From contig JADLCD010000110.1 in assembly GCA_020847395.1 (NCBI GenBank), positions 1-64,000 on the forward strand: a DNA stretch of 64,000 bases, given 5' to 3'. The translations under genes and the position numbers were made by a program. Source of the DNA: Chitinophagaceae bacterium (GTDB taxonomy: Bacteria > Bacteroidota > Bacteroidia > Chitinophagales > Chitinophagaceae). Position 1 is the stretch's first letter. The number at the start of each line of letters is the position of its first letter. Below are positions 1 through 64,000 of the stretch, piece by piece. The notes below the pieces were generated by a model that saw nothing but the letters and a program-made list of their open reading frames with translations, was not told where the DNA came from and did no database searches.

Positions 1-380
1 AGATGTGTGTTGCGGCGGGAGAAGCAATCTCCTCTTTCAAAAACTTATAAGAGATTGTTTCTTTCACCCCTTAAGGATGATGCTTTTACGGCAAGCTACT
101 ATGTCATCTTTATATTTTGCCTGACAACAGGTTTGGTACTCGAAATGACGGTAAAAGTGTTTTGGTTTTATAACCAACACTAAAGCAAGTATACATTAAC
201 AAAACATTTATAAATTATCAACTGCGTTTAGTTCATGGCTTTTCATATCCCGCGTAAAAACAGGCGCCTAACGTGGATACTGGCATAGAAATATAGCAGG
301 CTGCCCGAGGGAGTTTTCAAAATTTATTTATGGATAAGTAGTTTGATATAAGCGCTTGTTATACAGCCAAACCGGTTGTA

Positions 381-686
381 TTAATACCGCTCTGCATTGC
401 TCTGGTATCTTCTAAGGCGTTTAGCCGCTCTTTGCAGTTTCGATGCAATCCTGTTTTTTTCTTCGGGTGAAAGATAGCCATCGCTATTGTATTTGTCATA
501 AGCCTCTTTAATAATATCCTGTTCCTGCAATAGTTTATAATATTCCTTTTCGGTAATTCTCTTTTTTTTATAAATAGATTCAATATTAGCACGCTGTTCC
601 TTTATTTGTTTAGGAAAGTTTTGCGCCTGTACGCCAGAAATAATACCTCCTGTAAGCAACAGTATAAAAATGCATTGTTTTATCAT
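381..686 (-). CDS. small secreted hypothetical protein with degenerate EF-hand-like segment
   Basis: ORF with internal Met giving MIKQCIFILLLTGGIISGVQAQ signal peptide; contains KYNSDGYLSPEE and a basic C-terminus. Confidence 0.6.
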   Translation of the reverse strand: MIKQCIFILLLTGGIISGVQAQNFPKQIKEQRANIESIYKKKRITEKEYYKLLQEQDIIKEAYDKYNSDGYLSPEEKNRIASKLQRAAKRLRRYQSNAERY

Positions 687-798
687 ATTAGCTGTTTTAG
701 TTAAATCAGGCAAAACAAATATAGTGCTAAAGAGCAGAGGCATTTATACCTGAATTGACTGTTTTTTTTGTACCGGTTTCCCGGTAATACTTCATGGA

Positions 799-1212
799 TT
801 GGATAGGCATAATGCCAGCATGAATTCATTTAATCATTATGCTTTTGGCGCTGTGTGCGAGTGGATGTTTCAGAACATGGCAGGCATACAACCCGCAGAA
901 GCGGGCTTCAGCAATTTTATTATTAAACCGGAGATAGCATTATCAGGCGTTGGTTTTGTTAATGCTTCCTATCACGCTATACATGGAGAAATAAAATCAT
1001 CATGGAAGAAAGAACATGGTAAACTAATACTTCGTGTATGCATACCCGTTAATACTAAAGCTGAAGTTGTACTACCTGCTTCATCAGTAAAAAATATTCT
1101 TGTTGATGGTAAGCCGATGAATGAGTTTACGCATGAAAGCATTGAACAAAAAAATAATGCTATAAGTGTAAAGCTTGGGTCAGGTAATTATAACATCATG
1201 ATAAACGAATAA
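799..1212 (+). pseudogene. C-terminal remnant of a GH78 alpha-L-rhamnosidase
   Basis: MNSFNHYAFGAVCEWMFQNMAGIQP matches the conserved end of the GH78 catalytic domain followed by its C-terminal beta domain; the catalytic part is absent and an in-frame stop lies at 751-753. Confidence 0.7.
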
Positions 1213-1561
1213 AAAATAATTACAAAAGCAGCATGGAACAGGATGGTTAAATTGAATGTCAATTTTACATTTGTTTAACAAGATCAAAATAAAACTACTT
1301 TATTTATTAACGATTAAAACTGCCTGATATGAGAAAAAAAAATTCATCTTCCTGAGTTTGCTTAAGTATTAATTTCACTTTACGTATTAAAAGTCTTTGT
1401 AAGACAATTGGCTCTTCCCTTGATTATTCACTCTTTTCCGTTACTCTTACCCAACACCTTTCGCTACTTCTGTTAAGTATTGCGTAAAGTAATTCCATTA
1501 TTTTTTTGGAAATAATATTTCCTGATAGGATTCTATTTTCTTAACACTAACAAAATTTGCT

Positions 1562-4500
1562 ATGTTGAAAAGGTCAATTATTGCTTATTCAAAATGTATC
1601 TCAACTATTATAGTTGGGATGTTTGTGATGATATGCGCTGCACACGCGCAGGATCGCACAATCACCGGCGTGGTTACAGACGAAGCTTCGTCTGCAGGAA
1701 TTCCGGGAGTAACGGTGAATGTAAAAGGAACGAGAATTTCCACACAAACAGATGCTGATGGAAAGTTTTCACTCAATGTAAAAAACGGGAAGACGCTTGT
1801 GTTTAGCAACGTTGGTTATCTTGATAAAGAAGTACCAATTGGAGCGAATTCTGCTGTGAGCGTAACTCTGGCTGTAGACGCCAAGGGGTTAGGAGAAGTG
1901 GTTGTTGTAGGATATGGAAGCCAGTCAAAAAGAAATGTTACAGGCGCAGTTCAGAATATTGATGCCAAGGAAATTAAAGATATTCCGGTATCGCAAATGA
2001 CACAGAAGTTGCAGGGAAAATTAGCAGGTGTGCAGATAAATCAAACAACCGGTAAGCCCGGGCAGGGTATGTCTGTAAGGGTTCGTGGCCAACTTTCAGT
2101 ATCTGCCGGTAGCGATCCTTTATATGTTGTTGATGGTTTTCCGATCACGGGAAATATTTCTAATCTGAACCCTGATGAAATTGATGATATTTCTGTATTG
2201 AAAGATGCGGCCTCTACGTCTTTGTATGGTTCCAGGGCAGCAAACGGTGTAGTGCTTATTAGCACCAAAAAAGGTATTAAAGGAAAAACCACAGTTGGAT
2301 TAAGTGTGTATGGCGGTATACAGGAAGTGCCGAAGAAAGGAAGGATAAAAATGATGAATGCAGAAGAGTTTGCACAATTTAAGAAGGAGTATTATGAAGA
2401 TGCCAATCAGGCTGTTCCTGTAGAGTTTCAGAATCCTTCGGAATACAGGGATAAAAACAATGACTGGTACGATGCTTTGCTCAGGAAAGCGCCGATACAG
2501 AGCTATACGCTTTCCATTAATTCAAATACCGATAAGCTGAGCACTTCAATTGTAGCCGGGGTATTTAATCAGCAGGGGGTTGTTTTAAATAATGAATACA
2601 AAAGATTCTCCTTCAGGATGAATACGGAGTATTCATTAACGGATAATTTAAAAATAGGCTTTAATATAGCGCCTTCTTACGTATTTGATAACACACCAAG
2701 AACAGATGGAGACAGGAATACCGGTATTTTATTCAACGCATTGCATACGTGGCCGGTTATGCCTATCCGTGATGCCAACGGAGAGCTGACATTATACAAT
2801 AACTTCCCGGGCAGTACAGGTAACATCTTTAACTATCCTAACTGGGTAAGGGCTGCAGATGAACTGGTGAATGAAACAAAGTATAATTATCTTATCGGCA
2901 ATGCATATGTGCAATGGAAGCCAATTGCAGGGTTGACCTTAAAATCTACATTTAATGTAGAAAATTTTAATGCTAAATTTTTCTTCTTTAATCCTTCTAC
3001 TGCAACCTATCTTATAAATGTACCGGTGCCAACTACAGCAGTATCTATCAGGCAGAACTTTGAAGGGCGCTCTTTATTGAATGAGAATCTTGCTACATAT
3101 AGCAAAAGTTTTGGTGAACATAACTTTGAATTGCTCGCAGGGTTTACCAATCAAAAATTTTATGCAGAACAAACACGTATACAGGCCGATACTTATACTG
3201 ATGACAGACTTCCAACAATACAGGGAGCACTCAATGTTAACAGGGGAGGCTCTATCAATAACCCGAATACAGGTAATCAATATAATGAATGGACTCTTGT
3301 GTCATACTTATCCAGGTTGACATATAACTTTAAGGGAAAATATCTATTAACTGCCGCTATACGTAGCGACGGTTCATCACGTTTCGGAAGCGCCAACAAG
3401 TGGGGAACATTCCCTTCTGCTTCATTGGGCTGGATTATTTCTGACGAAAACTTCTTTAGCGGCATCAAGTCTGTAAACTTCGCTAAACTTCGTGCAAGCT
3501 ATGGTGTTATTGGTAACAATAATATTGGTAATTATACACAGTATGCGCTGGTGAACAATACTATTAATGCTGTATTTGGATCAACGGTTGGTACAGGTGC
3601 AGCGGTTATATCTCTCGCCAATCCTGCACTTACCTGGGAAACAACCAAGCAGTTTGACATGGGATTAGACCTTGGCTTTCTTAACAACAGGATACAGTTT
3701 ACTTATGATTATTATTTAAAAAACACCACTAATCTTTTGTATAGTGTGCAGATTGCACAGGAATCAGGATTTACCAATTATAATGATAATATAGGACAGA
3801 TAAGATTCTGGGGACATGAATTTGCTATTAATACCATAAACATAGATGCAAATAAATTCCGCTGGACTACTAATGCCAATATTTCCTTCAACAGGAATAA
3901 GGTTATTGCCCTGGCACAAGGACTTGACAGAGTATATGGTACCTTCCATATTACACAGGTTGGTAAACCATTCGGTCAATTTTATGGTTTGATTGCAGAT
4001 GGCGTATATATGAATCAGCAGGATCTTGATAATTCTCCCCAGGTGCCGGGGCGTTCAAATGTGGGAACCATTAAGCTGTTAGATCTGAATAAAGATGGAA
4101 AAATTACATATGGAGGTGATAATGATGACCGTACCATTATAGGTAGTCCATTCCCCAAATTTATATATGGCATTACCAATACCATTCAGTATGGAAAATT
4201 TGATTTTACTATAGTTGGGTCCGGTTCATACGGTAATAAATTACTGATCCGCCATTTATACAGCACTGCCAATCTTGATGGCGTTTTTAATATGGTAGAA
4301 GAAGCAAAATACCGTTTCAGATCACCTGAAAATCCGGGTAAAGGATTTTTCGGAACAACTGTAGGCGGCGGTAACTATACCGGTGTTGAAAGAGACTGGA
4401 TGAACAGCCGCTTTATTGATGGGGCTTCATTCTTTACTATTAAGAATATAACACTCGGGTATAATGTAGGCATAAAAAGCAAGGCAATTAAATCAGCAAG

Positions 4501-4678
4501 AATATATGCTTCAGTTCAGCAGGCGTATGTATTCACCAATTACTGGGGAGGTCCGAATCCTGAAACAAGCGCACAGGGCGACGGTAACGGCGATGGCGGT
4601 AACCTGAGCCAGGGTGTTGATCTTTCCAACTATCCTGTTCCGCGCACATACACATTAGGACTTAACATTAATTTCTAA
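1562..4678 (+). CDS. SusC/RagA-family TonB-linked outer membrane protein
   Basis: Signal peptide, carboxypeptidase-like regulatory domain (ITGVVTDEASSAGIPGVTV), plug with VVVGYGSQSKRNVTGAV and LKDAASTSLYGSRAANGVVLISTKKG, C-terminal beta strand. Confidence 0.97.
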   Translation: MLKRSIIAYSKCISTIIVGMFVMICAAHAQDRTITGVVTDEASSAGIPGVTVNVKGTRISTQTDADGKFSLNVKNGKTLVFSNVGYLDKEVPIGANSAVSVTLAVDAKGLGEVVVVGYGSQSKRNVTGAVQNIDAKEIKDIPVSQMTQKLQGKLAGVQINQTTGKPGQGMSVRVRGQLSVSAGSDPLYVVDGFPITGNISNLNPDEIDDISVLKDAASTSLYGSRAANGVVLISTKKGIKGKTTVGLSVYGGIQEVPKKGRIKMMNAEEFAQFKKEYYEDANQAVPVEFQNPSEYRDKNNDWYDALLRKAPIQSYTLSINSNTDKLSTSIVAGVFNQQGVVLNNEYKRFSFRMNTEYSLTDNLKIGFNIAPSYVFDNTPRTDGDRNTGILFNALHTWPVMPIRDANGELTLYNNFPGSTGNIFNYPNWVRAADELVNETKYNYLIGNAYVQWKPIAGLTLKSTFNVENFNAKFFFFNPSTATYLINVPVPTTAVSIRQNFEGRSLLNENLATYSKSFGEHNFELLAGFTNQKFYAEQTRIQADTYTDDRLPTIQGALNVNRGGSINNPNTGNQYNEWTLVSYLSRLTYNFKGKYLLTAAIRSDGSSRFGSANKWGTFPSASLGWIISDENFFSGIKSVNFAKLRASYGVIGNNNIGNYTQYALVNNTINAVFGSTVGTGAAVISLANPALTWETTKQFDMGLDLGFLNNRIQFTYDYYLKNTTNLLYSVQIAQESGFTNYNDNIGQIRFWGHEFAINTINIDANKFRWTTNANISFNRNKVIALAQGLDRVYGTFHITQVGKPFGQFYGLIADGVYMNQQDLDNSPQVPGRSNVGTIKLLDLNKDGKITYGGDNDDRTIIGSPFPKFIYGITNTIQYGKFDFTIVGSGSYGNKLLIRHLYSTANLDGVFNMVEEAKYRFRSPENPGKGFFGTTVGGGNYTGVERDWMNSRFIDGASFFTIKNITLGYNVGIKSKAIKSARIYASVQQAYVFTNYWGGPNPETSAQGDGNGDGGNLSQGVDLSNYPVPRTYTLGLNINF

Positions 4679-4726
4679 GGTTGTTGAGGTAAATGGTATT
4701 CTTAATTTAAAATTAAACCAAGAGCA

Positions 4727-6256
4727 ATGAAATCGCAGATAGCAATCATTATATTTTCGGCAATCATGTTTACCGGTTGTAAAAAGTTTCTGGATCTGAA
4801 GCCGGAAACTGCATTGACTTCGGAAACATTTTTTAAAAACGAATCAGATTTTAAACAGGCAGTAAATGCCGCCTATGTTCCTTTGAGGTCTATTTTTAAC
4901 GACAGGTCGTGGGTATTGGGCGAAATGCATTCAGACAATACATACTATCCACGCAATATTTTATTTGGTGCGGTGGATGCTACAGAGAATGTAGCGGATT
5001 TTGCGATGCCGAATGCGGCCAGTTCCGTTTCAGGCATCACGCTTACTACCAACGGTCATGTACTGAATCAATACAGGTTAGATTACCAGATCATCGCCCG
5101 TGCCAACCAGATATTGGCCAAAATTGATGATGTAGATTTTGATGCTACTTCAAAAGCTAACCTTAGAGGTCAGGCGCTTTTTTTAAGAGCATTTGCTTAT
5201 TTTGAGCTGGCACGTTATTTTGGAACAGCACCCATGCATCTTACCGTAGTAGCTAACAGGTTAGAAGCAGTAGCAGAGCTGGCCAGTAAAGAACAATTAT
5301 ATGCACAGGTAGAAACTGATGCAAAAGAAGCGGTTACTTTATTGTTGCCAAAGTCTGCACAGGAAGCTGGCAGGGTAACATCAGGCAGCGCAAGAATGTT
5401 ATTGGGAGACCTGTATTTGTGGCAAAAAAAATGGCCGGAAGCAGAAGCCGTTTTGAAAGAAATTGTAACCAGCGGTGAATATAGCCTGATGCCTACTTAT
5501 GATAAAGCTTTTAGCGGAACTTCTGATAATAAGAATAATGCTGAATCAGTTTTTGAAGTACAATATATGGAAGGCGCATCTGGGTATAATGGTAGTATTA
5601 TATATAATTTTCTTCCACGCCCAATGACTAAAGCAGAACTAAGCCCTATCTCTGGTGTTCCTGTAGACAAAGCACAGGATCTGTCAGGAGAAGGCAATAA
5701 TATCCCAACTCCTGATATTATTGCTGCATACGAAGCTAATGATCAAAGAAAGGATGCATCTATTGCTTATGTTACGCTAAGCCAAAGCCTTAGGGATAAT
5801 AAAGTGTATCCTTATATCAAAAAATTTGCCAAGCCACATTCGGTGCATGGAAATACCGGTAACAACTGGCCGGTATACAGGTATGCCGAAGTACTGCTGG
5901 CGCTTGCCGAAGCAATTAATGAGCAGGGCAGGCCGGGTGATGCAGATGATTACCTGAACATGGTGCGTAACCGTGCAGGACTGGCTAATACTACTGCAAC
6001 TTCGCAGGCAGATATGCGGGAAGCGATATTTAAAGAAAGGCGAGTAGAGCTGGCATTTGAAAATAAAAGATGGTTTGATATAGTAAGAACCGACCGGATA
6101 CAGGAAATAATTGTGCCGTATGGCGCTAAAATCATCGCTAACCCGAAAGATTATTATTTCCCTGATGGAGCAGTACCTCCGAATAATGCGTTTACAGTGT
6201 TAGATCCATATTATGGTCTTCCTGCTGATGAAGCTGCATTATCACCTTACTTCTAG
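4727..6256 (+). CDS. SusD/RagB-family nutrient-binding lipoprotein
   Basis: Lipobox FTGCKKFLDLKPE, RAFAYFELARYFG, C-terminal IFKERRVELAFENKRWFDIVR; adjacent to SusC. Confidence 0.96.
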   Translation: MKSQIAIIIFSAIMFTGCKKFLDLKPETALTSETFFKNESDFKQAVNAAYVPLRSIFNDRSWVLGEMHSDNTYYPRNILFGAVDATENVADFAMPNAASSVSGITLTTNGHVLNQYRLDYQIIARANQILAKIDDVDFDATSKANLRGQALFLRAFAYFELARYFGTAPMHLTVVANRLEAVAELASKEQLYAQVETDAKEAVTLLLPKSAQEAGRVTSGSARMLLGDLYLWQKKWPEAEAVLKEIVTSGEYSLMPTYDKAFSGTSDNKNNAESVFEVQYMEGASGYNGSIIYNFLPRPMTKAELSPISGVPVDKAQDLSGEGNNIPTPDIIAAYEANDQRKDASIAYVTLSQSLRDNKVYPYIKKFAKPHSVHGNTGNNWPVYRYAEVLLALAEAINEQGRPGDADDYLNMVRNRAGLANTTATSQADMREAIFKERRVELAFENKRWFDIVRTDRIQEIIVPYGAKIIANPKDYYFPDGAVPPNNAFTVLDPYYGLPADEAALSPYF

Positions 6257-6290
6257 CAATAACTATTTTTGTTTGGGGCTATTAATTATA

Positions 6291-6330
6291 AACCTGGTTA
6301 CGAATCTTCAGATTTGTGCCAGGTTTTCTT
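6291..6330. terminator. bidirectional-looking hairpin between convergent susD and dacB
   Basis: AACCTGG tta CGAATCT tc AGATTTG tg CCAGGTT followed by T-rich tract. Confidence 0.55.
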
Positions 6331-6336
6331 GTTTCT

Positions 6337-7686
6337 TTAATTCTCCTCTCTTACTTTCTCCAAAAATGCTTCAACTTTTCTCCTGATTTTCCAGGCAGCC
6401 TGTGTATGGTTATTTACCAGCACAGAAAATAACAGCAGCTTCCCGCTTTTCCCATACAAATAGCCGCTTAGTGCAACAACAGCAGAGAGTGTACCTGTTT
6501 TTGCGAAAATGAATGTGCTGTCATTTTTATAATAGTTCAGTAATGTGCCGGTACCACCGGTTGGCAATATTTTTTTGAGCCGCTCCAGTCCAAATTCATG
6601 CTTCAATTTATTAAGCAGCCACACATAATCTTCAGGCGTAAATAAGTTATAGCGGCTTAACCCGCTGCCGTCTGCCCATACCGGCGCTTGCGGAAATTCC
6701 TTTAAATCATTGTGCAAAAGGTCGGCAATTAATTTCTTTTCATCTATTATGCCATATCGTTCGCCGGATACCATCATTAATGTTTGCTCTGCAAAAAAAT
6801 TATCGCTTCTGTGCATCATTAATTTAAACAATGAATCAACCGGTTGTGAATGGATAATGCTGGTAGCATTTACCGGGCCGGAAGTAGTATCTATCGTTTT
6901 CAGCAAACTGTCTTTTAGCAGTTCCAGTCCGCTGGTTAGTCCATAAGTTATAAAAGGTACTTCAATTGTTATGTTGGGCTCTTTGCCCTGTGTTATAAAA
7001 AATGCATTAGTGTTTTGTGAGCGCTTAGCCGAAAACGTTAGTGCACCGGTATCAGAACTAAAATTCACTTTCCAGCTAATATCAGGTTCGGAGTATATAA
7101 ATGCTTCCTGCCGCGCCAGTGCCGAAATGCTTCCTGAATCTCTAACCTGGTTCCATCTTATTACATTGCCGTAAACTGGAAAGGGGCTTCGTTCTGCCAT
7201 ATAACCGCTGCTATAATCATCCCACATCCAACCTTCTCCGTATGCATCGGTTTTCCAGTTGGTAGTGCTGATGGCTATTGGCCTGGTTTGTTTCTTTAAA
7301 AAATCAAATACCGGTTGCTTAGGAAAATCAGGATGCAGAAAGCTGGGATCGCCGGTTGGTGAAAGTATGATTGAATCAGCACGCGCTTCATATCTTATAC
7401 CAGGCAAACTATCTCCTAGGTATTTCAGGCCTGCATATAATGTAATGATTTTCGTATTGCTGGCTGGTACGAAAAATTTATTACTGTTATGCTTATATAT
7501 CGGCTTATTGGTTGATGCATCAATAACTGCAACGCCGATATGTGCATCCATCAGCACAGAATCGGAAATAAGATTTTTTTGTGCAAAGCGCTGAATGTTT
7601 TTGGAAGCGGAGCAGGAAACAAAAAACCGCAAAAAGGCAGGCAGTAAAAAAAAGATAATAAGATGTTTAACAGATAATCGCATCAA
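6337..7686 (-). CDS. dacB: D-alanyl-D-alanine carboxypeptidase/endopeptidase (PBP4 family)
   Basis: SxxK (SNTK), SDN (HRSDNFFAE) and KTG (FAKTGTL) motifs. Confidence 0.9.
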   Translation of the reverse strand: MMRLSVKHLIIFFLLPAFLRFFVSCSASKNIQRFAQKNLISDSVLMDAHIGVAVIDASTNKPIYKHNSNKFFVPASNTKIITLYAGLKYLGDSLPGIRYEARADSIILSPTGDPSFLHPDFPKQPVFDFLKKQTRPIAISTTNWKTDAYGEGWMWDDYSSGYMAERSPFPVYGNVIRWNQVRDSGSISALARQEAFIYSEPDISWKVNFSSDTGALTFSAKRSQNTNAFFITQGKEPNITIEVPFITYGLTSGLELLKDSLLKTIDTTSGPVNATSIIHSQPVDSLFKLMMHRSDNFFAEQTLMMVSGERYGIIDEKKLIADLLHNDLKEFPQAPVWADGSGLSRYNLFTPEDYVWLLNKLKHEFGLERLKKILPTGGTGTLLNYYKNDSTFIFAKTGTLSAVVALSGYLYGKSGKLLLFSVLVNNHTQAAWKIRRKVEAFLEKVREEN

Positions 7687-7722
7687 TTAATAATTAATGC
7701 CGAAGATAATAATAAATAGTGC

Positions 7723-8856
7723 TTAACTTCTTTCCTGTGCCCTTAACCAGCGTTCCGGAATTTCATTGCTGCTGGCCTGTATATAATCCTGGTATGAGCA
7801 GGCTATATAAGATTTGTCAGGCAATTGCATCCACCACCTGCCTGTTTTTTTGCTTTGCAAAAAAACAGTATCAATCTCTGCAAAAGCAGTATTGTATTCA
7901 ACAAAATTATCACGCTGTGCCAGTAAGGCTTCATGCTTGCCCTGCCATGTGCCATCTATAAAATACCATAGCATTTGCGCAATTTGTTTTGCGGTGAGTT
8001 GCTGAATATCATTTTCAACAGTATAACCGTAAATACCAAAAGTATTCAATGCCGGGCTCATGCCTGCAAAGCGGCTGAGCTGGCATGCATCTTCACCATC
8101 AAGCCCGTTTGGCGAAAGATAATTGGAAGGCGCTGCTGAACGTTGTATAGCGCTGATATCAAAACTCAGTAACTGGCTGTTGCGTAAAACAGGCTCCATT
8201 TCCTCAATATGGTCTCTCACCATGCCAAGGCGGTAACAATCAAAGCGCAGTTTGTCCAGCGTTTCCAGCATACCCGGGTTTACCAGGTAACTCTGAAACG
8301 CAATATGATTATAATGACGAATAAAATTTGGCTCTTCTGTGAGCACTTCCATCAGGAAGTTTTTACTTTTCAGCGGACTGTCCATGTGCAGGTCAATCAT
8401 GGCATCAACAACCGTGGTTTCTACAATACGATTAAGCCATTTATATGCATCGTACTGTGCCAAAGTAAGGTCATGACTGCCGCCTAATATCACCACTTTT
8501 TTTCCGATGCCTAACAACTCGGATATTACAGTACGGAGCGCTGCGTATGTATCTGATAAAGATGCGCCGCATTTTATATTACCTGCATCGGCAATTTTTA
8601 CTTCCTTATGCCAGTAATATAAATTGTAAAACTGTCCACGTACCACATCGGGTGCAAGGGAGTATATGCCGGACCCATCTCCGCGCTGCTCTCCGCAACC
8701 TACCAAAACAATATCGGCATCGCTTAAATCGGGAATTGTTTCTTCGTAGGCTTCAATAATGCTGCCGATTTGTCCTTCTGCATAACCTTCATCGTGAGAT
8801 AGATAATGCCGGTTAACCGGGTCAAGAAAATCAGTGATGTGCAGCACGTCACTCAT
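7723..8856 (-). CDS. arginase/agmatinase/formimidoylglutamase superfamily protein
   Basis: GGSHDLTLAQY, DLHMDSP and SFDISAI correspond to the ureohydrolase metal-binding motifs. Confidence 0.8.
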   Translation of the reverse strand: MSDVLHITDFLDPVNRHYLSHDEGYAEGQIGSIIEAYEETIPDLSDADIVLVGCGEQRGDGSGIYSLAPDVVRGQFYNLYYWHKEVKIADAGNIKCGASLSDTYAALRTVISELLGIGKKVVILGGSHDLTLAQYDAYKWLNRIVETTVVDAMIDLHMDSPLKSKNFLMEVLTEEPNFIRHYNHIAFQSYLVNPGMLETLDKLRFDCYRLGMVRDHIEEMEPVLRNSQLLSFDISAIQRSAAPSNYLSPNGLDGEDACQLSRFAGMSPALNTFGIYGYTVENDIQQLTAKQIAQMLWYFIDGTWQGKHEALLAQRDNFVEYNTAFAEIDTVFLQSKKTGRWWMQLPDKSYIACSYQDYIQASSNEIPERWLRAQERS

Positions 8857-8970
8857 AGAAATGAATTTTTACAAACCTAAATTATATTAGCCAAAAACGA
8901 GGTATGAAACTACTAACATGTTGTGAAAAACGACAATCCCAGGGGTTTTTATGTGATGATGGTAAATTGT

Positions 8971-9036
8971 AGAGACAAGGCATGTAACGTGAAGACAAGG
9001 CATGTAACGTAGAGACAAGGCATGCCTTGTCTCTAC
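8971..9036. repeat. three 20-bp tandem units ending in a 28-bp perfect palindrome
   Basis: agagacaaggcatgtaacgt / gaagacaaggcatgtaacgt / agagacaaggcatgcc...; palindrome GTAGAGACAAGGCATGCCTTGTCTCTAC at 9009-9036. Confidence 0.9.
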
Positions 9037-9173
9037 CCCCATCCCCACAATTGCGCCATATTTTTACGGTATTTATCACCCGGTAAACACCTGCGTGCAG
9101 GCAGGTTGTTAAATATAAATTTTGTATGATGAAAACCCTTTGTTTACTTATCTTGCAGCCTCAAATTTGTATT

Positions 9174-9422
9174 ATGACAGATAAGAAAGCCACGGGCACT
9201 TTGTTCAATAAACAAAACTATATGTGGATGGCAATAGGCGCTGCGGTAATGGTTATAGCACTGTTGCTTATGGCCGGAGGAAAAAGTGATGATCCCAAGG
9301 TTTTTGATTATAACCAGGTATACAGTAAAACACGTATTACCGTGGCGCCAATACTATTAATGCTTGGTTTGATGATTGAAGTTTACGCTATAATGCGAAA
9401 ACCCAAAGCATCTGAAAAATAA
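9174..9422 (+). CDS. DUF3098 family membrane protein
   Basis: Two TM segments and LFNKQNYMWMAIGAAVMVIALLLMAGG; placed directly before uppP as in many Bacteroidota. Confidence 0.8.
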   Translation: MTDKKATGTLFNKQNYMWMAIGAAVMVIALLLMAGGKSDDPKVFDYNQVYSKTRITVAPILLMLGLMIEVYAIMRKPKASEK

Positions 9423-9445
9423 AAATGCTAAAAAATAGTTATGTG

Positions 9446-9475
9446 AATGCGATGGTGCCCCCATCGCATTTTTTT
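9446..9475 (+). terminator. intrinsic terminator after DUF3098 gene
   Basis: AATGCGATGG tgccc CCATCGCATT followed by TTTTT. Confidence 0.8.
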
Positions 9476-9508
9476 AAAAGATACTTTCCGGCTTAAATGA
9501 TATAACAC

Positions 9509-10330
9509 ATGAGTATAATACAGGCAATTATTATCGCTATTATTGAAGGGCTTACAGAATTTCTTCCTGTTTCCTCAACCGGGCACATGATTGTAGCAAG
9601 CTCTTTAATGGGAATTTCGGAGAGTGATTTTACCAAGATATTTGAGATAGCCATTCAATTAGGCGCAATACTTTCTGTAATAATATTATACTGGAAAAAG
9701 TTTTTTGATTTCAGCAAATGGCAGTTTTATGTAAAGCTGTTTATTGCGGTTATACCGGCACTGGTATTGGGCAAATTATTGTCTGATAAAATTGATGAGC
9801 TGCTTGAAAGCCCGACAACCGTTGCCATAACCATGTTGCTGGGTGGTATCGTGTTGATCTATATTGATAAATTCTTCAAAAACCCAACCATAACAAACGA
9901 TAAGGATATCAGCTATGGAAAAGCATTTATGATCGGGTTGTGGCAATGTATTGCCATGATACCGGGTGTAAGCCGCAGTGCCGCCAGTATTATTGGCGGT
10001 ATGCAGCAAAAACTTACCCGTACGCTTGCTGCGGAATTTTCTTTCTTTCTTGCTGTTCCTACCATGTTTGCGGCAACGGCATATAAGCTGTTTCTGAAAA
10101 AATACCCAACCACGCAGGGAGAGGTGAAGGGATATGATATCGTATTCAGCAATGCCGCCAATACCCAGGCTTTTATTATAGGCAATGTAGTGGCATTTAT
10201 TGTGGCGGTGCTTGCTATCAAATTTTTTATCGGTTACCTGCAAAAACACGGGTTTAAACTTTTTGGTATTTACCGTATTATTGCAGGAGCAATTTTGCTT
10301 ATCCTCATTTATGCAGGATACCTGAAATAG
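9509..10330 (+). CDS. uppP: undecaprenyl-diphosphatase (BacA/UppP)
   Basis: EGLTEFLPVSSTGHMI and PGVSRSAASI motifs. Confidence 0.97.
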   Translation: MSIIQAIIIAIIEGLTEFLPVSSTGHMIVASSLMGISESDFTKIFEIAIQLGAILSVIILYWKKFFDFSKWQFYVKLFIAVIPALVLGKLLSDKIDELLESPTTVAITMLLGGIVLIYIDKFFKNPTITNDKDISYGKAFMIGLWQCIAMIPGVSRSAASIIGGMQQKLTRTLAAEFSFFLAVPTMFAATAYKLFLKKYPTTQGEVKGYDIVFSNAANTQAFIIGNVVAFIVAVLAIKFFIGYLQKHGFKLFGIYRIIAGAILLILIYAGYLK

Positions 10331-10345
10331 TTTCAATCCCTTTTC

Positions 10346-11692
10346 ATGCAAACAGCATCAAAAAAAGTAGTAAACGGTTGGGCAATGTACGACTGGGCCA
10401 ACAGTGTATACAATCTCGTTATAACTACAACTATCTTCCCGGCGTATTATGTTGGCATTACACAGGCTGGTAATAGCAAGGGGGAACATTACGTGAATTT
10501 TTTTGGAAGAGAATTTACAAATACTACTTTGCTGGACTACGCTTTAGCGACAGTCTTTTTAATCGTTGCTATATCTTCTCCTATTTTATCTTCAATAGCT
10601 GATTACAGGAGAAATAAAAAAGTTTATCTCAGTGCATTTTCTATAATAGGCTCTTTGTCCTGCGCTGCTTTATTTTTCTTTAAACCCGGAATGATTGAGT
10701 ACGGCGTAATTATTTATTCAATTGCTGCACTTGGTTATTGGGGAAGCCTGGTATTTTACAATTCCTATCTGCCGGATATAGCTGCACCTGAAGACCAGGA
10801 CAGGATTAGTGCCAAAGGATATACATTAGGTTATATAGGAAGTGTGCTGCTACAGATTATTTGTTTTGTAATAATTGTAAAGCCCGGGTTGTTTGGGCTT
10901 GAATCAGAAGATAAAACGCTGCCCGTTCGTGTTTCATTTTTGCTTACAGGTTTATGGTGGATAGGCTTTGCGCAAATTACTTTGCGTGTTTTACCATTGC
11001 CAAGTAAAAAAGAAAGGCAGGAAAAAAAGAATGTACTGACGAATGGCTTTAAAGAATTAGGCATTGTTTTCAGGCAGTTAAAACAGATACCTGTGCTACG
11101 GAGATTTTTGCTTTCCTTCTTTTTATATAGTATGGGTGTGCAAACCATTATGCTTGTGGCGGCAGGGTTTAGTAAAAAAGAAATTTTTCCTGCTTCGGAA
11201 GATGAACCTAAATTATTATTCACACTCATCCTGATACAATTGGTGGCTATAGCCGGCGCCATTATAATGAGCAGGTTATCAAAGCGCATTGGTAATATAC
11301 AGGTGCTGATTGTTACAGTTTGTATCTGGATTGCCGTTTGTATTTGGGCATATTATGTACAAACACAAATACAGTTTTATATACTCGCTTCCTGTGTCGG
11401 GTTGATAATGGGCGGCATACAATCCATGAGCAGGAGCACGTATTCTAAATTTTTGCCTGAAACAAAAGACACTACATCCTTCTTCAGCTTTTATGATGTT
11501 ACGGAAAAGATTGCGTTGGTTATCGGGTTGTTTTCCTTCGGTTTCCTGGAAGAAATTACCGGCAGTATCAGAAATTCTGTTTTGGTATTGATTGTGTTTT
11601 TTGTTGCTGCGCTTATTGCGTTATTTTATACAAGGCGGGCGGTTAAAGCCTATCCCTCCTCCCTTTCTCAGGGAAAGGGAGCGGTACTGTAG
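10346..11692 (+). CDS. MFS transporter, UMF1/Atg22-like family
   Basis: GWAMYDWANSVYNLVITTTIFPAYY N-terminus, about 12 TM segments, QSMSRSTYSKFLPETKDTTSFFSFYDVTEK. Confidence 0.9.
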   Translation: MQTASKKVVNGWAMYDWANSVYNLVITTTIFPAYYVGITQAGNSKGEHYVNFFGREFTNTTLLDYALATVFLIVAISSPILSSIADYRRNKKVYLSAFSIIGSLSCAALFFFKPGMIEYGVIIYSIAALGYWGSLVFYNSYLPDIAAPEDQDRISAKGYTLGYIGSVLLQIICFVIIVKPGLFGLESEDKTLPVRVSFLLTGLWWIGFAQITLRVLPLPSKKERQEKKNVLTNGFKELGIVFRQLKQIPVLRRFLLSFFLYSMGVQTIMLVAAGFSKKEIFPASEDEPKLLFTLILIQLVAIAGAIIMSRLSKRIGNIQVLIVTVCIWIAVCIWAYYVQTQIQFYILASCVGLIMGGIQSMSRSTYSKFLPETKDTTSFFSFYDVTEKIALVIGLFSFGFLEEITGSIRNSVLVLIVFFVAALIALFYTRRAVKAYPSSLSQGKGAVL

Positions 11693-11907
11693 GCCATTAA
11701 TAAGCTGTATGTCTTCCTCATCAACTATTGTAATGCTACTGGTCGAAATTTAACAACCTTATTATTTAACAGCATTTCGCAGAGCCGGCCTTTGTGCTTA
11801 GGACTCCTTCCCTTCGGGGAGGCAGGGAGGGGCTGCTGTCAGTATCATTTCATTCCTTTTTTCTCTATGTATATTTATGAAACTGACGGCACTGTCAGTT
11901 AACAGTT

Positions 11908-13302
11908 ATGATTGTACATCAAAACCATATGAACAGGGCACTCCTGGCTGCAGCATTGCTTTGTTTCAATTTCTTTCATTGTACCAACGTTCAAAAAGAA
12001 AGCATTATGCATTTTACAGAATCGCAACTTACATATGATAAGCACGGGCATTTCCTTAATTCAACACAGGTTTTTTCGCCAGACGATAAATGGATAGTAT
12101 ATGATACCAGGAACGATGATGGCGGCATTGGCGTAACAGGAAGTATAGAAATGGTGAATGTGCAAACAGGAGAGATCAGTCAACTATATAAAACACAAAA
12201 CCAAACCAGGTATGGGCCGGGCGTTGGCGCGGCTACATTCAGTCCAAAGGCAGATACAGTATTGTTCATTCATGGCATTCGCAATGCAGATGAAAAAAAT
12301 CCTTATGGTTTTGCAAGAAGAACGGCTGTAGCTATTGATATCAACAAACCTTTTGAACCTATTTTTATGGATGCCCGTAATATTAATGCACCCTTTACTC
12401 CCGGTGCATTAAGAGGCGGAACGCATGCATATACCTGGAGTGGTGACGGGCAATGGATTTGCTTTACTTATAACGACTATATTATTGAACAGCTTGGCAA
12501 AACGGATACTACGGTAAAAGACCTGCGCACGATAGCAGTAATGGCTCCGGGAAAAGTGAATGTACAGGCTGATTCAACTATGGAAAATAACAGCGGTGAA
12601 AAATTTGCTGTGGTGGTTGCAGCAGTAAAAGAAAATCCTGCTGCCGGCAGCGATGAAATAGATAAAGCATTTGATGAAGGCTGGATTGGAAAAAAAGGCT
12701 ACAAAAAAAGTGATGGCACATGGCAAAACCGGGCCGTAGCATTCCAGGGTAATGTAAAGAACAACCAACAGCAAAGTATAGCCGAAGTTTTTGTAGCAGA
12801 TATTCCTGATGATATTACTATAGCCACTCCCGGAAAGCCACTGGAGGGAACGGCAACAACCAGGCCCAATATACCACAGGGTGTTACGCAAAGAAGAATA
12901 ACATATACAGAAAAAGGAATTGTAGGGCCAAGGCATTGGCTTAAATCATCTGCCGATGGGTCGCAAATATTTTTTCTTACCAAAGATAAAAAAGGTATTG
13001 TGCAGATTTTCGCTGTGTCGCCCAACGGCGGAGATATACAACAAATTTCCTTCAATGAATTTTCAGTAGAAGGGTCGATCAATGTAAGTTCTGATGATAA
13101 GTATATTGCCTATATAGCGGATAATAGTGTATTTATTACCGATATTAAAACACATGAATCATTCCGGCTGAATGCGGCAGATAAAAATGCTGCGCCTTCC
13201 GGTGCTGCAATATGGTCGAACGATGGAAAAATTTTAGCGTTCAATCGTAAGGTGAAAGACGGGAATGAAAGTTATTACCAGGTGTTTGTGTTGAAGAGGT
13301 AA
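11908..13302 (+). CDS. DUF3748/YidR-like TolB-type beta-propeller protein (start possibly 11929)
   Basis: LTYDKHGHFLNSTQVFSPDDKWIVYDTRNDD and repeated WD/TolB-like FSPDDKWI, SWSGDGQWI, VSSDDKYIAYIAD motifs. Confidence 0.75.
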   Translation: MIVHQNHMNRALLAAALLCFNFFHCTNVQKESIMHFTESQLTYDKHGHFLNSTQVFSPDDKWIVYDTRNDDGGIGVTGSIEMVNVQTGEISQLYKTQNQTRYGPGVGAATFSPKADTVLFIHGIRNADEKNPYGFARRTAVAIDINKPFEPIFMDARNINAPFTPGALRGGTHAYTWSGDGQWICFTYNDYIIEQLGKTDTTVKDLRTIAVMAPGKVNVQADSTMENNSGEKFAVVVAAVKENPAAGSDEIDKAFDEGWIGKKGYKKSDGTWQNRAVAFQGNVKNNQQQSIAEVFVADIPDDITIATPGKPLEGTATTRPNIPQGVTQRRITYTEKGIVGPRHWLKSSADGSQIFFLTKDKKGIVQIFAVSPNGGDIQQISFNEFSVEGSINVSSDDKYIAYIADNSVFITDIKTHESFRLNAADKNAAPSGAAIWSNDGKILAFNRKVKDGNESYYQVFVLKR

Positions 13303-13354
13303 GGAAATAGTCACCACATAGGCGCATATAGTCGGTAAAATACTTTTGTGATAC

Positions 13355-14101
13355 TTATTGCATTGATTTTAAGCGTTGGATTTCCTCTTGTATTTCCTGA
13401 ATGACAGCTTTGTTTTGTATTTCCTTTTTATTTTTAACTTTACCGGAGAAGATGATAAAAACCTGCCCACCATAATCCTTTTCAAAACTATCAAAATTAG
13501 CCTGCATTCTTTCAGACGGTTTATAGTTGCCAAAATTTGAATTTGCAGTAATTGGCTTTATTTGAATGCCGAAGGCTTTTGTGCCAACTTTTCCAATATA
13601 ATCAATGTCTCCGGCGTGGTCTAAATCGGCATCAGATTCTTCAAATATGATATCTGGGAATATTTTTGATAAACTATCTGTGATAATTGATTTTTCAGTA
13701 ACAAATCCATCATAAGTTCTTGGGATAGTAACCTCATAGATATAATCAACACAATCCTGTAAAGTGATTTTATTAAAAGCCTCAATCCATTCAGGAATCA
13801 CAACTTCTGTAATCTTTTCATATAAACGTTCTCCTAATTCTTCTAATATTTCTTTGGTAATTTTAACAGCATGCTTCTGGGATTTAGTATAAGCCTTCTC
13901 AAAATAAAAGCTTTTCCATTCGTCAAAAGTTTTTGGCTGGCACTGTCGAATTAACTCCATTACCGGCCCGACTTTATTTGGTCTTGTAAGCTGGTAAGCA
14001 TTACTTGTATAGTTCAGCACCTTTTCTTTTTTACCAAAAGGCTTGGCATATTTATACACAGGTTGCTCATTTTCTTCTAATTCTCCCAATTCTTCAACCA
14101 T
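13355..14101 (-). CDS. MjaI-family type II restriction endonuclease
   Basis: YTSNAYQLTRPNKVGPVMELI N-terminus typical of the MjaI family; downstream of and 3 bp from a DNA methyltransferase in the same orientation. Confidence 0.8.
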   Translation of the reverse strand: MVEELGELEENEQPVYKYAKPFGKKEKVLNYTSNAYQLTRPNKVGPVMELIRQCQPKTFDEWKSFYFEKAYTKSQKHAVKITKEILEELGERLYEKITEVVIPEWIEAFNKITLQDCVDYIYEVTIPRTYDGFVTEKSIITDSLSKIFPDIIFEESDADLDHAGDIDYIGKVGTKAFGIQIKPITANSNFGNYKPSERMQANFDSFEKDYGGQVFIIFSGKVKNKKEIQNKAVIQEIQEEIQRLKSMQ

Positions 14102-14104
14102 TGG

Positions 14105-15394
14105 TTATGATTTAAGCAGATTCAAAAATTTTTCTTTGTATTTGAACTCAAATGCTTCGTCAACCTGAGCCAGTCTGTTCTTTAATAAATGAGCGTTTAG
14201 AAAGGTCTTATTTTCCAAATATAAATAACAAAGTAAGTTGTTGTTTTCGTCGTGCATTTGTTTGTCAAATTTCAGAAATACTTTTTTCCCTTTTGTTTTG
14301 TTGTGTAAAAATTCAGTCGCTTTCCCATTAATTTTTATATCTTCTTTTATACCAATCAATCTTACTATTACGTCATTATTTAATCGTATTATTTCTGAAG
14401 TTATTATTTCTTTCACGGTAAAATATTCTTCTCTTTTGGAAGAACTGTTTTTATCTATTTTAGAACCAAATTGTAATTTCTTTATATCAATCTTTTTATC
14501 AAGTTTATGGGGGTCTTTAAATATATATGGAAGCTGACTGATTTGCTTGTCAAAGTTTGTTTGAAAAGTCTCTCTTTTTATAAATTTATATTTTGTTCCT
14601 TCTATATCAGGTTGTATAGCGCCTATTTTTTCTTTTATTACCGGAATAAATTCAGTATTAATTTCAAAGCTTGCTGAATTTCGTCCTAAGTTTTTTGCTG
14701 CGAGAGCTGTAGTCCCACTTCCTCCAAATGGATCTAATACGTTTTCACCATAAAATGAAAACATCTTTATTAATCGCCTCGGTAGTTCTTCCGGAAACAT
14801 CGCAATATGACCATTGTTTTGTCGTGCACCAGCAAAGTTCCAATGACCAGCAAAAAAAGTATTCCATTCTTCTGCAGTCATTTTAGATAACTCTTTTTGT
14901 TCTTTTGTAGGTTTAGGGGCTTCTCCCAGCTTTTTAAAAATTAAAATAAATTCATAATCAATTTTTAAAATGCCGTTTCTGGGATATGGATAAGACCCCA
15001 TTTGTATGCCGCCGCCAGTAGTGTTGGAAGTTGTGACTTTTTGCCAGATAATAGCACCCATGTAATCAAACCCTATATTCTCACAGAATTTGATAATCTC
15101 TTCACGTCTAGGTATTACTTTATATCTGCCATAATAAACTGAGCGGGCAAATTGATCTCCAATATTTATACAGAGCCTGCATCCGTTATGCAAAACACGG
15201 TAACATTCTTTCCAAACAAGGTTTAGGTTGTTGATATAATTTTCATAGCTATCATGAAATCCAATTTGATTATCTGATCCATAATCTTTCAATTGCCAAT
15301 AAGGTGGGGAAGTGATGGCCAAATGCATAGAACTATCTTTCAATTCATGCATCTCTCTACTATCACCATTTATAACTTTATGAAAAGTACTCAC
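14105..15394 (-). CDS. beta-class DNA methyltransferase (probably N4-cytosine) with C-terminal SNase-like domain
   Basis: Motif IV AITSPPYWQLKDYG precedes motif I DPFGGSGTTALAAKNLGRNSASFEI; C-terminal 112 aa resembles SNase. Confidence 0.88.
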   Translation of the reverse strand: MSTFHKVINGDSREMHELKDSSMHLAITSPPYWQLKDYGSDNQIGFHDSYENYINNLNLVWKECYRVLHNGCRLCINIGDQFARSVYYGRYKVIPRREEIIKFCENIGFDYMGAIIWQKVTTSNTTGGGIQMGSYPYPRNGILKIDYEFILIFKKLGEAPKPTKEQKELSKMTAEEWNTFFAGHWNFAGARQNNGHIAMFPEELPRRLIKMFSFYGENVLDPFGGSGTTALAAKNLGRNSASFEINTEFIPVIKEKIGAIQPDIEGTKYKFIKRETFQTNFDKQISQLPYIFKDPHKLDKKIDIKKLQFGSKIDKNSSSKREEYFTVKEIITSEIIRLNNDVIVRLIGIKEDIKINGKATEFLHNKTKGKKVFLKFDKQMHDENNNLLCYLYLENKTFLNAHLLKNRLAQVDEAFEFKYKEKFLNLLKS

Positions 15395-15607
15395 TTATTA
15401 TATTTATTATAACAAATGTACAATTATGCAATTAACTTAATTCTAATGTTAAAAATTTGTAGAATACTGTATGAGAAAATGAATTGTTTGATATTGTTTT
15501 TTATTTCAAATTCCTGCAAACACACAACTGCCCCGCAATATAACCTGCAGGGCAGCATTTGTTTCAACTTCAACCTTTCTATTGAAACGATTTTTAACCT
15601 TTATTTT

Positions 15608-17866
15608 CTATCTACCGGTAGTAAGAAAAAGAAAGGGTGTATGTAAATCTTCTGAAGTTTTTTTTCCTGCCAGCTCTTCACGTTCACTTTCATTTTCAGA
15701 AGTTGTTATTTTTCTTTCCGCAGGTTTGGATTGTTTTGGCGGATTAGGTGATGCAGGTGCAGCAGGTTTAACTGTATCAATTTCTATCTTCTCATTATCT
15801 CCATTCTTTTTATAACGGTAAGTACCTTTTCCATCTTCCAGTTCGCCTTCCGCTTCTATTTCCACTCCATTATCATCTGCTTTCAATTTAAATTTGCCAT
15901 TCTTTACTTTCTTATTATCATCTTTACTTTCATACTTTTTATCAGTTCTTTCCAGTCCATCATTAGTCATAATGTATTGCACATTATTGTCCCAGGAATA
16001 AGAATTATCCCACTTGTCTTTCCAGTCAATATTCCAGCCTTTTCTGCGATTAAAATTTATATCAAACCAATCATAGCGGTCTATACTTCCATCAATCATA
16101 ATTTTTTTACCAACAGGCACTTCAACAATCACCATTACCTGCTGATTGCGGAACTTGTTAGTGCTGGATACCGGAAATCCCTTTGGAAAATAAAACGCGC
16201 TATCCTTTTGGGTTATTGGAAAATTGATGCTGCCCGCATTGTTTTCCGCACTCGCCGGGGTATTGCCAAGTGATAATTTTATCAGCCTTATATGATAAGC
16301 GCTGTCTTCACTTTTAACAACCTTCAGTCTTACAGTGTTCAGTAACATGCTATCCTCATTCAACGAAAGAAAAGGAAAATCACCATCAAACCAATCAGAG
16401 CTATAATACCTAACTTTTCCATCCATCACTTTTATAAACATATTACCATTTGCAGGTTGGGTAATTGCTACGTCTTCATTTACACTTGTTTTTATCCTGA
16501 AATTTCTTCCAACCATTCCTATTAAAACAAACAAACTAATCAACCCTAAAATCCACAAACTGCCGAATGTATAACCGAGGTATGGATTTCTTGATTTTAC
16601 CCGCATAATTCTTCTTACAATCCAAACTACCAGCGCAATAATGGGAACGCCTATGAATAATGTGAGTACGCTCCATGCAAAGAAATTTTGCCAGAAACCT
16701 TCGAGTAAGAAATTTTTAAGAGGGAATACTGCCACACCACTATATAATATTGCTATTAATGCAATCAGCAATGCAAAAGCAATACAACCTGCAATACACA
16801 AAAAGAAAGCTTTGAATAATATACCTATGGCGTTGCCAATGCCTGTACCTGTTTTTCTTGCAGCAGGGCCCACTTCAGCAGCAAATGCCTGTGTACGTTG
16901 CCCGATGGTTTCCTTCATTTCAGCGCCAACTATTTTCGCTTTTTCCCTAAACTCTGTACCTAACTTTTCACCACGGTTTTTCACGCTCTGTAATTCTTCC
17001 TGCACGGTATTTTTAATACTTTCCAGGTCAATTTTTTCGCCACGCATTTCCAGTTTTTCACTCGCCGTTACTGCCTTGGGCAACACAATCCAAAGAATAA
17101 TATAGGTTACGAAGAAGGTACCACCTAAACCGCTGAAGGCAACCCAGGGGCCTCTCCAATGCCACCAGAAACCACTAAATATATTAGGGAGCATACCAAA
17201 CAAAAACGGCAACAGGAAAATTAAACGGGGTATCCAGGTATCTATATTAAAATATGCGCTTAAACCACCGGCCACACCACCTATCAATTTATTTTCCGGA
17301 TCGCGGTAAAGCCTTTTGCGCACATTAGCTTGCAAAGGCCTTACCGGTAAAATAATCCATAAAATAATGTACAACACTATGCCAAATCCAAAGCCGCCAA
17401 AAGCAATTAAAGCAAATATGATACGCACTACCGCAGGGTCAATTTTCATATAATGCGCTATGCCTGCACAAACACCACCCAATACTTTGTCATTAGCCGC
17501 TCTTGACAACCTGCGCGGTTCTTCATATGCCTGCTGGGTATTAGTTGACTGACTGCTTTCGGTTTTTGCATAATCTGTAGCGCTGCCTGCATATGTTGCA
17601 TCCTGCTCTTCAAAATCTTCTGGTCTGCCCATACTTACCATCACCGCATTTACGTCTTCATCAGTAATACAAACCGCTCCTTTCTTTAATTTTTCATCAA
17701 ACAACTCGGCAATACGGTTTTCAATATCATTGATGATCTCATCCCTTCCTTCTTCATGGGCAAAATAACGGCGCAGACTTTCAATATACTGCTTCAACGC
17801 TTCGTAAGCCGTTTCCTCTATGGGTATTACCCTGCCTTGAAAATTTATATTTATTACCTTTTTCAT
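15608..17866 (-). CDS. PspC-domain membrane protein with two PspC domains and an N-terminal HAAS-like helical domain
   Basis: KVLGGVCAGIAHYMKIDPAVVRIIF and KLIGGVAGGLSAYFNIDTWIPRLIF; N-terminal EEGRDEIINDIENRIAELFDEKL. Confidence 0.9.
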   Translation of the reverse strand: MKKVININFQGRVIPIEETAYEALKQYIESLRRYFAHEEGRDEIINDIENRIAELFDEKLKKGAVCITDEDVNAVMVSMGRPEDFEEQDATYAGSATDYAKTESSQSTNTQQAYEEPRRLSRAANDKVLGGVCAGIAHYMKIDPAVVRIIFALIAFGGFGFGIVLYIILWIILPVRPLQANVRKRLYRDPENKLIGGVAGGLSAYFNIDTWIPRLIFLLPFLFGMLPNIFSGFWWHWRGPWVAFSGLGGTFFVTYIILWIVLPKAVTASEKLEMRGEKIDLESIKNTVQEELQSVKNRGEKLGTEFREKAKIVGAEMKETIGQRTQAFAAEVGPAARKTGTGIGNAIGILFKAFFLCIAGCIAFALLIALIAILYSGVAVFPLKNFLLEGFWQNFFAWSVLTLFIGVPIIALVVWIVRRIMRVKSRNPYLGYTFGSLWILGLISLFVLIGMVGRNFRIKTSVNEDVAITQPANGNMFIKVMDGKVRYYSSDWFDGDFPFLSLNEDSMLLNTVRLKVVKSEDSAYHIRLIKLSLGNTPASAENNAGSINFPITQKDSAFYFPKGFPVSSTNKFRNQQVMVIVEVPVGKKIMIDGSIDRYDWFDINFNRRKGWNIDWKDKWDNSYSWDNNVQYIMTNDGLERTDKKYESKDDNKKVKNGKFKLKADDNGVEIEAEGELEDGKGTYRYKKNGDNEKIEIDTVKPAAPASPNPPKQSKPAERKITTSENESEREELAGKKTSEDLHTPFLFLTTGR

Positions 17867-17880
17867 GATCTGTTCAATTT

Positions 17881-18264
17881 TTATTGGTTGAAGTTGCCGG
17901 AGTTGATGTTTACTTCATTTTGTGTAAGAGCCTGCACCGCGCCTGCCAACTCGTTCCATGTTGCTTCCAGCTCGGCATAAAATGCTGCACCCTTATCCGT
18001 TAGCGAGAAATACTTACGGGGTGGTCCTCCGGTACTTTCCACCCATCTGTAAGTGAGTAAGTCGGCGTTTTTTAACCTGGTTAGCAGGGGATACAATGTT
18101 CCTTCCAGAATATTAAGGTTGGCTTTTTTCATTTCATCTATTATATCACTCGGGTAGACCTCCCCACGCTTTATAATAGATAAAATACAGAACTCAAGCA
18201 CTCCTTTTCTCATCTGACTCTGCGTGTTCTCGATATTCATAATCTTAGGAGATTTTTCCCTCAT
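17881..18264 (-). CDS. PadR-family transcriptional regulator
   Basis: QMRKGVLEFCILSIIKRGEVYPSDIIDEMKKANLNILEGTLYPLLTRLKNADLLTYRWVESTGGPPRKYFSLTDKG. Confidence 0.96.
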   Translation of the reverse strand: MREKSPKIMNIENTQSQMRKGVLEFCILSIIKRGEVYPSDIIDEMKKANLNILEGTLYPLLTRLKNADLLTYRWVESTGGPPRKYFSLTDKGAAFYAELEATWNELAGAVQALTQNEVNINSGNFNQ

Positions 18265-18419
18265 CCTTCCGGCCGTGAACGATGGGGGCTGTTAACAATT
18301 TTGTTCCATCCTTTCAATCCTGCTTTTAAATCGCCTGCTTATACATTCCATTCTTAAAATTTAACCCGGCTGTTTTTGGATTGATTACTAATCTGACACA
18401 AATCTAAATACTTTTTTAA

Positions 18420-18509
18420 TACTATGCAATACATAGTACCATTTTTATTTCAGTAGTCGGCAGTAAATAATTATAGGTTTTAAATGAAATGCAGTACAGT
18501 ACTGCATTT
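18420..18509. promoter_or_regulatory. two palindromes, candidate PadR operators
   Basis: TACTATG caata CATAGTA (18420-18438) and AAATGCAGTAC a GTACTGCATTT (18487-18509), both perfect. Confidence 0.5.
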
Positions 18510-18684
18510 GACGTGATTCTACGATTGAAAATATTTTTTTACTATAGGATGAATGGATGCAGGAATTGATAAATGGTAACAGCTAAAAGCATGAATGAAC
18601 CTGCGGCCAAGCAATTAACCAGGAAATTTTTCGTTTGTTATTACCAAATGTTAAAATAAAATAAGTCACTTTAATTCAATTACT

Positions 18685-18692
18685 TAGCTTTG
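18685..18692 (+). promoter_or_regulatory. Bacteroidota-type -7 element TAGCTTTG
   Basis: Matches TAnnTTTG, 39 bp before the ORF at 18731. Confidence 0.45.
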
Positions 18693-18730
18693 CGGCGCAA
18701 AATTATCTGGTATACCTCTAACCATTTTAT

Positions 18731-19546
18731 ATGAAGAAAATAGCAATTTCAGCATGTTTCCTGTTTACCCTTGTTTTTTTTATATCCGGCAGCATACATG
18801 CGCAGGATAAAAAAAAGGCTAAAGGAGAATTATACATTTCATGGGGCTATAATACAGAATGGTACACCAGGAGTAATGTGCATATTAATCAACCCTCGCT
18901 TAATAATGATTATACTTTTAATAATATTAAAGGGCACGACAGGAAGGGTTGGAACAGTCATCTTTTTCAAAAAGAACTTTCCATTCCGCAATACAATTAC
19001 AGGCTTGGTTATTTTTTTAACCCTGAAAAAGGTTGGGGGGTGGAAATTAATTTTGACCACACTAAATTCATTTTTGGTGATGAGCAGGATGTATCGCTCA
19101 CAGGCAAATTAAATGGGCGGCAGGTAGATACTACCATTCGTTTTTCTGAAAGGAATGGCTTCTTTTATTACCTTAATAATGGAGCAAATTTTTTATTGTT
19201 TAATGTGGTGAAACGCTACAGGGTATTTAAAACGCATAATGAAAATTTCAAGCTCGATTTTCTTGGTAAGGCTGGTATAGGCCCTGTAATTCCACATGTG
19301 GAGAATAGTTTTTTTAGCAACAAAAACAAACCCCATTTTCAATTAGGCGGTTGGAATGTTGGATTAGAAGCTACCTTAAAAGCAACCTTTTTTAAATACG
19401 GATTTATTGAATATGCCAACAAGTTAGATTATGCCCGCTACTCCCACCTGAAAATTTATGAGGGTACTGCCAAACATGCCTTTGGTACTTATGAAATGAT
19501 TTTAAATATTGGAGCAAATGTGCCAATAGGGAGGTATAAGGAGTGA
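18731..19546 (+). CDS. secreted outer-membrane beta-barrel-like hypothetical protein
   Basis: Signal peptide ending HAQD; alternating aromatic/polar strands; terminal amphipathic segment. Confidence 0.6.
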   Translation: MKKIAISACFLFTLVFFISGSIHAQDKKKAKGELYISWGYNTEWYTRSNVHINQPSLNNDYTFNNIKGHDRKGWNSHLFQKELSIPQYNYRLGYFFNPEKGWGVEINFDHTKFIFGDEQDVSLTGKLNGRQVDTTIRFSERNGFFYYLNNGANFLLFNVVKRYRVFKTHNENFKLDFLGKAGIGPVIPHVENSFFSNKNKPHFQLGGWNVGLEATLKATFFKYGFIEYANKLDYARYSHLKIYEGTAKHAFGTYEMILNIGANVPIGRYKE

Positions 19547-19725
19547 GGCAATAAGAAGGCAAATTAAGAAGTGCTGATCCTGCTTAATATTGGTCATCTT
19601 CCTTAGCCCAAGGTAGTTTAATTAACAGTATCCAATATCAATCCACTTATCTGCACTATACGCCCGAATGTCTATTTTGCATTGCTTATCATATCTTGCA
19701 CTCACAACGTTTTATCAAATATATT

Positions 19726-20490
19726 ATGCGTATTATATCTTACAATCTCAATGGCATTCGTGCCGCTATTAATAAAGGATTTATTGACTGGTTAAAAACA
19801 GATCCTGCCGACATTATCTGCATCCAGGAAACCAAGGCACAGAAAGAGAATGTTGATCATACGGTTTTTAATAATCTTGGATATCACGATTATTGGTATA
19901 GTGCCCAAAAGAAAGGCTATAGCGGCGTAGCGGTATTCACTAAAATAAAACCCGACAATGTTGTGTATGGCACAGGCCACAAAGTAAGTGATGATGAAGG
20001 AAGAGTGATTCAACTGGATTTTGGGGATACGAGATTGATTAATGCGTATTTTCCCTCCGGCACAAGCGGAGACGAAAGGCAAACATTCAAATACGAATGG
20101 CTCGATGAATTTTTTATTTATCTCGAAAAATTAAGACAGCAATATCCCAATCTTATTTTGTGCGGTGATTATAATATTGCCCATAAAGAAATAGATATTC
20201 ATGATCCGAAAGGCAATAAAAATTCTTCGGGTTTTTTGCCTGATGAAAGAGCATGGATGGACAAATATATTGACAGCAGGTGGATTGATACGTTTCGGGT
20301 ATTTCATGCAGAACCGCATCGTTATAGCTGGTGGAGTCAGCGTTTTCCCAGTGTAAGATTAAATAACAAAGGTTGGAGAATTGATTATATAAGCGTTACA
20401 GAACCTTTACGCAGCAGGCTGGTTGATGCTGAAATATATCCTGACGTTAAGCATAGTGATCATTGCCCTGTATATTTGGAGATAAAGTAG
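19726..20490 (+). CDS. xth: exodeoxyribonuclease III
   Basis: MRIISYNLNGIRAAINKGFIDWL, ICIQETKAQ, GDYNIAHKEIDIHDP, HSDHCPVYLEI. Confidence 0.95.
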   Translation: MRIISYNLNGIRAAINKGFIDWLKTDPADIICIQETKAQKENVDHTVFNNLGYHDYWYSAQKKGYSGVAVFTKIKPDNVVYGTGHKVSDDEGRVIQLDFGDTRLINAYFPSGTSGDERQTFKYEWLDEFFIYLEKLRQQYPNLILCGDYNIAHKEIDIHDPKGNKNSSGFLPDERAWMDKYIDSRWIDTFRVFHAEPHRYSWWSQRFPSVRLNNKGWRIDYISVTEPLRSRLVDAEIYPDVKHSDHCPVYLEIK

Positions 20491-20602
20491 ATTTATACAA
20501 AAAAGGAGGTTAGATGTTTTTCGGAGCTTTTGAAACTATGATAAGAAGATTTTAATTGCTGAAAAACACAGCAAACCAGCCAATAAAATTAATGCGTTGT
20601 TG

Positions 20603-21355
20603 TTATTTCTTTAATGCTTCCAATACGTCATGCTGCCTGCGCCGGGAAATTTCTACCTGCTGCCCGTTTTTTAATACAATTATATTATCATTTCTTATTT
20701 CTTTAACATACTCCCTGTTTACCAGGTGCGATTTATGTGTTCGTATAAATCCATGATCAGCCAGCATTTCTTCAAATTCCTTGATCGTTTTTGAAACCAT
20801 CATATTTGTTCCGTCAACCAAATGAAACTGGGTGTAATTATTAATGCCGGTGCAATGTATAATTTCGGTGGGAGACGCGATTCTTAATCCCGATGAAGAA
20901 GGTAAAGCGAGTTTTAGTTGCTTTTGCTCTTTGTTGTTGAGGTTATTGATGAAATTCAGGTATAATTCTTTTACCTGTTTCTTTTCTTCTCCCTGTTGTA
21001 TATGGCGGTCAACGGCCTGTATCAGTTCCTCTTTATCAACCGGCTTAAGTAAATAATCCAGGGCGCTGAAACGGATAGCCTGTATGGCATATTTGCTATA
21101 GGCAGTTGTAAAAATTACACTAAAATAATGTTTGGGAATTTTGCTCAGCAACTCAAACCCGTTCATGAATGGCATCTGTATATCAAGAAAAATAATGTCG
21201 GGATAAAAAGAGTAAATAAGCTGTAAGCCTTCGGCAGCGCTTGTAGCTTTTTTTATTGAAGTAATAGAACTGATATTTTGTAACAGGAGATATTCCAGCA
21301 TATCACATGCCATAGCTTCATCATCAATAATCAATGCTTTTAATTCAGGTTTCAT
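20603..21355 (-). CDS. LytTR-family response regulator
   Basis: Receiver DDEAMACDMLEYLL, PDIIFLDIQMPFMNG, C-terminal LytTR domain ending VEISRRRQHDVLEALKK. Confidence 0.95.
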   Translation of the reverse strand: MKPELKALIIDDEAMACDMLEYLLLQNISSITSIKKATSAAEGLQLIYSFYPDIIFLDIQMPFMNGFELLSKIPKHYFSVIFTTAYSKYAIQAIRFSALDYLLKPVDKEELIQAVDRHIQQGEEKKQVKELYLNFINNLNNKEQKQLKLALPSSSGLRIASPTEIIHCTGINNYTQFHLVDGTNMMVSKTIKEFEEMLADHGFIRTHKSHLVNREYVKEIRNDNIIVLKNGQQVEISRRRQHDVLEALKK

Positions 21356-24300
21356 ACAATACAGGAAATTGAATGATCGTAATTGTGCCGCTGATGGAAA
21401 AATTATCTGAACGAATATCTTCTATTGAAAAAAATGTTGGTTTTCCAAATTGCTGTTCCAGCATTTTCAGGCGGTCTTTTACCAATTGTAAACCTTTTGA
21501 TTTTTGCGCAATACCATTCAATCTTTTTTCCTTCATTGCTTTTGCAGCTTCTATGCCAATACCATTATCTTTTATTGTACACTGCAATATGTCATTATTG
21601 ATTCTTTTTAAATAAATGATCAGCCTTCGCTCTCCCTGTTTATGCAATAACCCATGCCATACTGCATTTTCTACCAATGGGTGAAGCAATAATGCCGGTA
21701 CACTCATGTCGTCTTCATCGATACTGTTATCCAGATGTATGTTATAGGAAAAGGTATCTCCAAACCGCATGGCTTCTATCTGCAGATAAAGGTTAAGCAT
21801 TTTGATCTCATCTTTTAAGGCTACAAAATTATTTTCAGATTCATCAAGAATGATCCTGAGCAGTTTTGAAAATTTGGTGAGATATTCAATTCCCTTTTCG
21901 TTTTGCCTGCTGGCAACAAGATGAGCAATGGAATTTAAACTGTTGAAAACAAAATGTGGGTTCATCTGAGATTTCAGCGCTTTTGTTTCCAGTTCAGCAA
22001 TTTGCTTTTTAATCGCGTTTTTTTCATCTTCTTTTTTCCTGATCGATGCTATTCTGCGTGAGGCAATATACCATATCAGTACCGCTGCAGATAGCGTACA
22101 AACGCTGATAAACCACCAGGTAAACCAAAAAGGTTGATTAATAGTAAAAGCTATTGTTATTACAGGGCTGGCATTATCACTGTCAAGCATGGCTTTTACC
22201 TGTAGTATGTATTTGCCAGGCGCCAGCCGCTGAAAGTGAATGTTTTTTTCATTACCGCCATTTGTCCAGCCGGTATCATTTCCTGATAACCTGTAAAAAT
22301 ATTTTACAGCTTGTGGATTATTGAAATGGATGCCTGAAAAATTAAATGAAAGATTGTTTTTATTATAAGGAAATGCGATCGGGGCCTGCGCATTATAGCC
22401 AAAATAAATGCTGTCGCCGGACTGTATACTGTTGAGTACAAGCGTAGGAGCATTTACCGGGCTATCAAAATCCGCGGGGTTAAACCATGCCAGTGCAGAA
22501 GAAGTTACTATCCAGATTGTGTGATCATTTTGGCTAAACAAGGTGGTGTTGTGATAGTTTTTATCAATAAACCCATGCCTGCTATTATAATTCGTTATAA
22601 AATAAGAAGCGTTTTTTTGTCGTATCATTGATATGCCTGAATAGCTTATCGCCCATATATTGTTGTATTTATCGCATAACAATCCTGTATAAATATTTGT
22701 GTTTAATCCTTCCTGTATACCCAGTTTTCTTTTGACCTTCATATTGCCCTGCTCATCAAAAAAACAATGCCATACACCTTCGCCTTTTGTTGCAAGCCAT
22801 ATTTCATCATTATGGTCTTTTTGTATGGAAGTGATGTTAGATCTGAATGTAGTATTATCAGGCCAATACGGTTGAAGAGAATCATTGCTGAAAGTAAATA
22901 GTCCCTGTGCACCTGCAAACCAATATTTATTGCGGCTTCCTTTAACAGCACCTAAAAAAGTAAACCAGTTATCGCCCGGCAAACGGCTATAATAATTTTT
23001 ACAGGTAACAGCATAGTTGAACTTATCTATATTAATTTTTGTAAGCACACCATCTCCGCCGCTCCACATATTTCCATCATCATCTTCCAGCAGAAAACTG
23101 TACCCTTCCAATGGTTGGCCTTCAATGGTTTTTATATGTTGTATGCCGGTGTTTTTTGCGATAACAATACCGTCAACACCGCTAACATACCACATCCATC
23201 CCCTGGAGTCTGTTGCAATTGCTTTTATTTCCGAATGTATGTTTGGTAACTTTTCGCGTAGTTGAATCACACTTCCTTTTAGTTGATATATTTTTCCCTT
23301 ATCGCCGCCAAACAAAATATCGTTATTTTTTGTTTTGCAAATGCTGAAAAATTCAGTGCCTTCGGGCGCCTGTACATTATCATAAATGTGAAATAATTTT
23401 TTTTGCTGAAATATGAGCGTGTGATGCATACCTATCCACAGATTATCTTCCCTGTCAACCATGAGGCGCGATAGCCATTTATTTTCACCACCAGGTATGG
23501 TACTTATGAGTTGAAGTGAATTGCTTGCCGTATCTACCCGGTATATGCCATTGCTGTTCAGATAATATAAATTATTATTTCTGCTGAAAATATTGGCGGA
23601 AATGGGAGCTTTGGCGGAGAATGACGATATCGTGTTTTTATAATAATCATGCAAACCGGTAAGTATACTTGAAAAATAAAGCCTGTTATTTGAGTGGGGT
23701 ATTATAGAAGTGATTTTGTCCACGGGTGAATTCATTTGCCACAAGCGCGATATACTTTTCTGATCAAAGCAATACAATGTGCTGCTTGTGCTGAAATACA
23801 ATTTTCCATTATTTGCAGCGGCAATTTTTTTTACAGATTCTCTGTTGTTGGCAAAAGTTTTCCAGCCTGGTAAAATGTATGCTTCCATATTTATGTTGCC
23901 AGACTGCACGATGTGCGATATAACAGCAGGTGTAATGTACGCGGGCCCATGCGAGGTTGCCAGCCAATAACCCTTGCTGCTGTCAATACACATATCATAT
24001 ACAGCAATATCTTTTTCATGAATAGTTATTTGCTGCAATTTGCCATTGTTATAAAAGCATAATCCCGCATCACTCATAATCCATACAATATGCAGTACGG
24101 TATCACACATTAAAGTAAATGTTTTACCCAATTGCCTGTTGCCGCACGTAAGAAAATTGGTGAAAGTAAGTCCATCATACCGGCTAAGCCCAAAGGAAGT
24201 TCCTATCCATACAAAACCATACTCATCCTGCACAAGTGTTAGTATTTCAGACGATGGCAAACCATCTTTAGCACCAATAATGGTAGTAATGTATTTTTCT

Positions 24301-24410
24301 TTACTGGTTGATAAATGTACAGTATCCCTTTGCCATAAATATTGCTGCGCTTGCCCGCTGCTGCAAAGCAGGCATATAATAAGCGCCGCTATCCATGTGT
24401 TTGCAGGCAT
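21345..24410 (-). CDS. two-component sensor histidine kinase with ligand_beta/Y_Y_Y sensor and His_kinase (LytS-like) domain
   Basis: Beta-propeller repeats (DEYGFVWIGTSFGLSRYDG, DREDNLWIGM), Y_Y_Y domain, KSQMNPHFVFNSLNSIAHLV. Confidence 0.95.
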   Translation of the reverse strand: MPANTWIAALIICLLCSSGQAQQYLWQRDTVHLSTSKEKYITTIIGAKDGLPSSEILTLVQDEYGFVWIGTSFGLSRYDGLTFTNFLTCGNRQLGKTFTLMCDTVLHIVWIMSDAGLCFYNNGKLQQITIHEKDIAVYDMCIDSSKGYWLATSHGPAYITPAVISHIVQSGNINMEAYILPGWKTFANNRESVKKIAAANNGKLYFSTSSTLYCFDQKSISRLWQMNSPVDKITSIIPHSNNRLYFSSILTGLHDYYKNTISSFSAKAPISANIFSRNNNLYYLNSNGIYRVDTASNSLQLISTIPGGENKWLSRLMVDREDNLWIGMHHTLIFQQKKLFHIYDNVQAPEGTEFFSICKTKNNDILFGGDKGKIYQLKGSVIQLREKLPNIHSEIKAIATDSRGWMWYVSGVDGIVIAKNTGIQHIKTIEGQPLEGYSFLLEDDDGNMWSGGDGVLTKINIDKFNYAVTCKNYYSRLPGDNWFTFLGAVKGSRNKYWFAGAQGLFTFSNDSLQPYWPDNTTFRSNITSIQKDHNDEIWLATKGEGVWHCFFDEQGNMKVKRKLGIQEGLNTNIYTGLLCDKYNNIWAISYSGISMIRQKNASYFITNYNSRHGFIDKNYHNTTLFSQNDHTIWIVTSSALAWFNPADFDSPVNAPTLVLNSIQSGDSIYFGYNAQAPIAFPYNKNNLSFNFSGIHFNNPQAVKYFYRLSGNDTGWTNGGNEKNIHFQRLAPGKYILQVKAMLDSDNASPVITIAFTINQPFWFTWWFISVCTLSAAVLIWYIASRRIASIRKKEDEKNAIKKQIAELETKALKSQMNPHFVFNSLNSIAHLVASRQNEKGIEYLTKFSKLLRIILDESENNFVALKDEIKMLNLYLQIEAMRFGDTFSYNIHLDNSIDEDDMSVPALLLHPLVENAVWHGLLHKQGERRLIIYLKRINNDILQCTIKDNGIGIEAAKAMKEKRLNGIAQKSKGLQLVKDRLKMLEQQFGKPTFFSIEDIRSDNFSISGTITIIQFPVLYET

Positions 24411-24607
24411 AATGATGGTTTACGAACATGTATTTTATTACTGTTGCTTTGAAATCGCCACTAAAGCAACTTTATGTTTACCAAATTAGTACAAATCCGT
24501 AAAAGTCTTGAGTAAGCGTAAAGTTCAATCTGTTTTTTCAGCACTACGTTGGTGGTATAGCAGGCATCCGTAAAAAGCAGGCAGATAAAATAGACACGCC
24601 GGTATGA

Positions 24608-24668
24608 TTGCTTTGATGCTTCCAATGCATTCCGTCTTCGCCGGGCAATTTCCACTTGTTGCTCATTT
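24608..24668 (-). pseudogene. remnant of a LytTR regulator C-terminus
   Basis: NEQQVEIARRRRNALEASKQ matches the intact NGQQVEISRRRQHDVLEALKK end at 20603-20670, also at nucleotide level. Confidence 0.7.
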
Positions 24669-25657
24669 TATTTCAATTCAATGAGCATGCTTATAAAATT
24701 ATATGCTCCCCTGTTTACTGCAAGCCGGTAAGTACCGGGCGGGATATCTTCTGTGGGATTGAGCGGATCGCCCTGTAACTGAAGGAGAACTACTTTTACT
24801 TCTCCGGAGTAGTCTTGGGCAAGTGTAAATGGAAAAGCCCTTTGTGTTACAGTGTTTCTAAATATCCCGTCTGTACCTGGAAGTACGTTCTTCGTCCTTA
24901 CAAATAACTTCAATATATCAAACTTGTCATTGTATTCATACGAGTCAAAAACTATCTCAGTATGTGGAAAAACCCGTAATGAACATGGTAAGCTTGCTGT
25001 TGCTCCTCCTTTATCTTTCACTTCTATTTTTGCGCTGACAGCATAATCAGGTGGCGTGTCTTCAGATCCTCCTATAGCTTGCGTTGAAGGATAGAATCCA
25101 ACCATTTTGGTGTAATAGCTGCTGTCTGTCCGCGCAATATTTACTTTGCCTGTTGCACCTGAATAACTAAAGTAGCAGCTATTGTCATCAGGGTCGCTGT
25201 AGAATCCTGTTCCTTCCAAAAGAATTGAATCACCAGGATAAAATATTCTTTGGTTAGTTGTATAACTCTTGGCATCTATCAGCGAGATTCCTCTCCTGAA
25301 AAACATCTTGTCGGGATGTGTGAATGAATTTCCAAGGGCATTTACTGTTACCGTATTACCTGAATTCCAATCCTGCAATTGCAAAGAGCCCGAAGTATCC
25401 CGGATCACCTTTATTTCTGTTGCCGTAGCAGATACGATAATTCCCGTATAAGCATTATCAAAAAGTATTTTATTACCTGATGCATTCGGATCAAATCCTG
25501 TGCCTGCAATAGTGATGGTTTCCGTTGGGGTAGGTACTTTAGGAGTCCATCCTGTAATGATAAGATTACTGATAGGCGGCAACGGATTATTTTTCTTGCC
25601 ACAACTGATTATGATGACCATGCATATCATTAGTATAACAGCAATATTTTTTAGCAT
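24668..25657 (-). CDS. IPT/TIG-domain lipoprotein
   Basis: Lipobox VIIISCGKK; IPT motif ITGWTPKVPTPTETITIAGTGFDPNASGNKILFDN. Confidence 0.75.
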   Translation of the reverse strand: MLKNIAVILMICMVIIISCGKKNNPLPPISNLIITGWTPKVPTPTETITIAGTGFDPNASGNKILFDNAYTGIIVSATATEIKVIRDTSGSLQLQDWNSGNTVTVNALGNSFTHPDKMFFRRGISLIDAKSYTTNQRIFYPGDSILLEGTGFYSDPDDNSCYFSYSGATGKVNIARTDSSYYTKMVGFYPSTQAIGGSEDTPPDYAVSAKIEVKDKGGATASLPCSLRVFPHTEIVFDSYEYNDKFDILKLFVRTKNVLPGTDGIFRNTVTQRAFPFTLAQDYSGEVKVVLLQLQGDPLNPTEDIPPGTYRLAVNRGAYNFISMLIELK

Positions 25658-25679
25658 AATCTGTTTTTTTAATAATTTA

Positions 25680-26768
25680 TTATTGGGGTATTGTAAATAT
25701 GTCAGCTGATTTTGAATATGTAAAAGAGCCCGCTTCACCCCCTGCAGTAATTATCTTATTTCCGTTTGACGCCGCCGCTAATGAGTGCCTTGCTTCGGGC
25801 AAATTCAACACAGTCCATGTTCCGGATGATATATCATATACATCAATGGTTTTTGATAAAGTGCCGCCGTTGAGGATACCTCCTGCAAACAGGATCTTAT
25901 TGCCCAGCGCAGTTGCTGTAAGCTTGGTTCTTGCAATACTGAGCTTAGCGGTTGTCCAGGCGCCTGTATTAATATCATATATATCTACTGCATCTGAATA
26001 GCCTGAAGGACCATCACCGCCTGCGAACAATATTTTATTACCTGCGCCCGCAGCAGCCATATAAACCCTGGCTGAACTTAATGTAGCTGTGGCCCAGTTA
26101 CCGGATTGTATATCATATATATCAACCTTGTCAGAGCTTCCGGAAATATCATTTCCGCCACCTGCAAATACAATTTTATTACCAGCCGCTGCACCTGCAA
26201 GCCTGTCTCTTCCTTCACTGAGTTCCGTTGTGCTCCATGTTTTGGTGCTGATATCATAAATATCCGCCACTTTTGATTGCAGGTTTTGAGATCGTCCTCC
26301 TGCAAAAATGATTTTACTGCCTGAACCAGCAGCGGCTAAATCAAATCTTCCCTGGCTTAATTCTCCGGAACTCCACGAATCTGCAGATGCATCATATATA
26401 TCAGCGGTTTTGAAATATTGGTTGCCGGAACCAACACCCCCTGCAAAAATTATTATATTACCTGTTGATGCTGCGGCCAATTGTGCTCTTTGTTTGGTTA
26501 ATGAAGCTGTTGTCCAGCTTTGTGTTGTTGCATCATACATATCAACGGTAGCAGATAAGCCGGAAGTGCCTGAACCTCCGGCGAAAAGTATTTTATTGTT
26601 GGCTGCCGCCGCTGCTAATGAAGAGCGCGCTTCAGATAACTGATCTGTTTTAAGATATGTGATAGCTTCTGCGGGAGTTGGATCAGGGTCAGCGTTGTCT
26701 TTTTTGCAGGCAGATGTGCCAGCTATCAGGATGAATATCGTAATACTAATAGCATAATATTTTTTCAT
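25680..26768 (-). CDS. Kelch-repeat lipoprotein
   Basis: Lipobox TSACKK; about seven repeats of the type NKILFAGG....ADIYDISTxxWSTxxLSxxRxxLAAAAxG. Confidence 0.88.
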   Translation of the reverse strand: MKKYYAISITIFILIAGTSACKKDNADPDPTPAEAITYLKTDQLSEARSSLAAAAANNKILFAGGSGTSGLSATVDMYDATTQSWTTASLTKQRAQLAAASTGNIIIFAGGVGSGNQYFKTADIYDASADSWSSGELSQGRFDLAAAGSGSKIIFAGGRSQNLQSKVADIYDISTKTWSTTELSEGRDRLAGAAAGNKIVFAGGGNDISGSSDKVDIYDIQSGNWATATLSSARVYMAAAGAGNKILFAGGDGPSGYSDAVDIYDINTGAWTTAKLSIARTKLTATALGNKILFAGGILNGGTLSKTIDVYDISSGTWTVLNLPEARHSLAAASNGNKIITAGGEAGSFTYSKSADIFTIPQ

Positions 26769-26778
26769 TGTGTTTGTT

Positions 26779-27663
26779 TTATTCGCATGTGTACTCATAT
26801 GTTGTTAATAGATCAGGATAACGCTCAGGGGCGATAGACTGTAGATATCCTTTCATATCACTGTTGTCATCAAATCTTTTGATTATCCAACTTGCCCCTG
26901 CATTGCCGGTAGCGGTATTAAACGTGCTGAGCTTGTATTCCTGCACAGACCTGGCATATCCGAAAAGCAATTTTTCAACCTGTGAAGGTTCCCCTTTAAA
27001 TGCGAAGTCGTTGCCAGAAGTTGAGTATGTGTATTCGACTGAAGAAGAGAGTGTATTATCTTCTTTAAAAGTTTCTTCTTTTATAAGAAGTCCTGTGCTG
27101 TTATAACTATAGATAAAGTATCCGTCAGGTTGGTGTTGAATATTATAATATTGCTTTTTTTTGAGTTTATAGCTTGTGTTGTATAAGTAAATTTCAGATG
27201 CCAGCTTTGTAAAATCAGATGGAGCGAAATTGTTATCGGCTCTGCATTGACCGTTTGTACAGATAAAAATTTCAACGCTGTCTAAAAATAAATTGTTTGA
27301 TTGGTTGATATGGTATTTATAATACCCGTTTATGTAATCATTGTTGCCATCCCAAATATGATACTCCTGGAAGATATATTTATTACCTGATTCCTCTTTA
27401 TTATAATACCTGTAATACTCCTGTTCTTTGCCCGCTGCGCTGAAATAGCGATCTGTTTCTATAGCATATTGTTTATCCTTGTTAAGCAGTATGTGCCTGA
27501 TGGTTGTACCATTTGAATTTTTAACTGATGAAAGGTGGCATTTTTGTGATGGCAGCGGGATTAACAGATCATCTTCATCTCTGTTATGAGGTGAAGAATC
27601 ATTTTTTTTACAGGAAAAAATAAATGAAGCGATTGCTAATAGTACAAATAACCCTGTTTTCAT
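26779..27663 (-). CDS. hypothetical lipoprotein
   Basis: Internal Met gives MKTGLFVLLAIASFIFSCKKN lipoprotein signal. Confidence 0.6.
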   Translation of the reverse strand: MKTGLFVLLAIASFIFSCKKNDSSPHNRDEDDLLIPLPSQKCHLSSVKNSNGTTIRHILLNKDKQYAIETDRYFSAAGKEQEYYRYYNKEESGNKYIFQEYHIWDGNNDYINGYYKYHINQSNNLFLDSVEIFICTNGQCRADNNFAPSDFTKLASEIYLYNTSYKLKKKQYYNIQHQPDGYFIYSYNSTGLLIKEETFKEDNTLSSSVEYTYSTSGNDFAFKGEPSQVEKLLFGYARSVQEYKLSTFNTATGNAGASWIIKRFDDNSDMKGYLQSIAPERYPDLLTTYEYTCE

Positions 27664-27783
27664 TTTTATGTATTTCAACACTACATAAATAATGAAGATT
27701 ATTGCCAGGGTATAGAAGAAATGAGAAAACGGTAGTAAATAATGAGAGAGCGGGATAAGGTGCAGGGCATAAGGTTTATAACG

Positions 27784-27811
27784 GTAGAGACAAGGCATGC
27801 CTTGTCTCTAC
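27784..27811. repeat. second copy of the 28-bp palindrome
   Basis: GTAGAGACAAGGCATGCCTTGTCTCTAC, identical to 9009-9036. Confidence 0.95.
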
Positions 27812-27872
27812 ATTGGCAACTGTGTAAGGCGTAGTATGTCTGCCTTATACCCTACACCCAACACCTTCTACC

Positions 27873-28856
27873 TTATACTTTCCCTACCAATTGCTTAATA
27901 ACCTCCGGAAAGTGTTTGTGTTCCAGTACCTGTACTTTTTTTGCCAGTGTTTCAGGGGTTTCACCTGGTTCTATGTTGCAATATGCCTGGAAGATGTGCG
28001 CACCGTGGTCAAACAATTCATCCACGAAGTGTATGGTTATGCCGCTTTGCTTTTCGCCCGCGGTTATTACTGCCTCATGTACAAAGTGCCCATACATCCC
28101 TTTGCCGCCATACTTGGGCAGGAGGGCGGGATGTATATTAATGATTTTACCGGGGAAGGCCTGTATTAATGATACCGGCACTTTCCATAAAAACCCGGCA
28201 AGAATGATCCATTCAACATTATGTTTCTTCAGTTCTTCCACGTACCCGTCTCCGTTAAAGAATTTTTCTTTTTCAATTACGAGCGATGCTATTTTTTCTC
28301 TTTCGGCTATCTGCAATACGCCGGCAGTAGGTTTGTTGCTTACAATAAGCGCAATGGCTACCAATGGGTCATTCCTGAAAAAGTCAATGATTTTCTGTGC
28401 ATTAGAGCCGGTTCCCGAAGCAAAAACAGCAAGGCGGGCAGGGGTGGATTTGAGATTTGAGATTTGGGATTTGGGATTTGAGATTTGGGATTTGAAATTG
28501 TCTGCACCCGATTGCTGATTGCTATTAGCTGATAGCTGATAGCTGACAGCTGATAGCTCACTCTCCCCCACCTTTATCCCCATCCGCTTCAGTATTTTCT
28601 TTTCATATTTCCAGAAAAACGGGAACTGGCCAAAAATGAAGGCCACACTTAATAATATTACCTGGTACCCTATTACCAGCATTGCGAGGCGAAGTAACAA
28701 TCTCCATAGCCAGAATGTTTCAGTGGTAAAGCCTACCCAGTCAGTAATTACCTTGGTAAGCCAGGCGGTTGCGGTGCCGGTAATGGCAAACACACATAAT
28801 ATTATAAAGAACTGCCTGCCGCTTACCTTCCATTTTTGTTGTAGCTTTTTGAGCAT
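27873..28856 (-). CDS. purN: DUF6787-like membrane domain fused to phosphoribosylglycinamide formyltransferase
   Basis: C-terminal LAVFASGTGSNAQKIIDFF, HPALLPKYGGKGMYG, SGITIHFVDELFDHG; N-terminal LQQKWKVSGRQFFIILCVFAITGTATAWLTK with two TM helices. Confidence 0.88.
   Translation of the reverse strand: MLKKLQQKWKVSGRQFFIILCVFAITGTATAWLTKVITDWVGFTTETFWLWRLLLRLAMLVIGYQVILLSVAFIFGQFPFFWKYEKKILKRMGIKVGESELSAVSYQLSANSNQQSGADNFKSQISNPKSQISNLKSTPARLAVFASGTGSNAQKIIDFFRNDPLVAIALIVSNKPTAGVLQIAEREKIASLVIEKEKFFNGDGYVEELKKHNVEWIILAGFLWKVPVSLIQAFPGKIINIHPALLPKYGGKGMYGHFVHEAVITAGEKQSGITIHFVDELFDHGAHIFQAYCNIEPGETPETLAKKVQVLEHKHFPEVIKQLVGKV
28436..28560. repeat. word-like low-complexity repeats inside purN ORF
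   Basis: gagatttgagatttgggatttgggatttgagatttgggatttg and gctgatagctgatagctgacagctgatagctc. Confidence 0.85.
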
Positions 28857-29039
28857 TGTGGCTGCAAATTGCGCAAAAAGCACGAAAGTTTTGCATTTTA
28901 AAAAATGACGATATAATGACGGAAATGCCTTACAAAAACATGACAAAAAAAAAGTTATGATGTCATAATCGGCTGAAATGCAGGCCAGGCCTGTAAAAAT
29001 TTTTTTCTAAAATGTTAATATTTTATGGGCGTACTGACC

Positions 29040-29047
29040 TATTTTTG
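29040..29047 (+). promoter_or_regulatory. Bacteroidota-type -7 element TATTTTTG before actA
   Basis: Matches TAnnTTTG, 46 bp upstream of actA. Confidence 0.4.
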
Positions 29048-29092
29048 CAGCCAAACGGATACGTCCACATCATACAAACTCCTTAGGATATA

Positions 29093-30343
29093 ATGAGCTA
29101 CCAATTACAAACTGTAAAAAGGCTTTTTTCGAGATCTTCGTTTGTGTTTTTGTTTAGTCTCCTTGTTCTTTCAACAAATGCACAGGATGGGAAGACGATT
29201 TTTAACCAGAAATGTGCTACTTGTCATAGCCTTACAAAGGATATAACCGGCCCTGCGCTTGCTGGTTTTGAAGACCGTGGGCCCTGGAGTGACAGAAAAA
29301 AACTATATGCATGGATCCATAATCCTGCAGGGTTTATGGCCAGTGATTCGTATACGCAGGGCTTAAAAGATAAATTTCACGGAGTGGTAATGACAGGTTT
29401 CCCGGACCTGACTGAAGCTCAGATTGATGCCATTGTTACTTATATTAATGCACCTCCGCCTGCAACTACAACCCCTCCTCCCGGTGGTGGCGCTGTTAAA
29501 GAACCGGAAAGCGATAATACCTTATTATTTGGTGTACTCACCCTTATACTTGCCGTAGTAGCGCTTACTCTTTTACAGGTTAACAGCAACCTTCGCAAAA
29601 TGTCTGACGATAAGGAAGGCATTCCTGCACACGAGCCTGTTCCTTTCTGGAGAAACAAGGTATACATAGCAACGGGTATCATAGTGTTGTTCCTGGTTGG
29701 TGGTTATTATCTCACCCAGGGCGCAATTGGCTTAGGTCGTCAGCAAAATTATGAGCCCGAGCAACCTATATACTACTCTCATAAAGTACATGCAGGTATA
29801 AATCAAATCAACTGTTTATATTGCCATACAGGCGCGCAGGAAGGTAAACAAGCGTTGATTCCTTCTGTAAACGTGTGTATGAACTGCCATATGGCAATTA
29901 ATACTTACGAAAAAGGACCTAAACTTGTTAAAGCTGATGGTACTGAAGTAAACGGTACTGCTGAAATTAAGAAACTCTACAGCTATGCAGGTTGGGATGA
30001 AACCAAAAGCCAATATACAGGAAAAGGTAAACCCATCGAATGGGTTCGTATACATAACCTTCCCGACCACGTTTATTTCAACCACTCTCAGCACGTGGTA
30101 GTTGGTCAGCAACAGTGCCAGACATGTCACGGTAATATTACCGAAATGGACGAAGTAAAACAGTTTGCTGATTTAAGCATGGGTTGGTGTATCAATTGCC
30201 ACCGCACAACAAAAGTTCAGTTTAAGGATAATAAATTCTACAGTATATACGAGAAATTTCATGAGGATATCAGGAATAAGAAAATTGACAGTGTAACTGT
30301 AGAAATGATCGGAGGACTGGAATGTCAGAAATGCCACTATTAA
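29093..30343 (+). CDS. actA: ACIII multiheme cytochrome c subunit ActA with N-terminal monoheme domain
   Basis: Six CxxCH motifs: CATCH, CLYCH, CMNCH, CQTCH, CINCH, CQKCH; first gene of ACIII cluster. Confidence 0.92.
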   Translation: MSYQLQTVKRLFSRSSFVFLFSLLVLSTNAQDGKTIFNQKCATCHSLTKDITGPALAGFEDRGPWSDRKKLYAWIHNPAGFMASDSYTQGLKDKFHGVVMTGFPDLTEAQIDAIVTYINAPPPATTTPPPGGGAVKEPESDNTLLFGVLTLILAVVALTLLQVNSNLRKMSDDKEGIPAHEPVPFWRNKVYIATGIIVLFLVGGYYLTQGAIGLGRQQNYEPEQPIYYSHKVHAGINQINCLYCHTGAQEGKQALIPSVNVCMNCHMAINTYEKGPKLVKADGTEVNGTAEIKKLYSYAGWDETKSQYTGKGKPIEWVRIHNLPDHVYFNHSQHVVVGQQQCQTCHGNITEMDEVKQFADLSMGWCINCHRTTKVQFKDNKFYSIYEKFHEDIRNKKIDSVTVEMIGGLECQKCHY

Positions 30344-30420
30344 AAATGGCAGATTGAAAGGCTGTATGCGTTTTCATTCCGCTTAAAAACAGCGGAATAA
30401 ATTCTCAAATTACTTTATAA

Positions 30421-33400
30421 ATGGAGCAAAAAAAGTACTGGCAAAACCTGGGCGAACTAAACAACACGGAAGCATACCAAAAGTTGGTAAAAGACGAGTT
30501 TCAGGAAGATCTGCCCGTTTTTGATAACGCTAAGGGATTGTTGGATTCCAAAACGCCCCGCAGAGACTTTCTTAAATATGTGGGTTTCAGCACAGCGGCT
30601 GCAGCAGTGGCGGCAGGTTGCGAAATGCCGGTTAGAAAAAGTATCCCCTATCTCAACAAACCCGAAAATCTTACCCCGGGTGTAGCGCAATATTATGCTA
30701 CTACTTATATTTCTGAAGGTGATGTGGTTCCTGTGGTTGCTAAAGTAAGAGATGGCCGCCCTATAAAACTGGAAGGTAACCCACTTTCAATTTTGAACAA
30801 TAAAGGAGAAGGTACTTCAGCACGTGTTCAGGCTTCTGTACTTGATTTATATGATATGGCACGCCTTCGCTGGCCTGCTGAAGTGGTGAATAAAGAATTA
30901 AAAGAATTACAGTTTTCTCCGGCTCTCGATAAAAAAATTATGGATGGTATAAGCGGAACAGTAGTACTGCTTACTTCAACCATCAATTCTCCTACCACAA
31001 AACAGGTTATCAGCGAATTTTTAGCAAAATATCCTGGTGGTCGCCACGTACAATACGATGCTGTTTCTTACAGCGGTATGTTGCTGGCAAATGAAGCTAC
31101 TTACGGAAAAAGAGCTTTACCAGCTTACCAGTTTGATAAAGCAAAAGTTATTGTGAGCTTAGATGCTGATTTTCTTGGTACCTGGTTAAGCAGCGAAGAG
31201 TTTTCAAGCCAGTATGCTGCCGGTCGCAGAATAAACCAGAAGAATCCTGAAATGAGCAAGCACATTCAGTTTGAAGGCGTGCTCAGTTTAACAGGTGCCA
31301 ACGCGGATGACCGTTTTCTTGTTCGTCCTTCTGAAATTGGCGCAGTGGCATTAAACCTGCTGGCTAAATTAGGCGGTGGTGTAAGCGCCCCGGCTATTGC
31401 AGACGAAAAAGTGAAGAAAGGCATTGATATCACTGCTTCATTGCTTTCTTCCAACAAAGGTGCAGCGTTGGTGGTTTGCGGAAACAATGACCCGAATATA
31501 CAAATTGTTGTAAATGCAATAAATGAATTAGTGGGCGCTAACGGAACAACTATTAACTGGGCAACTCCTGTATTAACACGCCAGGGTATTGACAGTGAAA
31601 TGGATCAGTTGGTAAAAGATATGAATGCTGGAAGCATCGGTACATTACTGGTATACGAAGCTAATCCTGCTTACAACTATCACAATGCAGAAGGGTTTAA
31701 AACCGGCTTGCAAAAAGTGAAATTATCCGTTTCTTTTAACGACAGGGCTGATGAAACATCTACCCTATGTAAATACATCATTCCTAATCCTCATTTCCTT
31801 GAAAGCTGGGGAGATGCTGAAGCACGCACAGGTTATTTCAGCCTGTTGCAGCCTACTATCGAGCATATATTTCAGACAAGACCATTCCAGGCTTCATTAT
31901 TAAAATGGAGCGGTAATGATGCTGATTACGATGATTATTTCAAAAAATATTGGATAGGTAAACTCGGCAGCCAGTATGCTTTTGATAAAGCACTGCAGGA
32001 TGGCGTGGTAGAGCCGGAAACCGTTGCTGTAGCAGGCGCCACATTTAATAATGCCGGTGTAGCTGATGCAGCTTCAAAAGTAGCTGCCATAAAAGGCGGT
32101 GCAAATACTGAATTGGTATTGTACCAGAAAGTTTCTCTGGGTTCAGGGCAAAATGCAAACAACCCCTGGTTGCAGGAAATGCCTGATCCCATCAGCCGTG
32201 CTACATGGGATAACTATGTAATGATATCTTATACCATGGCTAAGGAACTTGGCATTGCACTGGATGATCATTACGAAGTAGAGGTTAAAAAACCGCTTAT
32301 TGAATTTACCATCAACGGTAAACCTGTAAAGCTTCCGATACTTGCTATTGCCGGCATGCATCCTAAGGTTATTGCTTTGGCTGTGGGTTATGGAAGAGAA
32401 GACGGTGTTGGTAAAGCAGGCGCAAAAGTGGGCTACAATGCTTACCCGTTGGTTGATGGTAAAGGAGCAACACGCCAATATTATTTAACAGATGTAAGCG
32501 GTTACAAAAAAACAGGAGATACTTACAATATAGCATATACGCAAACACACAACCAGTACGAAGGTCGTGTGGAAGTGGTGAAAGAATATACATTGGCAGA
32601 TTTCAGGAAAAATCCTGAAGCGGTGCTTGATTACCGCGAAGAGCTGGCTGAAGATTTTGCGAAAAAGACACATGATTACCGCAATGAAGCAACGCTATAC
32701 CCGGTGTATGAATCTCCCGGCGCACATTGGGGAATGAGTATAGATCTTAATTCCTGTACAGGTTGTGGTGCATGTACTATTGCATGTACTGCTGAAAATA
32801 ACGTGTCTGTTGTAGGTAAGAGCGAAGTATTGCGTTCTCATGAAATGCACTGGCTTCGTATTGACCGTTACTTTGCAACATACAGGGATAATTCAGAAGG
32901 TGATAACCTGAATGTGGTGTTTATGCCGATGCTTTGTCAGCATTGTGATAACGCGCCTTGCGAAAATGTATGCCCGGTATCTGCAACCAACCATAGCACA
33001 GAAGGTTTGAACCAGATGGCATATAACCGTTGTATTGGTACGCGTTATTGCGCTAACAACTGTCCTTTCAAAGTACGTCGGTTTAACTGGGCAGATTATA
33101 CAGGCGCAGACAGCTTCCCCGACAACCAGGAGTTTGGTATTGTAGGTGGGCTTGATCCTGCGGTATTGCAGATGAATGATGACCTTTCAAGAATGGTATT
33201 GAATCCTGATGTAACAGTTCGTTCACGCGGTGTAATTGAAAAATGTTCATTCTGTGTTCAGCGTTTACAGGATGCAAAATTGAAAGCAAAAAAATCGCAG
33301 GATGCTTCATTAATAAGAGATGTGAAAACAGCTTGTATGCAGGCTTGTTCAACAGGCGCCATCGTATTTGGCAATGTGAACGATAAAGAAAGCCAGGTAT

Positions 33401-33579
33401 ATAAACTGCGTAACCAGGAGCAAAATCAGCGTACTTACTATGCACTGGAGCAGATACATGTATTGCCTAATATTAGCTATCTCGCTAAAATCAGGAATAC
33501 TGACAGACTGGTTGGGGTAAAAGAAGAAATGCATGAAGGTGCAGAGAAAAAGGAAGCGGCTCACGAGGCAGCACATTAA
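30421..33579 (+). CDS. actB: ACIII iron-sulfur/molybdopterin-like subunit ActB (TAT substrate)
   Basis: TPRRDFLKYVGFSTAAAAVAAGC; Fe-S motifs CTGCGACTIAC, CQHCDNAPCENVCP, CIGTRYCANNCP, CSFCVQRL. Confidence 0.95.
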   Translation: MEQKKYWQNLGELNNTEAYQKLVKDEFQEDLPVFDNAKGLLDSKTPRRDFLKYVGFSTAAAAVAAGCEMPVRKSIPYLNKPENLTPGVAQYYATTYISEGDVVPVVAKVRDGRPIKLEGNPLSILNNKGEGTSARVQASVLDLYDMARLRWPAEVVNKELKELQFSPALDKKIMDGISGTVVLLTSTINSPTTKQVISEFLAKYPGGRHVQYDAVSYSGMLLANEATYGKRALPAYQFDKAKVIVSLDADFLGTWLSSEEFSSQYAAGRRINQKNPEMSKHIQFEGVLSLTGANADDRFLVRPSEIGAVALNLLAKLGGGVSAPAIADEKVKKGIDITASLLSSNKGAALVVCGNNDPNIQIVVNAINELVGANGTTINWATPVLTRQGIDSEMDQLVKDMNAGSIGTLLVYEANPAYNYHNAEGFKTGLQKVKLSVSFNDRADETSTLCKYIIPNPHFLESWGDAEARTGYFSLLQPTIEHIFQTRPFQASLLKWSGNDADYDDYFKKYWIGKLGSQYAFDKALQDGVVEPETVAVAGATFNNAGVADAASKVAAIKGGANTELVLYQKVSLGSGQNANNPWLQEMPDPISRATWDNYVMISYTMAKELGIALDDHYEVEVKKPLIEFTINGKPVKLPILAIAGMHPKVIALAVGYGREDGVGKAGAKVGYNAYPLVDGKGATRQYYLTDVSGYKKTGDTYNIAYTQTHNQYEGRVEVVKEYTLADFRKNPEAVLDYREELAEDFAKKTHDYRNEATLYPVYESPGAHWGMSIDLNSCTGCGACTIACTAENNVSVVGKSEVLRSHEMHWLRIDRYFATYRDNSEGDNLNVVFMPMLCQHCDNAPCENVCPVSATNHSTEGLNQMAYNRCIGTRYCANNCPFKVRRFNWADYTGADSFPDNQEFGIVGGLDPAVLQMNDDLSRMVLNPDVTVRSRGVIEKCSFCVQRLQDAKLKAKKSQDASLIRDVKTACMQACSTGAIVFGNVNDKESQVYKLRNQEQNQRTYYALEQIHVLPNISYLAKIRNTDRLVGVKEEMHEGAEKKEAAHEAAH

Positions 33580-33658
33580 AAAGAAGAGTAAAAAATAAAG
33601 GCCAGAATTATCAACCATAATATGCATCCGAAAGGACTGCAAGAAAATTAAGTAGTCA

Positions 33659-35101
33659 ATGAGTTTGATCAAATACGAATCTTTCGTCAGGGAACCACTG
33701 GTAGATAGAGATAAAAACTACAATCAGGTAACGGAAGATATTGTGTATACTATCGAAGCCAAACCTACCCGCTTATGGTATATTGGTTTTTATATTTCGG
33801 TAGCGCTTTTGTTATTTGGTGTTTATTCTTTGTACAGGGATGTTGCCTACGGTATTGGTCAGTGGAACCTCGGTAAAACTCTTGGATGGGGTTGGGATAT
33901 CACCAACTTTGTGTGGTGGGTTGGTATTGGTCATGCCGGCACACTTATTTCTGCTATCTTATTATTATTCCGCCAGGGTTGGAGAACCGGTGTAAACCGC
34001 GCCGCAGAAGCAATGACGATCTTCGCAGTAATTTGTGCGGGTCAGTTCCCTATCTGGCATATGGGTAGGGTTTGGATGGCAATGTTTGTAATGCCTTATC
34101 CCAACACCCGCGGTCCTTTATGGCCAAACTTTAACTCTCCTTTGTTGTGGGACGTGTTCGCTATCTCAACATATTTCACCGTATCATTGTTATTCTGGTA
34201 TTCAGGCTTATTACCCGATCTTGCCACTGTTCGCGACCGCGCTAAAACAAAGTTCCGCAAATTAATGTACGGTATTGCTTCCTTTGGTTGGAGCGGTTCA
34301 ACCAAACACTGGCAAAGGCACGAAAGTCTTTCACTGGTACTTGCCGGTTTAAGTACGCCGCTGGTATTATCGGTACACACAATAGTATCTTTTGACTTCG
34401 CTACTTCGGTGGTACCCGGATGGCATACTACCATCTTCCCGCCCTACTTTGTTGCGGGTGCGGTATTCTCGGGGTTCGCGATGGTGCAAACACTGATGAT
34501 CATTACCCGTCGTGTAATGAACCTGCAGGATTATATCACACTTGGTCATATTGAAGCGATGAACAAGGTAATTGTGTTGACGGGTTCAATTGTGGGTTGT
34601 GCATATCTTACAGAGTTATTCATAGCATGGTATGGTGCAAACACATATGAGTACGATATCTTCTTTAAATACCGTATTGCAGGTGCATATGGCTGGAGCT
34701 ACTGGCTGATGATGACCTGTAACGTAATTTCTCCGCAGTTGTTCTGGTTCAAAAAATTAAGAAGGAATATTGGTTTCACATTCTTTATGAGTATAGTGGT
34801 AAACGTGGGTATGTGGTTTGAGCGCTTTGTAATCATTGTATCATCACTGTATCGCGATTATCTGCCGTCTTCATGGTCATTGTACTATCGCCCCACAATA
34901 TTCGAGGTAGGCTTTTACCTGGGAACATTTGGTTTATTCTTTACCTGCTATTTTCTTTTCTCTAAATATTTCCCTGTTATCGCAATAGCAGAGATCAAGA
35001 GTATATTGAAGACTTCGGGTGAAAGTTATAAAGAAAAAATGGCTGATCTCGAAAACATGAGTGTGGAAGAGTTTTATGCCAAAACACACGACCATCATTA
35101 A
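33659..35101 (+). CDS. actC: ACIII NrfD-like membrane subunit ActC
   Basis: NrfD-like polytopic membrane protein in ACIII order. Confidence 0.95.
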   Translation: MSLIKYESFVREPLVDRDKNYNQVTEDIVYTIEAKPTRLWYIGFYISVALLLFGVYSLYRDVAYGIGQWNLGKTLGWGWDITNFVWWVGIGHAGTLISAILLLFRQGWRTGVNRAAEAMTIFAVICAGQFPIWHMGRVWMAMFVMPYPNTRGPLWPNFNSPLLWDVFAISTYFTVSLLFWYSGLLPDLATVRDRAKTKFRKLMYGIASFGWSGSTKHWQRHESLSLVLAGLSTPLVLSVHTIVSFDFATSVVPGWHTTIFPPYFVAGAVFSGFAMVQTLMIITRRVMNLQDYITLGHIEAMNKVIVLTGSIVGCAYLTELFIAWYGANTYEYDIFFKYRIAGAYGWSYWLMMTCNVISPQLFWFKKLRRNIGFTFFMSIVVNVGMWFERFVIIVSSLYRDYLPSSWSLYYRPTIFEVGFYLGTFGLFFTCYFLFSKYFPVIAIAEIKSILKTSGESYKEKMADLENMSVEEFYAKTHDHH

Positions 35102-35188
35102 CGATGTTTGTGTAAGGAGAAGAGAGGATGATTGTGAAAAATAACAATATTGAATTAACTCACCTTAAAAACAAAAAGGTTTAAGGTT

Positions 35189-35782
35189 ATGGATATAAGA
35201 AAATTTGTAGTAGGTAGTTTTGATGATGAAGCGGTATTGTTTCCGGCTGTGAAAAAAGTACGTAAGGCAGGATACAAAATTCACGATGTGTATACGCCAT
35301 TCCCGGTGCACGGTTTGGATGGTGCATTGGGTTTGAGAGATACAAGCCTGCATACTGCCGGCTTTATATATGGGCTTACCGGTTTAACAACTGCCCTGGG
35401 CTTTATCAGTTGGATACTTACCCGCGACTGGATACAGAATTATGGTGGTAAACCACATTTTTCGCTGCCTGCATGGATACCCATTATGTTTGAGCTTACG
35501 GTATTATTTTCTGCGGTAGGTATGGTACTTACTTTTTGCTACCTGTGCCAGATGGCGCCATTTGTAAAAAAACATATTTTTCACCCCAGGGCTACAGACG
35601 ATCTTTTTGTGATGGTAATTGAATGCACTTCTAAAACAAACGTAAAGGAAACAGAAGATTTTCTGGCTGCTGCCGGGGCAAAAGAGATAAATGTACAGAT
35701 AGCGGAAGCCGGTTGGTGGCTTGGGCGTTACGACCAGGATAGTAAATTATTCGACAATAAATCTGAAACGGTTACGGCTTAA
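35189..35782 (+). CDS. actD: ACIII subunit ActD (DUF3341)
   Basis: VHGLDGALGLRDTSL and two TM helices; operon position. Confidence 0.93.
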   Translation: MDIRKFVVGSFDDEAVLFPAVKKVRKAGYKIHDVYTPFPVHGLDGALGLRDTSLHTAGFIYGLTGLTTALGFISWILTRDWIQNYGGKPHFSLPAWIPIMFELTVLFSAVGMVLTFCYLCQMAPFVKKHIFHPRATDDLFVMVIECTSKTNVKETEDFLAAAGAKEINVQIAEAGWWLGRYDQDSKLFDNKSETVTA

Positions 35783-35806
35783 TTAGAAAGACAAACTTAT
35801 TAAGGG

Positions 35807-36439
35807 ATGAAAAAATTATCAGTTATATCATTCTTCGCTTTTTTGATGATTGTTGCGGTAGTAAGCTGCGATAGTAATAAAGAGCCTGGTAAAACATATA
35901 TGCCGGATATGGCATATAGCCGTGCTTATGAAACCTATTCTGAAAACGACATCTTTCCTGATAAACAAACCAACCGTACTCCGGTAGAAGGAACTATTAC
36001 CAGAGACCAGCTTCTGCCTTTTTCTATTGCAAAAGATGAAGGAAGCGACACTACCAACCATGGTAAAGCAAGATTCATTAAAAACCCTTTGCCTGCATTA
36101 GACTCTGCCCAGAATAAAGAAGCAGAAAGATTATACCTGATCTATTGCGGTATATGCCACGGCGCCAAGCTGGATGGTAATGGCCCGTTATGGAAAGGTG
36201 GTGATGGCCCTTTCCCTGCGGCGCCAAAGGATTTAACTGACCCTGTAATAGCTAACCAGGGCGACGGGCAGATATATTATACCATCATTTATGGTAAAAA
36301 TAAAATGGGTAGTTATGCATCGCAGTTGAATGATAAGCAGCGCTGGATGGTGGTGCATTATATAAAAGATAAATTGGGTAAATCTGCTGCACCTGCTGCC
36401 GCTACGCCGGCTGCTACTGACAGTACAGCAAAAAAATAA
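35807..36439 (+). CDS. actE: ACIII monoheme cytochrome c lipoprotein ActE
   Basis: CGICH heme motif, lipobox VVSCDSN, MGSYASQL. Confidence 0.93.
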   Translation: MKKLSVISFFAFLMIVAVVSCDSNKEPGKTYMPDMAYSRAYETYSENDIFPDKQTNRTPVEGTITRDQLLPFSIAKDEGSDTTNHGKARFIKNPLPALDSAQNKEAERLYLIYCGICHGAKLDGNGPLWKGGDGPFPAAPKDLTDPVIANQGDGQIYYTIIYGKNKMGSYASQLNDKQRWMVVHYIKDKLGKSAAPAAATPAATDSTAKK

Positions 36440-36474
36440 ACTTATTCGCATTAATAAAACAAATTGATTGAGGA

Positions 36475-37698
36475 ATGATTAAGCAACAATTTGAGATTCC
36501 GGCCGGATATAAGAAATGGACATATGGTCTTTTGGCGGTGGGCATAGTTGCGCTTATCGCAGGATTTATTTTTCTCGGCATGAGCAAAAATGAGCATGAC
36601 CAGACCCGCTTTTGGGCTGTACTGCTACAAAACAGCGTTTACTTTTTACTGGTATGTAATGCGGCTATGTTCTTTATATGCGCCATTACACTGGCACATG
36701 GCGGATGGTCAATAGCATTCAGAAGAGTGCCTGAAGCCATCTCTGCAGTTGTACCTGTTTTTGCTGTACTTGCTTTTATCGTGTTCCTCGGCCTTATAAT
36801 GGGGCACAGGCACGATATATACCACTGGGTTGATAAAGAGGCGGTTGCCGGCGATAAAATTCTTACATGGAAAAAAGGTTTTCTTAATCCAACCTTCTTT
36901 TTTATATGGACGGTAGTTACCCTCAGTGTTTGGGTGTTTACCGGCAGCAAGATGCGCCAGCTATCCAGGAAAGCTGATGAGGGTCCAATGGGTGTGGAAG
37001 AATCAAAAAGATACATCTGGAACAATACAGTATGGGCCGCTATTTTTATCGTATTCTTTGCCTTAACTGTAGGGTCCACAATACCCTGGTTATGGTTGAT
37101 GAGCATAGACGCACATTGGTATTCTACCATGTATAGCTGGTATACTTTTGCAAGCACCTTTGTTTCCGGTATAGCTTTGATCGCTTTGTTTATTATTTTC
37201 TTAAAAAATCACGGCTACCTGGAATATACTACCCGCGAGCAATTGCATGATGTTGGAAAATTCATCTTTGCATTCTCTATCTTCTGGACATATTTATGGT
37301 TTTCACAGTTTATGTTAATATGGTATGCAAATATTCCGGAAGAGACCGTTTACTTTAAAATGAGGTTTCAGGGCCCGTATCGTGGCTTTTTCTTCCTGAA
37401 CTTTACAATAAACTTTGTAGCACCAATACTGATTTTGATGACACGTGGCTCTAAGAGAAATTATGCGATCATGACGTTTATGTCTGTTGCAGTTATTCTT
37501 GGCCATTGGCTGGATTTTTACCAGATGGTTATGCCGGGCACGGTAGGAGAAAATCACAATCTTGGCTGGTTTGAGTGGGGAATCTTAGCTTTGTATATAG
37601 GGATGATTATGTTTTTTGTGGGAAGGGCGCTTACAAAAGCACCATTACTGCCAAAATATCATCCGTATTTAAAAGAAAGTTTGATACATCATACATAG
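36475..37698 (+). CDS. actF: ACIII quinol:cytochrome c oxidoreductase membrane subunit ActF
   Basis: Polytopic membrane protein with SQFMLIWYANIPEETVYF typical of ActF. Confidence 0.93.
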   Translation: MIKQQFEIPAGYKKWTYGLLAVGIVALIAGFIFLGMSKNEHDQTRFWAVLLQNSVYFLLVCNAAMFFICAITLAHGGWSIAFRRVPEAISAVVPVFAVLAFIVFLGLIMGHRHDIYHWVDKEAVAGDKILTWKKGFLNPTFFFIWTVVTLSVWVFTGSKMRQLSRKADEGPMGVEESKRYIWNNTVWAAIFIVFFALTVGSTIPWLWLMSIDAHWYSTMYSWYTFASTFVSGIALIALFIIFLKNHGYLEYTTREQLHDVGKFIFAFSIFWTYLWFSQFMLIWYANIPEETVYFKMRFQGPYRGFFFLNFTINFVAPILILMTRGSKRNYAIMTFMSVAVILGHWLDFYQMVMPGTVGENHNLGWFEWGILALYIGMIMFFVGRALTKAPLLPKYHPYLKESLIHHT

Positions 37699-37747
37699 AC
37701 GAGCATTAAAACAAGCAAGCAATTATTAAAGCATAATATTTAATAAA

Positions 37748-38824
37748 ATGACCTGGACCGAGTATTTTGTTGTAATAATATTAGTACTGATTTTCGTTGT
37801 GATTTTCCAGATCGCAAAGGCAAGTGAGTATGTTTCCGTACTTAAAGGTGAAAAGAAAACCTTTGAACAAAATAACCGTATCAACGCATTTTTAATGTTG
37901 GTTTTTTTGGTGGTAGGGTTAGCGGCTGCATGGTGGTGCAATAAAATCCTTTATAAAAAAACGTTGCTTTGGTTACCCGCGGCTTCGGAGCATGGCGAGA
38001 AGATTGACACCATGATGTGGATTACTATTGCTATCACAGGCATTGTTTTTATCTTAACCCAAATATTACTTTTCTGGTTTGCTTACAAATACCAGGCAAG
38101 TGAAAAAAGAAAGGCCCATTATTATCCCCACAATAATAAGTTAGAGTTGTTATGGACTGTTGTACCGGCTATTACATTAACGGTATTGGTGGTTTTTGGT
38201 TTGTATTATTGGTATAAAATAACCGGAGATGCACCTAAAGAAGCGATGGAAGTAGAAGTAACTGGTCACCAGTTTGGCTGGGAATATCGCTACCCGGGTA
38301 AGGATGGCGTTTTAGGAAGACAATATTATAAATTGACAGATGCAGCCAAAGGAAATCCACTCGGTCAGGATTGGAAAGATGTTGCAAATCATGATGATTT
38401 ACATCCTTCTGAGTTGCACCTGGTGGTTGATAAACCTGTTAAATTAATTATCCGCTCACAGGATGTTATACACGATGTTGGCTTATCTCATTTTCGTTTA
38501 AAAATGGATGCCGTTCCGGGTACACCTACTACTATGTGGTTTACGCCAAAGTATACTACAGTAAAGATGAAAGAATTAACCGGCAACGAAAATTTTGTAT
38601 ATGAAATATCCTGCGACCAGATGTGCGGTCAGGGACACTATTCAATGAAAGGAACAATAATTGTTGAAACACAGGAAGAGTTTGATAAATGGATTAGTGC
38701 ACAGAAGCCACAGTATGCTACTGCGCATCCGGATGCAGCTCCTGCTGTGGCAGCTACAACGGCTCCTGCTGTTGCTGATTCAGTAAAAGCAGCAACAAAT
38801 GCCGAGCCTAAAGCCGAACATTGA
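37748..38824 (+). CDS. coxB: cytochrome c oxidase subunit II
   Basis: CuA motif CDQMCGQGHYSM; GHQFGWEYRYPG. Confidence 0.96.
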   Translation: MTWTEYFVVIILVLIFVVIFQIAKASEYVSVLKGEKKTFEQNNRINAFLMLVFLVVGLAAAWWCNKILYKKTLLWLPAASEHGEKIDTMMWITIAITGIVFILTQILLFWFAYKYQASEKRKAHYYPHNNKLELLWTVVPAITLTVLVVFGLYYWYKITGDAPKEAMEVEVTGHQFGWEYRYPGKDGVLGRQYYKLTDAAKGNPLGQDWKDVANHDDLHPSELHLVVDKPVKLIIRSQDVIHDVGLSHFRLKMDAVPGTPTTMWFTPKYTTVKMKELTGNENFVYEISCDQMCGQGHYSMKGTIIVETQEEFDKWISAQKPQYATAHPDAAPAVAATTAPAVADSVKAATNAEPKAEH

Positions 38825-38866
38825 TTTGATTTAATACGACCCCTTTGAGTCACAAAATAATGTGTA

Positions 38867-40672
38867 ATGAGTAACGAAATAGCAGTACAACACGGCGTAA
38901 TACCTCATGAAGTACATGAGCATCATGATGTACATCACCATCATGAAACCTTTATTACGAAGTATGTTTTCAGCCAGGATCATAAAATGATTGCCAAACA
39001 GTTTTTGATTACTGGTATTATATGGGCTATTATAGGCGGCCTGATGTCGGTACTATTCCGTATACAGTTAGGATATCCTGATGTTTCTTTACCCTGGCTT
39101 GAAGATATATTCGGTCATTGGGCTAAAGATGGTAAAATTCAGCCTGAGTTTTATTATGCATTAGGAACAATGCACGGAACCATCCTGGTGTTTTTCGTGT
39201 TAACTGCAGGATTGAGCGGTACGTTCGCAAACCTGCTGATACCTTACCAGGTAGGTGCAAGAGATATGGCTTCTCCATTTATGAATATGCTTTCTTACTG
39301 GTTCTTTGTATTGGCTAGTGTAATTATTATGGCTTCTTTGTTTGTGCAAACAGGGCCTGCTTCAGGTGGCTGGACGGTTTATCCGCCATTGAGTGCTTTG
39401 GGAGATGCATCACAAGGTTCTAAAATTGGTATGGACTTATGGTTAGTAGCAATGGCTATGTTTGTGGTATCGCAGTTGTTGGGCGGCTTGAACTATGTGT
39501 CTACCATTCTTAATATGCGTACCAAGGGTATGACAATGACAAGATTGCCGCTCACTGTCTGGGCTATCTTATTTACCGCTCTTCTTGGTATACTTTCTTT
39601 CCCGGTATTATTCTCTGGTTTTATCCTGCTTTTATTCGACAGGCATCTTGGTACCAGCTTCTATCTTTCTGATATAGTGCTGGGCGGAAATATATTACCT
39701 AACGAAGGTGGTAGCCCGATTCTTTACCAGCATTTGTTCTGGTTCCTGGGTCACCCCGAAGTATATATCATTATCCTACCAACCATGGGATTGGTGTCGG
39801 AAGTAATGTCAATCAATGCACGAAAACCGATATTCGGTTATATGGCAATGATTGCTTCTATGTTTGCAATTGCATTGCTGGCATTCCTGGTCTGGGCCCA
39901 CCATATGTTTGTAACAGGAATGAATCCTTTCCTCGGATCTGTATTCGTTCTGCTAACATTACTGATCGCTGTACCTTCGGCCATCAAAGTATTCAACTGG
40001 CTTACCACGTTATGGCGTGGTAATATCAGGTTTACCCCGGGCATGCTGTTTTGCGTGGGTTTTGTAAGCATGTTCATTTCCGGCGGCTTAACAGGGATAT
40101 TTGTTGGGAACTCCACGCTTGATATGCACCTGCATGATACTTATTTTGTAATTGCGCACTTCCACATAGTAATGGGTGTATCTGCCTTTATGGGAATGTT
40201 TGCCGGTGTTTACCACTGGTTTCCCAAAATGTATGGCAGGTATATGAATAACACATTGGGCTATATACATTTCTGGGTAACACTCGTATGTGCTTATGTA
40301 ATCTTTTGGCCTATGCACTACGAAGGTTTTGCCGGTATGCCACGCCGTTATTACGACTATTCCGGGTGGGAATCCTTTAAGCATTTTGTTGAGTTGAACA
40401 GGGTGATCAGTTTTGCAGCTATATTATCATTCCTTGTGCAGTTGCTGTTTGTGTATAATTTCTTCTATTCTATTTTTAAAGGAAGAAAAGTTACTTCTCA
40501 AAATCCATGGGGTGCTAATACGCTGGAATGGACAACGCCTATCAGGCCCGGACATGGTAACTGGCCTGGTGAAATACCTGAAGTGCACCGTTGGGCTTAT
40601 GATTATGGAAAGGATGGAAAAGATTTCATTCCCCAAACAGAGCCCGTGGGGAAGGACGAATCAACACATTAA
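38867..40672 (+). CDS. coxA: cytochrome c oxidase subunit I
   Basis: WFLGHPEVYIIILPTMGLVSE, HDTYFVIAHFHIVMG. Confidence 0.98.
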   Translation: MSNEIAVQHGVIPHEVHEHHDVHHHHETFITKYVFSQDHKMIAKQFLITGIIWAIIGGLMSVLFRIQLGYPDVSLPWLEDIFGHWAKDGKIQPEFYYALGTMHGTILVFFVLTAGLSGTFANLLIPYQVGARDMASPFMNMLSYWFFVLASVIIMASLFVQTGPASGGWTVYPPLSALGDASQGSKIGMDLWLVAMAMFVVSQLLGGLNYVSTILNMRTKGMTMTRLPLTVWAILFTALLGILSFPVLFSGFILLLFDRHLGTSFYLSDIVLGGNILPNEGGSPILYQHLFWFLGHPEVYIIILPTMGLVSEVMSINARKPIFGYMAMIASMFAIALLAFLVWAHHMFVTGMNPFLGSVFVLLTLLIAVPSAIKVFNWLTTLWRGNIRFTPGMLFCVGFVSMFISGGLTGIFVGNSTLDMHLHDTYFVIAHFHIVMGVSAFMGMFAGVYHWFPKMYGRYMNNTLGYIHFWVTLVCAYVIFWPMHYEGFAGMPRRYYDYSGWESFKHFVELNRVISFAAILSFLVQLLFVYNFFYSIFKGRKVTSQNPWGANTLEWTTPIRPGHGNWPGEIPEVHRWAYDYGKDGKDFIPQTEPVGKDESTH

Positions 40673-40711
40673 TTACCTGGCTGACAATATCAGCCTGTTA
40701 AATAGAGTTTT

Positions 40712-41629
40712 TTGAAGGTAATGGAATCACAGAACAGGCTACAACGATCAGCATCTTTTGTAGTAGTTGATAAGCTCAAAGACTACATGCTGCTGATAAA
40801 GTTTACGCTGAGTTTTACAGTAGTATTCTCCTGCGTGCTAAGCTATTTGATGGCACCAAATATTACCTTCAATTTACTATCAGTTCTTTTATTATTGATT
40901 GGAGGAATGCTGATTACAGGTTCTGCCAATGCCATTAACCAGATAGCGGAAAGGGATACTGATGCCCTTATGAAGCGTACCGCTAAAAGGCCTGTAGCAA
41001 ATGGAAAGATGAGTGTGAATGAAGCTACAGCGTTTGCTGCGGTTTCCGGAATAGCGGGTACACTGATTATTGGTTATTGGTTTAACTGGACGGCGGCAAT
41101 GCTGGGTGTACTGAGTTTATTTATTTACGGCTTTGTATATACACCGTTAAAGAAAATCAGTTCAGTATCTGTATTGGTGGGAGCCATTCCCGGAGCTTTA
41201 CCCTGCCTTATTGGCTGGGTAGCCGGAACAGATAATCTGAGCGCCGGCGGCTGGGTATTATTTGCCATTCAGTTTCTCTGGCAGTTTCCCCATTTTTGGG
41301 CGATTGCCTGGGTAGCACATAATGATTACAGCAGGGCAGGGTTTAAATTAATGCCCTCTACCGCAGGGCCAACAAAATATTCGGCTATACAGGCAGTTAT
41401 ATATTCATTGCTGATGGTGCCGGCAGGCATATTGCCCTGGTTGCTGAATATGAGTGGTCAGGTAAGTTTGATAATAGTTTTACTGGCCAACCTTTTTATG
41501 GTTTGGCAAAGTGTACGTTTATACAGGCAAATGACAGTACAGGCAGCAAGAAGAGTGATGTTCAGCTCTTATATTTATTTGCCGATAGTATTGCTGAGTT
41601 TGCTGGCAGATAAAGTGGCAGGGGTATAA
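40712..41629 (+). CDS. ctaB: protoheme IX farnesyltransferase
   Basis: NAINQIAERDTDALMKRTAKRPVANG, FWAIAWVAHNDYSRAGFKLMP. Confidence 0.96.
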   Translation: MKVMESQNRLQRSASFVVVDKLKDYMLLIKFTLSFTVVFSCVLSYLMAPNITFNLLSVLLLLIGGMLITGSANAINQIAERDTDALMKRTAKRPVANGKMSVNEATAFAAVSGIAGTLIIGYWFNWTAAMLGVLSLFIYGFVYTPLKKISSVSVLVGAIPGALPCLIGWVAGTDNLSAGGWVLFAIQFLWQFPHFWAIAWVAHNDYSRAGFKLMPSTAGPTKYSAIQAVIYSLLMVPAGILPWLLNMSGQVSLIIVLLANLFMVWQSVRLYRQMTVQAARRVMFSSYIYLPIVLLSLLADKVAGV

Positions 41630-41692
41630 TTTGAAAATCAGGGTAATGTGAAAATATGAAAGTGTGGAAATGAATTTGAAAATCAGGGTAAT
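41628..41692. repeat. 20-bp direct repeat between ctaB and coxIII
   Basis: aatttgaaaatcagggtaat at 41628-41647 and 41673-41692. Confidence 0.85.
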
Positions 41693-41781
41693 TTCTTGCA
41701 TACCGGCAGGCAGGGAAGATTTGAAAATGAGTGAAGGAATGTGAGAAATCTCAAATCAGAAATTAGAAATCAGAAATACTA

Positions 41782-42357
41782 ATGAGTGAGGTAATGACGG
41801 TAGAGCATAAAAAAATTCATCCCTATAAATTTAACCTGTGGTTAGGTTTAGCGGGTATAATCATGATGTTTGCAGGTTTGACGAGCGCCTATATTGTAAA
41901 ACGCAGTCAGCCGGGGTGGGAGAGTTTTACTTTACCACGCATATTTTTATACTCAACTATTGTGATACTGGCAAGCAGCGTTACCATCCAGGTAGCATTG
42001 AAAGCCTTCAGGGAAAGAGAAATGTCGCGATACAGGTTGTTCTTTGGTATAACTGCTATATTGGGCATTGTGTTTATGATTATGCAGATTAATGGGTTCT
42101 ATCAATTTCAGTCGAATGGAATGAAAATGATAGGCATTGGTTCTAACCCGGCGTATTCATTTATTTTGGCGATAGCCGGGGTGCATGTGCTGCACGTGCT
42201 GGGAGGCTTGATAGCGATGCTTTTTATAGTAAGCAGGGTTTATGGTAAGAAAAAGAGAAATTACGATAGTGTACCCATTGAAATTATGACGACGTACTGG
42301 CATTTTGTAGACTTGTTGTGGGTGTATCTTTTTGTATTTTTCAGCTTATTGCATTAA
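41782..42357 (+). CDS. cytochrome c oxidase subunit III family protein
   Basis: Polytopic; HVLHVLGGLIAM and YWHFVDLLWVYLFVFFSLLH. Confidence 0.93.
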   Translation: MSEVMTVEHKKIHPYKFNLWLGLAGIIMMFAGLTSAYIVKRSQPGWESFTLPRIFLYSTIVILASSVTIQVALKAFREREMSRYRLFFGITAILGIVFMIMQINGFYQFQSNGMKMIGIGSNPAYSFILAIAGVHVLHVLGGLIAMLFIVSRVYGKKKRNYDSVPIEIMTTYWHFVDLLWVYLFVFFSLLH

Positions 42358-42392
42358 TATAATTGGTTATTTTTTAATAAAAATTCAACTGC

Positions 42393-43136
42393 ATGTCAAC
42401 ACACGTACCGGCCGGATATAAATGGTGGACGGGAGGAAAAAGCCCTTATAATGTAAGTTATGGAAAGCTCATGATGTGGATTTTCCTGTTGAGTGACACC
42501 TTTACATTCGGGGCATTATTGATTTCTTATGGCACCATACGTGTAAGCCAGAACTATTGGCCCGATCCTAACCACGTATTCAACGCATTCCCTTTAATGG
42601 GGCATACAAACCTGCCTTTGGCATTTGTAAGCTTAATGACTTTTATATTAATCATGAGTTCTGTAACCATGGTATTGGCGGTGCATGAAGGACATAAAAG
42701 AAATCGTGCAGGCGTTGAAAAATGGTTGTTATGGACAATACTTGGCGGTTCATTATTCTTAAGCTGCCAGGCATGGGAGTGGACACATATGATAACCGGA
42801 AGTCATGCAGTATTGATAGACGGACAGATTAAAGAGATAGGCGCTACTATAACGCAAAATCCTTATGGCGCGGCTGTACCCGGGTTAATGCATGATGGCC
42901 ACCAGGTTACCACGCCAGGCCCCGTAGGATTTGGGGGATTCTTTTTTGGTATAACAGGTTTTCACGGGTTTCACGTTTTTAGTGGTGTGTGTTTGCTGGT
43001 ATTGGCTTTAGTATGGACTCGTATAGGAAAGTTTGATAACCTGGGTCATTATGAGATGATTGAAAAAATTGGTTTGTACTGGCACTTTGTAGATCTTGTA
43101 TGGGTATTTGTATTTCTTTGTTTTTATCTTATTTAA
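42393..43136 (+). CDS. cytochrome c oxidase subunit III
   Basis: GFHGFHVFSGVCLL, YWHFVDLVWVFVFLCFYLI. Confidence 0.95.
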   Translation: MSTHVPAGYKWWTGGKSPYNVSYGKLMMWIFLLSDTFTFGALLISYGTIRVSQNYWPDPNHVFNAFPLMGHTNLPLAFVSLMTFILIMSSVTMVLAVHEGHKRNRAGVEKWLLWTILGGSLFLSCQAWEWTHMITGSHAVLIDGQIKEIGATITQNPYGAAVPGLMHDGHQVTTPGPVGFGGFFFGITGFHGFHVFSGVCLLVLALVWTRIGKFDNLGHYEMIEKIGLYWHFVDLVWVFVFLCFYLI

Positions 43137-43165
43137 TCAGGCATTAATAAAAAATCATTTCGGAT

Positions 43166-43603
43166 ATGTCATTACATGAACATCATACGGAGCACGCGGT
43201 AGCGTCACCAGAAATTACGTTTGCTCATGAGCCGGCGCCTAATACCAAAAGAATATGGAGAACCTTCTGGATATTGCTTTGTCTTACTATAGCGGAGCTG
43301 GCACTTGGTTTATCGCATTATGCATTTCACATGGAAGGATTCCTCTTGCTTTTTGTAAAAGGCGCAATGATCATATTATCATTGTGTAAAGCCATTTATA
43401 TTGTTTCTATATTTATGCACCTTGGCGATGAAATAAGAAATATGCGCCTTACCGTATTAGTACCTTTGCTATTATTCATCTGGTTTATTCTTGCTTTTTT
43501 GTGGGATGGTGTAGCATGGAGAAATTTACGCAACCGTTATGACAAACCAGCTACAGGACAGCAGGTAGTTCCACACGATCAGCATACGCCCAAGGCAGAT
43601 TAA
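43166..43603 (+). CDS. cytochrome c oxidase subunit IV-like
   Basis: Three TM helices, YIVSIFMHLGDEIRNMRLTVLVPLLLFIWF, operon end. Confidence 0.9.
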   Translation: MSLHEHHTEHAVASPEITFAHEPAPNTKRIWRTFWILLCLTIAELALGLSHYAFHMEGFLLLFVKGAMIILSLCKAIYIVSIFMHLGDEIRNMRLTVLVPLLLFIWFILAFLWDGVAWRNLRNRYDKPATGQQVVPHDQHTPKAD

Positions 43604-43625
43604 AAAACTAATTTTATTATATTTT

Positions 43626-43658
43626 AAGCCATCTAAAAGTGATGGCTTATTTTTTTCC
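43626..43658 (+). terminator. intrinsic terminator of respiratory operon
   Basis: AAGCCATC taaaagt GATGGCTT a TTTTTTT. Confidence 0.88.
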
Positions 43659-43697
43659 TAAAAATTAAAGATTAATTCCTGTATTGGGATAAAAATT

Positions 43698-43727
43698 TTT
43701 GTGCTTTGCAGTAATACATTACCTTTG
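43698..43727 (+). promoter_or_regulatory. Bacteroidota-type promoter for rimP operon
   Basis: TTTG (43698-43701), 18-nt spacer, TACCTTTG (43720-43727). Confidence 0.65.
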
Positions 43728-43745
43728 CCGCAGGAAAAGAACGAT

Positions 43746-43771
43746 AGAAGGGAACGGAAGCGTTCCCTTCT
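43746..43771 (+). other. leader hairpin of rimP-nusA-infB operon
   Basis: AGAAGGGAACG gaag CGTTCCCTTCT, 11-bp perfect stem. Confidence 0.75.
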
Positions 43772-43784
43772 TCTATTATCAAAT

Positions 43785-44252
43785 ATGAGCGAGGCAACAA
43801 TCCAGGTTTTGGAAAAAATGGTGGCGGATTTACTAAAAGATAACCCTGGTTACTTTTTGGTGGAAATAAAAATCAAGCCTGCTAACAATATAAAAGTATT
43901 TTTGGATGCAGATACAGGTGTATCTATTGACAAATGTGTAAAATATAACCGATCCCTTTATAAACAAATAGAAGAAACCGGATTATTTCCAAACGGTGAT
44001 TTTTCGCTCGAAGTATCCTCTCCCGGACTTGAAGAACCACTTAAACTGCGAAGGCAATATGAAAAAAACATAGGCAGGAACGTGGAGATAATTTTAAATG
44101 ACGGCACTAAAAAAGAGGGAAAACTCACTGCGGTGAACGATACTGCTGTTGAGATAGAAGAGGTAAAGGGCAAAAACAAAAAAAAGGAAGTTATACAACA
44201 CACTATACTTTTTGATAACATTAAAACAACAAAAATTCAAATTCAATTTTAA
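43785..44252 (+). CDS. rimP: ribosome maturation factor RimP
   Basis: FLDADTGVSIDKCVKYNRSL, LEVSSPGLEEPLK; upstream of nusA. Confidence 0.94.
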   Translation: MSEATIQVLEKMVADLLKDNPGYFLVEIKIKPANNIKVFLDADTGVSIDKCVKYNRSLYKQIEETGLFPNGDFSLEVSSPGLEEPLKLRRQYEKNIGRNVEIILNDGTKKEGKLTAVNDTAVEIEEVKGKNKKKEVIQHTILFDNIKTTKIQIQF

Positions 44253-44314
44253 CGACCCTGGTCTGATTGGGTATGATATACCCGGTTATGACGAAAGGAA
44301 AAAAATGCTGTACT

Positions 44315-45562
44315 ATGGCAAGTATTAATCTTATTGAATCCTTCCAGGATTTTAAGGACGCGGAAAACATTGATCGCCCCACACTCATGAAAGTACTGGA
44401 AGACGTGTTTAAGACACTCCTCCGAAAAAAATACGGATCGGATGAGAATTTTGACGTAATCGTTAATACTGAAAAGGGTGACCTTGAAATTATTCACAGG
44501 CGCACCATAGTTGAAGACGGGCAGGTTGAAAACCCTGTGGCGGAAATAGCTTATAACGACGCTGTAAAAATAGAACCCGACTTTGAAGTGGGTGAAGAAC
44601 TTTTCCAGGAAGTGGATATTCTTGATTTTGGACGCCGCGCCATCCTTGCCGCCAAGCAAACGCTGGCAAGCCGTATAGGTGATTTAAAGAAAAATTCACT
44701 GGTTAAAAAATATGCTGACCGTGTTGGTGAAATTATCAGCGCTGAAGTATACCAGGTGTGGAAGAAAGAAGTGTTGCTGCTGGATGAAGATGGCAACGAA
44801 CTGCTTATTCCTAAATCAGAACAAATTCCTTCTGATTATTTCAAGAAGGGAGAGAATATTAAAGCCGTGGTGAAAAAGGTTGAGTTAAAAAATAACTCAC
44901 CGGTAATCATCCTTTCACGTACACATCCTTCTTTCCTTGCTAAATTGCTGGAAATAGAAGTGCCTGAAATTTTTGATGGACTGATTGTGATACGCAAAAT
45001 AGTGAGAGAACCAGGCGAAAGGGCAAAGGTGGCCGTAGAATCGTACGATGATCGTATTGACCCTGTGGGCGCCTGCGTAGGTATGAAGGGAAGCCGTATA
45101 CACGGTATTGTGCGTGAATTAAAAAATGAAAATATTGATGTTATTAACTGGACTAATAATACACAGTTGCTTATTCAGCGTGCTTTAACGCCGGCTAAAG
45201 TAACCTATATGGATATTGATGCGGAAAAAAAGCATGCAAGTGTGTATTTAAAACCCGACCAGGTTTCTCTTGCAATAGGCAGGCGCGGTGTAAATATCAA
45301 ATTGGCCTGCGAATTGGTAGGATATGAAATAGATGTATTCCGCGATGATGAAGATGAAACAGAAGAATTTGATATTGACCTGGAAGAATTTGCAGACGAA
45401 ATTGATACATGGGTGATAGATGAGTTGAAGCGCATTGGTTGCGACACCGCCCGCAGTGTGCTGGACTTAACTACAGAAGAATTGGAAAGGAGAACTGATC
45501 TTGAAAAAGAAACTATTGAAGAATTGCGCAAAGTACTTCAGGAAGAGTTTGAAAAGGGTTAA
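44315..45562 (+). CDS. nusA: transcription termination/antitermination factor NusA
   Basis: SRTHPSFLAKLLEIEVPEIFDGLIVIRKIVREPGERAKVAVESYDDRIDPVGACVGMKGSRI. Confidence 0.97.
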   Translation: MASINLIESFQDFKDAENIDRPTLMKVLEDVFKTLLRKKYGSDENFDVIVNTEKGDLEIIHRRTIVEDGQVENPVAEIAYNDAVKIEPDFEVGEELFQEVDILDFGRRAILAAKQTLASRIGDLKKNSLVKKYADRVGEIISAEVYQVWKKEVLLLDEDGNELLIPKSEQIPSDYFKKGENIKAVVKKVELKNNSPVIILSRTHPSFLAKLLEIEVPEIFDGLIVIRKIVREPGERAKVAVESYDDRIDPVGACVGMKGSRIHGIVRELKNENIDVINWTNNTQLLIQRALTPAKVTYMDIDAEKKHASVYLKPDQVSLAIGRRGVNIKLACELVGYEIDVFRDDEDETEEFDIDLEEFADEIDTWVIDELKRIGCDTARSVLDLTTEELERRTDLEKETIEELRKVLQEEFEKG

Positions 45563-45565
45563 CAC

Positions 45566-45593
45566 ATATTGTTTCGTATGAAGCAATATTTTT
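45566..45593 (+). terminator. terminator-like hairpin between nusA and infB
   Basis: ATATTGTTTC gtat GAAGCAATAT (one U-G wobble) followed by TTTT. Confidence 0.5.
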
Positions 45594-45668
45594 AAATGAT
45601 AAAACAAATTATCCGCTGCGTATTCTGGGCATAATGTTTTGACAGGTACAAAGGCAGGACAAAAAAAT

Positions 45669-48581
45669 ATGGCTGAAATTAAACTACCACGCTTATTGGC
45701 AGCGGCAAAGGAATTTAACATTGGTCAGGATACCTTAATTGATTTCCTGAGCGGTAAAGGATTTCCTAAAGATGAACTTAAGCCCACCAGTAAGCTTACA
45801 GAACAGATGTATTATGCTTTGCAGCAGGAGTTTTCTTCTGACAAGGCTGCAAAAGCTAAAAGCGACCAGATAGAAATTCCCAAAGGGAATACTATGGAAG
45901 CAAGGAAGAAGAAAGACGAAGAGGAGATTTTATTTAAAAAAGACGCTAAGAAGAAAACAGAGCCTGCTGTGCAGCAACCTGCTGTTGCGGAGCAACAGGT
46001 TGTGGAAGTTATGCCACCGGTAGTTGAAAAAGCCATTGAGCCTGAGGTTCAGCAGCCTGAGATAACTAAAATTGAAGCGCCTGAAATTGAAGGTCCGAAA
46101 ATTTTAGATAAGATAGATTTGAATGCCATAGATTCCTCTACCAGGCCTAAAAAGGGCGCCACGGCTAAAAAGAAAAAAGAGGAACAAGAAGTAGTGGCAG
46201 AACCAATATCAGAAGCTGAAAAAATTACGGCAGAACCTGTGATAGCAGAATCTCCGGTAACAGAAGAAAAAGAAATTGAAACAGAAGACGCCCCGGTAAT
46301 TGAAAATATTCGTGCTGAAAAAATTGAAGGTCCAAGGATTGTAGGAAAAATTACACTGCCTACCCAGGCAGAACAGCGTACATCGCCGGCAAGCCAGCAG
46401 GAAGAAAAGAGGAAAAGAAAGCGTATTCCTATTGAGAAGAAGGAACAGCAACAACCCGCGGCAAGGTTTAATAACCAGGAAGGCAATACCCAGCAAAGGC
46501 GTGAAGGTAATCGCCCGGTAATACAAAAGCAGGGCGACCGGCCTCATAACCGCCAGGGTGAAGGCGGTGGCGGGCATCATGGCCAGGGCGGTGGAAGATT
46601 TGGTCAAAATAACAGGGGAAATGACCGGAGAAGAGATAATAACCACCGCGAAGCAAAAGAAATAGACGCAAAAGAAATCCAGGATAAGATACGCGAAACG
46701 CAGGCCAAATTAGCCGGTGCTTCACGTGGTGGAGGTAAGAGCGCCAAATCAAAATTGCGTAGGGCGCGTCGTGAAGAACAGGAAAATATGGGCGCCGAAG
46801 GTATGGAAGATAACAAGCTGCAGGTTACAGAATTTGTAACCGTTAGTGAGTTGGCTAACCTGATGGATGTAAACTTTGCTGAGATCATCGGTAAGTGTAT
46901 GAGTCTCGGTATCATGGTTTCTATAAACCAGCGCCTCGATGCGGAAGTAATAGAATTAGTAGCAGGCGAGTTTGGATTTGAAGTTGACTTTATTGGTGTG
47001 GATGATGTGGATGAAGACGAAGAGGAAGAAGAGGAAGATAGTCCTGAAGACCTGGTGTCACGTCCGCCGGTAATAACCATTATGGGGCACGTTGACCACG
47101 GTAAAACTTCATTGCTCGACTATATACGCAGTGCAAATGTGGTAGCCGGTGAGGCGGGTGGTATTACCCAGCATATTGGTGCTTACCAGGTTACTACCGC
47201 TTCCGGTAAAAAACTTACTTTCCTGGATACGCCTGGTCACGAAGCATTTACGGCTATGCGTGCCCGTGGTGCCAAAGCGGCTGATGTGGCAATCATCGTT
47301 ATATCTGCTGATGATGCGGTGATGCCTCAAACACGTGAGGCGATAAGCCACGCGCAGGCAGCTAACCTGCCAATGGTTTTCGCTATCAACAAAATAGATA
47401 AGGATGGCGCTAACCCTGAAAAAATTAAAGAACAATTGGCCGGCATGAACCTCCTGGTTGAAGACTGGGGTGGTAAATACCAGAGCCAGGAGATATCAGC
47501 AAAAAGTGGTTTGAATGTAGACCTGCTGCTGGAAAAAATATTGCTTGAAGCAGAACTGCTGGACCTGAAAGCAAACCCTGACCGTGAGGCTGTGGGAACA
47601 ATCATTGAAGCCTCCCTGGATAAAGGGCGCGGATATGTGGCAACCATGCTTGTACAAAACGGAACATTAAGGCAGGGTGAAATTGTGGTAAGCGGTCAGT
47701 TTTTTGGACGTGCAAAAGCAATGTTTAATGAAAGAAACCAACGTTTGGATGAAGCCGGTCCTTCAGCTCCGGTACAGATACTCGGTTTAAGCGGAGCGCC
47801 GCAGGCGGGTGAAAAATTCAAGGTGTTTGAAGATGAGGCTGAGGCTAAAGAAACCGCTAACCGTCGTGCACAGATATTGCGTGAGCAGGGTATACGTGCC
47901 AAAAAACATATTACGCTGGATGAAATTGGTCGCCGTCTCGCACTCGGTAACTTTAAACAGCTTAACCTCATTATCAAAGGTGATGTGGATGGTTCGGTAG
48001 AAGCGTTGAGTGATTCATTACAAAAATTATCTACAGAAGAAATTGCAGTATCCATAGTTCACAAAGCGGTGGGCGCCATTACTGAAAGTGATGTATTGCT
48101 TGCAACAGCTTCTGATGCGATTCTTGTGGGCTTTAACGTACGTCCTTCTATGCAAGCCAATAGACTGGCAGAGGCTGAAGGTGTGCAGATTAAAACATAC
48201 TCTATCATCTATAATGCCATTGAAGAAGTTAAGAGCGCGATGGAAGGTATGATGGAGCCGACTGTTACCGAGAAGATTGTAGCCAATGTAGAGATACGTG
48301 AGGTATACAAATTTGATAAGGTAACAGTTGCGGGCTGCCAGGTATTGGATGGTAAAATAAGCCGCAATTCCAAGATAAGATTGATTCGGGATGGTATCGT
48401 AACCTATCCTACAGGTGAAGGGCAGAGCGCTGAACTTGGTTCATTAAAGCGGTATAAAGATGATGTGAAAGAAGTAGTTAGCGGTATGGAATGTGGTCTT
48501 ACCATTAAAAATTATAACGACCTTAAACCAGGCGATGTTGTAGAAGCCTTCGAAATTGAAGAGGTGAAGCGTACCTTGTAA
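45669..48581 (+). CDS. infB: translation initiation factor IF-2
   Basis: [42 protein letters not shown]. Confidence 0.98.
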
Positions 48582-48657
48582 ACCTTTGTTAAATAAAAAA
48601 GGAAGGTTGTTGCGCTTTAAATTGGCTTTTACTTTTGAGTGTTCTGAATTATAATAT

Positions 48658-50025
48658 ATGAAGCATTTATTATTTTTTGTTGCATTAAGTATATCGGCAC
48701 ATGCTGTAAAGGCGCAGGGACAATCACATAAAGTGCTGGCAGATAAAATAATTGGTGTAGTTGGAGATAAGATTGTGTTGAAGTCAGATATTACCAATTA
48801 TATGGAAGATGAAAAGAGGCAGGGACGTGAAGTACCAGAGAATGCCGGTTGTATGTTATTGCAGCAAATGATGATAAGAAAGGCTTTGATGTTGCAGGCG
48901 CAGAAAGACTCTTTACCGGTAGGCGATGATGAAATAGAAGCAGAACTGGATCAGCGAATAAGGTATTATATTAGTGTATATGGCGGTAAAGATGCATTGG
49001 AGCAAATAGCAGGTAAAACCATTTACCAGATAAAAGAAGATAACCGCATTGCCATAAAAGAGCAGAAGCTGGCAGATGCGATGCAAAAGTCTATAATAGA
49101 AAACGTGCGAATAACGCCAACCGAAGTTGCTAATTACTACAATAAAATTCCTAAGGATAGCCTTTTATTTTATGATACTGAATTAGAAATTAAACAGGTG
49201 GTGGCATATGCAAAAGCCAGCCGTGATTTGGAAAAATATGCCCAGGATGAATTGGCGGAATACAAACGCCAGATAGAAAGTGGTGGCGCTTCTTTTGAGC
49301 GTATGGCAAAAATGTATAGCGATGACCCCGGAACCAAGGAAATGGGAGGGCGTTTTGAATTTAACCGTAACGATAAAAACGTTGATGGTGTTTTCTCCGC
49401 TACCGCTTTTGCATTAAAAGAAGGACAGGTGTCAAGAGTAATTAAATCAAAATTTGGATATCATATTATTCAGTTGGTTAGCAGAACAGGTGATGATGTA
49501 GTTGTGCGTCATATTCTTAAAATACCACAGATAACCGAAACAGAAGTGAATGAAGCTATAGCTAAACTTGATACCGTAAGGTCAAAGCTTGTGGCTGGCA
49601 CACTTACTTTTGGTGAAGCAGTTGACAAATACAGTGAAGACGAAAACAGTAAATTCACCGCAGGTTCTATTATGAATGCGCAGGGGTCTCCTTACTTATC
49701 CATACAGGACCTTGATAAAAGCCTGGTAACAGTTTATAATGATTTGAAAGTAGGTGAATATTCAAAGCCAATTCCTTTTGAAGAAAGAGGAAAAAAAGGA
49801 GCAAGGATTGTATACATACAGAAAAAAACAGAACCTCATCGCGAAAACATAAAAGACGATTACAATAAAATAGCACAGCGTGTGCTTGACGAAAAGAAGG
49901 GCGAAATTTTAGACAGATGGTTTCAAACCAAAATGCCCACTTATTATATTGTTGTTGATGATGAATTTCGCAATTGCGGCGAAATAAGCAAATGGCTTAC
50001 ACTCTCCAATGCAAAAAAGAATTAG
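48658..50025 (+). CDS. SurA-like periplasmic peptidylprolyl isomerase
   Basis: Signal peptide, SurA N-domain VGDKIVLKSDI, parvulin domains with MYSDDPGTKEMGGRFEF and VSRVIKSKFGYHIIQL. Confidence 0.92.
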   Translation: MKHLLFFVALSISAHAVKAQGQSHKVLADKIIGVVGDKIVLKSDITNYMEDEKRQGREVPENAGCMLLQQMMIRKALMLQAQKDSLPVGDDEIEAELDQRIRYYISVYGGKDALEQIAGKTIYQIKEDNRIAIKEQKLADAMQKSIIENVRITPTEVANYYNKIPKDSLLFYDTELEIKQVVAYAKASRDLEKYAQDELAEYKRQIESGGASFERMAKMYSDDPGTKEMGGRFEFNRNDKNVDGVFSATAFALKEGQVSRVIKSKFGYHIIQLVSRTGDDVVVRHILKIPQITETEVNEAIAKLDTVRSKLVAGTLTFGEAVDKYSEDENSKFTAGSIMNAQGSPYLSIQDLDKSLVTVYNDLKVGEYSKPIPFEERGKKGARIVYIQKKTEPHRENIKDDYNKIAQRVLDEKKGEILDRWFQTKMPTYYIVVDDEFRNCGEISKWLTLSNAKKN

Positions 50026-50227
50026 CTTTTTAGGCTCCGGGGTACTTTTTTAATATAGTTCCTGCATCTTTGCAAATACTAGGGCTAAGGTATTGTTATG
50101 TTAAATATGGTTCATACTGTTTCTTTGTGAGCGGACAGATGATAAACATGAAATTCTCATATTTATCGTTTTACTTTTCACGCCTGGCTTAACAAATCGT
50201 ATATGCCCTGTATTTAAATTAATATAC

Positions 50228-51175
50228 ATGTACGATTCTTACTCAAAAGGTATATCCTACGGCAAAGGCATTTTAATTCTTATCGGGTTGTGGCTTGGTG
50301 GATTTTTTATGGGGGGAGTTGCCAGTATTCCCATATGGTTTTTAATGACGGGCAGGGGAATATTTACTATGCAGCAGGATATGCTGAAGCCGGAGTATGT
50401 TAATGCCATAAGAGTAATACAGGTTGTTTCAACTTTTATCACTTTTTTTCTTCCTGCCTATTTTACTGCGCTTATTCTTAACCGTAAGCCTGTTAAGCTC
50501 CTGGGTTTTACAATGAGGTTTACCTACAAACAATTGTTTTTGTCTGTAGTTGTAATGTTTGCAGCAGCACTTGCAGCAGGTGCATTGGCAGAGTTGAATG
50601 AAAAAATTCCTTTGCCAAAAGCAACGGCTGATTTTTTTAAACGCCTGGAAGATACTTATGCTGAACAGGTAGAAGCCATTACCAATATAAAATCTTTTGG
50701 CGATTATATTATTTCACTGATTATGATTGCCATATTACCGGCATTATTTGAAGAAACATTTTTTCGTGGCGGTATGCAAAACCTGCTTACCAGGTCAACA
50801 CAAAACCACTGGATGGCGATTATTATTACGAGCATAATTTTCAGCGCCATACATATTTCTTATTATGGTTTTCTTACCCGTTTGTGCCTGGGTATTGTAC
50901 TTGGGTTGATTTATTATTATTCACGAAGTCTTTGGCTTAGTATAGCGGCACATTGTTTTAATAATGCGTTTGCGGTTACCCAAATGTATGTTATGCTGCG
51001 GCAGGGTAAATCTGTAAAAGAAGCAATGGATGATAAAATGCCCTTTTGGTGGGGCATTATAGCAGTGATAGCATTATATTTTTTATTTATGATTTTTAAA
51101 CGCGTATCAAACCAGGCAATAAAAGCATTTACCCCGCCAGAGGATAAAGCGCTTGAGGAAAAGTGGATAGCTTGA
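50228..51175 (+). CDS. CPBP family intramembrane glutamic endopeptidase
   Basis: EETFFRGGMQNLL and FSAIHISY motifs. Confidence 0.9.
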   Translation: MYDSYSKGISYGKGILILIGLWLGGFFMGGVASIPIWFLMTGRGIFTMQQDMLKPEYVNAIRVIQVVSTFITFFLPAYFTALILNRKPVKLLGFTMRFTYKQLFLSVVVMFAAALAAGALAELNEKIPLPKATADFFKRLEDTYAEQVEAITNIKSFGDYIISLIMIAILPALFEETFFRGGMQNLLTRSTQNHWMAIIITSIIFSAIHISYYGFLTRLCLGIVLGLIYYYSRSLWLSIAAHCFNNAFAVTQMYVMLRQGKSVKEAMDDKMPFWWGIIAVIALYFLFMIFKRVSNQAIKAFTPPEDKALEEKWIA

Positions 51176-51182
51176 GGAAGCA

Positions 51183-51291
51183 GAAGATTATAAGGCAGAA
51201 GATATAAGGTAGAAGGAATAGGGTATAAGGTTGAGGGTATAGGGTGTATGGAATACCTTACGCCTTATACCCTATACCCTCCACCTTAAAA
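51183..51291. repeat. word-like inverted repeat between CPBP and cdsA genes
   Basis: ataaggcagaagatataaggtagaagg...tagggtataaggttgagggtataggg against ccttacgccttataccctataccctccacctt. Confidence 0.75.
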
Positions 51292-51302
51292 AAAACTTAA
51301 CA

Positions 51303-52181
51303 ATGGCACTGAACTGGAAAGTTTTTCGCACACGGGCGCTTACAGCACTGGTTTTTGTGCTGGTGATGATGGTGGGATTTTTGCTGAACGAATGGAGCTT
51401 TTTGTTGTTATTCACCATTATTCATTTTGGTTGCTGGTTCGAATACCAGCGGTTAATAAGCCGGATTGATCCTTCGTATAAAAATATTTCTACTTTTCAT
51501 CGCTATGGAGTAATGCTGGCAGGATGGTCGATAATGTTGTATGCAGCGGGCGATGTTTATCATGCAGTTGGCATTACATTGCCTTCCATCGGGCTTGCAA
51601 TGGGATTGATTTTCGCATTTGCTTTACCTGTTATTGAAATACTTTTTTCTCAGCAACTCAACTTCGCGCATATACGCTATTCAGCGCTTGGGTTAATATA
51701 CATATCACTAAGCTGGGCTTTGATGATCAATATCCGATCGATGCATGAAATATGGGTAACAGGCAATGGCTGGCCATATACAGTGGGTTTAATGATTCCA
51801 CTGGCAACTATTTTTTCAATCTGGATCAATGATACGATGGCTTATATAGTCGGTTCATTAATTGGCAAAACACCTTTTTCAAAAATATCTCCAAAAAAAA
51901 CCGTTGAAGGAACTTTAGGAGGAATTATACTTTGTGTTGCCGCAATGGGCGCATTAGCCTATGCATGTAAAATGCCCGTGATGCATATTTGTATCATTGC
52001 AGCTATTGCTGCAATAGCAGGTACTGCAGGAGATTTATTGGAAAGCAAAATAAAAAGAATGGCGAATGTGAAAGATAGCGGCAGCATCATGCCGGGACAC
52101 GGGGGCTTTCTTGACAGGTTTGATTCGCTATTACTGGCAACGCCATTTGTGTGGTTGTATGTGATGGTGATGATGGGGTGA
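51303..52181 (+). CDS. cdsA: phosphatidate cytidylyltransferase
   Basis: C-terminal KRMANVKDSGSIMPGHGGFLDRFDSLL signature. Confidence 0.96.
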   Translation: MALNWKVFRTRALTALVFVLVMMVGFLLNEWSFLLLFTIIHFGCWFEYQRLISRIDPSYKNISTFHRYGVMLAGWSIMLYAAGDVYHAVGITLPSIGLAMGLIFAFALPVIEILFSQQLNFAHIRYSALGLIYISLSWALMINIRSMHEIWVTGNGWPYTVGLMIPLATIFSIWINDTMAYIVGSLIGKTPFSKISPKKTVEGTLGGIILCVAAMGALAYACKMPVMHICIIAAIAAIAGTAGDLLESKIKRMANVKDSGSIMPGHGGFLDRFDSLLLATPFVWLYVMVMMG

Positions 52182-52182
52182 G

Positions 52183-52250
52183 GTTTGTGGTTTAGGGTTT
52201 ATGGTTTGTAGTTCAAGGTGATCCTAAACTACAAACCACAAACCACAAAC
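52183..52250. repeat. word-like inverted repeat between cdsA and psd
   Basis: gtttgtggtttagggtttatggtttgtagtt ... aaactacaaaccacaaaccacaaac. Confidence 0.85.
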
Positions 52251-52292
52251 AATAAATTTAACTACTTTTGCATTCTCAAATTTTTTGTACCA

Positions 52293-52949
52293 ATGAAGGT
52301 TCATAAGGAAGGATACCAGACTATTGCACTTTGCGGATTATTTTTTGTTGTACTCAACCTGGTATTGTTTTATTTTTTACCCTATAGTCTTGTATGGCTT
52401 TCATGGGTGATTTTTGTAGTATCATTTTTATTTTTCCTGTTTATCATTTCTTTTTTCCGTGTACCTACCCGCATACTTACGCTTGATGAAAATAAAATTG
52501 TAGCGCCTGCCGATGGTAAAGTAGTGGTAATTGAGGAAACAGTTGATGTGGAATATTTTAACGACAAGCGTTTGCAGATATCTATTTTTATGAGCCCTGC
52601 CAATGTGCATCAAAATTTAAACCCGGTAAGCGGCGAAGTGTTGTATAGTAAATATCACAAAGGCAAATATCTTGTAGCCTGGGATCCGAAATCCTCTACT
52701 GAAAATGAAAGACATTCCGTTGTAATAAAAAATGCATATTCACCCATACTTGTAAAACAAATTGCCGGGGCTGTAGCAAGGCGTATTGTTAACTATTTAA
52801 AAGCCGGGCAAAAAGTACAGCAGGGTGGCGAACTGGGGTTTATTAAATTCGGCAGTCGTGTGGATGTATTACTGCCTGCAGGCACCAAAGTGCATGTGCA
52901 GTTAAATGAAGTGGTGAAAGGTGGTATAACGGTACTGGCGAGTTGGTAG
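52293..52949 (+). CDS. psd: phosphatidylserine decarboxylase proenzyme-like
   Basis: APADGKVV, MSPANVHQNLNPVSGEV, GSRVDVLLPAGTKV; the upstream ORF extension is repeat-derived. Confidence 0.93.
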   Translation: MKVHKEGYQTIALCGLFFVVLNLVLFYFLPYSLVWLSWVIFVVSFLFFLFIISFFRVPTRILTLDENKIVAPADGKVVVIEETVDVEYFNDKRLQISIFMSPANVHQNLNPVSGEVLYSKYHKGKYLVAWDPKSSTENERHSVVIKNAYSPILVKQIAGAVARRIVNYLKAGQKVQQGGELGFIKFGSRVDVLLPAGTKVHVQLNEVVKGGITVLASW

Positions 52950-52985
52950 AGGAGCTGTGTCATACCTGATAGCCGATAGCCAACA

Positions 52986-53681
52986 CTAAAATATTCTCTC
53001 CAACTCTTTTAGCGTGGTAACAGTATAGGTGGGCTTAAACGGCGGATCAATGTTTTTATGGTTAACATATACCTGGTCCATCCCCACATTTTGTGCGCCG
53101 ATAATATCCGCTTCAATATCATCTCCCAGCATAATACTTTCTTTTACAGCAGCGCCTGTTTTCTTCATTGCAAAATCAAATATTTCTTTGTAAGGCTTCA
53201 AACTGTTACTGCCTTCGGATGTAATAACAAACCTAAAAAAATCTGCAAGTCCTGAATGTTTTAATTTGCTATGCTGCACTGTTTCAAATCCGTTGGTAAT
53301 CAAATGCAGTGCATACCCTTTGTTTTGCAGGTATTGCAGAATTTCAATAGCACCCGGGAAGAGCAATGTTCTTGTTGGAAGTTTATCTAAAAACATCACA
53401 TCCATACTTCTCGCCAGTTTTTCATTTCCTATTTTAAAATCGAGCAAGGTATGCCACATGCGTTTCCAGCGCAGCTCCTCTCTTTTTATAAAGCCTTTGC
53501 GGTAGCGGGCCCAGAGCTTTTCGTTGTGAAAAATATATCGTTCATAAAACAAGTCAAAATCGTATACCCCATAATCAGTGAGTTGGAGTGATGTATATAA
53601 TTCCTGAAGCGTGATTTTTGCATTTGCTTCAAAATCCCAAAGTGTATGATCCAGGTCAAAAAAAAGATGTTTGTAAGTCAT
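52986..53681 (-). CDS. YjjG-family HAD hydrolase (noncanonical pyrimidine nucleotidase)
   Basis: MTYKHLFFDLDHTLWDFEANAK, GDDIEADIIGAQNVGMDQVYVNHK. Confidence 0.9.
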   Translation of the reverse strand: MTYKHLFFDLDHTLWDFEANAKITLQELYTSLQLTDYGVYDFDLFYERYIFHNEKLWARYRKGFIKREELRWKRMWHTLLDFKIGNEKLARSMDVMFLDKLPTRTLLFPGAIEILQYLQNKGYALHLITNGFETVQHSKLKHSGLADFFRFVITSEGSNSLKPYKEIFDFAMKKTGAAVKESIMLGDDIEADIIGAQNVGMDQVYVNHKNIDPPFKPTYTVTTLKELERIF

Positions 53682-53832
53682 GATAAAAAGTGTTGCAAAA
53701 GTACGGTGTTTACAAGAAGTGTGTAGTTTTGGGTGCATCCCAAATTTTCGCACCATTATTCCCCTCGCCACTCTGTGGAGAGGGGATAAAGGGGTTTTGG
53801 CTTAGCCACTTATATTAAAGTAAGTTTAATTT

Positions 53833-54534
53833 ATGAATATTATTATTACCGGCGCATCAAAAGGGTTTGGTAAGTCAATTGCTGAAAAATTTGCGGCAAA
53901 TGGCTGGAATGTGTATATGTGTTCCCGCACAGAAAAAACGCTTCATCAAACAAAAGATGAGCTCAGGCAGCAATATCCATCTGTAAAAATAGAAGCAAAG
54001 CCTTTTGACCTTAGTATTAAGGAAGACGCACAGGCTTTGGGCAAATGGATTTTATCACTTAATATTTCAATTGATGTATTGGTTAATAATGCCGGTTCTT
54101 TTGAGCCAGGTAATGTATATAACGAACCGGAAGCTGTTTTGGAAAATATGATTGCTGTGAATTTATATAGTGCTTATCACCTTACCCGAACCATAATCTC
54201 AAAAATGATAGCGCAAAAACAAGGACATATTTTTAATATGTGTTCAATAGCCTCATTGCAGGCATATACTAACGGCGGCGCATACAGTATTAGCAAATTT
54301 GCATTATCCGGGTTTTCCAGGAATCTCCGTGAAGAAATGAAACCTTTTGGCATAAAAGTTACCGGTATTTATCCCGGCGCTGCGTATACTGACTCATGGG
54401 CAGGTAGCGGCGTTGATAAAAAAAGAATAATGGAATCAAAAGATATTGCCGAAATGATATATGCCGCCGCGCAACTTTCGCCACAGGCATGTGTTGAAGA
54501 TATTGTAATACGACCTCAGTTGGGAGATTTGTGA
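53833..54534 (+). CDS. SDR-family oxidoreductase
   Basis: IITGASKGFGKSIAEKFA, NNAGSF, YSISKFALSGFSRNLREEM. Confidence 0.93.
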   Translation: MNIIITGASKGFGKSIAEKFAANGWNVYMCSRTEKTLHQTKDELRQQYPSVKIEAKPFDLSIKEDAQALGKWILSLNISIDVLVNNAGSFEPGNVYNEPEAVLENMIAVNLYSAYHLTRTIISKMIAQKQGHIFNMCSIASLQAYTNGGAYSISKFALSGFSRNLREEMKPFGIKVTGIYPGAAYTDSWAGSGVDKKRIMESKDIAEMIYAAAQLSPQACVEDIVIRPQLGDL

Positions 54535-54861
54535 TGGTATATTAATGCTGTTGCAAAATAACAGAGATTAAGAAATTTCTATACAATAATTCAATTGATA
54601 TACCCGGGAGTACAGGTACACAGGAAATTAAAAATAGCTTTAATATTTCTTGACTAAATTTTCAGATATATGTATATTAGCTGTAACCTATGTATCTACA
54701 CTACTACACAACCTGCTTGTATTTTTTTGCATTTACCTGTAATATCTTTCGTTGCATTCAATGGATTATAATTACTATCAGACCTCCGACATATTTCTCA
54801 AATTAACTCCCCTTTATAACAAAAAAATTATTTTTGAATCACCAGTAATATAATAACTGAG

Positions 54862-57339
54862 ATGAATAATGTACTTCAACATATAGAGCATAACGAAAAC
54901 TTTGATCTGGCTTACCGGTTTGTTACAGAAACCAGCGAGAATATTTTTTTAACCGGTAAGGCAGGTACAGGAAAAACCACTTTCCTGAAATATCTGAAAG
55001 AGCATTGTGCAAAAAATATTATTGTGGCTGCCCCTACCGGTGTAGCAGCTATTAATGCAGGAGGCGTTACACTGCATAGTTTATTTCAATTGCCATTTCA
55101 CCCTTTTTTACCAACCAAGGCCGGTAAAGATGAATTGCTGGCGAGGTTTAGGTTTAATAAACAGCGTTTGCAACTGCTTCGTAAAATTGAATTGCTGGTA
55201 ATTGATGAAATAAGTATGGTGCGTGCAGATACAATGGATGCGATTGATACTATACTCCGTGCGGTAAGAAGAAATTATCATACACCTTTTGGGGGCGTTC
55301 AATTATTATGTATTGGCGATTTGTTTCAGTTGCCGCCTGTAGCTAAAAATGATGAATGGGCGGTTTTGAATGAATATTATACTTCGCCTTTCTTTTTTGA
55401 TAGTCTTGCTATTAAGGAGCAAATGCCTTTGATGATAGAACTGACAAAAATTTATCGCCAGAAAGAAGATTCATTTGTGCGGCTGCTGAATAAAGTACGG
55501 AATAACGTGATGCAGCCTGAAGATTTTGAAGATTTACATCAACGTTATAGCCCAGCGTTTCGCCCCTCACCCGGTGAAAAATATATTACACTTACCTCAC
55601 ATAATAACCAGGCAGACCAAATTAATTTTCGGGAGCTGAATAAACTGCTTGCGCCTTCTTTTACCTATAAGGCAAAAATAGATGGCGACTTTCCTGAACA
55701 TATGTATCCTGCGGAAGAAGAGTTAAAACTTAAAGAAGGTGCGCAGGTAATGTTTTTAAAGAATGACGCTGTGAGCCGTAAATATTTTAACGGCAAAATT
55801 GGTGTGATTAAATTACTGGAAGATGATAAGATAGTTGTGGTAAGTGATGGTGAGGAAATTGTGGTAGGAAAGGAAACCTGGGAAAATACACGCTATAGCT
55901 TAAACAGGGGCGATGGAAAACTGGAGCAGGAAGTGCTGGGTACTTTTGAACAGTTTGCCTTACGGTTAGCTTGGGCAATAACCATTCATAAAAGCCAGGG
56001 ATTAACTTTTGAAAAAGTAATGATAGATGCAGGCGCTGCATTCAGCAGCGGGCAGGTGTATGTGGCATTGAGCCGCTGTACCAGCCTTGAAGGAATAGTA
56101 TTGTTATCAAAAATACATGCGCCTGCAATTATGAGTAATGATAACGTGGTGAAAGGGCAGCAAACCCTAACACACAAAGGCTCATTGGCAGAAAGGTTTG
56201 CAGGCGCAAGAATGATTTTTACACAACAGCAATTGTCGCAGATATTTTTATTTGAAGAAATTAATACAGCTTTTAACTTACTGCTGCATGAGATGAAGCA
56301 ACATGCTGATAAATTTAACAATGAAGGAATTGATCTTGTATTGAAAATACATCAGCAGTTTTTAGCTTATAAACAGGTGGGTGAAAAGTTTTTGGGCCAT
56401 GTGTATACTATGGCTAAAGATGAACCGGTTATTGAAAAAAATGAACTTTTACAAAAACGTATAAGTGATGCCGCAAAACATTTCGATGCAAGATTAAGCG
56501 CCTTGCTGGATGCCGTTAAAAAGCATCCGCTGGTTACTGAGCGTAAAGAGGCATCCACACCTGTTGATGAGGCATTGAAAGACCTGGCGCTTACCGTATA
56601 TACTACACATTATTACCTGCAATATTGCAGGCAATCTTTTGAACTGAATGCTTATTTAAAACATAAACTTGCTTTTGCGCAGCCACGCTTTAGTATTACA
56701 AGCTATGCCAGTGGTAAAAAGCAAAATTTTTCAGGCATGGCTAATGCTGAGCTTTTTGAAACACTAAAGCGCTGGCGCGATGTGGTTTTTGAAGAAACCG
56801 CCCTGCCAATATATATGATTGCCAATGCAGAAACGCTTAAAGCGCTAAGCACTTTTCTTCCGCTTAATAAAAAAGATCTTGCTAAAATAAAAGGTTTTGG
56901 AAAAGCTAAAGTAGATAAGTATGGTGATGATATTATTGAGATCATCAGCGATTACTGTGAAAAGTACAGCCTGGAAACCAATATGCATGCAAATACTGGA
57001 GAAGAGAAAAAAGAAAAAACAATTACGGAAAAAGTTTCCACTAAAGCAGATACTAAAATGGTGAGCTTTGATTTATACAAGCAGGGAAAATCAATTGCTG
57101 CTATCGCAGAAGAAAGAAAGTTTACAGTGCAAACTATAGAAGGACATTTGTCGCATTTTATTGAATCAGGAGAATTGTCGGTTAATGAATTTTTGCCTGA
57201 TGAAAAACAACAAAGAATTATTAGAATATACCATCAAAACAAAGAAGCCGGTTTAACACAAATGAAGGAACAATTGCCTGATATAAGTTTTGGTGAATTG
57301 AGAATGATGATGGCGGCAATAAAGTATGGGGAAATGTGA
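54862..57339 (+). CDS. PIF1-like superfamily 1 helicase with C-terminal HRDC and RecQ-type HTH domains
   Basis: Walker A TGKAGTGKTTFLKYL, LVIDEISMVRADTMDAID, TIHKSQGLTFEKV, HRDC segment LAKIKGFGKAKVDKYG, tail SIAAIAEERKFTVQTIEGHL. Confidence 0.93.
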   Translation: MNNVLQHIEHNENFDLAYRFVTETSENIFLTGKAGTGKTTFLKYLKEHCAKNIIVAAPTGVAAINAGGVTLHSLFQLPFHPFLPTKAGKDELLARFRFNKQRLQLLRKIELLVIDEISMVRADTMDAIDTILRAVRRNYHTPFGGVQLLCIGDLFQLPPVAKNDEWAVLNEYYTSPFFFDSLAIKEQMPLMIELTKIYRQKEDSFVRLLNKVRNNVMQPEDFEDLHQRYSPAFRPSPGEKYITLTSHNNQADQINFRELNKLLAPSFTYKAKIDGDFPEHMYPAEEELKLKEGAQVMFLKNDAVSRKYFNGKIGVIKLLEDDKIVVVSDGEEIVVGKETWENTRYSLNRGDGKLEQEVLGTFEQFALRLAWAITIHKSQGLTFEKVMIDAGAAFSSGQVYVALSRCTSLEGIVLLSKIHAPAIMSNDNVVKGQQTLTHKGSLAERFAGARMIFTQQQLSQIFLFEEINTAFNLLLHEMKQHADKFNNEGIDLVLKIHQQFLAYKQVGEKFLGHVYTMAKDEPVIEKNELLQKRISDAAKHFDARLSALLDAVKKHPLVTERKEASTPVDEALKDLALTVYTTHYYLQYCRQSFELNAYLKHKLAFAQPRFSITSYASGKKQNFSGMANAELFETLKRWRDVVFEETALPIYMIANAETLKALSTFLPLNKKDLAKIKGFGKAKVDKYGDDIIEIISDYCEKYSLETNMHANTGEEKKEKTITEKVSTKADTKMVSFDLYKQGKSIAAIAEERKFTVQTIEGHLSHFIESGELSVNEFLPDEKQQRIIRIYHQNKEAGLTQMKEQLPDISFGELRMMMAAIKYGEM

Positions 57340-57475
57340 GCATGTGGGAATGTGAAAATTTGAAAATTTGAAAATGGAGCGAGGCGCCTAAATTCAAATT
57401 AACCTATGAAATTCAGCAAAGAGGTTGATGATGATGAAGCTTGAAAATATGTAGGCATATTGTTGGAGGGGGGAT

Positions 57476-57826
57476 TTATTGTATAGCCGAAATGGAAAAT
57501 ATATAGCGGGGGTTTTTCCTGTTTCGTTTACCCGTTGGTAACTGAATGTTCTTTGGTGCTGTGTGGGAAATAAGCAATTCCGCTTTACCGGTATTTCCTG
57601 CTTCCAGTGGTACATAAATCACAGCTACATCACCATTGAATCCTGCCGATTTATCAACATGTCCTTCAGGGGTGAGCCGGCCATACAGTGGTTTTGCCGT
57701 ATAATGCCCGTAAACATGATCCCCTATTTTGAAATCATGAAAATCATTGCGGTGCAAAGAATAGCGAAAATAGTATCCAATACCGGGCCTTCTCCTCAAT
57801 TCATCCAAATCAAGATCATCAATCAT
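57476..57826 (-). CDS. conserved hypothetical protein
   Basis: Intact 116-aa ORF with MIDDLDLDELRRRPGIGYYFRYSLHRNDFHDF in a gap between mnmE and the helicase. Confidence 0.55.
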   Translation of the reverse strand: MIDDLDLDELRRRPGIGYYFRYSLHRNDFHDFKIGDHVYGHYTAKPLYGRLTPEGHVDKSAGFNGDVAVIYVPLEAGNTGKAELLISHTAPKNIQLPTGKRNRKNPRYIFSISAIQ

Positions 57827-57940
57827 TGAGTTATCATTTTCAGGCTGATTAAATACGGTTTTATTATGTTATGCGTTTCCAAACGCAATCGGCTTATTTT
57901 CCAGGATGCTTTTTTGTGCAAGGAAAATTATATAACCAGC

Positions 57941-59299
57941 TTATTTCCCAATACAGAATTTCCCGAATATAGTTCCAAGTATATCGCGGTCTGTTTCTAT
58001 TTCACCTGTTATAATACCAAGGTAATTCAGGCATCTTCTTATATCCGGTGCAAGCAGATCTCCGCTGATGTTATGCTGCAACCCTGTTTTAATATCGTGC
58101 AGGGCTTCTTTTATCTTCAGTAATGCGCTATGATGACGGGCATTGGTTATAATAGTATTTTCAGTGTTAATTTCTTCTCCAATCGCCTTCTTATATAATG
58201 CATCTTTCAATTGCTCAATGCCCTTTCCTGATTTTGCTGATATGAAAATGTCATGCTCATTCACAGGTACCGCGTTACCTGCATCAAGCTTATTAAACAC
58301 TTTTATGGTTTTTGAATTGAACTGCTTCAGCCATTCAAAATCCTGTACTTCAGTATCAGTCAGGTCAACCAGGTGAATAATAAGATTGGCCTTTTCTGCA
58401 TTATCGCGGCTACGCTCCATCCCAAGATTTTCAATTGCATCGCTTGAATGTTCACGAATGCCGGCGGTATCAATTATCCTGAAAATAATGCCATTGATAT
58501 TGAGCGTTTCTTCTATTGCATCGCGGGTTGTGCCTGCTATATCGCTCACTATCGCCCTTTCCTCATTTACTAATGCATTCAGCAATGTTGATTTTCCTGC
58601 ATTGGGTTTGCCAATGATCGCAACGCTCACACCATTTTTAATTACATTACCCAGCCGGAAGGAATCTGCCAATTTACCGGTAGCGGAGCTGAGCTCATCG
58701 ATTAATAACATAAACTGATTCCGGTCTGCAAAAGCTACATCCTCCTGCGAAAAATCCAGCTCAAGTTCTATGAGTGATGCAAACTCTATAAGCCGGTTTC
58801 TGAGCTGTGAAAGATCGTTTGAAAAACCACCTCTCAATTGTTTTAAAGCCGTTTGTTTTGAAGCCTGCGACTGAGAAGCAATAATATCGGCAACTGCTTC
58901 TGCCTGTGCCAGATCCATTTTGCCATTTAAAAAAGCTCTTTGGGTGAACTCTCCCGGCTTAGCAAGCCTGGCACCTTTTTGTATACAGGCATCTATTATC
59001 TGCTGCTGAATAAATGGAGAGCCGTGGCAGCTTATCTCCACGATATCTTCACCGGTATATGACTTAGGCGATCTGTAAAGCGCCATTACTACTTCATCTA
59101 TAATTTCATTGCCAGCTTTCAATAAACCTACATGCAGGGTATGTGTTGATTGTTCATCCAGGTTTTTTGAAGTGAAAAGCTGATTTGCTATTGTTATGCT
59201 ATTACTACCACTTAACCTGATTACTGCTATAGCTCCTATCCCCGGCGCTGTTGCTATGGCAACAATAGTATCATTCCATTCCTGTAATTGTGCTGACAT
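57941..59299 (-). CDS. mnmE: tRNA uridine-5-carboxymethylaminomethyl(34) synthesis GTPase MnmE
   Basis: TIVAIATAPGIGAIAVIRLSG, GKPNAGKSTLLNAL, DTAGIRE, C-terminal FCIGK. Confidence 0.98.
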   Translation of the reverse strand: MSAQLQEWNDTIVAIATAPGIGAIAVIRLSGSNSITIANQLFTSKNLDEQSTHTLHVGLLKAGNEIIDEVVMALYRSPKSYTGEDIVEISCHGSPFIQQQIIDACIQKGARLAKPGEFTQRAFLNGKMDLAQAEAVADIIASQSQASKQTALKQLRGGFSNDLSQLRNRLIEFASLIELELDFSQEDVAFADRNQFMLLIDELSSATGKLADSFRLGNVIKNGVSVAIIGKPNAGKSTLLNALVNEERAIVSDIAGTTRDAIEETLNINGIIFRIIDTAGIREHSSDAIENLGMERSRDNAEKANLIIHLVDLTDTEVQDFEWLKQFNSKTIKVFNKLDAGNAVPVNEHDIFISAKSGKGIEQLKDALYKKAIGEEINTENTIITNARHHSALLKIKEALHDIKTGLQHNISGDLLAPDIRRCLNYLGIITGEIETDRDILGTIFGKFCIGK

Positions 59300-59319
59300 C
59301 AGGCAAAAATACAACTCTG

Positions 59320-59841
59320 TCAATCTCCTGCAGAGAGCAATTCTTTATCATAAGCATCCCGGGCAGCCAAAGCATGTCGCTTAACCTCGCAAATAGCCAT
59401 TTCATCCAGTACATTTATCAACTGCCCGTAATCACTTCCGTTGCCGGGTTTTATAACCACAATAAGAGAATCGGGGGAAATTCCTGCATCGCTCATTCGT
59501 TTGCGCTTTTCCATAATAAAATTTCTAAGTGCATTGTCAGCATCGCCAGTTTTAAAATGTTGTATTACGGGTCTATCGCTTGCAGCACCTTCGTAGCACA
59601 GGATGTTGTTGTTGTTATCTGGTAGAATAGTAATTGTTTTTGTTTGTGGTACTGGCATCGGAGGACCTTCTACAGGTAATAGAAACTTTAGTGCAGTAGG
59701 CTTTGCAACAACTGAAGTAAAGATAAAAAATGTGATCAGTAAAAACCCAAGATCTACCATTGGTGTCATGTCAACCCTGGTACTATGACGTCGGTTCATT
59801 AGCCTGGTATTACCTGAAGGAGTTGTATTGATATCTGCCAT
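59320..59841 (-). CDS. ExbD/TolR biopolymer transport protein (third ExbD)
   Basis: TRVDMTPMVDLGFLLITFFIFTSV single-TM ExbD signature. Confidence 0.93.
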   Translation of the reverse strand: MADINTTPSGNTRLMNRRHSTRVDMTPMVDLGFLLITFFIFTSVVAKPTALKFLLPVEGPPMPVPQTKTITILPDNNNNILCYEGAASDRPVIQHFKTGDADNALRNFIMEKRKRMSDAGISPDSLIVVIKPGNGSDYGQLINVLDEMAICEVKRHALAARDAYDKELLSAGD

Positions 59842-59888
59842 AAAAAATATTTATACATAAGATGGCAGCCTCAGGATTTTCCATAAAC

Positions 59889-59918
59889 AAAAAAATCCCT
59901 CTCGTTTCTGAGAGGGAT
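59889..59918 (-). terminator. intrinsic terminator after tonB
   Basis: On minus strand ATCCCTCTC agaaac GAGAGGGAT TTTTTT. Confidence 0.85.
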
Positions 59919-59941
59919 CTAAAAATTATATTATACTGCTA

Positions 59942-60772
59942 CTACTCTTCCTGTATCTGGAAGGTAACCGGCTGTTTGCGGTACGCTTTAACCTTACGTC
60001 CATTCTGCTCAGCAGGCGTCCATTTAGGTCCTTTTTTAATAGCGTTAACGCAAATTTCCGCCAGTTTTGTTCCTTTCATAGTGAGTGCTTCCACATCACT
60101 GATATTCCCATCCCTGTCCACAATGAACTGAACCAGGCAGGTACCGGCTTTACCAGCCTCCTGCAATTCATCAATATAGCGGTTTATTTCGCGGGAAATA
60201 TATTTCGTCCAGGCGCCTTCACCGCCAGGAAACTGAGCTTCGATTTCCACTTTTTGGAACACCTTATCATCATCTTCTACCTTGGGAGCAGCTACTACAC
60301 CACCTTTGTCTTCAACGGGGGGAGCAACTATACCCAAGTCTTTTTGACCTTCCTGGTTGCTTACACCAATCTTGGTATCTTCCAGTTTCTCTACTTCTTT
60401 CATTTCCTCTTCAGGTTTAACCTCTTCGTCTTTTACAACTTTAGGAGGTGTAAACTTAGCCATTTCAATTTTGGGAGGATCTGGTGGTTTTGGCGGTGGG
60501 GGAGGTGGGGGTTCCACTTTTTCTTCCGGCTGTTGTATATCAGCCATTTCAAGTTCTTTTACTACTATATCGCCTTTCTTATTTGAGCTGTCAAATTTGG
60601 AGCTCAAAAAAGAAGCAAGCATAATAAGCAGTGCTACTGAAGCAGTTATAACCAACGCCCTTGTGAGACGCTTATTATACTGTGTTCGCAGCTCATAAGC
60701 TCCATAATTTTTATTCCTGCCATCAAATATGATGTCAAGAATATTGGAGTTGAGTATTTTGCTTACATCCAT
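59942..60772 (-). CDS. tonB: TonB-family energy transducer
   Basis: One TM helix, PPPPPPPKPPDPP spacer, C-terminal VQFIVDRDGNISDVEAL...KKGPKWTPAEQNGRKVKAYRKQPVTFQI. Confidence 0.95.
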   Translation of the reverse strand: MDVSKILNSNILDIIFDGRNKNYGAYELRTQYNKRLTRALVITASVALLIMLASFLSSKFDSSNKKGDIVVKELEMADIQQPEEKVEPPPPPPPKPPDPPKIEMAKFTPPKVVKDEEVKPEEEMKEVEKLEDTKIGVSNQEGQKDLGIVAPPVEDKGGVVAAPKVEDDDKVFQKVEIEAQFPGGEGAWTKYISREINRYIDELQEAGKAGTCLVQFIVDRDGNISDVEALTMKGTKLAEICVNAIKKGPKWTPAEQNGRKVKAYRKQPVTFQIQEE

Positions 60773-60828
60773 GATAATTTTTGTTTAACCTAAGATGCGG
60801 AACAATTGTGAATTCCACAAATTATTGA

Positions 60829-61365
60829 TTATTGAATGCCATTTGCCTTTTCGGTTATTACCAAAATTTCATTTTCTACCGGGGAAATGGGAACTACAGC
60901 GAACTTTTTTACTTCGTTTATAGACATTTCATCCAGTATAGCAACCATATTCTGGTAATTAGCGTCGTCATTTGGTTTTATTACCACTACAAAATCTTCG
61001 GGTTTTGTAGTTTTCTTTTTAGTAATAATTACATCCCGAACTTTTTTATAATCCGTAGCCTGTATTTTAGTTGGATCGTCACCTTCGTAATAATATATTC
61101 CATTTGACTTGCCAAGCATGATGGTTAATGCTCCAGACGCTTTTACTTTTGTTTGCTCTTCCTGCTTGTCTGTATCCTTTGGCATAATGAGTTTCATTGC
61201 CGTAGGCTGCGCCATAGTAGTAGAGAAAATAAAGAACGTAATTAAAAGGAAGCCTAAATCCACCATTGGGGTCATATCAACTCTTGTAGAAAGCTTTTTT
61301 GCTTTTTTGACGCCGGGGCCTTTTTTATGGCCACCACCACCGCCGCCTTCATCAATCGATGCCAT
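60829..61365 (-). CDS. ExbD/TolR biopolymer transport protein
   Basis: STRVDMTPMVDLGFLLITFFIFSTTMA. Confidence 0.94.
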   Translation of the reverse strand: MASIDEGGGGGGHKKGPGVKKAKKLSTRVDMTPMVDLGFLLITFFIFSTTMAQPTAMKLIMPKDTDKQEEQTKVKASGALTIMLGKSNGIYYYEGDDPTKIQATDYKKVRDVIITKKKTTKPEDFVVVIKPNDDANYQNMVAILDEMSINEVKKFAVVPISPVENEILVITEKANGIQ

Positions 61366-61398
61366 AAGACTTGTTTTTAATTGTTTACTAAATGGTTA

Positions 61399-62052
61399 TT
61401 ACTTTGCATTTTGTTGCGCCTGGCGGGTATTCCACAATGGAGACCCCATTGGCGCATCCTGGAATTTTGTTATCAGCTGAAACTTGTTAACATCATTCTT
61501 TTTAAATGCTTCGAGCACATTTCTTATTACCGGATATTTTGTTTCATTATCAGCTTTAATAAGCCAGGTAACTTTGGAACCTGAGTATGCTGACATTGCA
61601 TCCCTTACCCAATAATATAATTCACCACCGGTTGAATCCGGTACGGGTATACCCGGTTGTTTTATCTCTTTTTGTTTATCAGATGATAAAGACAATAAGC
61701 CTTTTAAGCCTGAAAATGGCACCCCAATGCTTGGCGCATTAGTAAAGGATTTTATGTTTTCAGCACTCAGGCCGAGATTGCGGGTTGTATTAAGATTTTC
61801 CACGATTGCTTTACGCTTTTTGGGATCATCTAATTGTACAAATACCCTGCCTTCTTTATCCACTGTTACCAGGAAAGCATCAGTTTCCGGAACCTTATCC
61901 GCCGAAACTGAGTTGGGGAATTTTACCTCCACCGGCTCATCTGGTTTAAATTTTGTAGCCAATATGAAAAAGGTAAGGATAAGAAATGACACATCCACGA
62001 AGGCTGTCATATCTACCCATGTACTTTTTCGGGCTATTTTTACTTTAGGCAT
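61399..62052 (-). CDS. ExbD/TolR biopolymer transport protein
   Basis: STWVDMTAFVDVSFLILTFFILATKFK. Confidence 0.93.
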   Translation of the reverse strand: MPKVKIARKSTWVDMTAFVDVSFLILTFFILATKFKPDEPVEVKFPNSVSADKVPETDAFLVTVDKEGRVFVQLDDPKKRKAIVENLNTTRNLGLSAENIKSFTNAPSIGVPFSGLKGLLSLSSDKQKEIKQPGIPVPDSTGGELYYWVRDAMSAYSGSKVTWLIKADNETKYPVIRNVLEAFKKNDVNKFQLITKFQDAPMGSPLWNTRQAQQNAK

Positions 62053-62117
62053 GTAATATTGCTTTTAATTGACTTAATAGATTCACGAATACTCCAAATT
62101 CCATAAAGCTTCCCGGA

Positions 62118-62984
62118 TTATTTATACTGAGAAGCGAAACTTTGTGTAAGGGTAAATCCTGATTCGTCAATACCGTAAGTGATGCTGTCGATTTTTGTAG
62201 TAAATATGTTATACATAATCAACGCGAAAGCAGAAGTAGCGATACCCACAGCCGTATTATACAGCGCTTCGGAAATACCTATCGCAAGTTCTGTAGCTGC
62301 ACCGGCACCGCCAGATTCACCCAAAGAACCGAATGAACGAATCATACCCATTACCGTACCCAGCAACGCAACCAATGTACCTACTGAAGTAATAGTGGAT
62401 AAGAATACGAGGTTTTTCTGAAGCATAGGCAATTCAAGTGCTGTTGCTTCTTCTACTTCTTTTTGAATAGCTACAACTTTTTGTTCTGTAGTTAATTCAG
62501 CATCAGGAATCAGCTCTTTGTATTTACGAAGACCTGCTTTCATTACATTACCTACTGAACCTTGTTGTTTATCGCATTCAGCAAGAGCGGCGTCCACATT
62601 TTTGTTAGCTAAGTGATATTGAACTTTTCTTACAAATTCAGAAATTGAACCTTTACCGGTTGCTTTAGAGATAGTAAGAAACCTTTCAATAGAAAATACA
62701 ATTACCATAAGGAACATACCAATAAGAATAGGCACGATAATACCACCTTCGTACATACGATGCCATGCACCCAAAGGTCCTTTATGGCTTGGCCAAAATC
62801 CGCCGTTCGGATCCGGAACTTTAAAGCCTGAGTCTGCTCCCAGAATAAATCGCCAGAATAAATAACCAGCTATAATACAAATTACTGGGGCAAGCCATGA
62901 AATCGCGTTGCTGCTTGACTTTGGTTGCACAGAAGTGGTCGCTTTCACAGATGAAGCGGTCGCGGTCGGTTTTGTTTCAGCCAT
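62118..62984 (-). CDS. exbB: MotA/TolQ/ExbB proton channel protein
   Basis: TVMGMIRSFGSLGESGGAGAATELAIGISEALYNTAVGI. Confidence 0.95.
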   Translation of the reverse strand: MAETKPTATASSVKATTSVQPKSSSNAISWLAPVICIIAGYLFWRFILGADSGFKVPDPNGGFWPSHKGPLGAWHRMYEGGIIVPILIGMFLMVIVFSIERFLTISKATGKGSISEFVRKVQYHLANKNVDAALAECDKQQGSVGNVMKAGLRKYKELIPDAELTTEQKVVAIQKEVEEATALELPMLQKNLVFLSTITSVGTLVALLGTVMGMIRSFGSLGESGGAGAATELAIGISEALYNTAVGIATSAFALIMYNIFTTKIDSITYGIDESGFTLTQSFASQYK

Positions 62985-63279
62985 AACTCTTGATTTTTTG
63001 AATTAAATAATTTCGGTTTTTAAGTGTGGTTTTGATTTTACAATTCTAACAAAAAAAAAAATTAAAACTTTGAAATAATTTTAGAAATAATTCGTTGGGG
63101 AAGCAATATAGTAAATTTCTGAAAGTAAACATCACAATTGAATTTTGTTTTTAAAAAGTTGTCAAATTTCAATACCAGCGCTATTGTTTCCATTCTTAAA
63201 CATTCATATACATTAGCTTTTCAGGATGATATGATATGTATGTTATCGTTATTTTCGCCTCAATAACAAACCGTTTTGC

Positions 63280-64000
63280 ATGCGTATAATAATTTTTTTA
63301 GTTTTTTTTACAGGCTATTTCCTGTCAACGCCTGTATTTTCCCAGAGCAAAAAAAAGGATACGGCTACTGCCCGGCCTGCTACTGTTTTACCTGCAATAC
63401 AGCCTACGCCTAAACAAGGCCCAAAGCCGTTCAGGGAGGTAATTACCAATAAAGCAAAAACAGATTCAGGTTTGTTTGTAATACATAAAGTTGATGACAG
63501 GTACTTTTTTGAAATAGCCGATTCGCTCACAGGCAGAGAAATGCTGGTAGTAAACCGTATATCCAAGGCTGCAGCAGGTATGCGTAATTTTTTCTTTGGT
63601 TATGCTGGAGATATGATTGGAAGCAGTGTCATACGCTTTGACAAAGGCCCCAACAATAAGCTTTTTCTTAAAAAAGTTTCCTTTGATGAAATATCGAAAG
63701 ATTCCTCCATGCCAATGTTCAAGGCAGTTACCAATTCCAATGTGCTTCCTATTGTAGCTTCTTTTGATATTAAAGTAGCGCCGTCGGATTCTAATGGCAT
63801 TGTGATTGATTTTACTGACTATATTTCGGGAGATAATGATGTGCTTTTTTTTGCATCCAATGCCAGGAGTGCATTCCAGGTAGGAGGCTATCAGCCTGAT
63901 AAATCCTATATACTTGATGTAAAAAGCTACCCGGTAAATATTGAAATTAAAACCGTAAAAACATATAGTAAAGGTGGCGGAGGTATGATGATGGGTTTAC
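63280..64000 (+). CDS. N-terminus of a DUF5118/DUF5117-type zinc metalloprotease, truncated by window end
   Basis: My own translation from ATG at 63280 stays open to 64000: MRIIIFLVFFTGYFLSTPVFSQSKKK...LFVIHKVDDRYFFEIADSLTGREMLVVNRISK. Confidence 0.75.
   Translation, partial: MRIIIFLVFFTGYFLSTPVFSQSKKKDTATARPATVLPAIQPTPKQGPKPFREVITNKAKTDSGLFVIHKVDDRYFFEIADSLTGREMLVVNRISKAAAGMRNFFFGYAGDMIGSSVIRFDKGPNNKLFLKKVSFDEISKDSSMPMFKAVTNSNVLPIVASFDIKVAPSDSNGIVIDFTDYISGDNDVLFFASNARSAFQVGGYQPDKSYILDVKSYPVNIEIKTVKTYSKGGGGMMMGL

Follow-up and report, generated by a model that had tools for sequence, protein, structure and literature searches.

The window, that is, the whole stretch of 64,000 nucleotides analysed here, carries a pair of tandem genes that appear to form a two-gene Type II restriction-modification (R-M) system of the MjaI/MthZI kind. 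In R-M systems of this kind, the methylase protects CTAG sequences of the host and the nuclease cuts unmodified CTAG. Taken as a whole, the explanation that we consider probable is that of a mobile pair whose methylase carries an inactive tail of staphylococcal nuclease (SNase) fold, whose nuclease has been exchanged, and which arrived in DNA already depleted of CTAG. In this scheme, the horizontally mobile system would consist of an m4C methylase protecting CTAG and an MjaI-family nuclease that cuts incoming DNA at unmodified CTAG. The subfamily of the methylase would be a widespread one, found mainly in Bacteroidota and related phyla and always ending in a domain of SNase fold, which may assist the enzyme in holding or recognising its target and would stand where M.MthZI-type enzymes have a different C-terminal extension. 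The nuclease gene beside the fused methylase would have been swapped repeatedly for divergent members of its family, through recombination where the two genes meet. The R-M pair is ordinary in appearance; noteworthy are the methylase architecture and the unusually free exchange of endonucleases, and the CTAG depletion around the pair had been over-read.

The gene pair and the two-domain methylase

The methylase gene (14105..15394, minus strand, GTG start) encodes a DNA methyltransferase of 429 aa, matched over residues 3-426 by the PADLOC MTase_II model PDLC03259 (E 1.9e-174). Its core, residues ~1-260, is recognised by Pfam N6_N4_Mtase at residues 24-255 (E 1.9e-42), and the motif order is of the beta type, with TSPPYW first and DPFGGSGTT after, suggesting an m4C enzyme. 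Three bp downstream of the methylase gene, on the same strand, lies the gene for an MjaI-family restriction endonuclease of 248 aa (13355..14101, minus strand), referred to below as type A, which scores 98.6 bits (E 4.5e-28) against Pfam RE_MjaI with a cut-off of 22.7. The putative active site of the endonuclease is formed by D167 and Q180-I-K182 (D...QxK); K182 is invariant, and D167 and Q180 are nearly invariant, among 22 homologues including R.MthZI. A search for solved structures related to this endonuclease found none. The RE_MjaI score and the adjoining m4C-type methylase support the two-gene MjaI-type R-M pair of the preliminary description.

The methylase, in a point missed by the preliminary description, is composed of two domains, the core of ~260 aa and an SNase-like tail. 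Between them lies a conserved linker (residues ~262-316, 14447..14611, minus strand) of the form DPHxLDKKIDxKKLQFGSKID, delimited with alignment A1 and a MAFFT alignment. The tail itself, a C-terminal SNase-like OB-fold domain, covers residues ~317-429 (14108..14446, minus strand) and was recognised from Pfam SNase and from its predicted fold. The length of this core, linker and tail form is nearly constant among the members. Pfam SNase matched residues 358-425 of the window methylase (E 1.5e-6) and all 16 of the aligned methylase homologues. Although the AlphaFold model of the full-length methylase was poor (pLDDT 54), that of the tail reached pLDDT of about 80-86 and was aligned by Foldseek with staphylococcal nuclease at E 1e-7, probability 1.0 and rmsd 2.2.

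The residue set of active staphylococcal nuclease (D21, D40, E43, R35 and R87) was not found in the 82 tails compared. The equivalent of D40 is K in 79 of the 82 sequences and D in none, that of R87 is N in 73, and that of E43 is mostly P, while the D21 position keeps an acid (E) and the R35 position a basic residue (K/R) in most tails. As modelled, the tail keeps the fold of staphylococcal nuclease without its catalytic residues. Most members have a basic tail region, with a predicted pI of 9.5 in the window and 7.2-9.5 in homologues. Because calcium-site and catalytic residues are lost, the tail most likely serves as an OB fold that is basic and binds DNA, and its conservation also points to a contribution to DNA binding. 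It could be argued from the fold, and from the acid at D21 and the basic residue at R35, that the tail is an active nuclease and the protein a bifunctional methylase-nuclease; given that Asp never occurs at the D40 equivalent, and that those of E43 and R87 are gone in nearly all tails, this is very improbable.

No methylase-SNase fusion was found in a literature search restricted to open-licence papers, a faint hint that the architecture is undescribed as far as those papers go. The fused form is already included in methylase collections, as PDLC03259 covers its full length.

When ~85,000 species genomes were scanned using the alignment of the tail, relatives of the tail were indicated at up to 448 places, of which the best 80 were analysed. 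In all of these best 80 the tail is part of a methylase of this one kind, in hosts belonging to Bacteroidota, Ignavibacteriota and Chlorobiota together with a few labelled Myxococcota, Elusimicrobiota and Chlamydiota, records which may include misbinned contigs. An MjaI-family endonuclease is located downstream on the same strand in 73 of these best 80 of 448, and also in a single viral contig; three of the seven fused methylases lacking a downstream endonuclease are truncated where the locus ends. Among cultured bacteria, Hydrotalea flava CCUG 51397, Niabella drilacis DSM 25811 and Foetidibacter luteolus YG09 carry the fused methylase next to an MjaI-family nuclease. A phage origin was considered and dropped, since the nuclease occurs in no phage record and the tail in one viral contig only.

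Several of these loci differ in gene arrangement. In four (L133:5495-7279, L143:5485-7273, L152:5468-7277 and L165:5468-7274), two extra genes separate the fused methylase from the endonuclease, one for a GmrSD_N (DUF262) protein and one for a HEPN protein, identities that were checked with Pfam in L133 and L143; these genes represent a defence pair nested in the R-M operon. In many loci an ORF of 100-135 aa, not present in the window, lies between methylase and endonuclease (L109:5462-5866, L117:5488-5820, L128:5497-5796, L148:5505-5861, L160, L176 and L165:7244-7612); five of these ORFs gave no Pfam match, and they are perhaps winged-helix regulators. At L102:5506-6222 a fused methylase that lacks an MjaI-type partner overlaps with the ORF after it, of 238 aa and GIY-YIG-like by eye, which had no match in Pfam, PADLOC or PDB and is possibly a non-homologous endonuclease swapped in. 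The fused methylase at L168:4212-6917 is without an endonuclease, and the next protein has weak matches to Csx1/Card1 CARF domains, while that at L079:1771-3129 (genome G239) has a longer C-terminus and no adjoining endonuclease and is a possible orphan methylase. On two megaplasmids, of Paenibacillus (L025:2877-4690) and Brevibacillus (L026:3405-4690), an MjaI-family endonuclease adjoins an ASCH-domain gene; no methylase was found among the annotated neighbours of either endonuclease, and DUF262 is also present beside that of Paenibacillus.

Endonuclease exchange and the recognition sequence

The endonucleases beside the fused methylases were classified into types A, B and C and mapped on a methylase tree of 76 rows. 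The bodies of A and B endonucleases are only about 34% identical. The tree requires 26 changes of endonuclease type, against a mean of 27.5 with shuffled labels, and its well-supported branches force at least 13 changes. Since type changes are as frequent as with shuffled labels, the endonucleases have been exchanged beneath a constant methylase. Pairs of closely related methylases that stand beside endonucleases of different type share 84-90% DNA identity across the whole methylase gene, and the similarity ends at the methylase/endonuclease junction, the 3' end of the methylase gene. In one such pair (L120/L144), the similarity returns over the final ~110 bp of the endonuclease gene, pointing to homologous replacement of the endonuclease body; the tendency of the nuclease C-terminus to follow the methylase is clear in this pair only and weak overall. 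Divergence in place was excluded as the main cause, because endonucleases of the same type are ~70% identical beneath distant methylases. When core and tail were mapped separately, 29 changes were obtained for the core and 24 for the tail, against ~27.4 with shuffled labels. The value of the tail, based on few alignment columns, was as low in 26 of 200 shuffles, indicating at most a weak trend for the tail to follow the nuclease type.

The methylase core is 33.8% identical to M.MthZI (core only) with different conserved motifs, and it is no nearer to M.MthZI (~34%) than to methylases without assigned specificity (35-38%). By this identity, the other motifs and the extra SNase-like tail, the window methylase falls outside the M.MthZI / M.MjaI / M.BfaI subfamily. 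With the core only ~34% identical to M.MthZI, the CTAG assignment rests on the nuclease side, where the partner exchange provides two independent chains. In one, the nuclease adjoining a fused methylase 68% identical to that of the window (L039) is 46% identical to R.MthZI, and nucleases about 50% identical to R.MthZI also stand beside fused methylases at L113, L149 and L175, the L113 contig holding only the C-terminal part of its methylase. In the other, a fused methylase 76% identical to that of the window (L036) is accompanied by a nuclease 72% identical to that of L052, and the L052 methylase shares 51% identity with M.MthZI, for which 4mC methylation of CTAG has been characterised experimentally (PMC5867850). 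As each endonuclease must be blocked by the methylase next to it, protection of CTAG is the most likely role of the fused methylases. Drift is possible in MjaI-like nucleases, and it might be supposed, from the 34% identity of the core to M.MthZI and the 27% identity of the window nuclease to R.MthZI over the aligned part, that the window pair recognises another sequence, to which the CTAG count would be unrelated. However, both chains tie fused methylases to MthZI-type nucleases or methylases, and nuclease exchange under one methylase requires a shared site, so we regard a different recognition sequence as unlikely.

CTAG scarcity and the age of the cassette

An exact count gave five CTAG sites in the window, at 6253, 7416, 15108, 39315 and 50079, identical to those listed in the preliminary description. 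One of them (15108..15111) is inside the methylase gene and another, at 6253, overlaps the TAG stop codon of a SusD-family ORF (4727-6256), both as described. The number expected is 228 from base composition (roughly 200 had been predicted), 152 from a first-order model and 63 from trinucleotides, the maximal order. The scarcity thus stands against the maximal-order Markov expectation, with an observed/expected ratio of 0.08 and a Poisson probability of 4e-21 for five or fewer sites. This ratio is the lowest among all 256 tetranucleotides in the window, the next being that of GGCC (0.53). No match was obtained in a pattern search with CTAGCTAG.

The pair is contained in an inserted cassette (13303..15607), flanked by two convergent host genes, a DUF3748/PD40 gene and a PspC gene. 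The GC content of the cassette is 0.326, against a window mean of 0.397, and is the second lowest among 124 windows of 2 kb. In the relatives G244 and G196 the DUF3748 and PspC genes are ~180-190 bp apart, and the nearest relative, G244, thus represents an empty site. The low GC and the empty site in the nearest relative make the cassette look like a recent horizontal acquisition. Fragments of the methylase or endonuclease are present in other relatives (G281:C2:11399-11860, G076:C126:106239-106502, G008:C37:123393-123680 and G120:C36:21345-21491), consistent with decayed copies and frequent loss.

CTAG was then compared among genomes by genome-wide counts of the pattern WWCTAGWW, with expectations derived from samples of 4-84 kb per genome (small and weak for G300, G303 and G305); the reversed pattern, GATC, was rejected as denominator because GATC itself is variable. 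The pair is present in three of the 13 genomes of the genus and both genes are absent from the other 10, while CTAG is depleted in all 13. WWCTAGWW occurs at 7.9, 9.6 and 8.5 per Mb in the carriers and at 8.5-19.7 per Mb in the non-carriers (Mann-Whitney p = 0.064), five of which, at 8.5-9.3, are within the range of the carriers. The sampled, composition-corrected ratios are 0.07-0.13 for carriers and 0.06-0.23 for non-carriers. In a comparison spanning 15 genera, carriage had a weak effect (permutation p = 0.03) that was not robust, with p = 0.15 once genera with MthZI-type or divergent partners are omitted. Neither among the 13 genomes of the genus nor across the 15 genera were carriers found to be depleted clearly beyond their non-carrier relatives.

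The depletion had been proposed to fit long-term selection by a CTAG-cutting enzyme, a view against which equal depletion in relatives lacking the pair was to count, and such depletion is largely what these relatives show. That the resident enzyme itself has long selected against its site is distinctly unlikely: the ten genus members lacking both genes are depleted, five of them nearly to carrier level; the corrected ratios overlap; the carriers G180 and G207 are not depleted relative to their genus mates; and the cassette is of low GC with an empty site in relatives. Avoidance of CTAG that does not depend on R-M is furthermore documented and general, under-representation having been recorded in 55% of the site-genome pairs tested, against the presence of a CTAG system in 0.9% of bacteria (PMC4687349), in agreement with the caveat of the preliminary description that CTAG is rare in many bacteria. 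Some observations favour such selection. Within its genus, the window's genome (G000) ranks near the bottom in WWCTAGWW per Mb, 2.5 times below G244, the nearest relative with an empty site (p = 1e-7), and two carriers elsewhere stand far below their genus mates, G203 with 7 against 33-45 per Mb and G273 with 4 against 12-17. From the difference between G000 and G244, some added selection is possible, as a modest avoidance due to the resident system or an older resident system in G000. The CTAG scarcity is nevertheless common to the genus and older than the window cassette, of which it is no footprint. Of the earlier reading, an MjaI-type pair, very probably specific for CTAG, is supported, and the depletion as a record of long-term selection is not.

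This older depletion could in turn be the trace of earlier CTAG R-M systems, since lost or replaced, that passed through these genera, with the present cassette as the latest visitor. Carriage is patchy (22 of the 299 genomes of the family), several genomes contain fragments of the nuclease or incomplete methylases, three of the 13 genus members have clearly divergent nucleases, and published cases of avoidance have been explained as traces of lost systems (PMC4687349). Avoidance is, however, also common in bacteria without known CTAG systems, and a general cause such as TA-step structure, repair or insertion-sequence targets may suffice (PMC4687349); we therefore hold the passage of lost systems to be a possible explanation, though a somewhat doubtful one.

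Known relatives and implications

With the MthZI system of plasmid pFZ1 of Methanothermobacter (CTAG, m4C), the window pair shares the combination of an MjaI-family nuclease with a beta-type m4C methylase, and a few fused-methylase loci hold nucleases ~50% identical to R.MthZI. In contrast to the window methylase, of which only the core can be compared (34% identity), M.MthZI is without the SNase-like tail, and the MthZI genes are on opposite strands whereas those of the window are in tandem. The MjaI system of Methanocaldococcus jannaschii defines the Pfam family RE_MjaI, to which the window nuclease belongs by score and which M. jannaschii alone among the control genomes matched, but it is distant and has a methylase without the fusion, those of the group measuring 303-364 aa (PMC5867850). 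The tail resembles the staphylococcal nuclease (thermonuclease) family in predicted fold, and differs in lacking the calcium-site and catalytic residues and in being fused to a DNA methylase. The PADLOC family PDLC03259 (Type II methyltransferase) matches the window methylase in full length but is labelled as methylase only, the tail being unnamed there.

The misreading of CTAG scarcity as the footprint of a resident R-M system calls for caution, as the cassette looks young and the scarcity is common to relatives that do not carry it. The analysis also exposes a widespread architecture, in which a dead nuclease fold is fused to a DNA methylase. With some reserve, as a suggestion that is plausible but falls short of being probable, this large, phylum-crossing group of CTAG methylases may have turned an inactive staphylococcal nuclease into a DNA-binding module essential to them, and may serve as a constant chassis for swapped, strongly diverged endonucleases of the same specificity, perhaps evading nuclease inhibitors of phages and plasmids. 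The family provides a natural experiment in which the endonuclease has been exchanged many times while the methylase stays, and by which the drivers of endonuclease turnover become directly testable.
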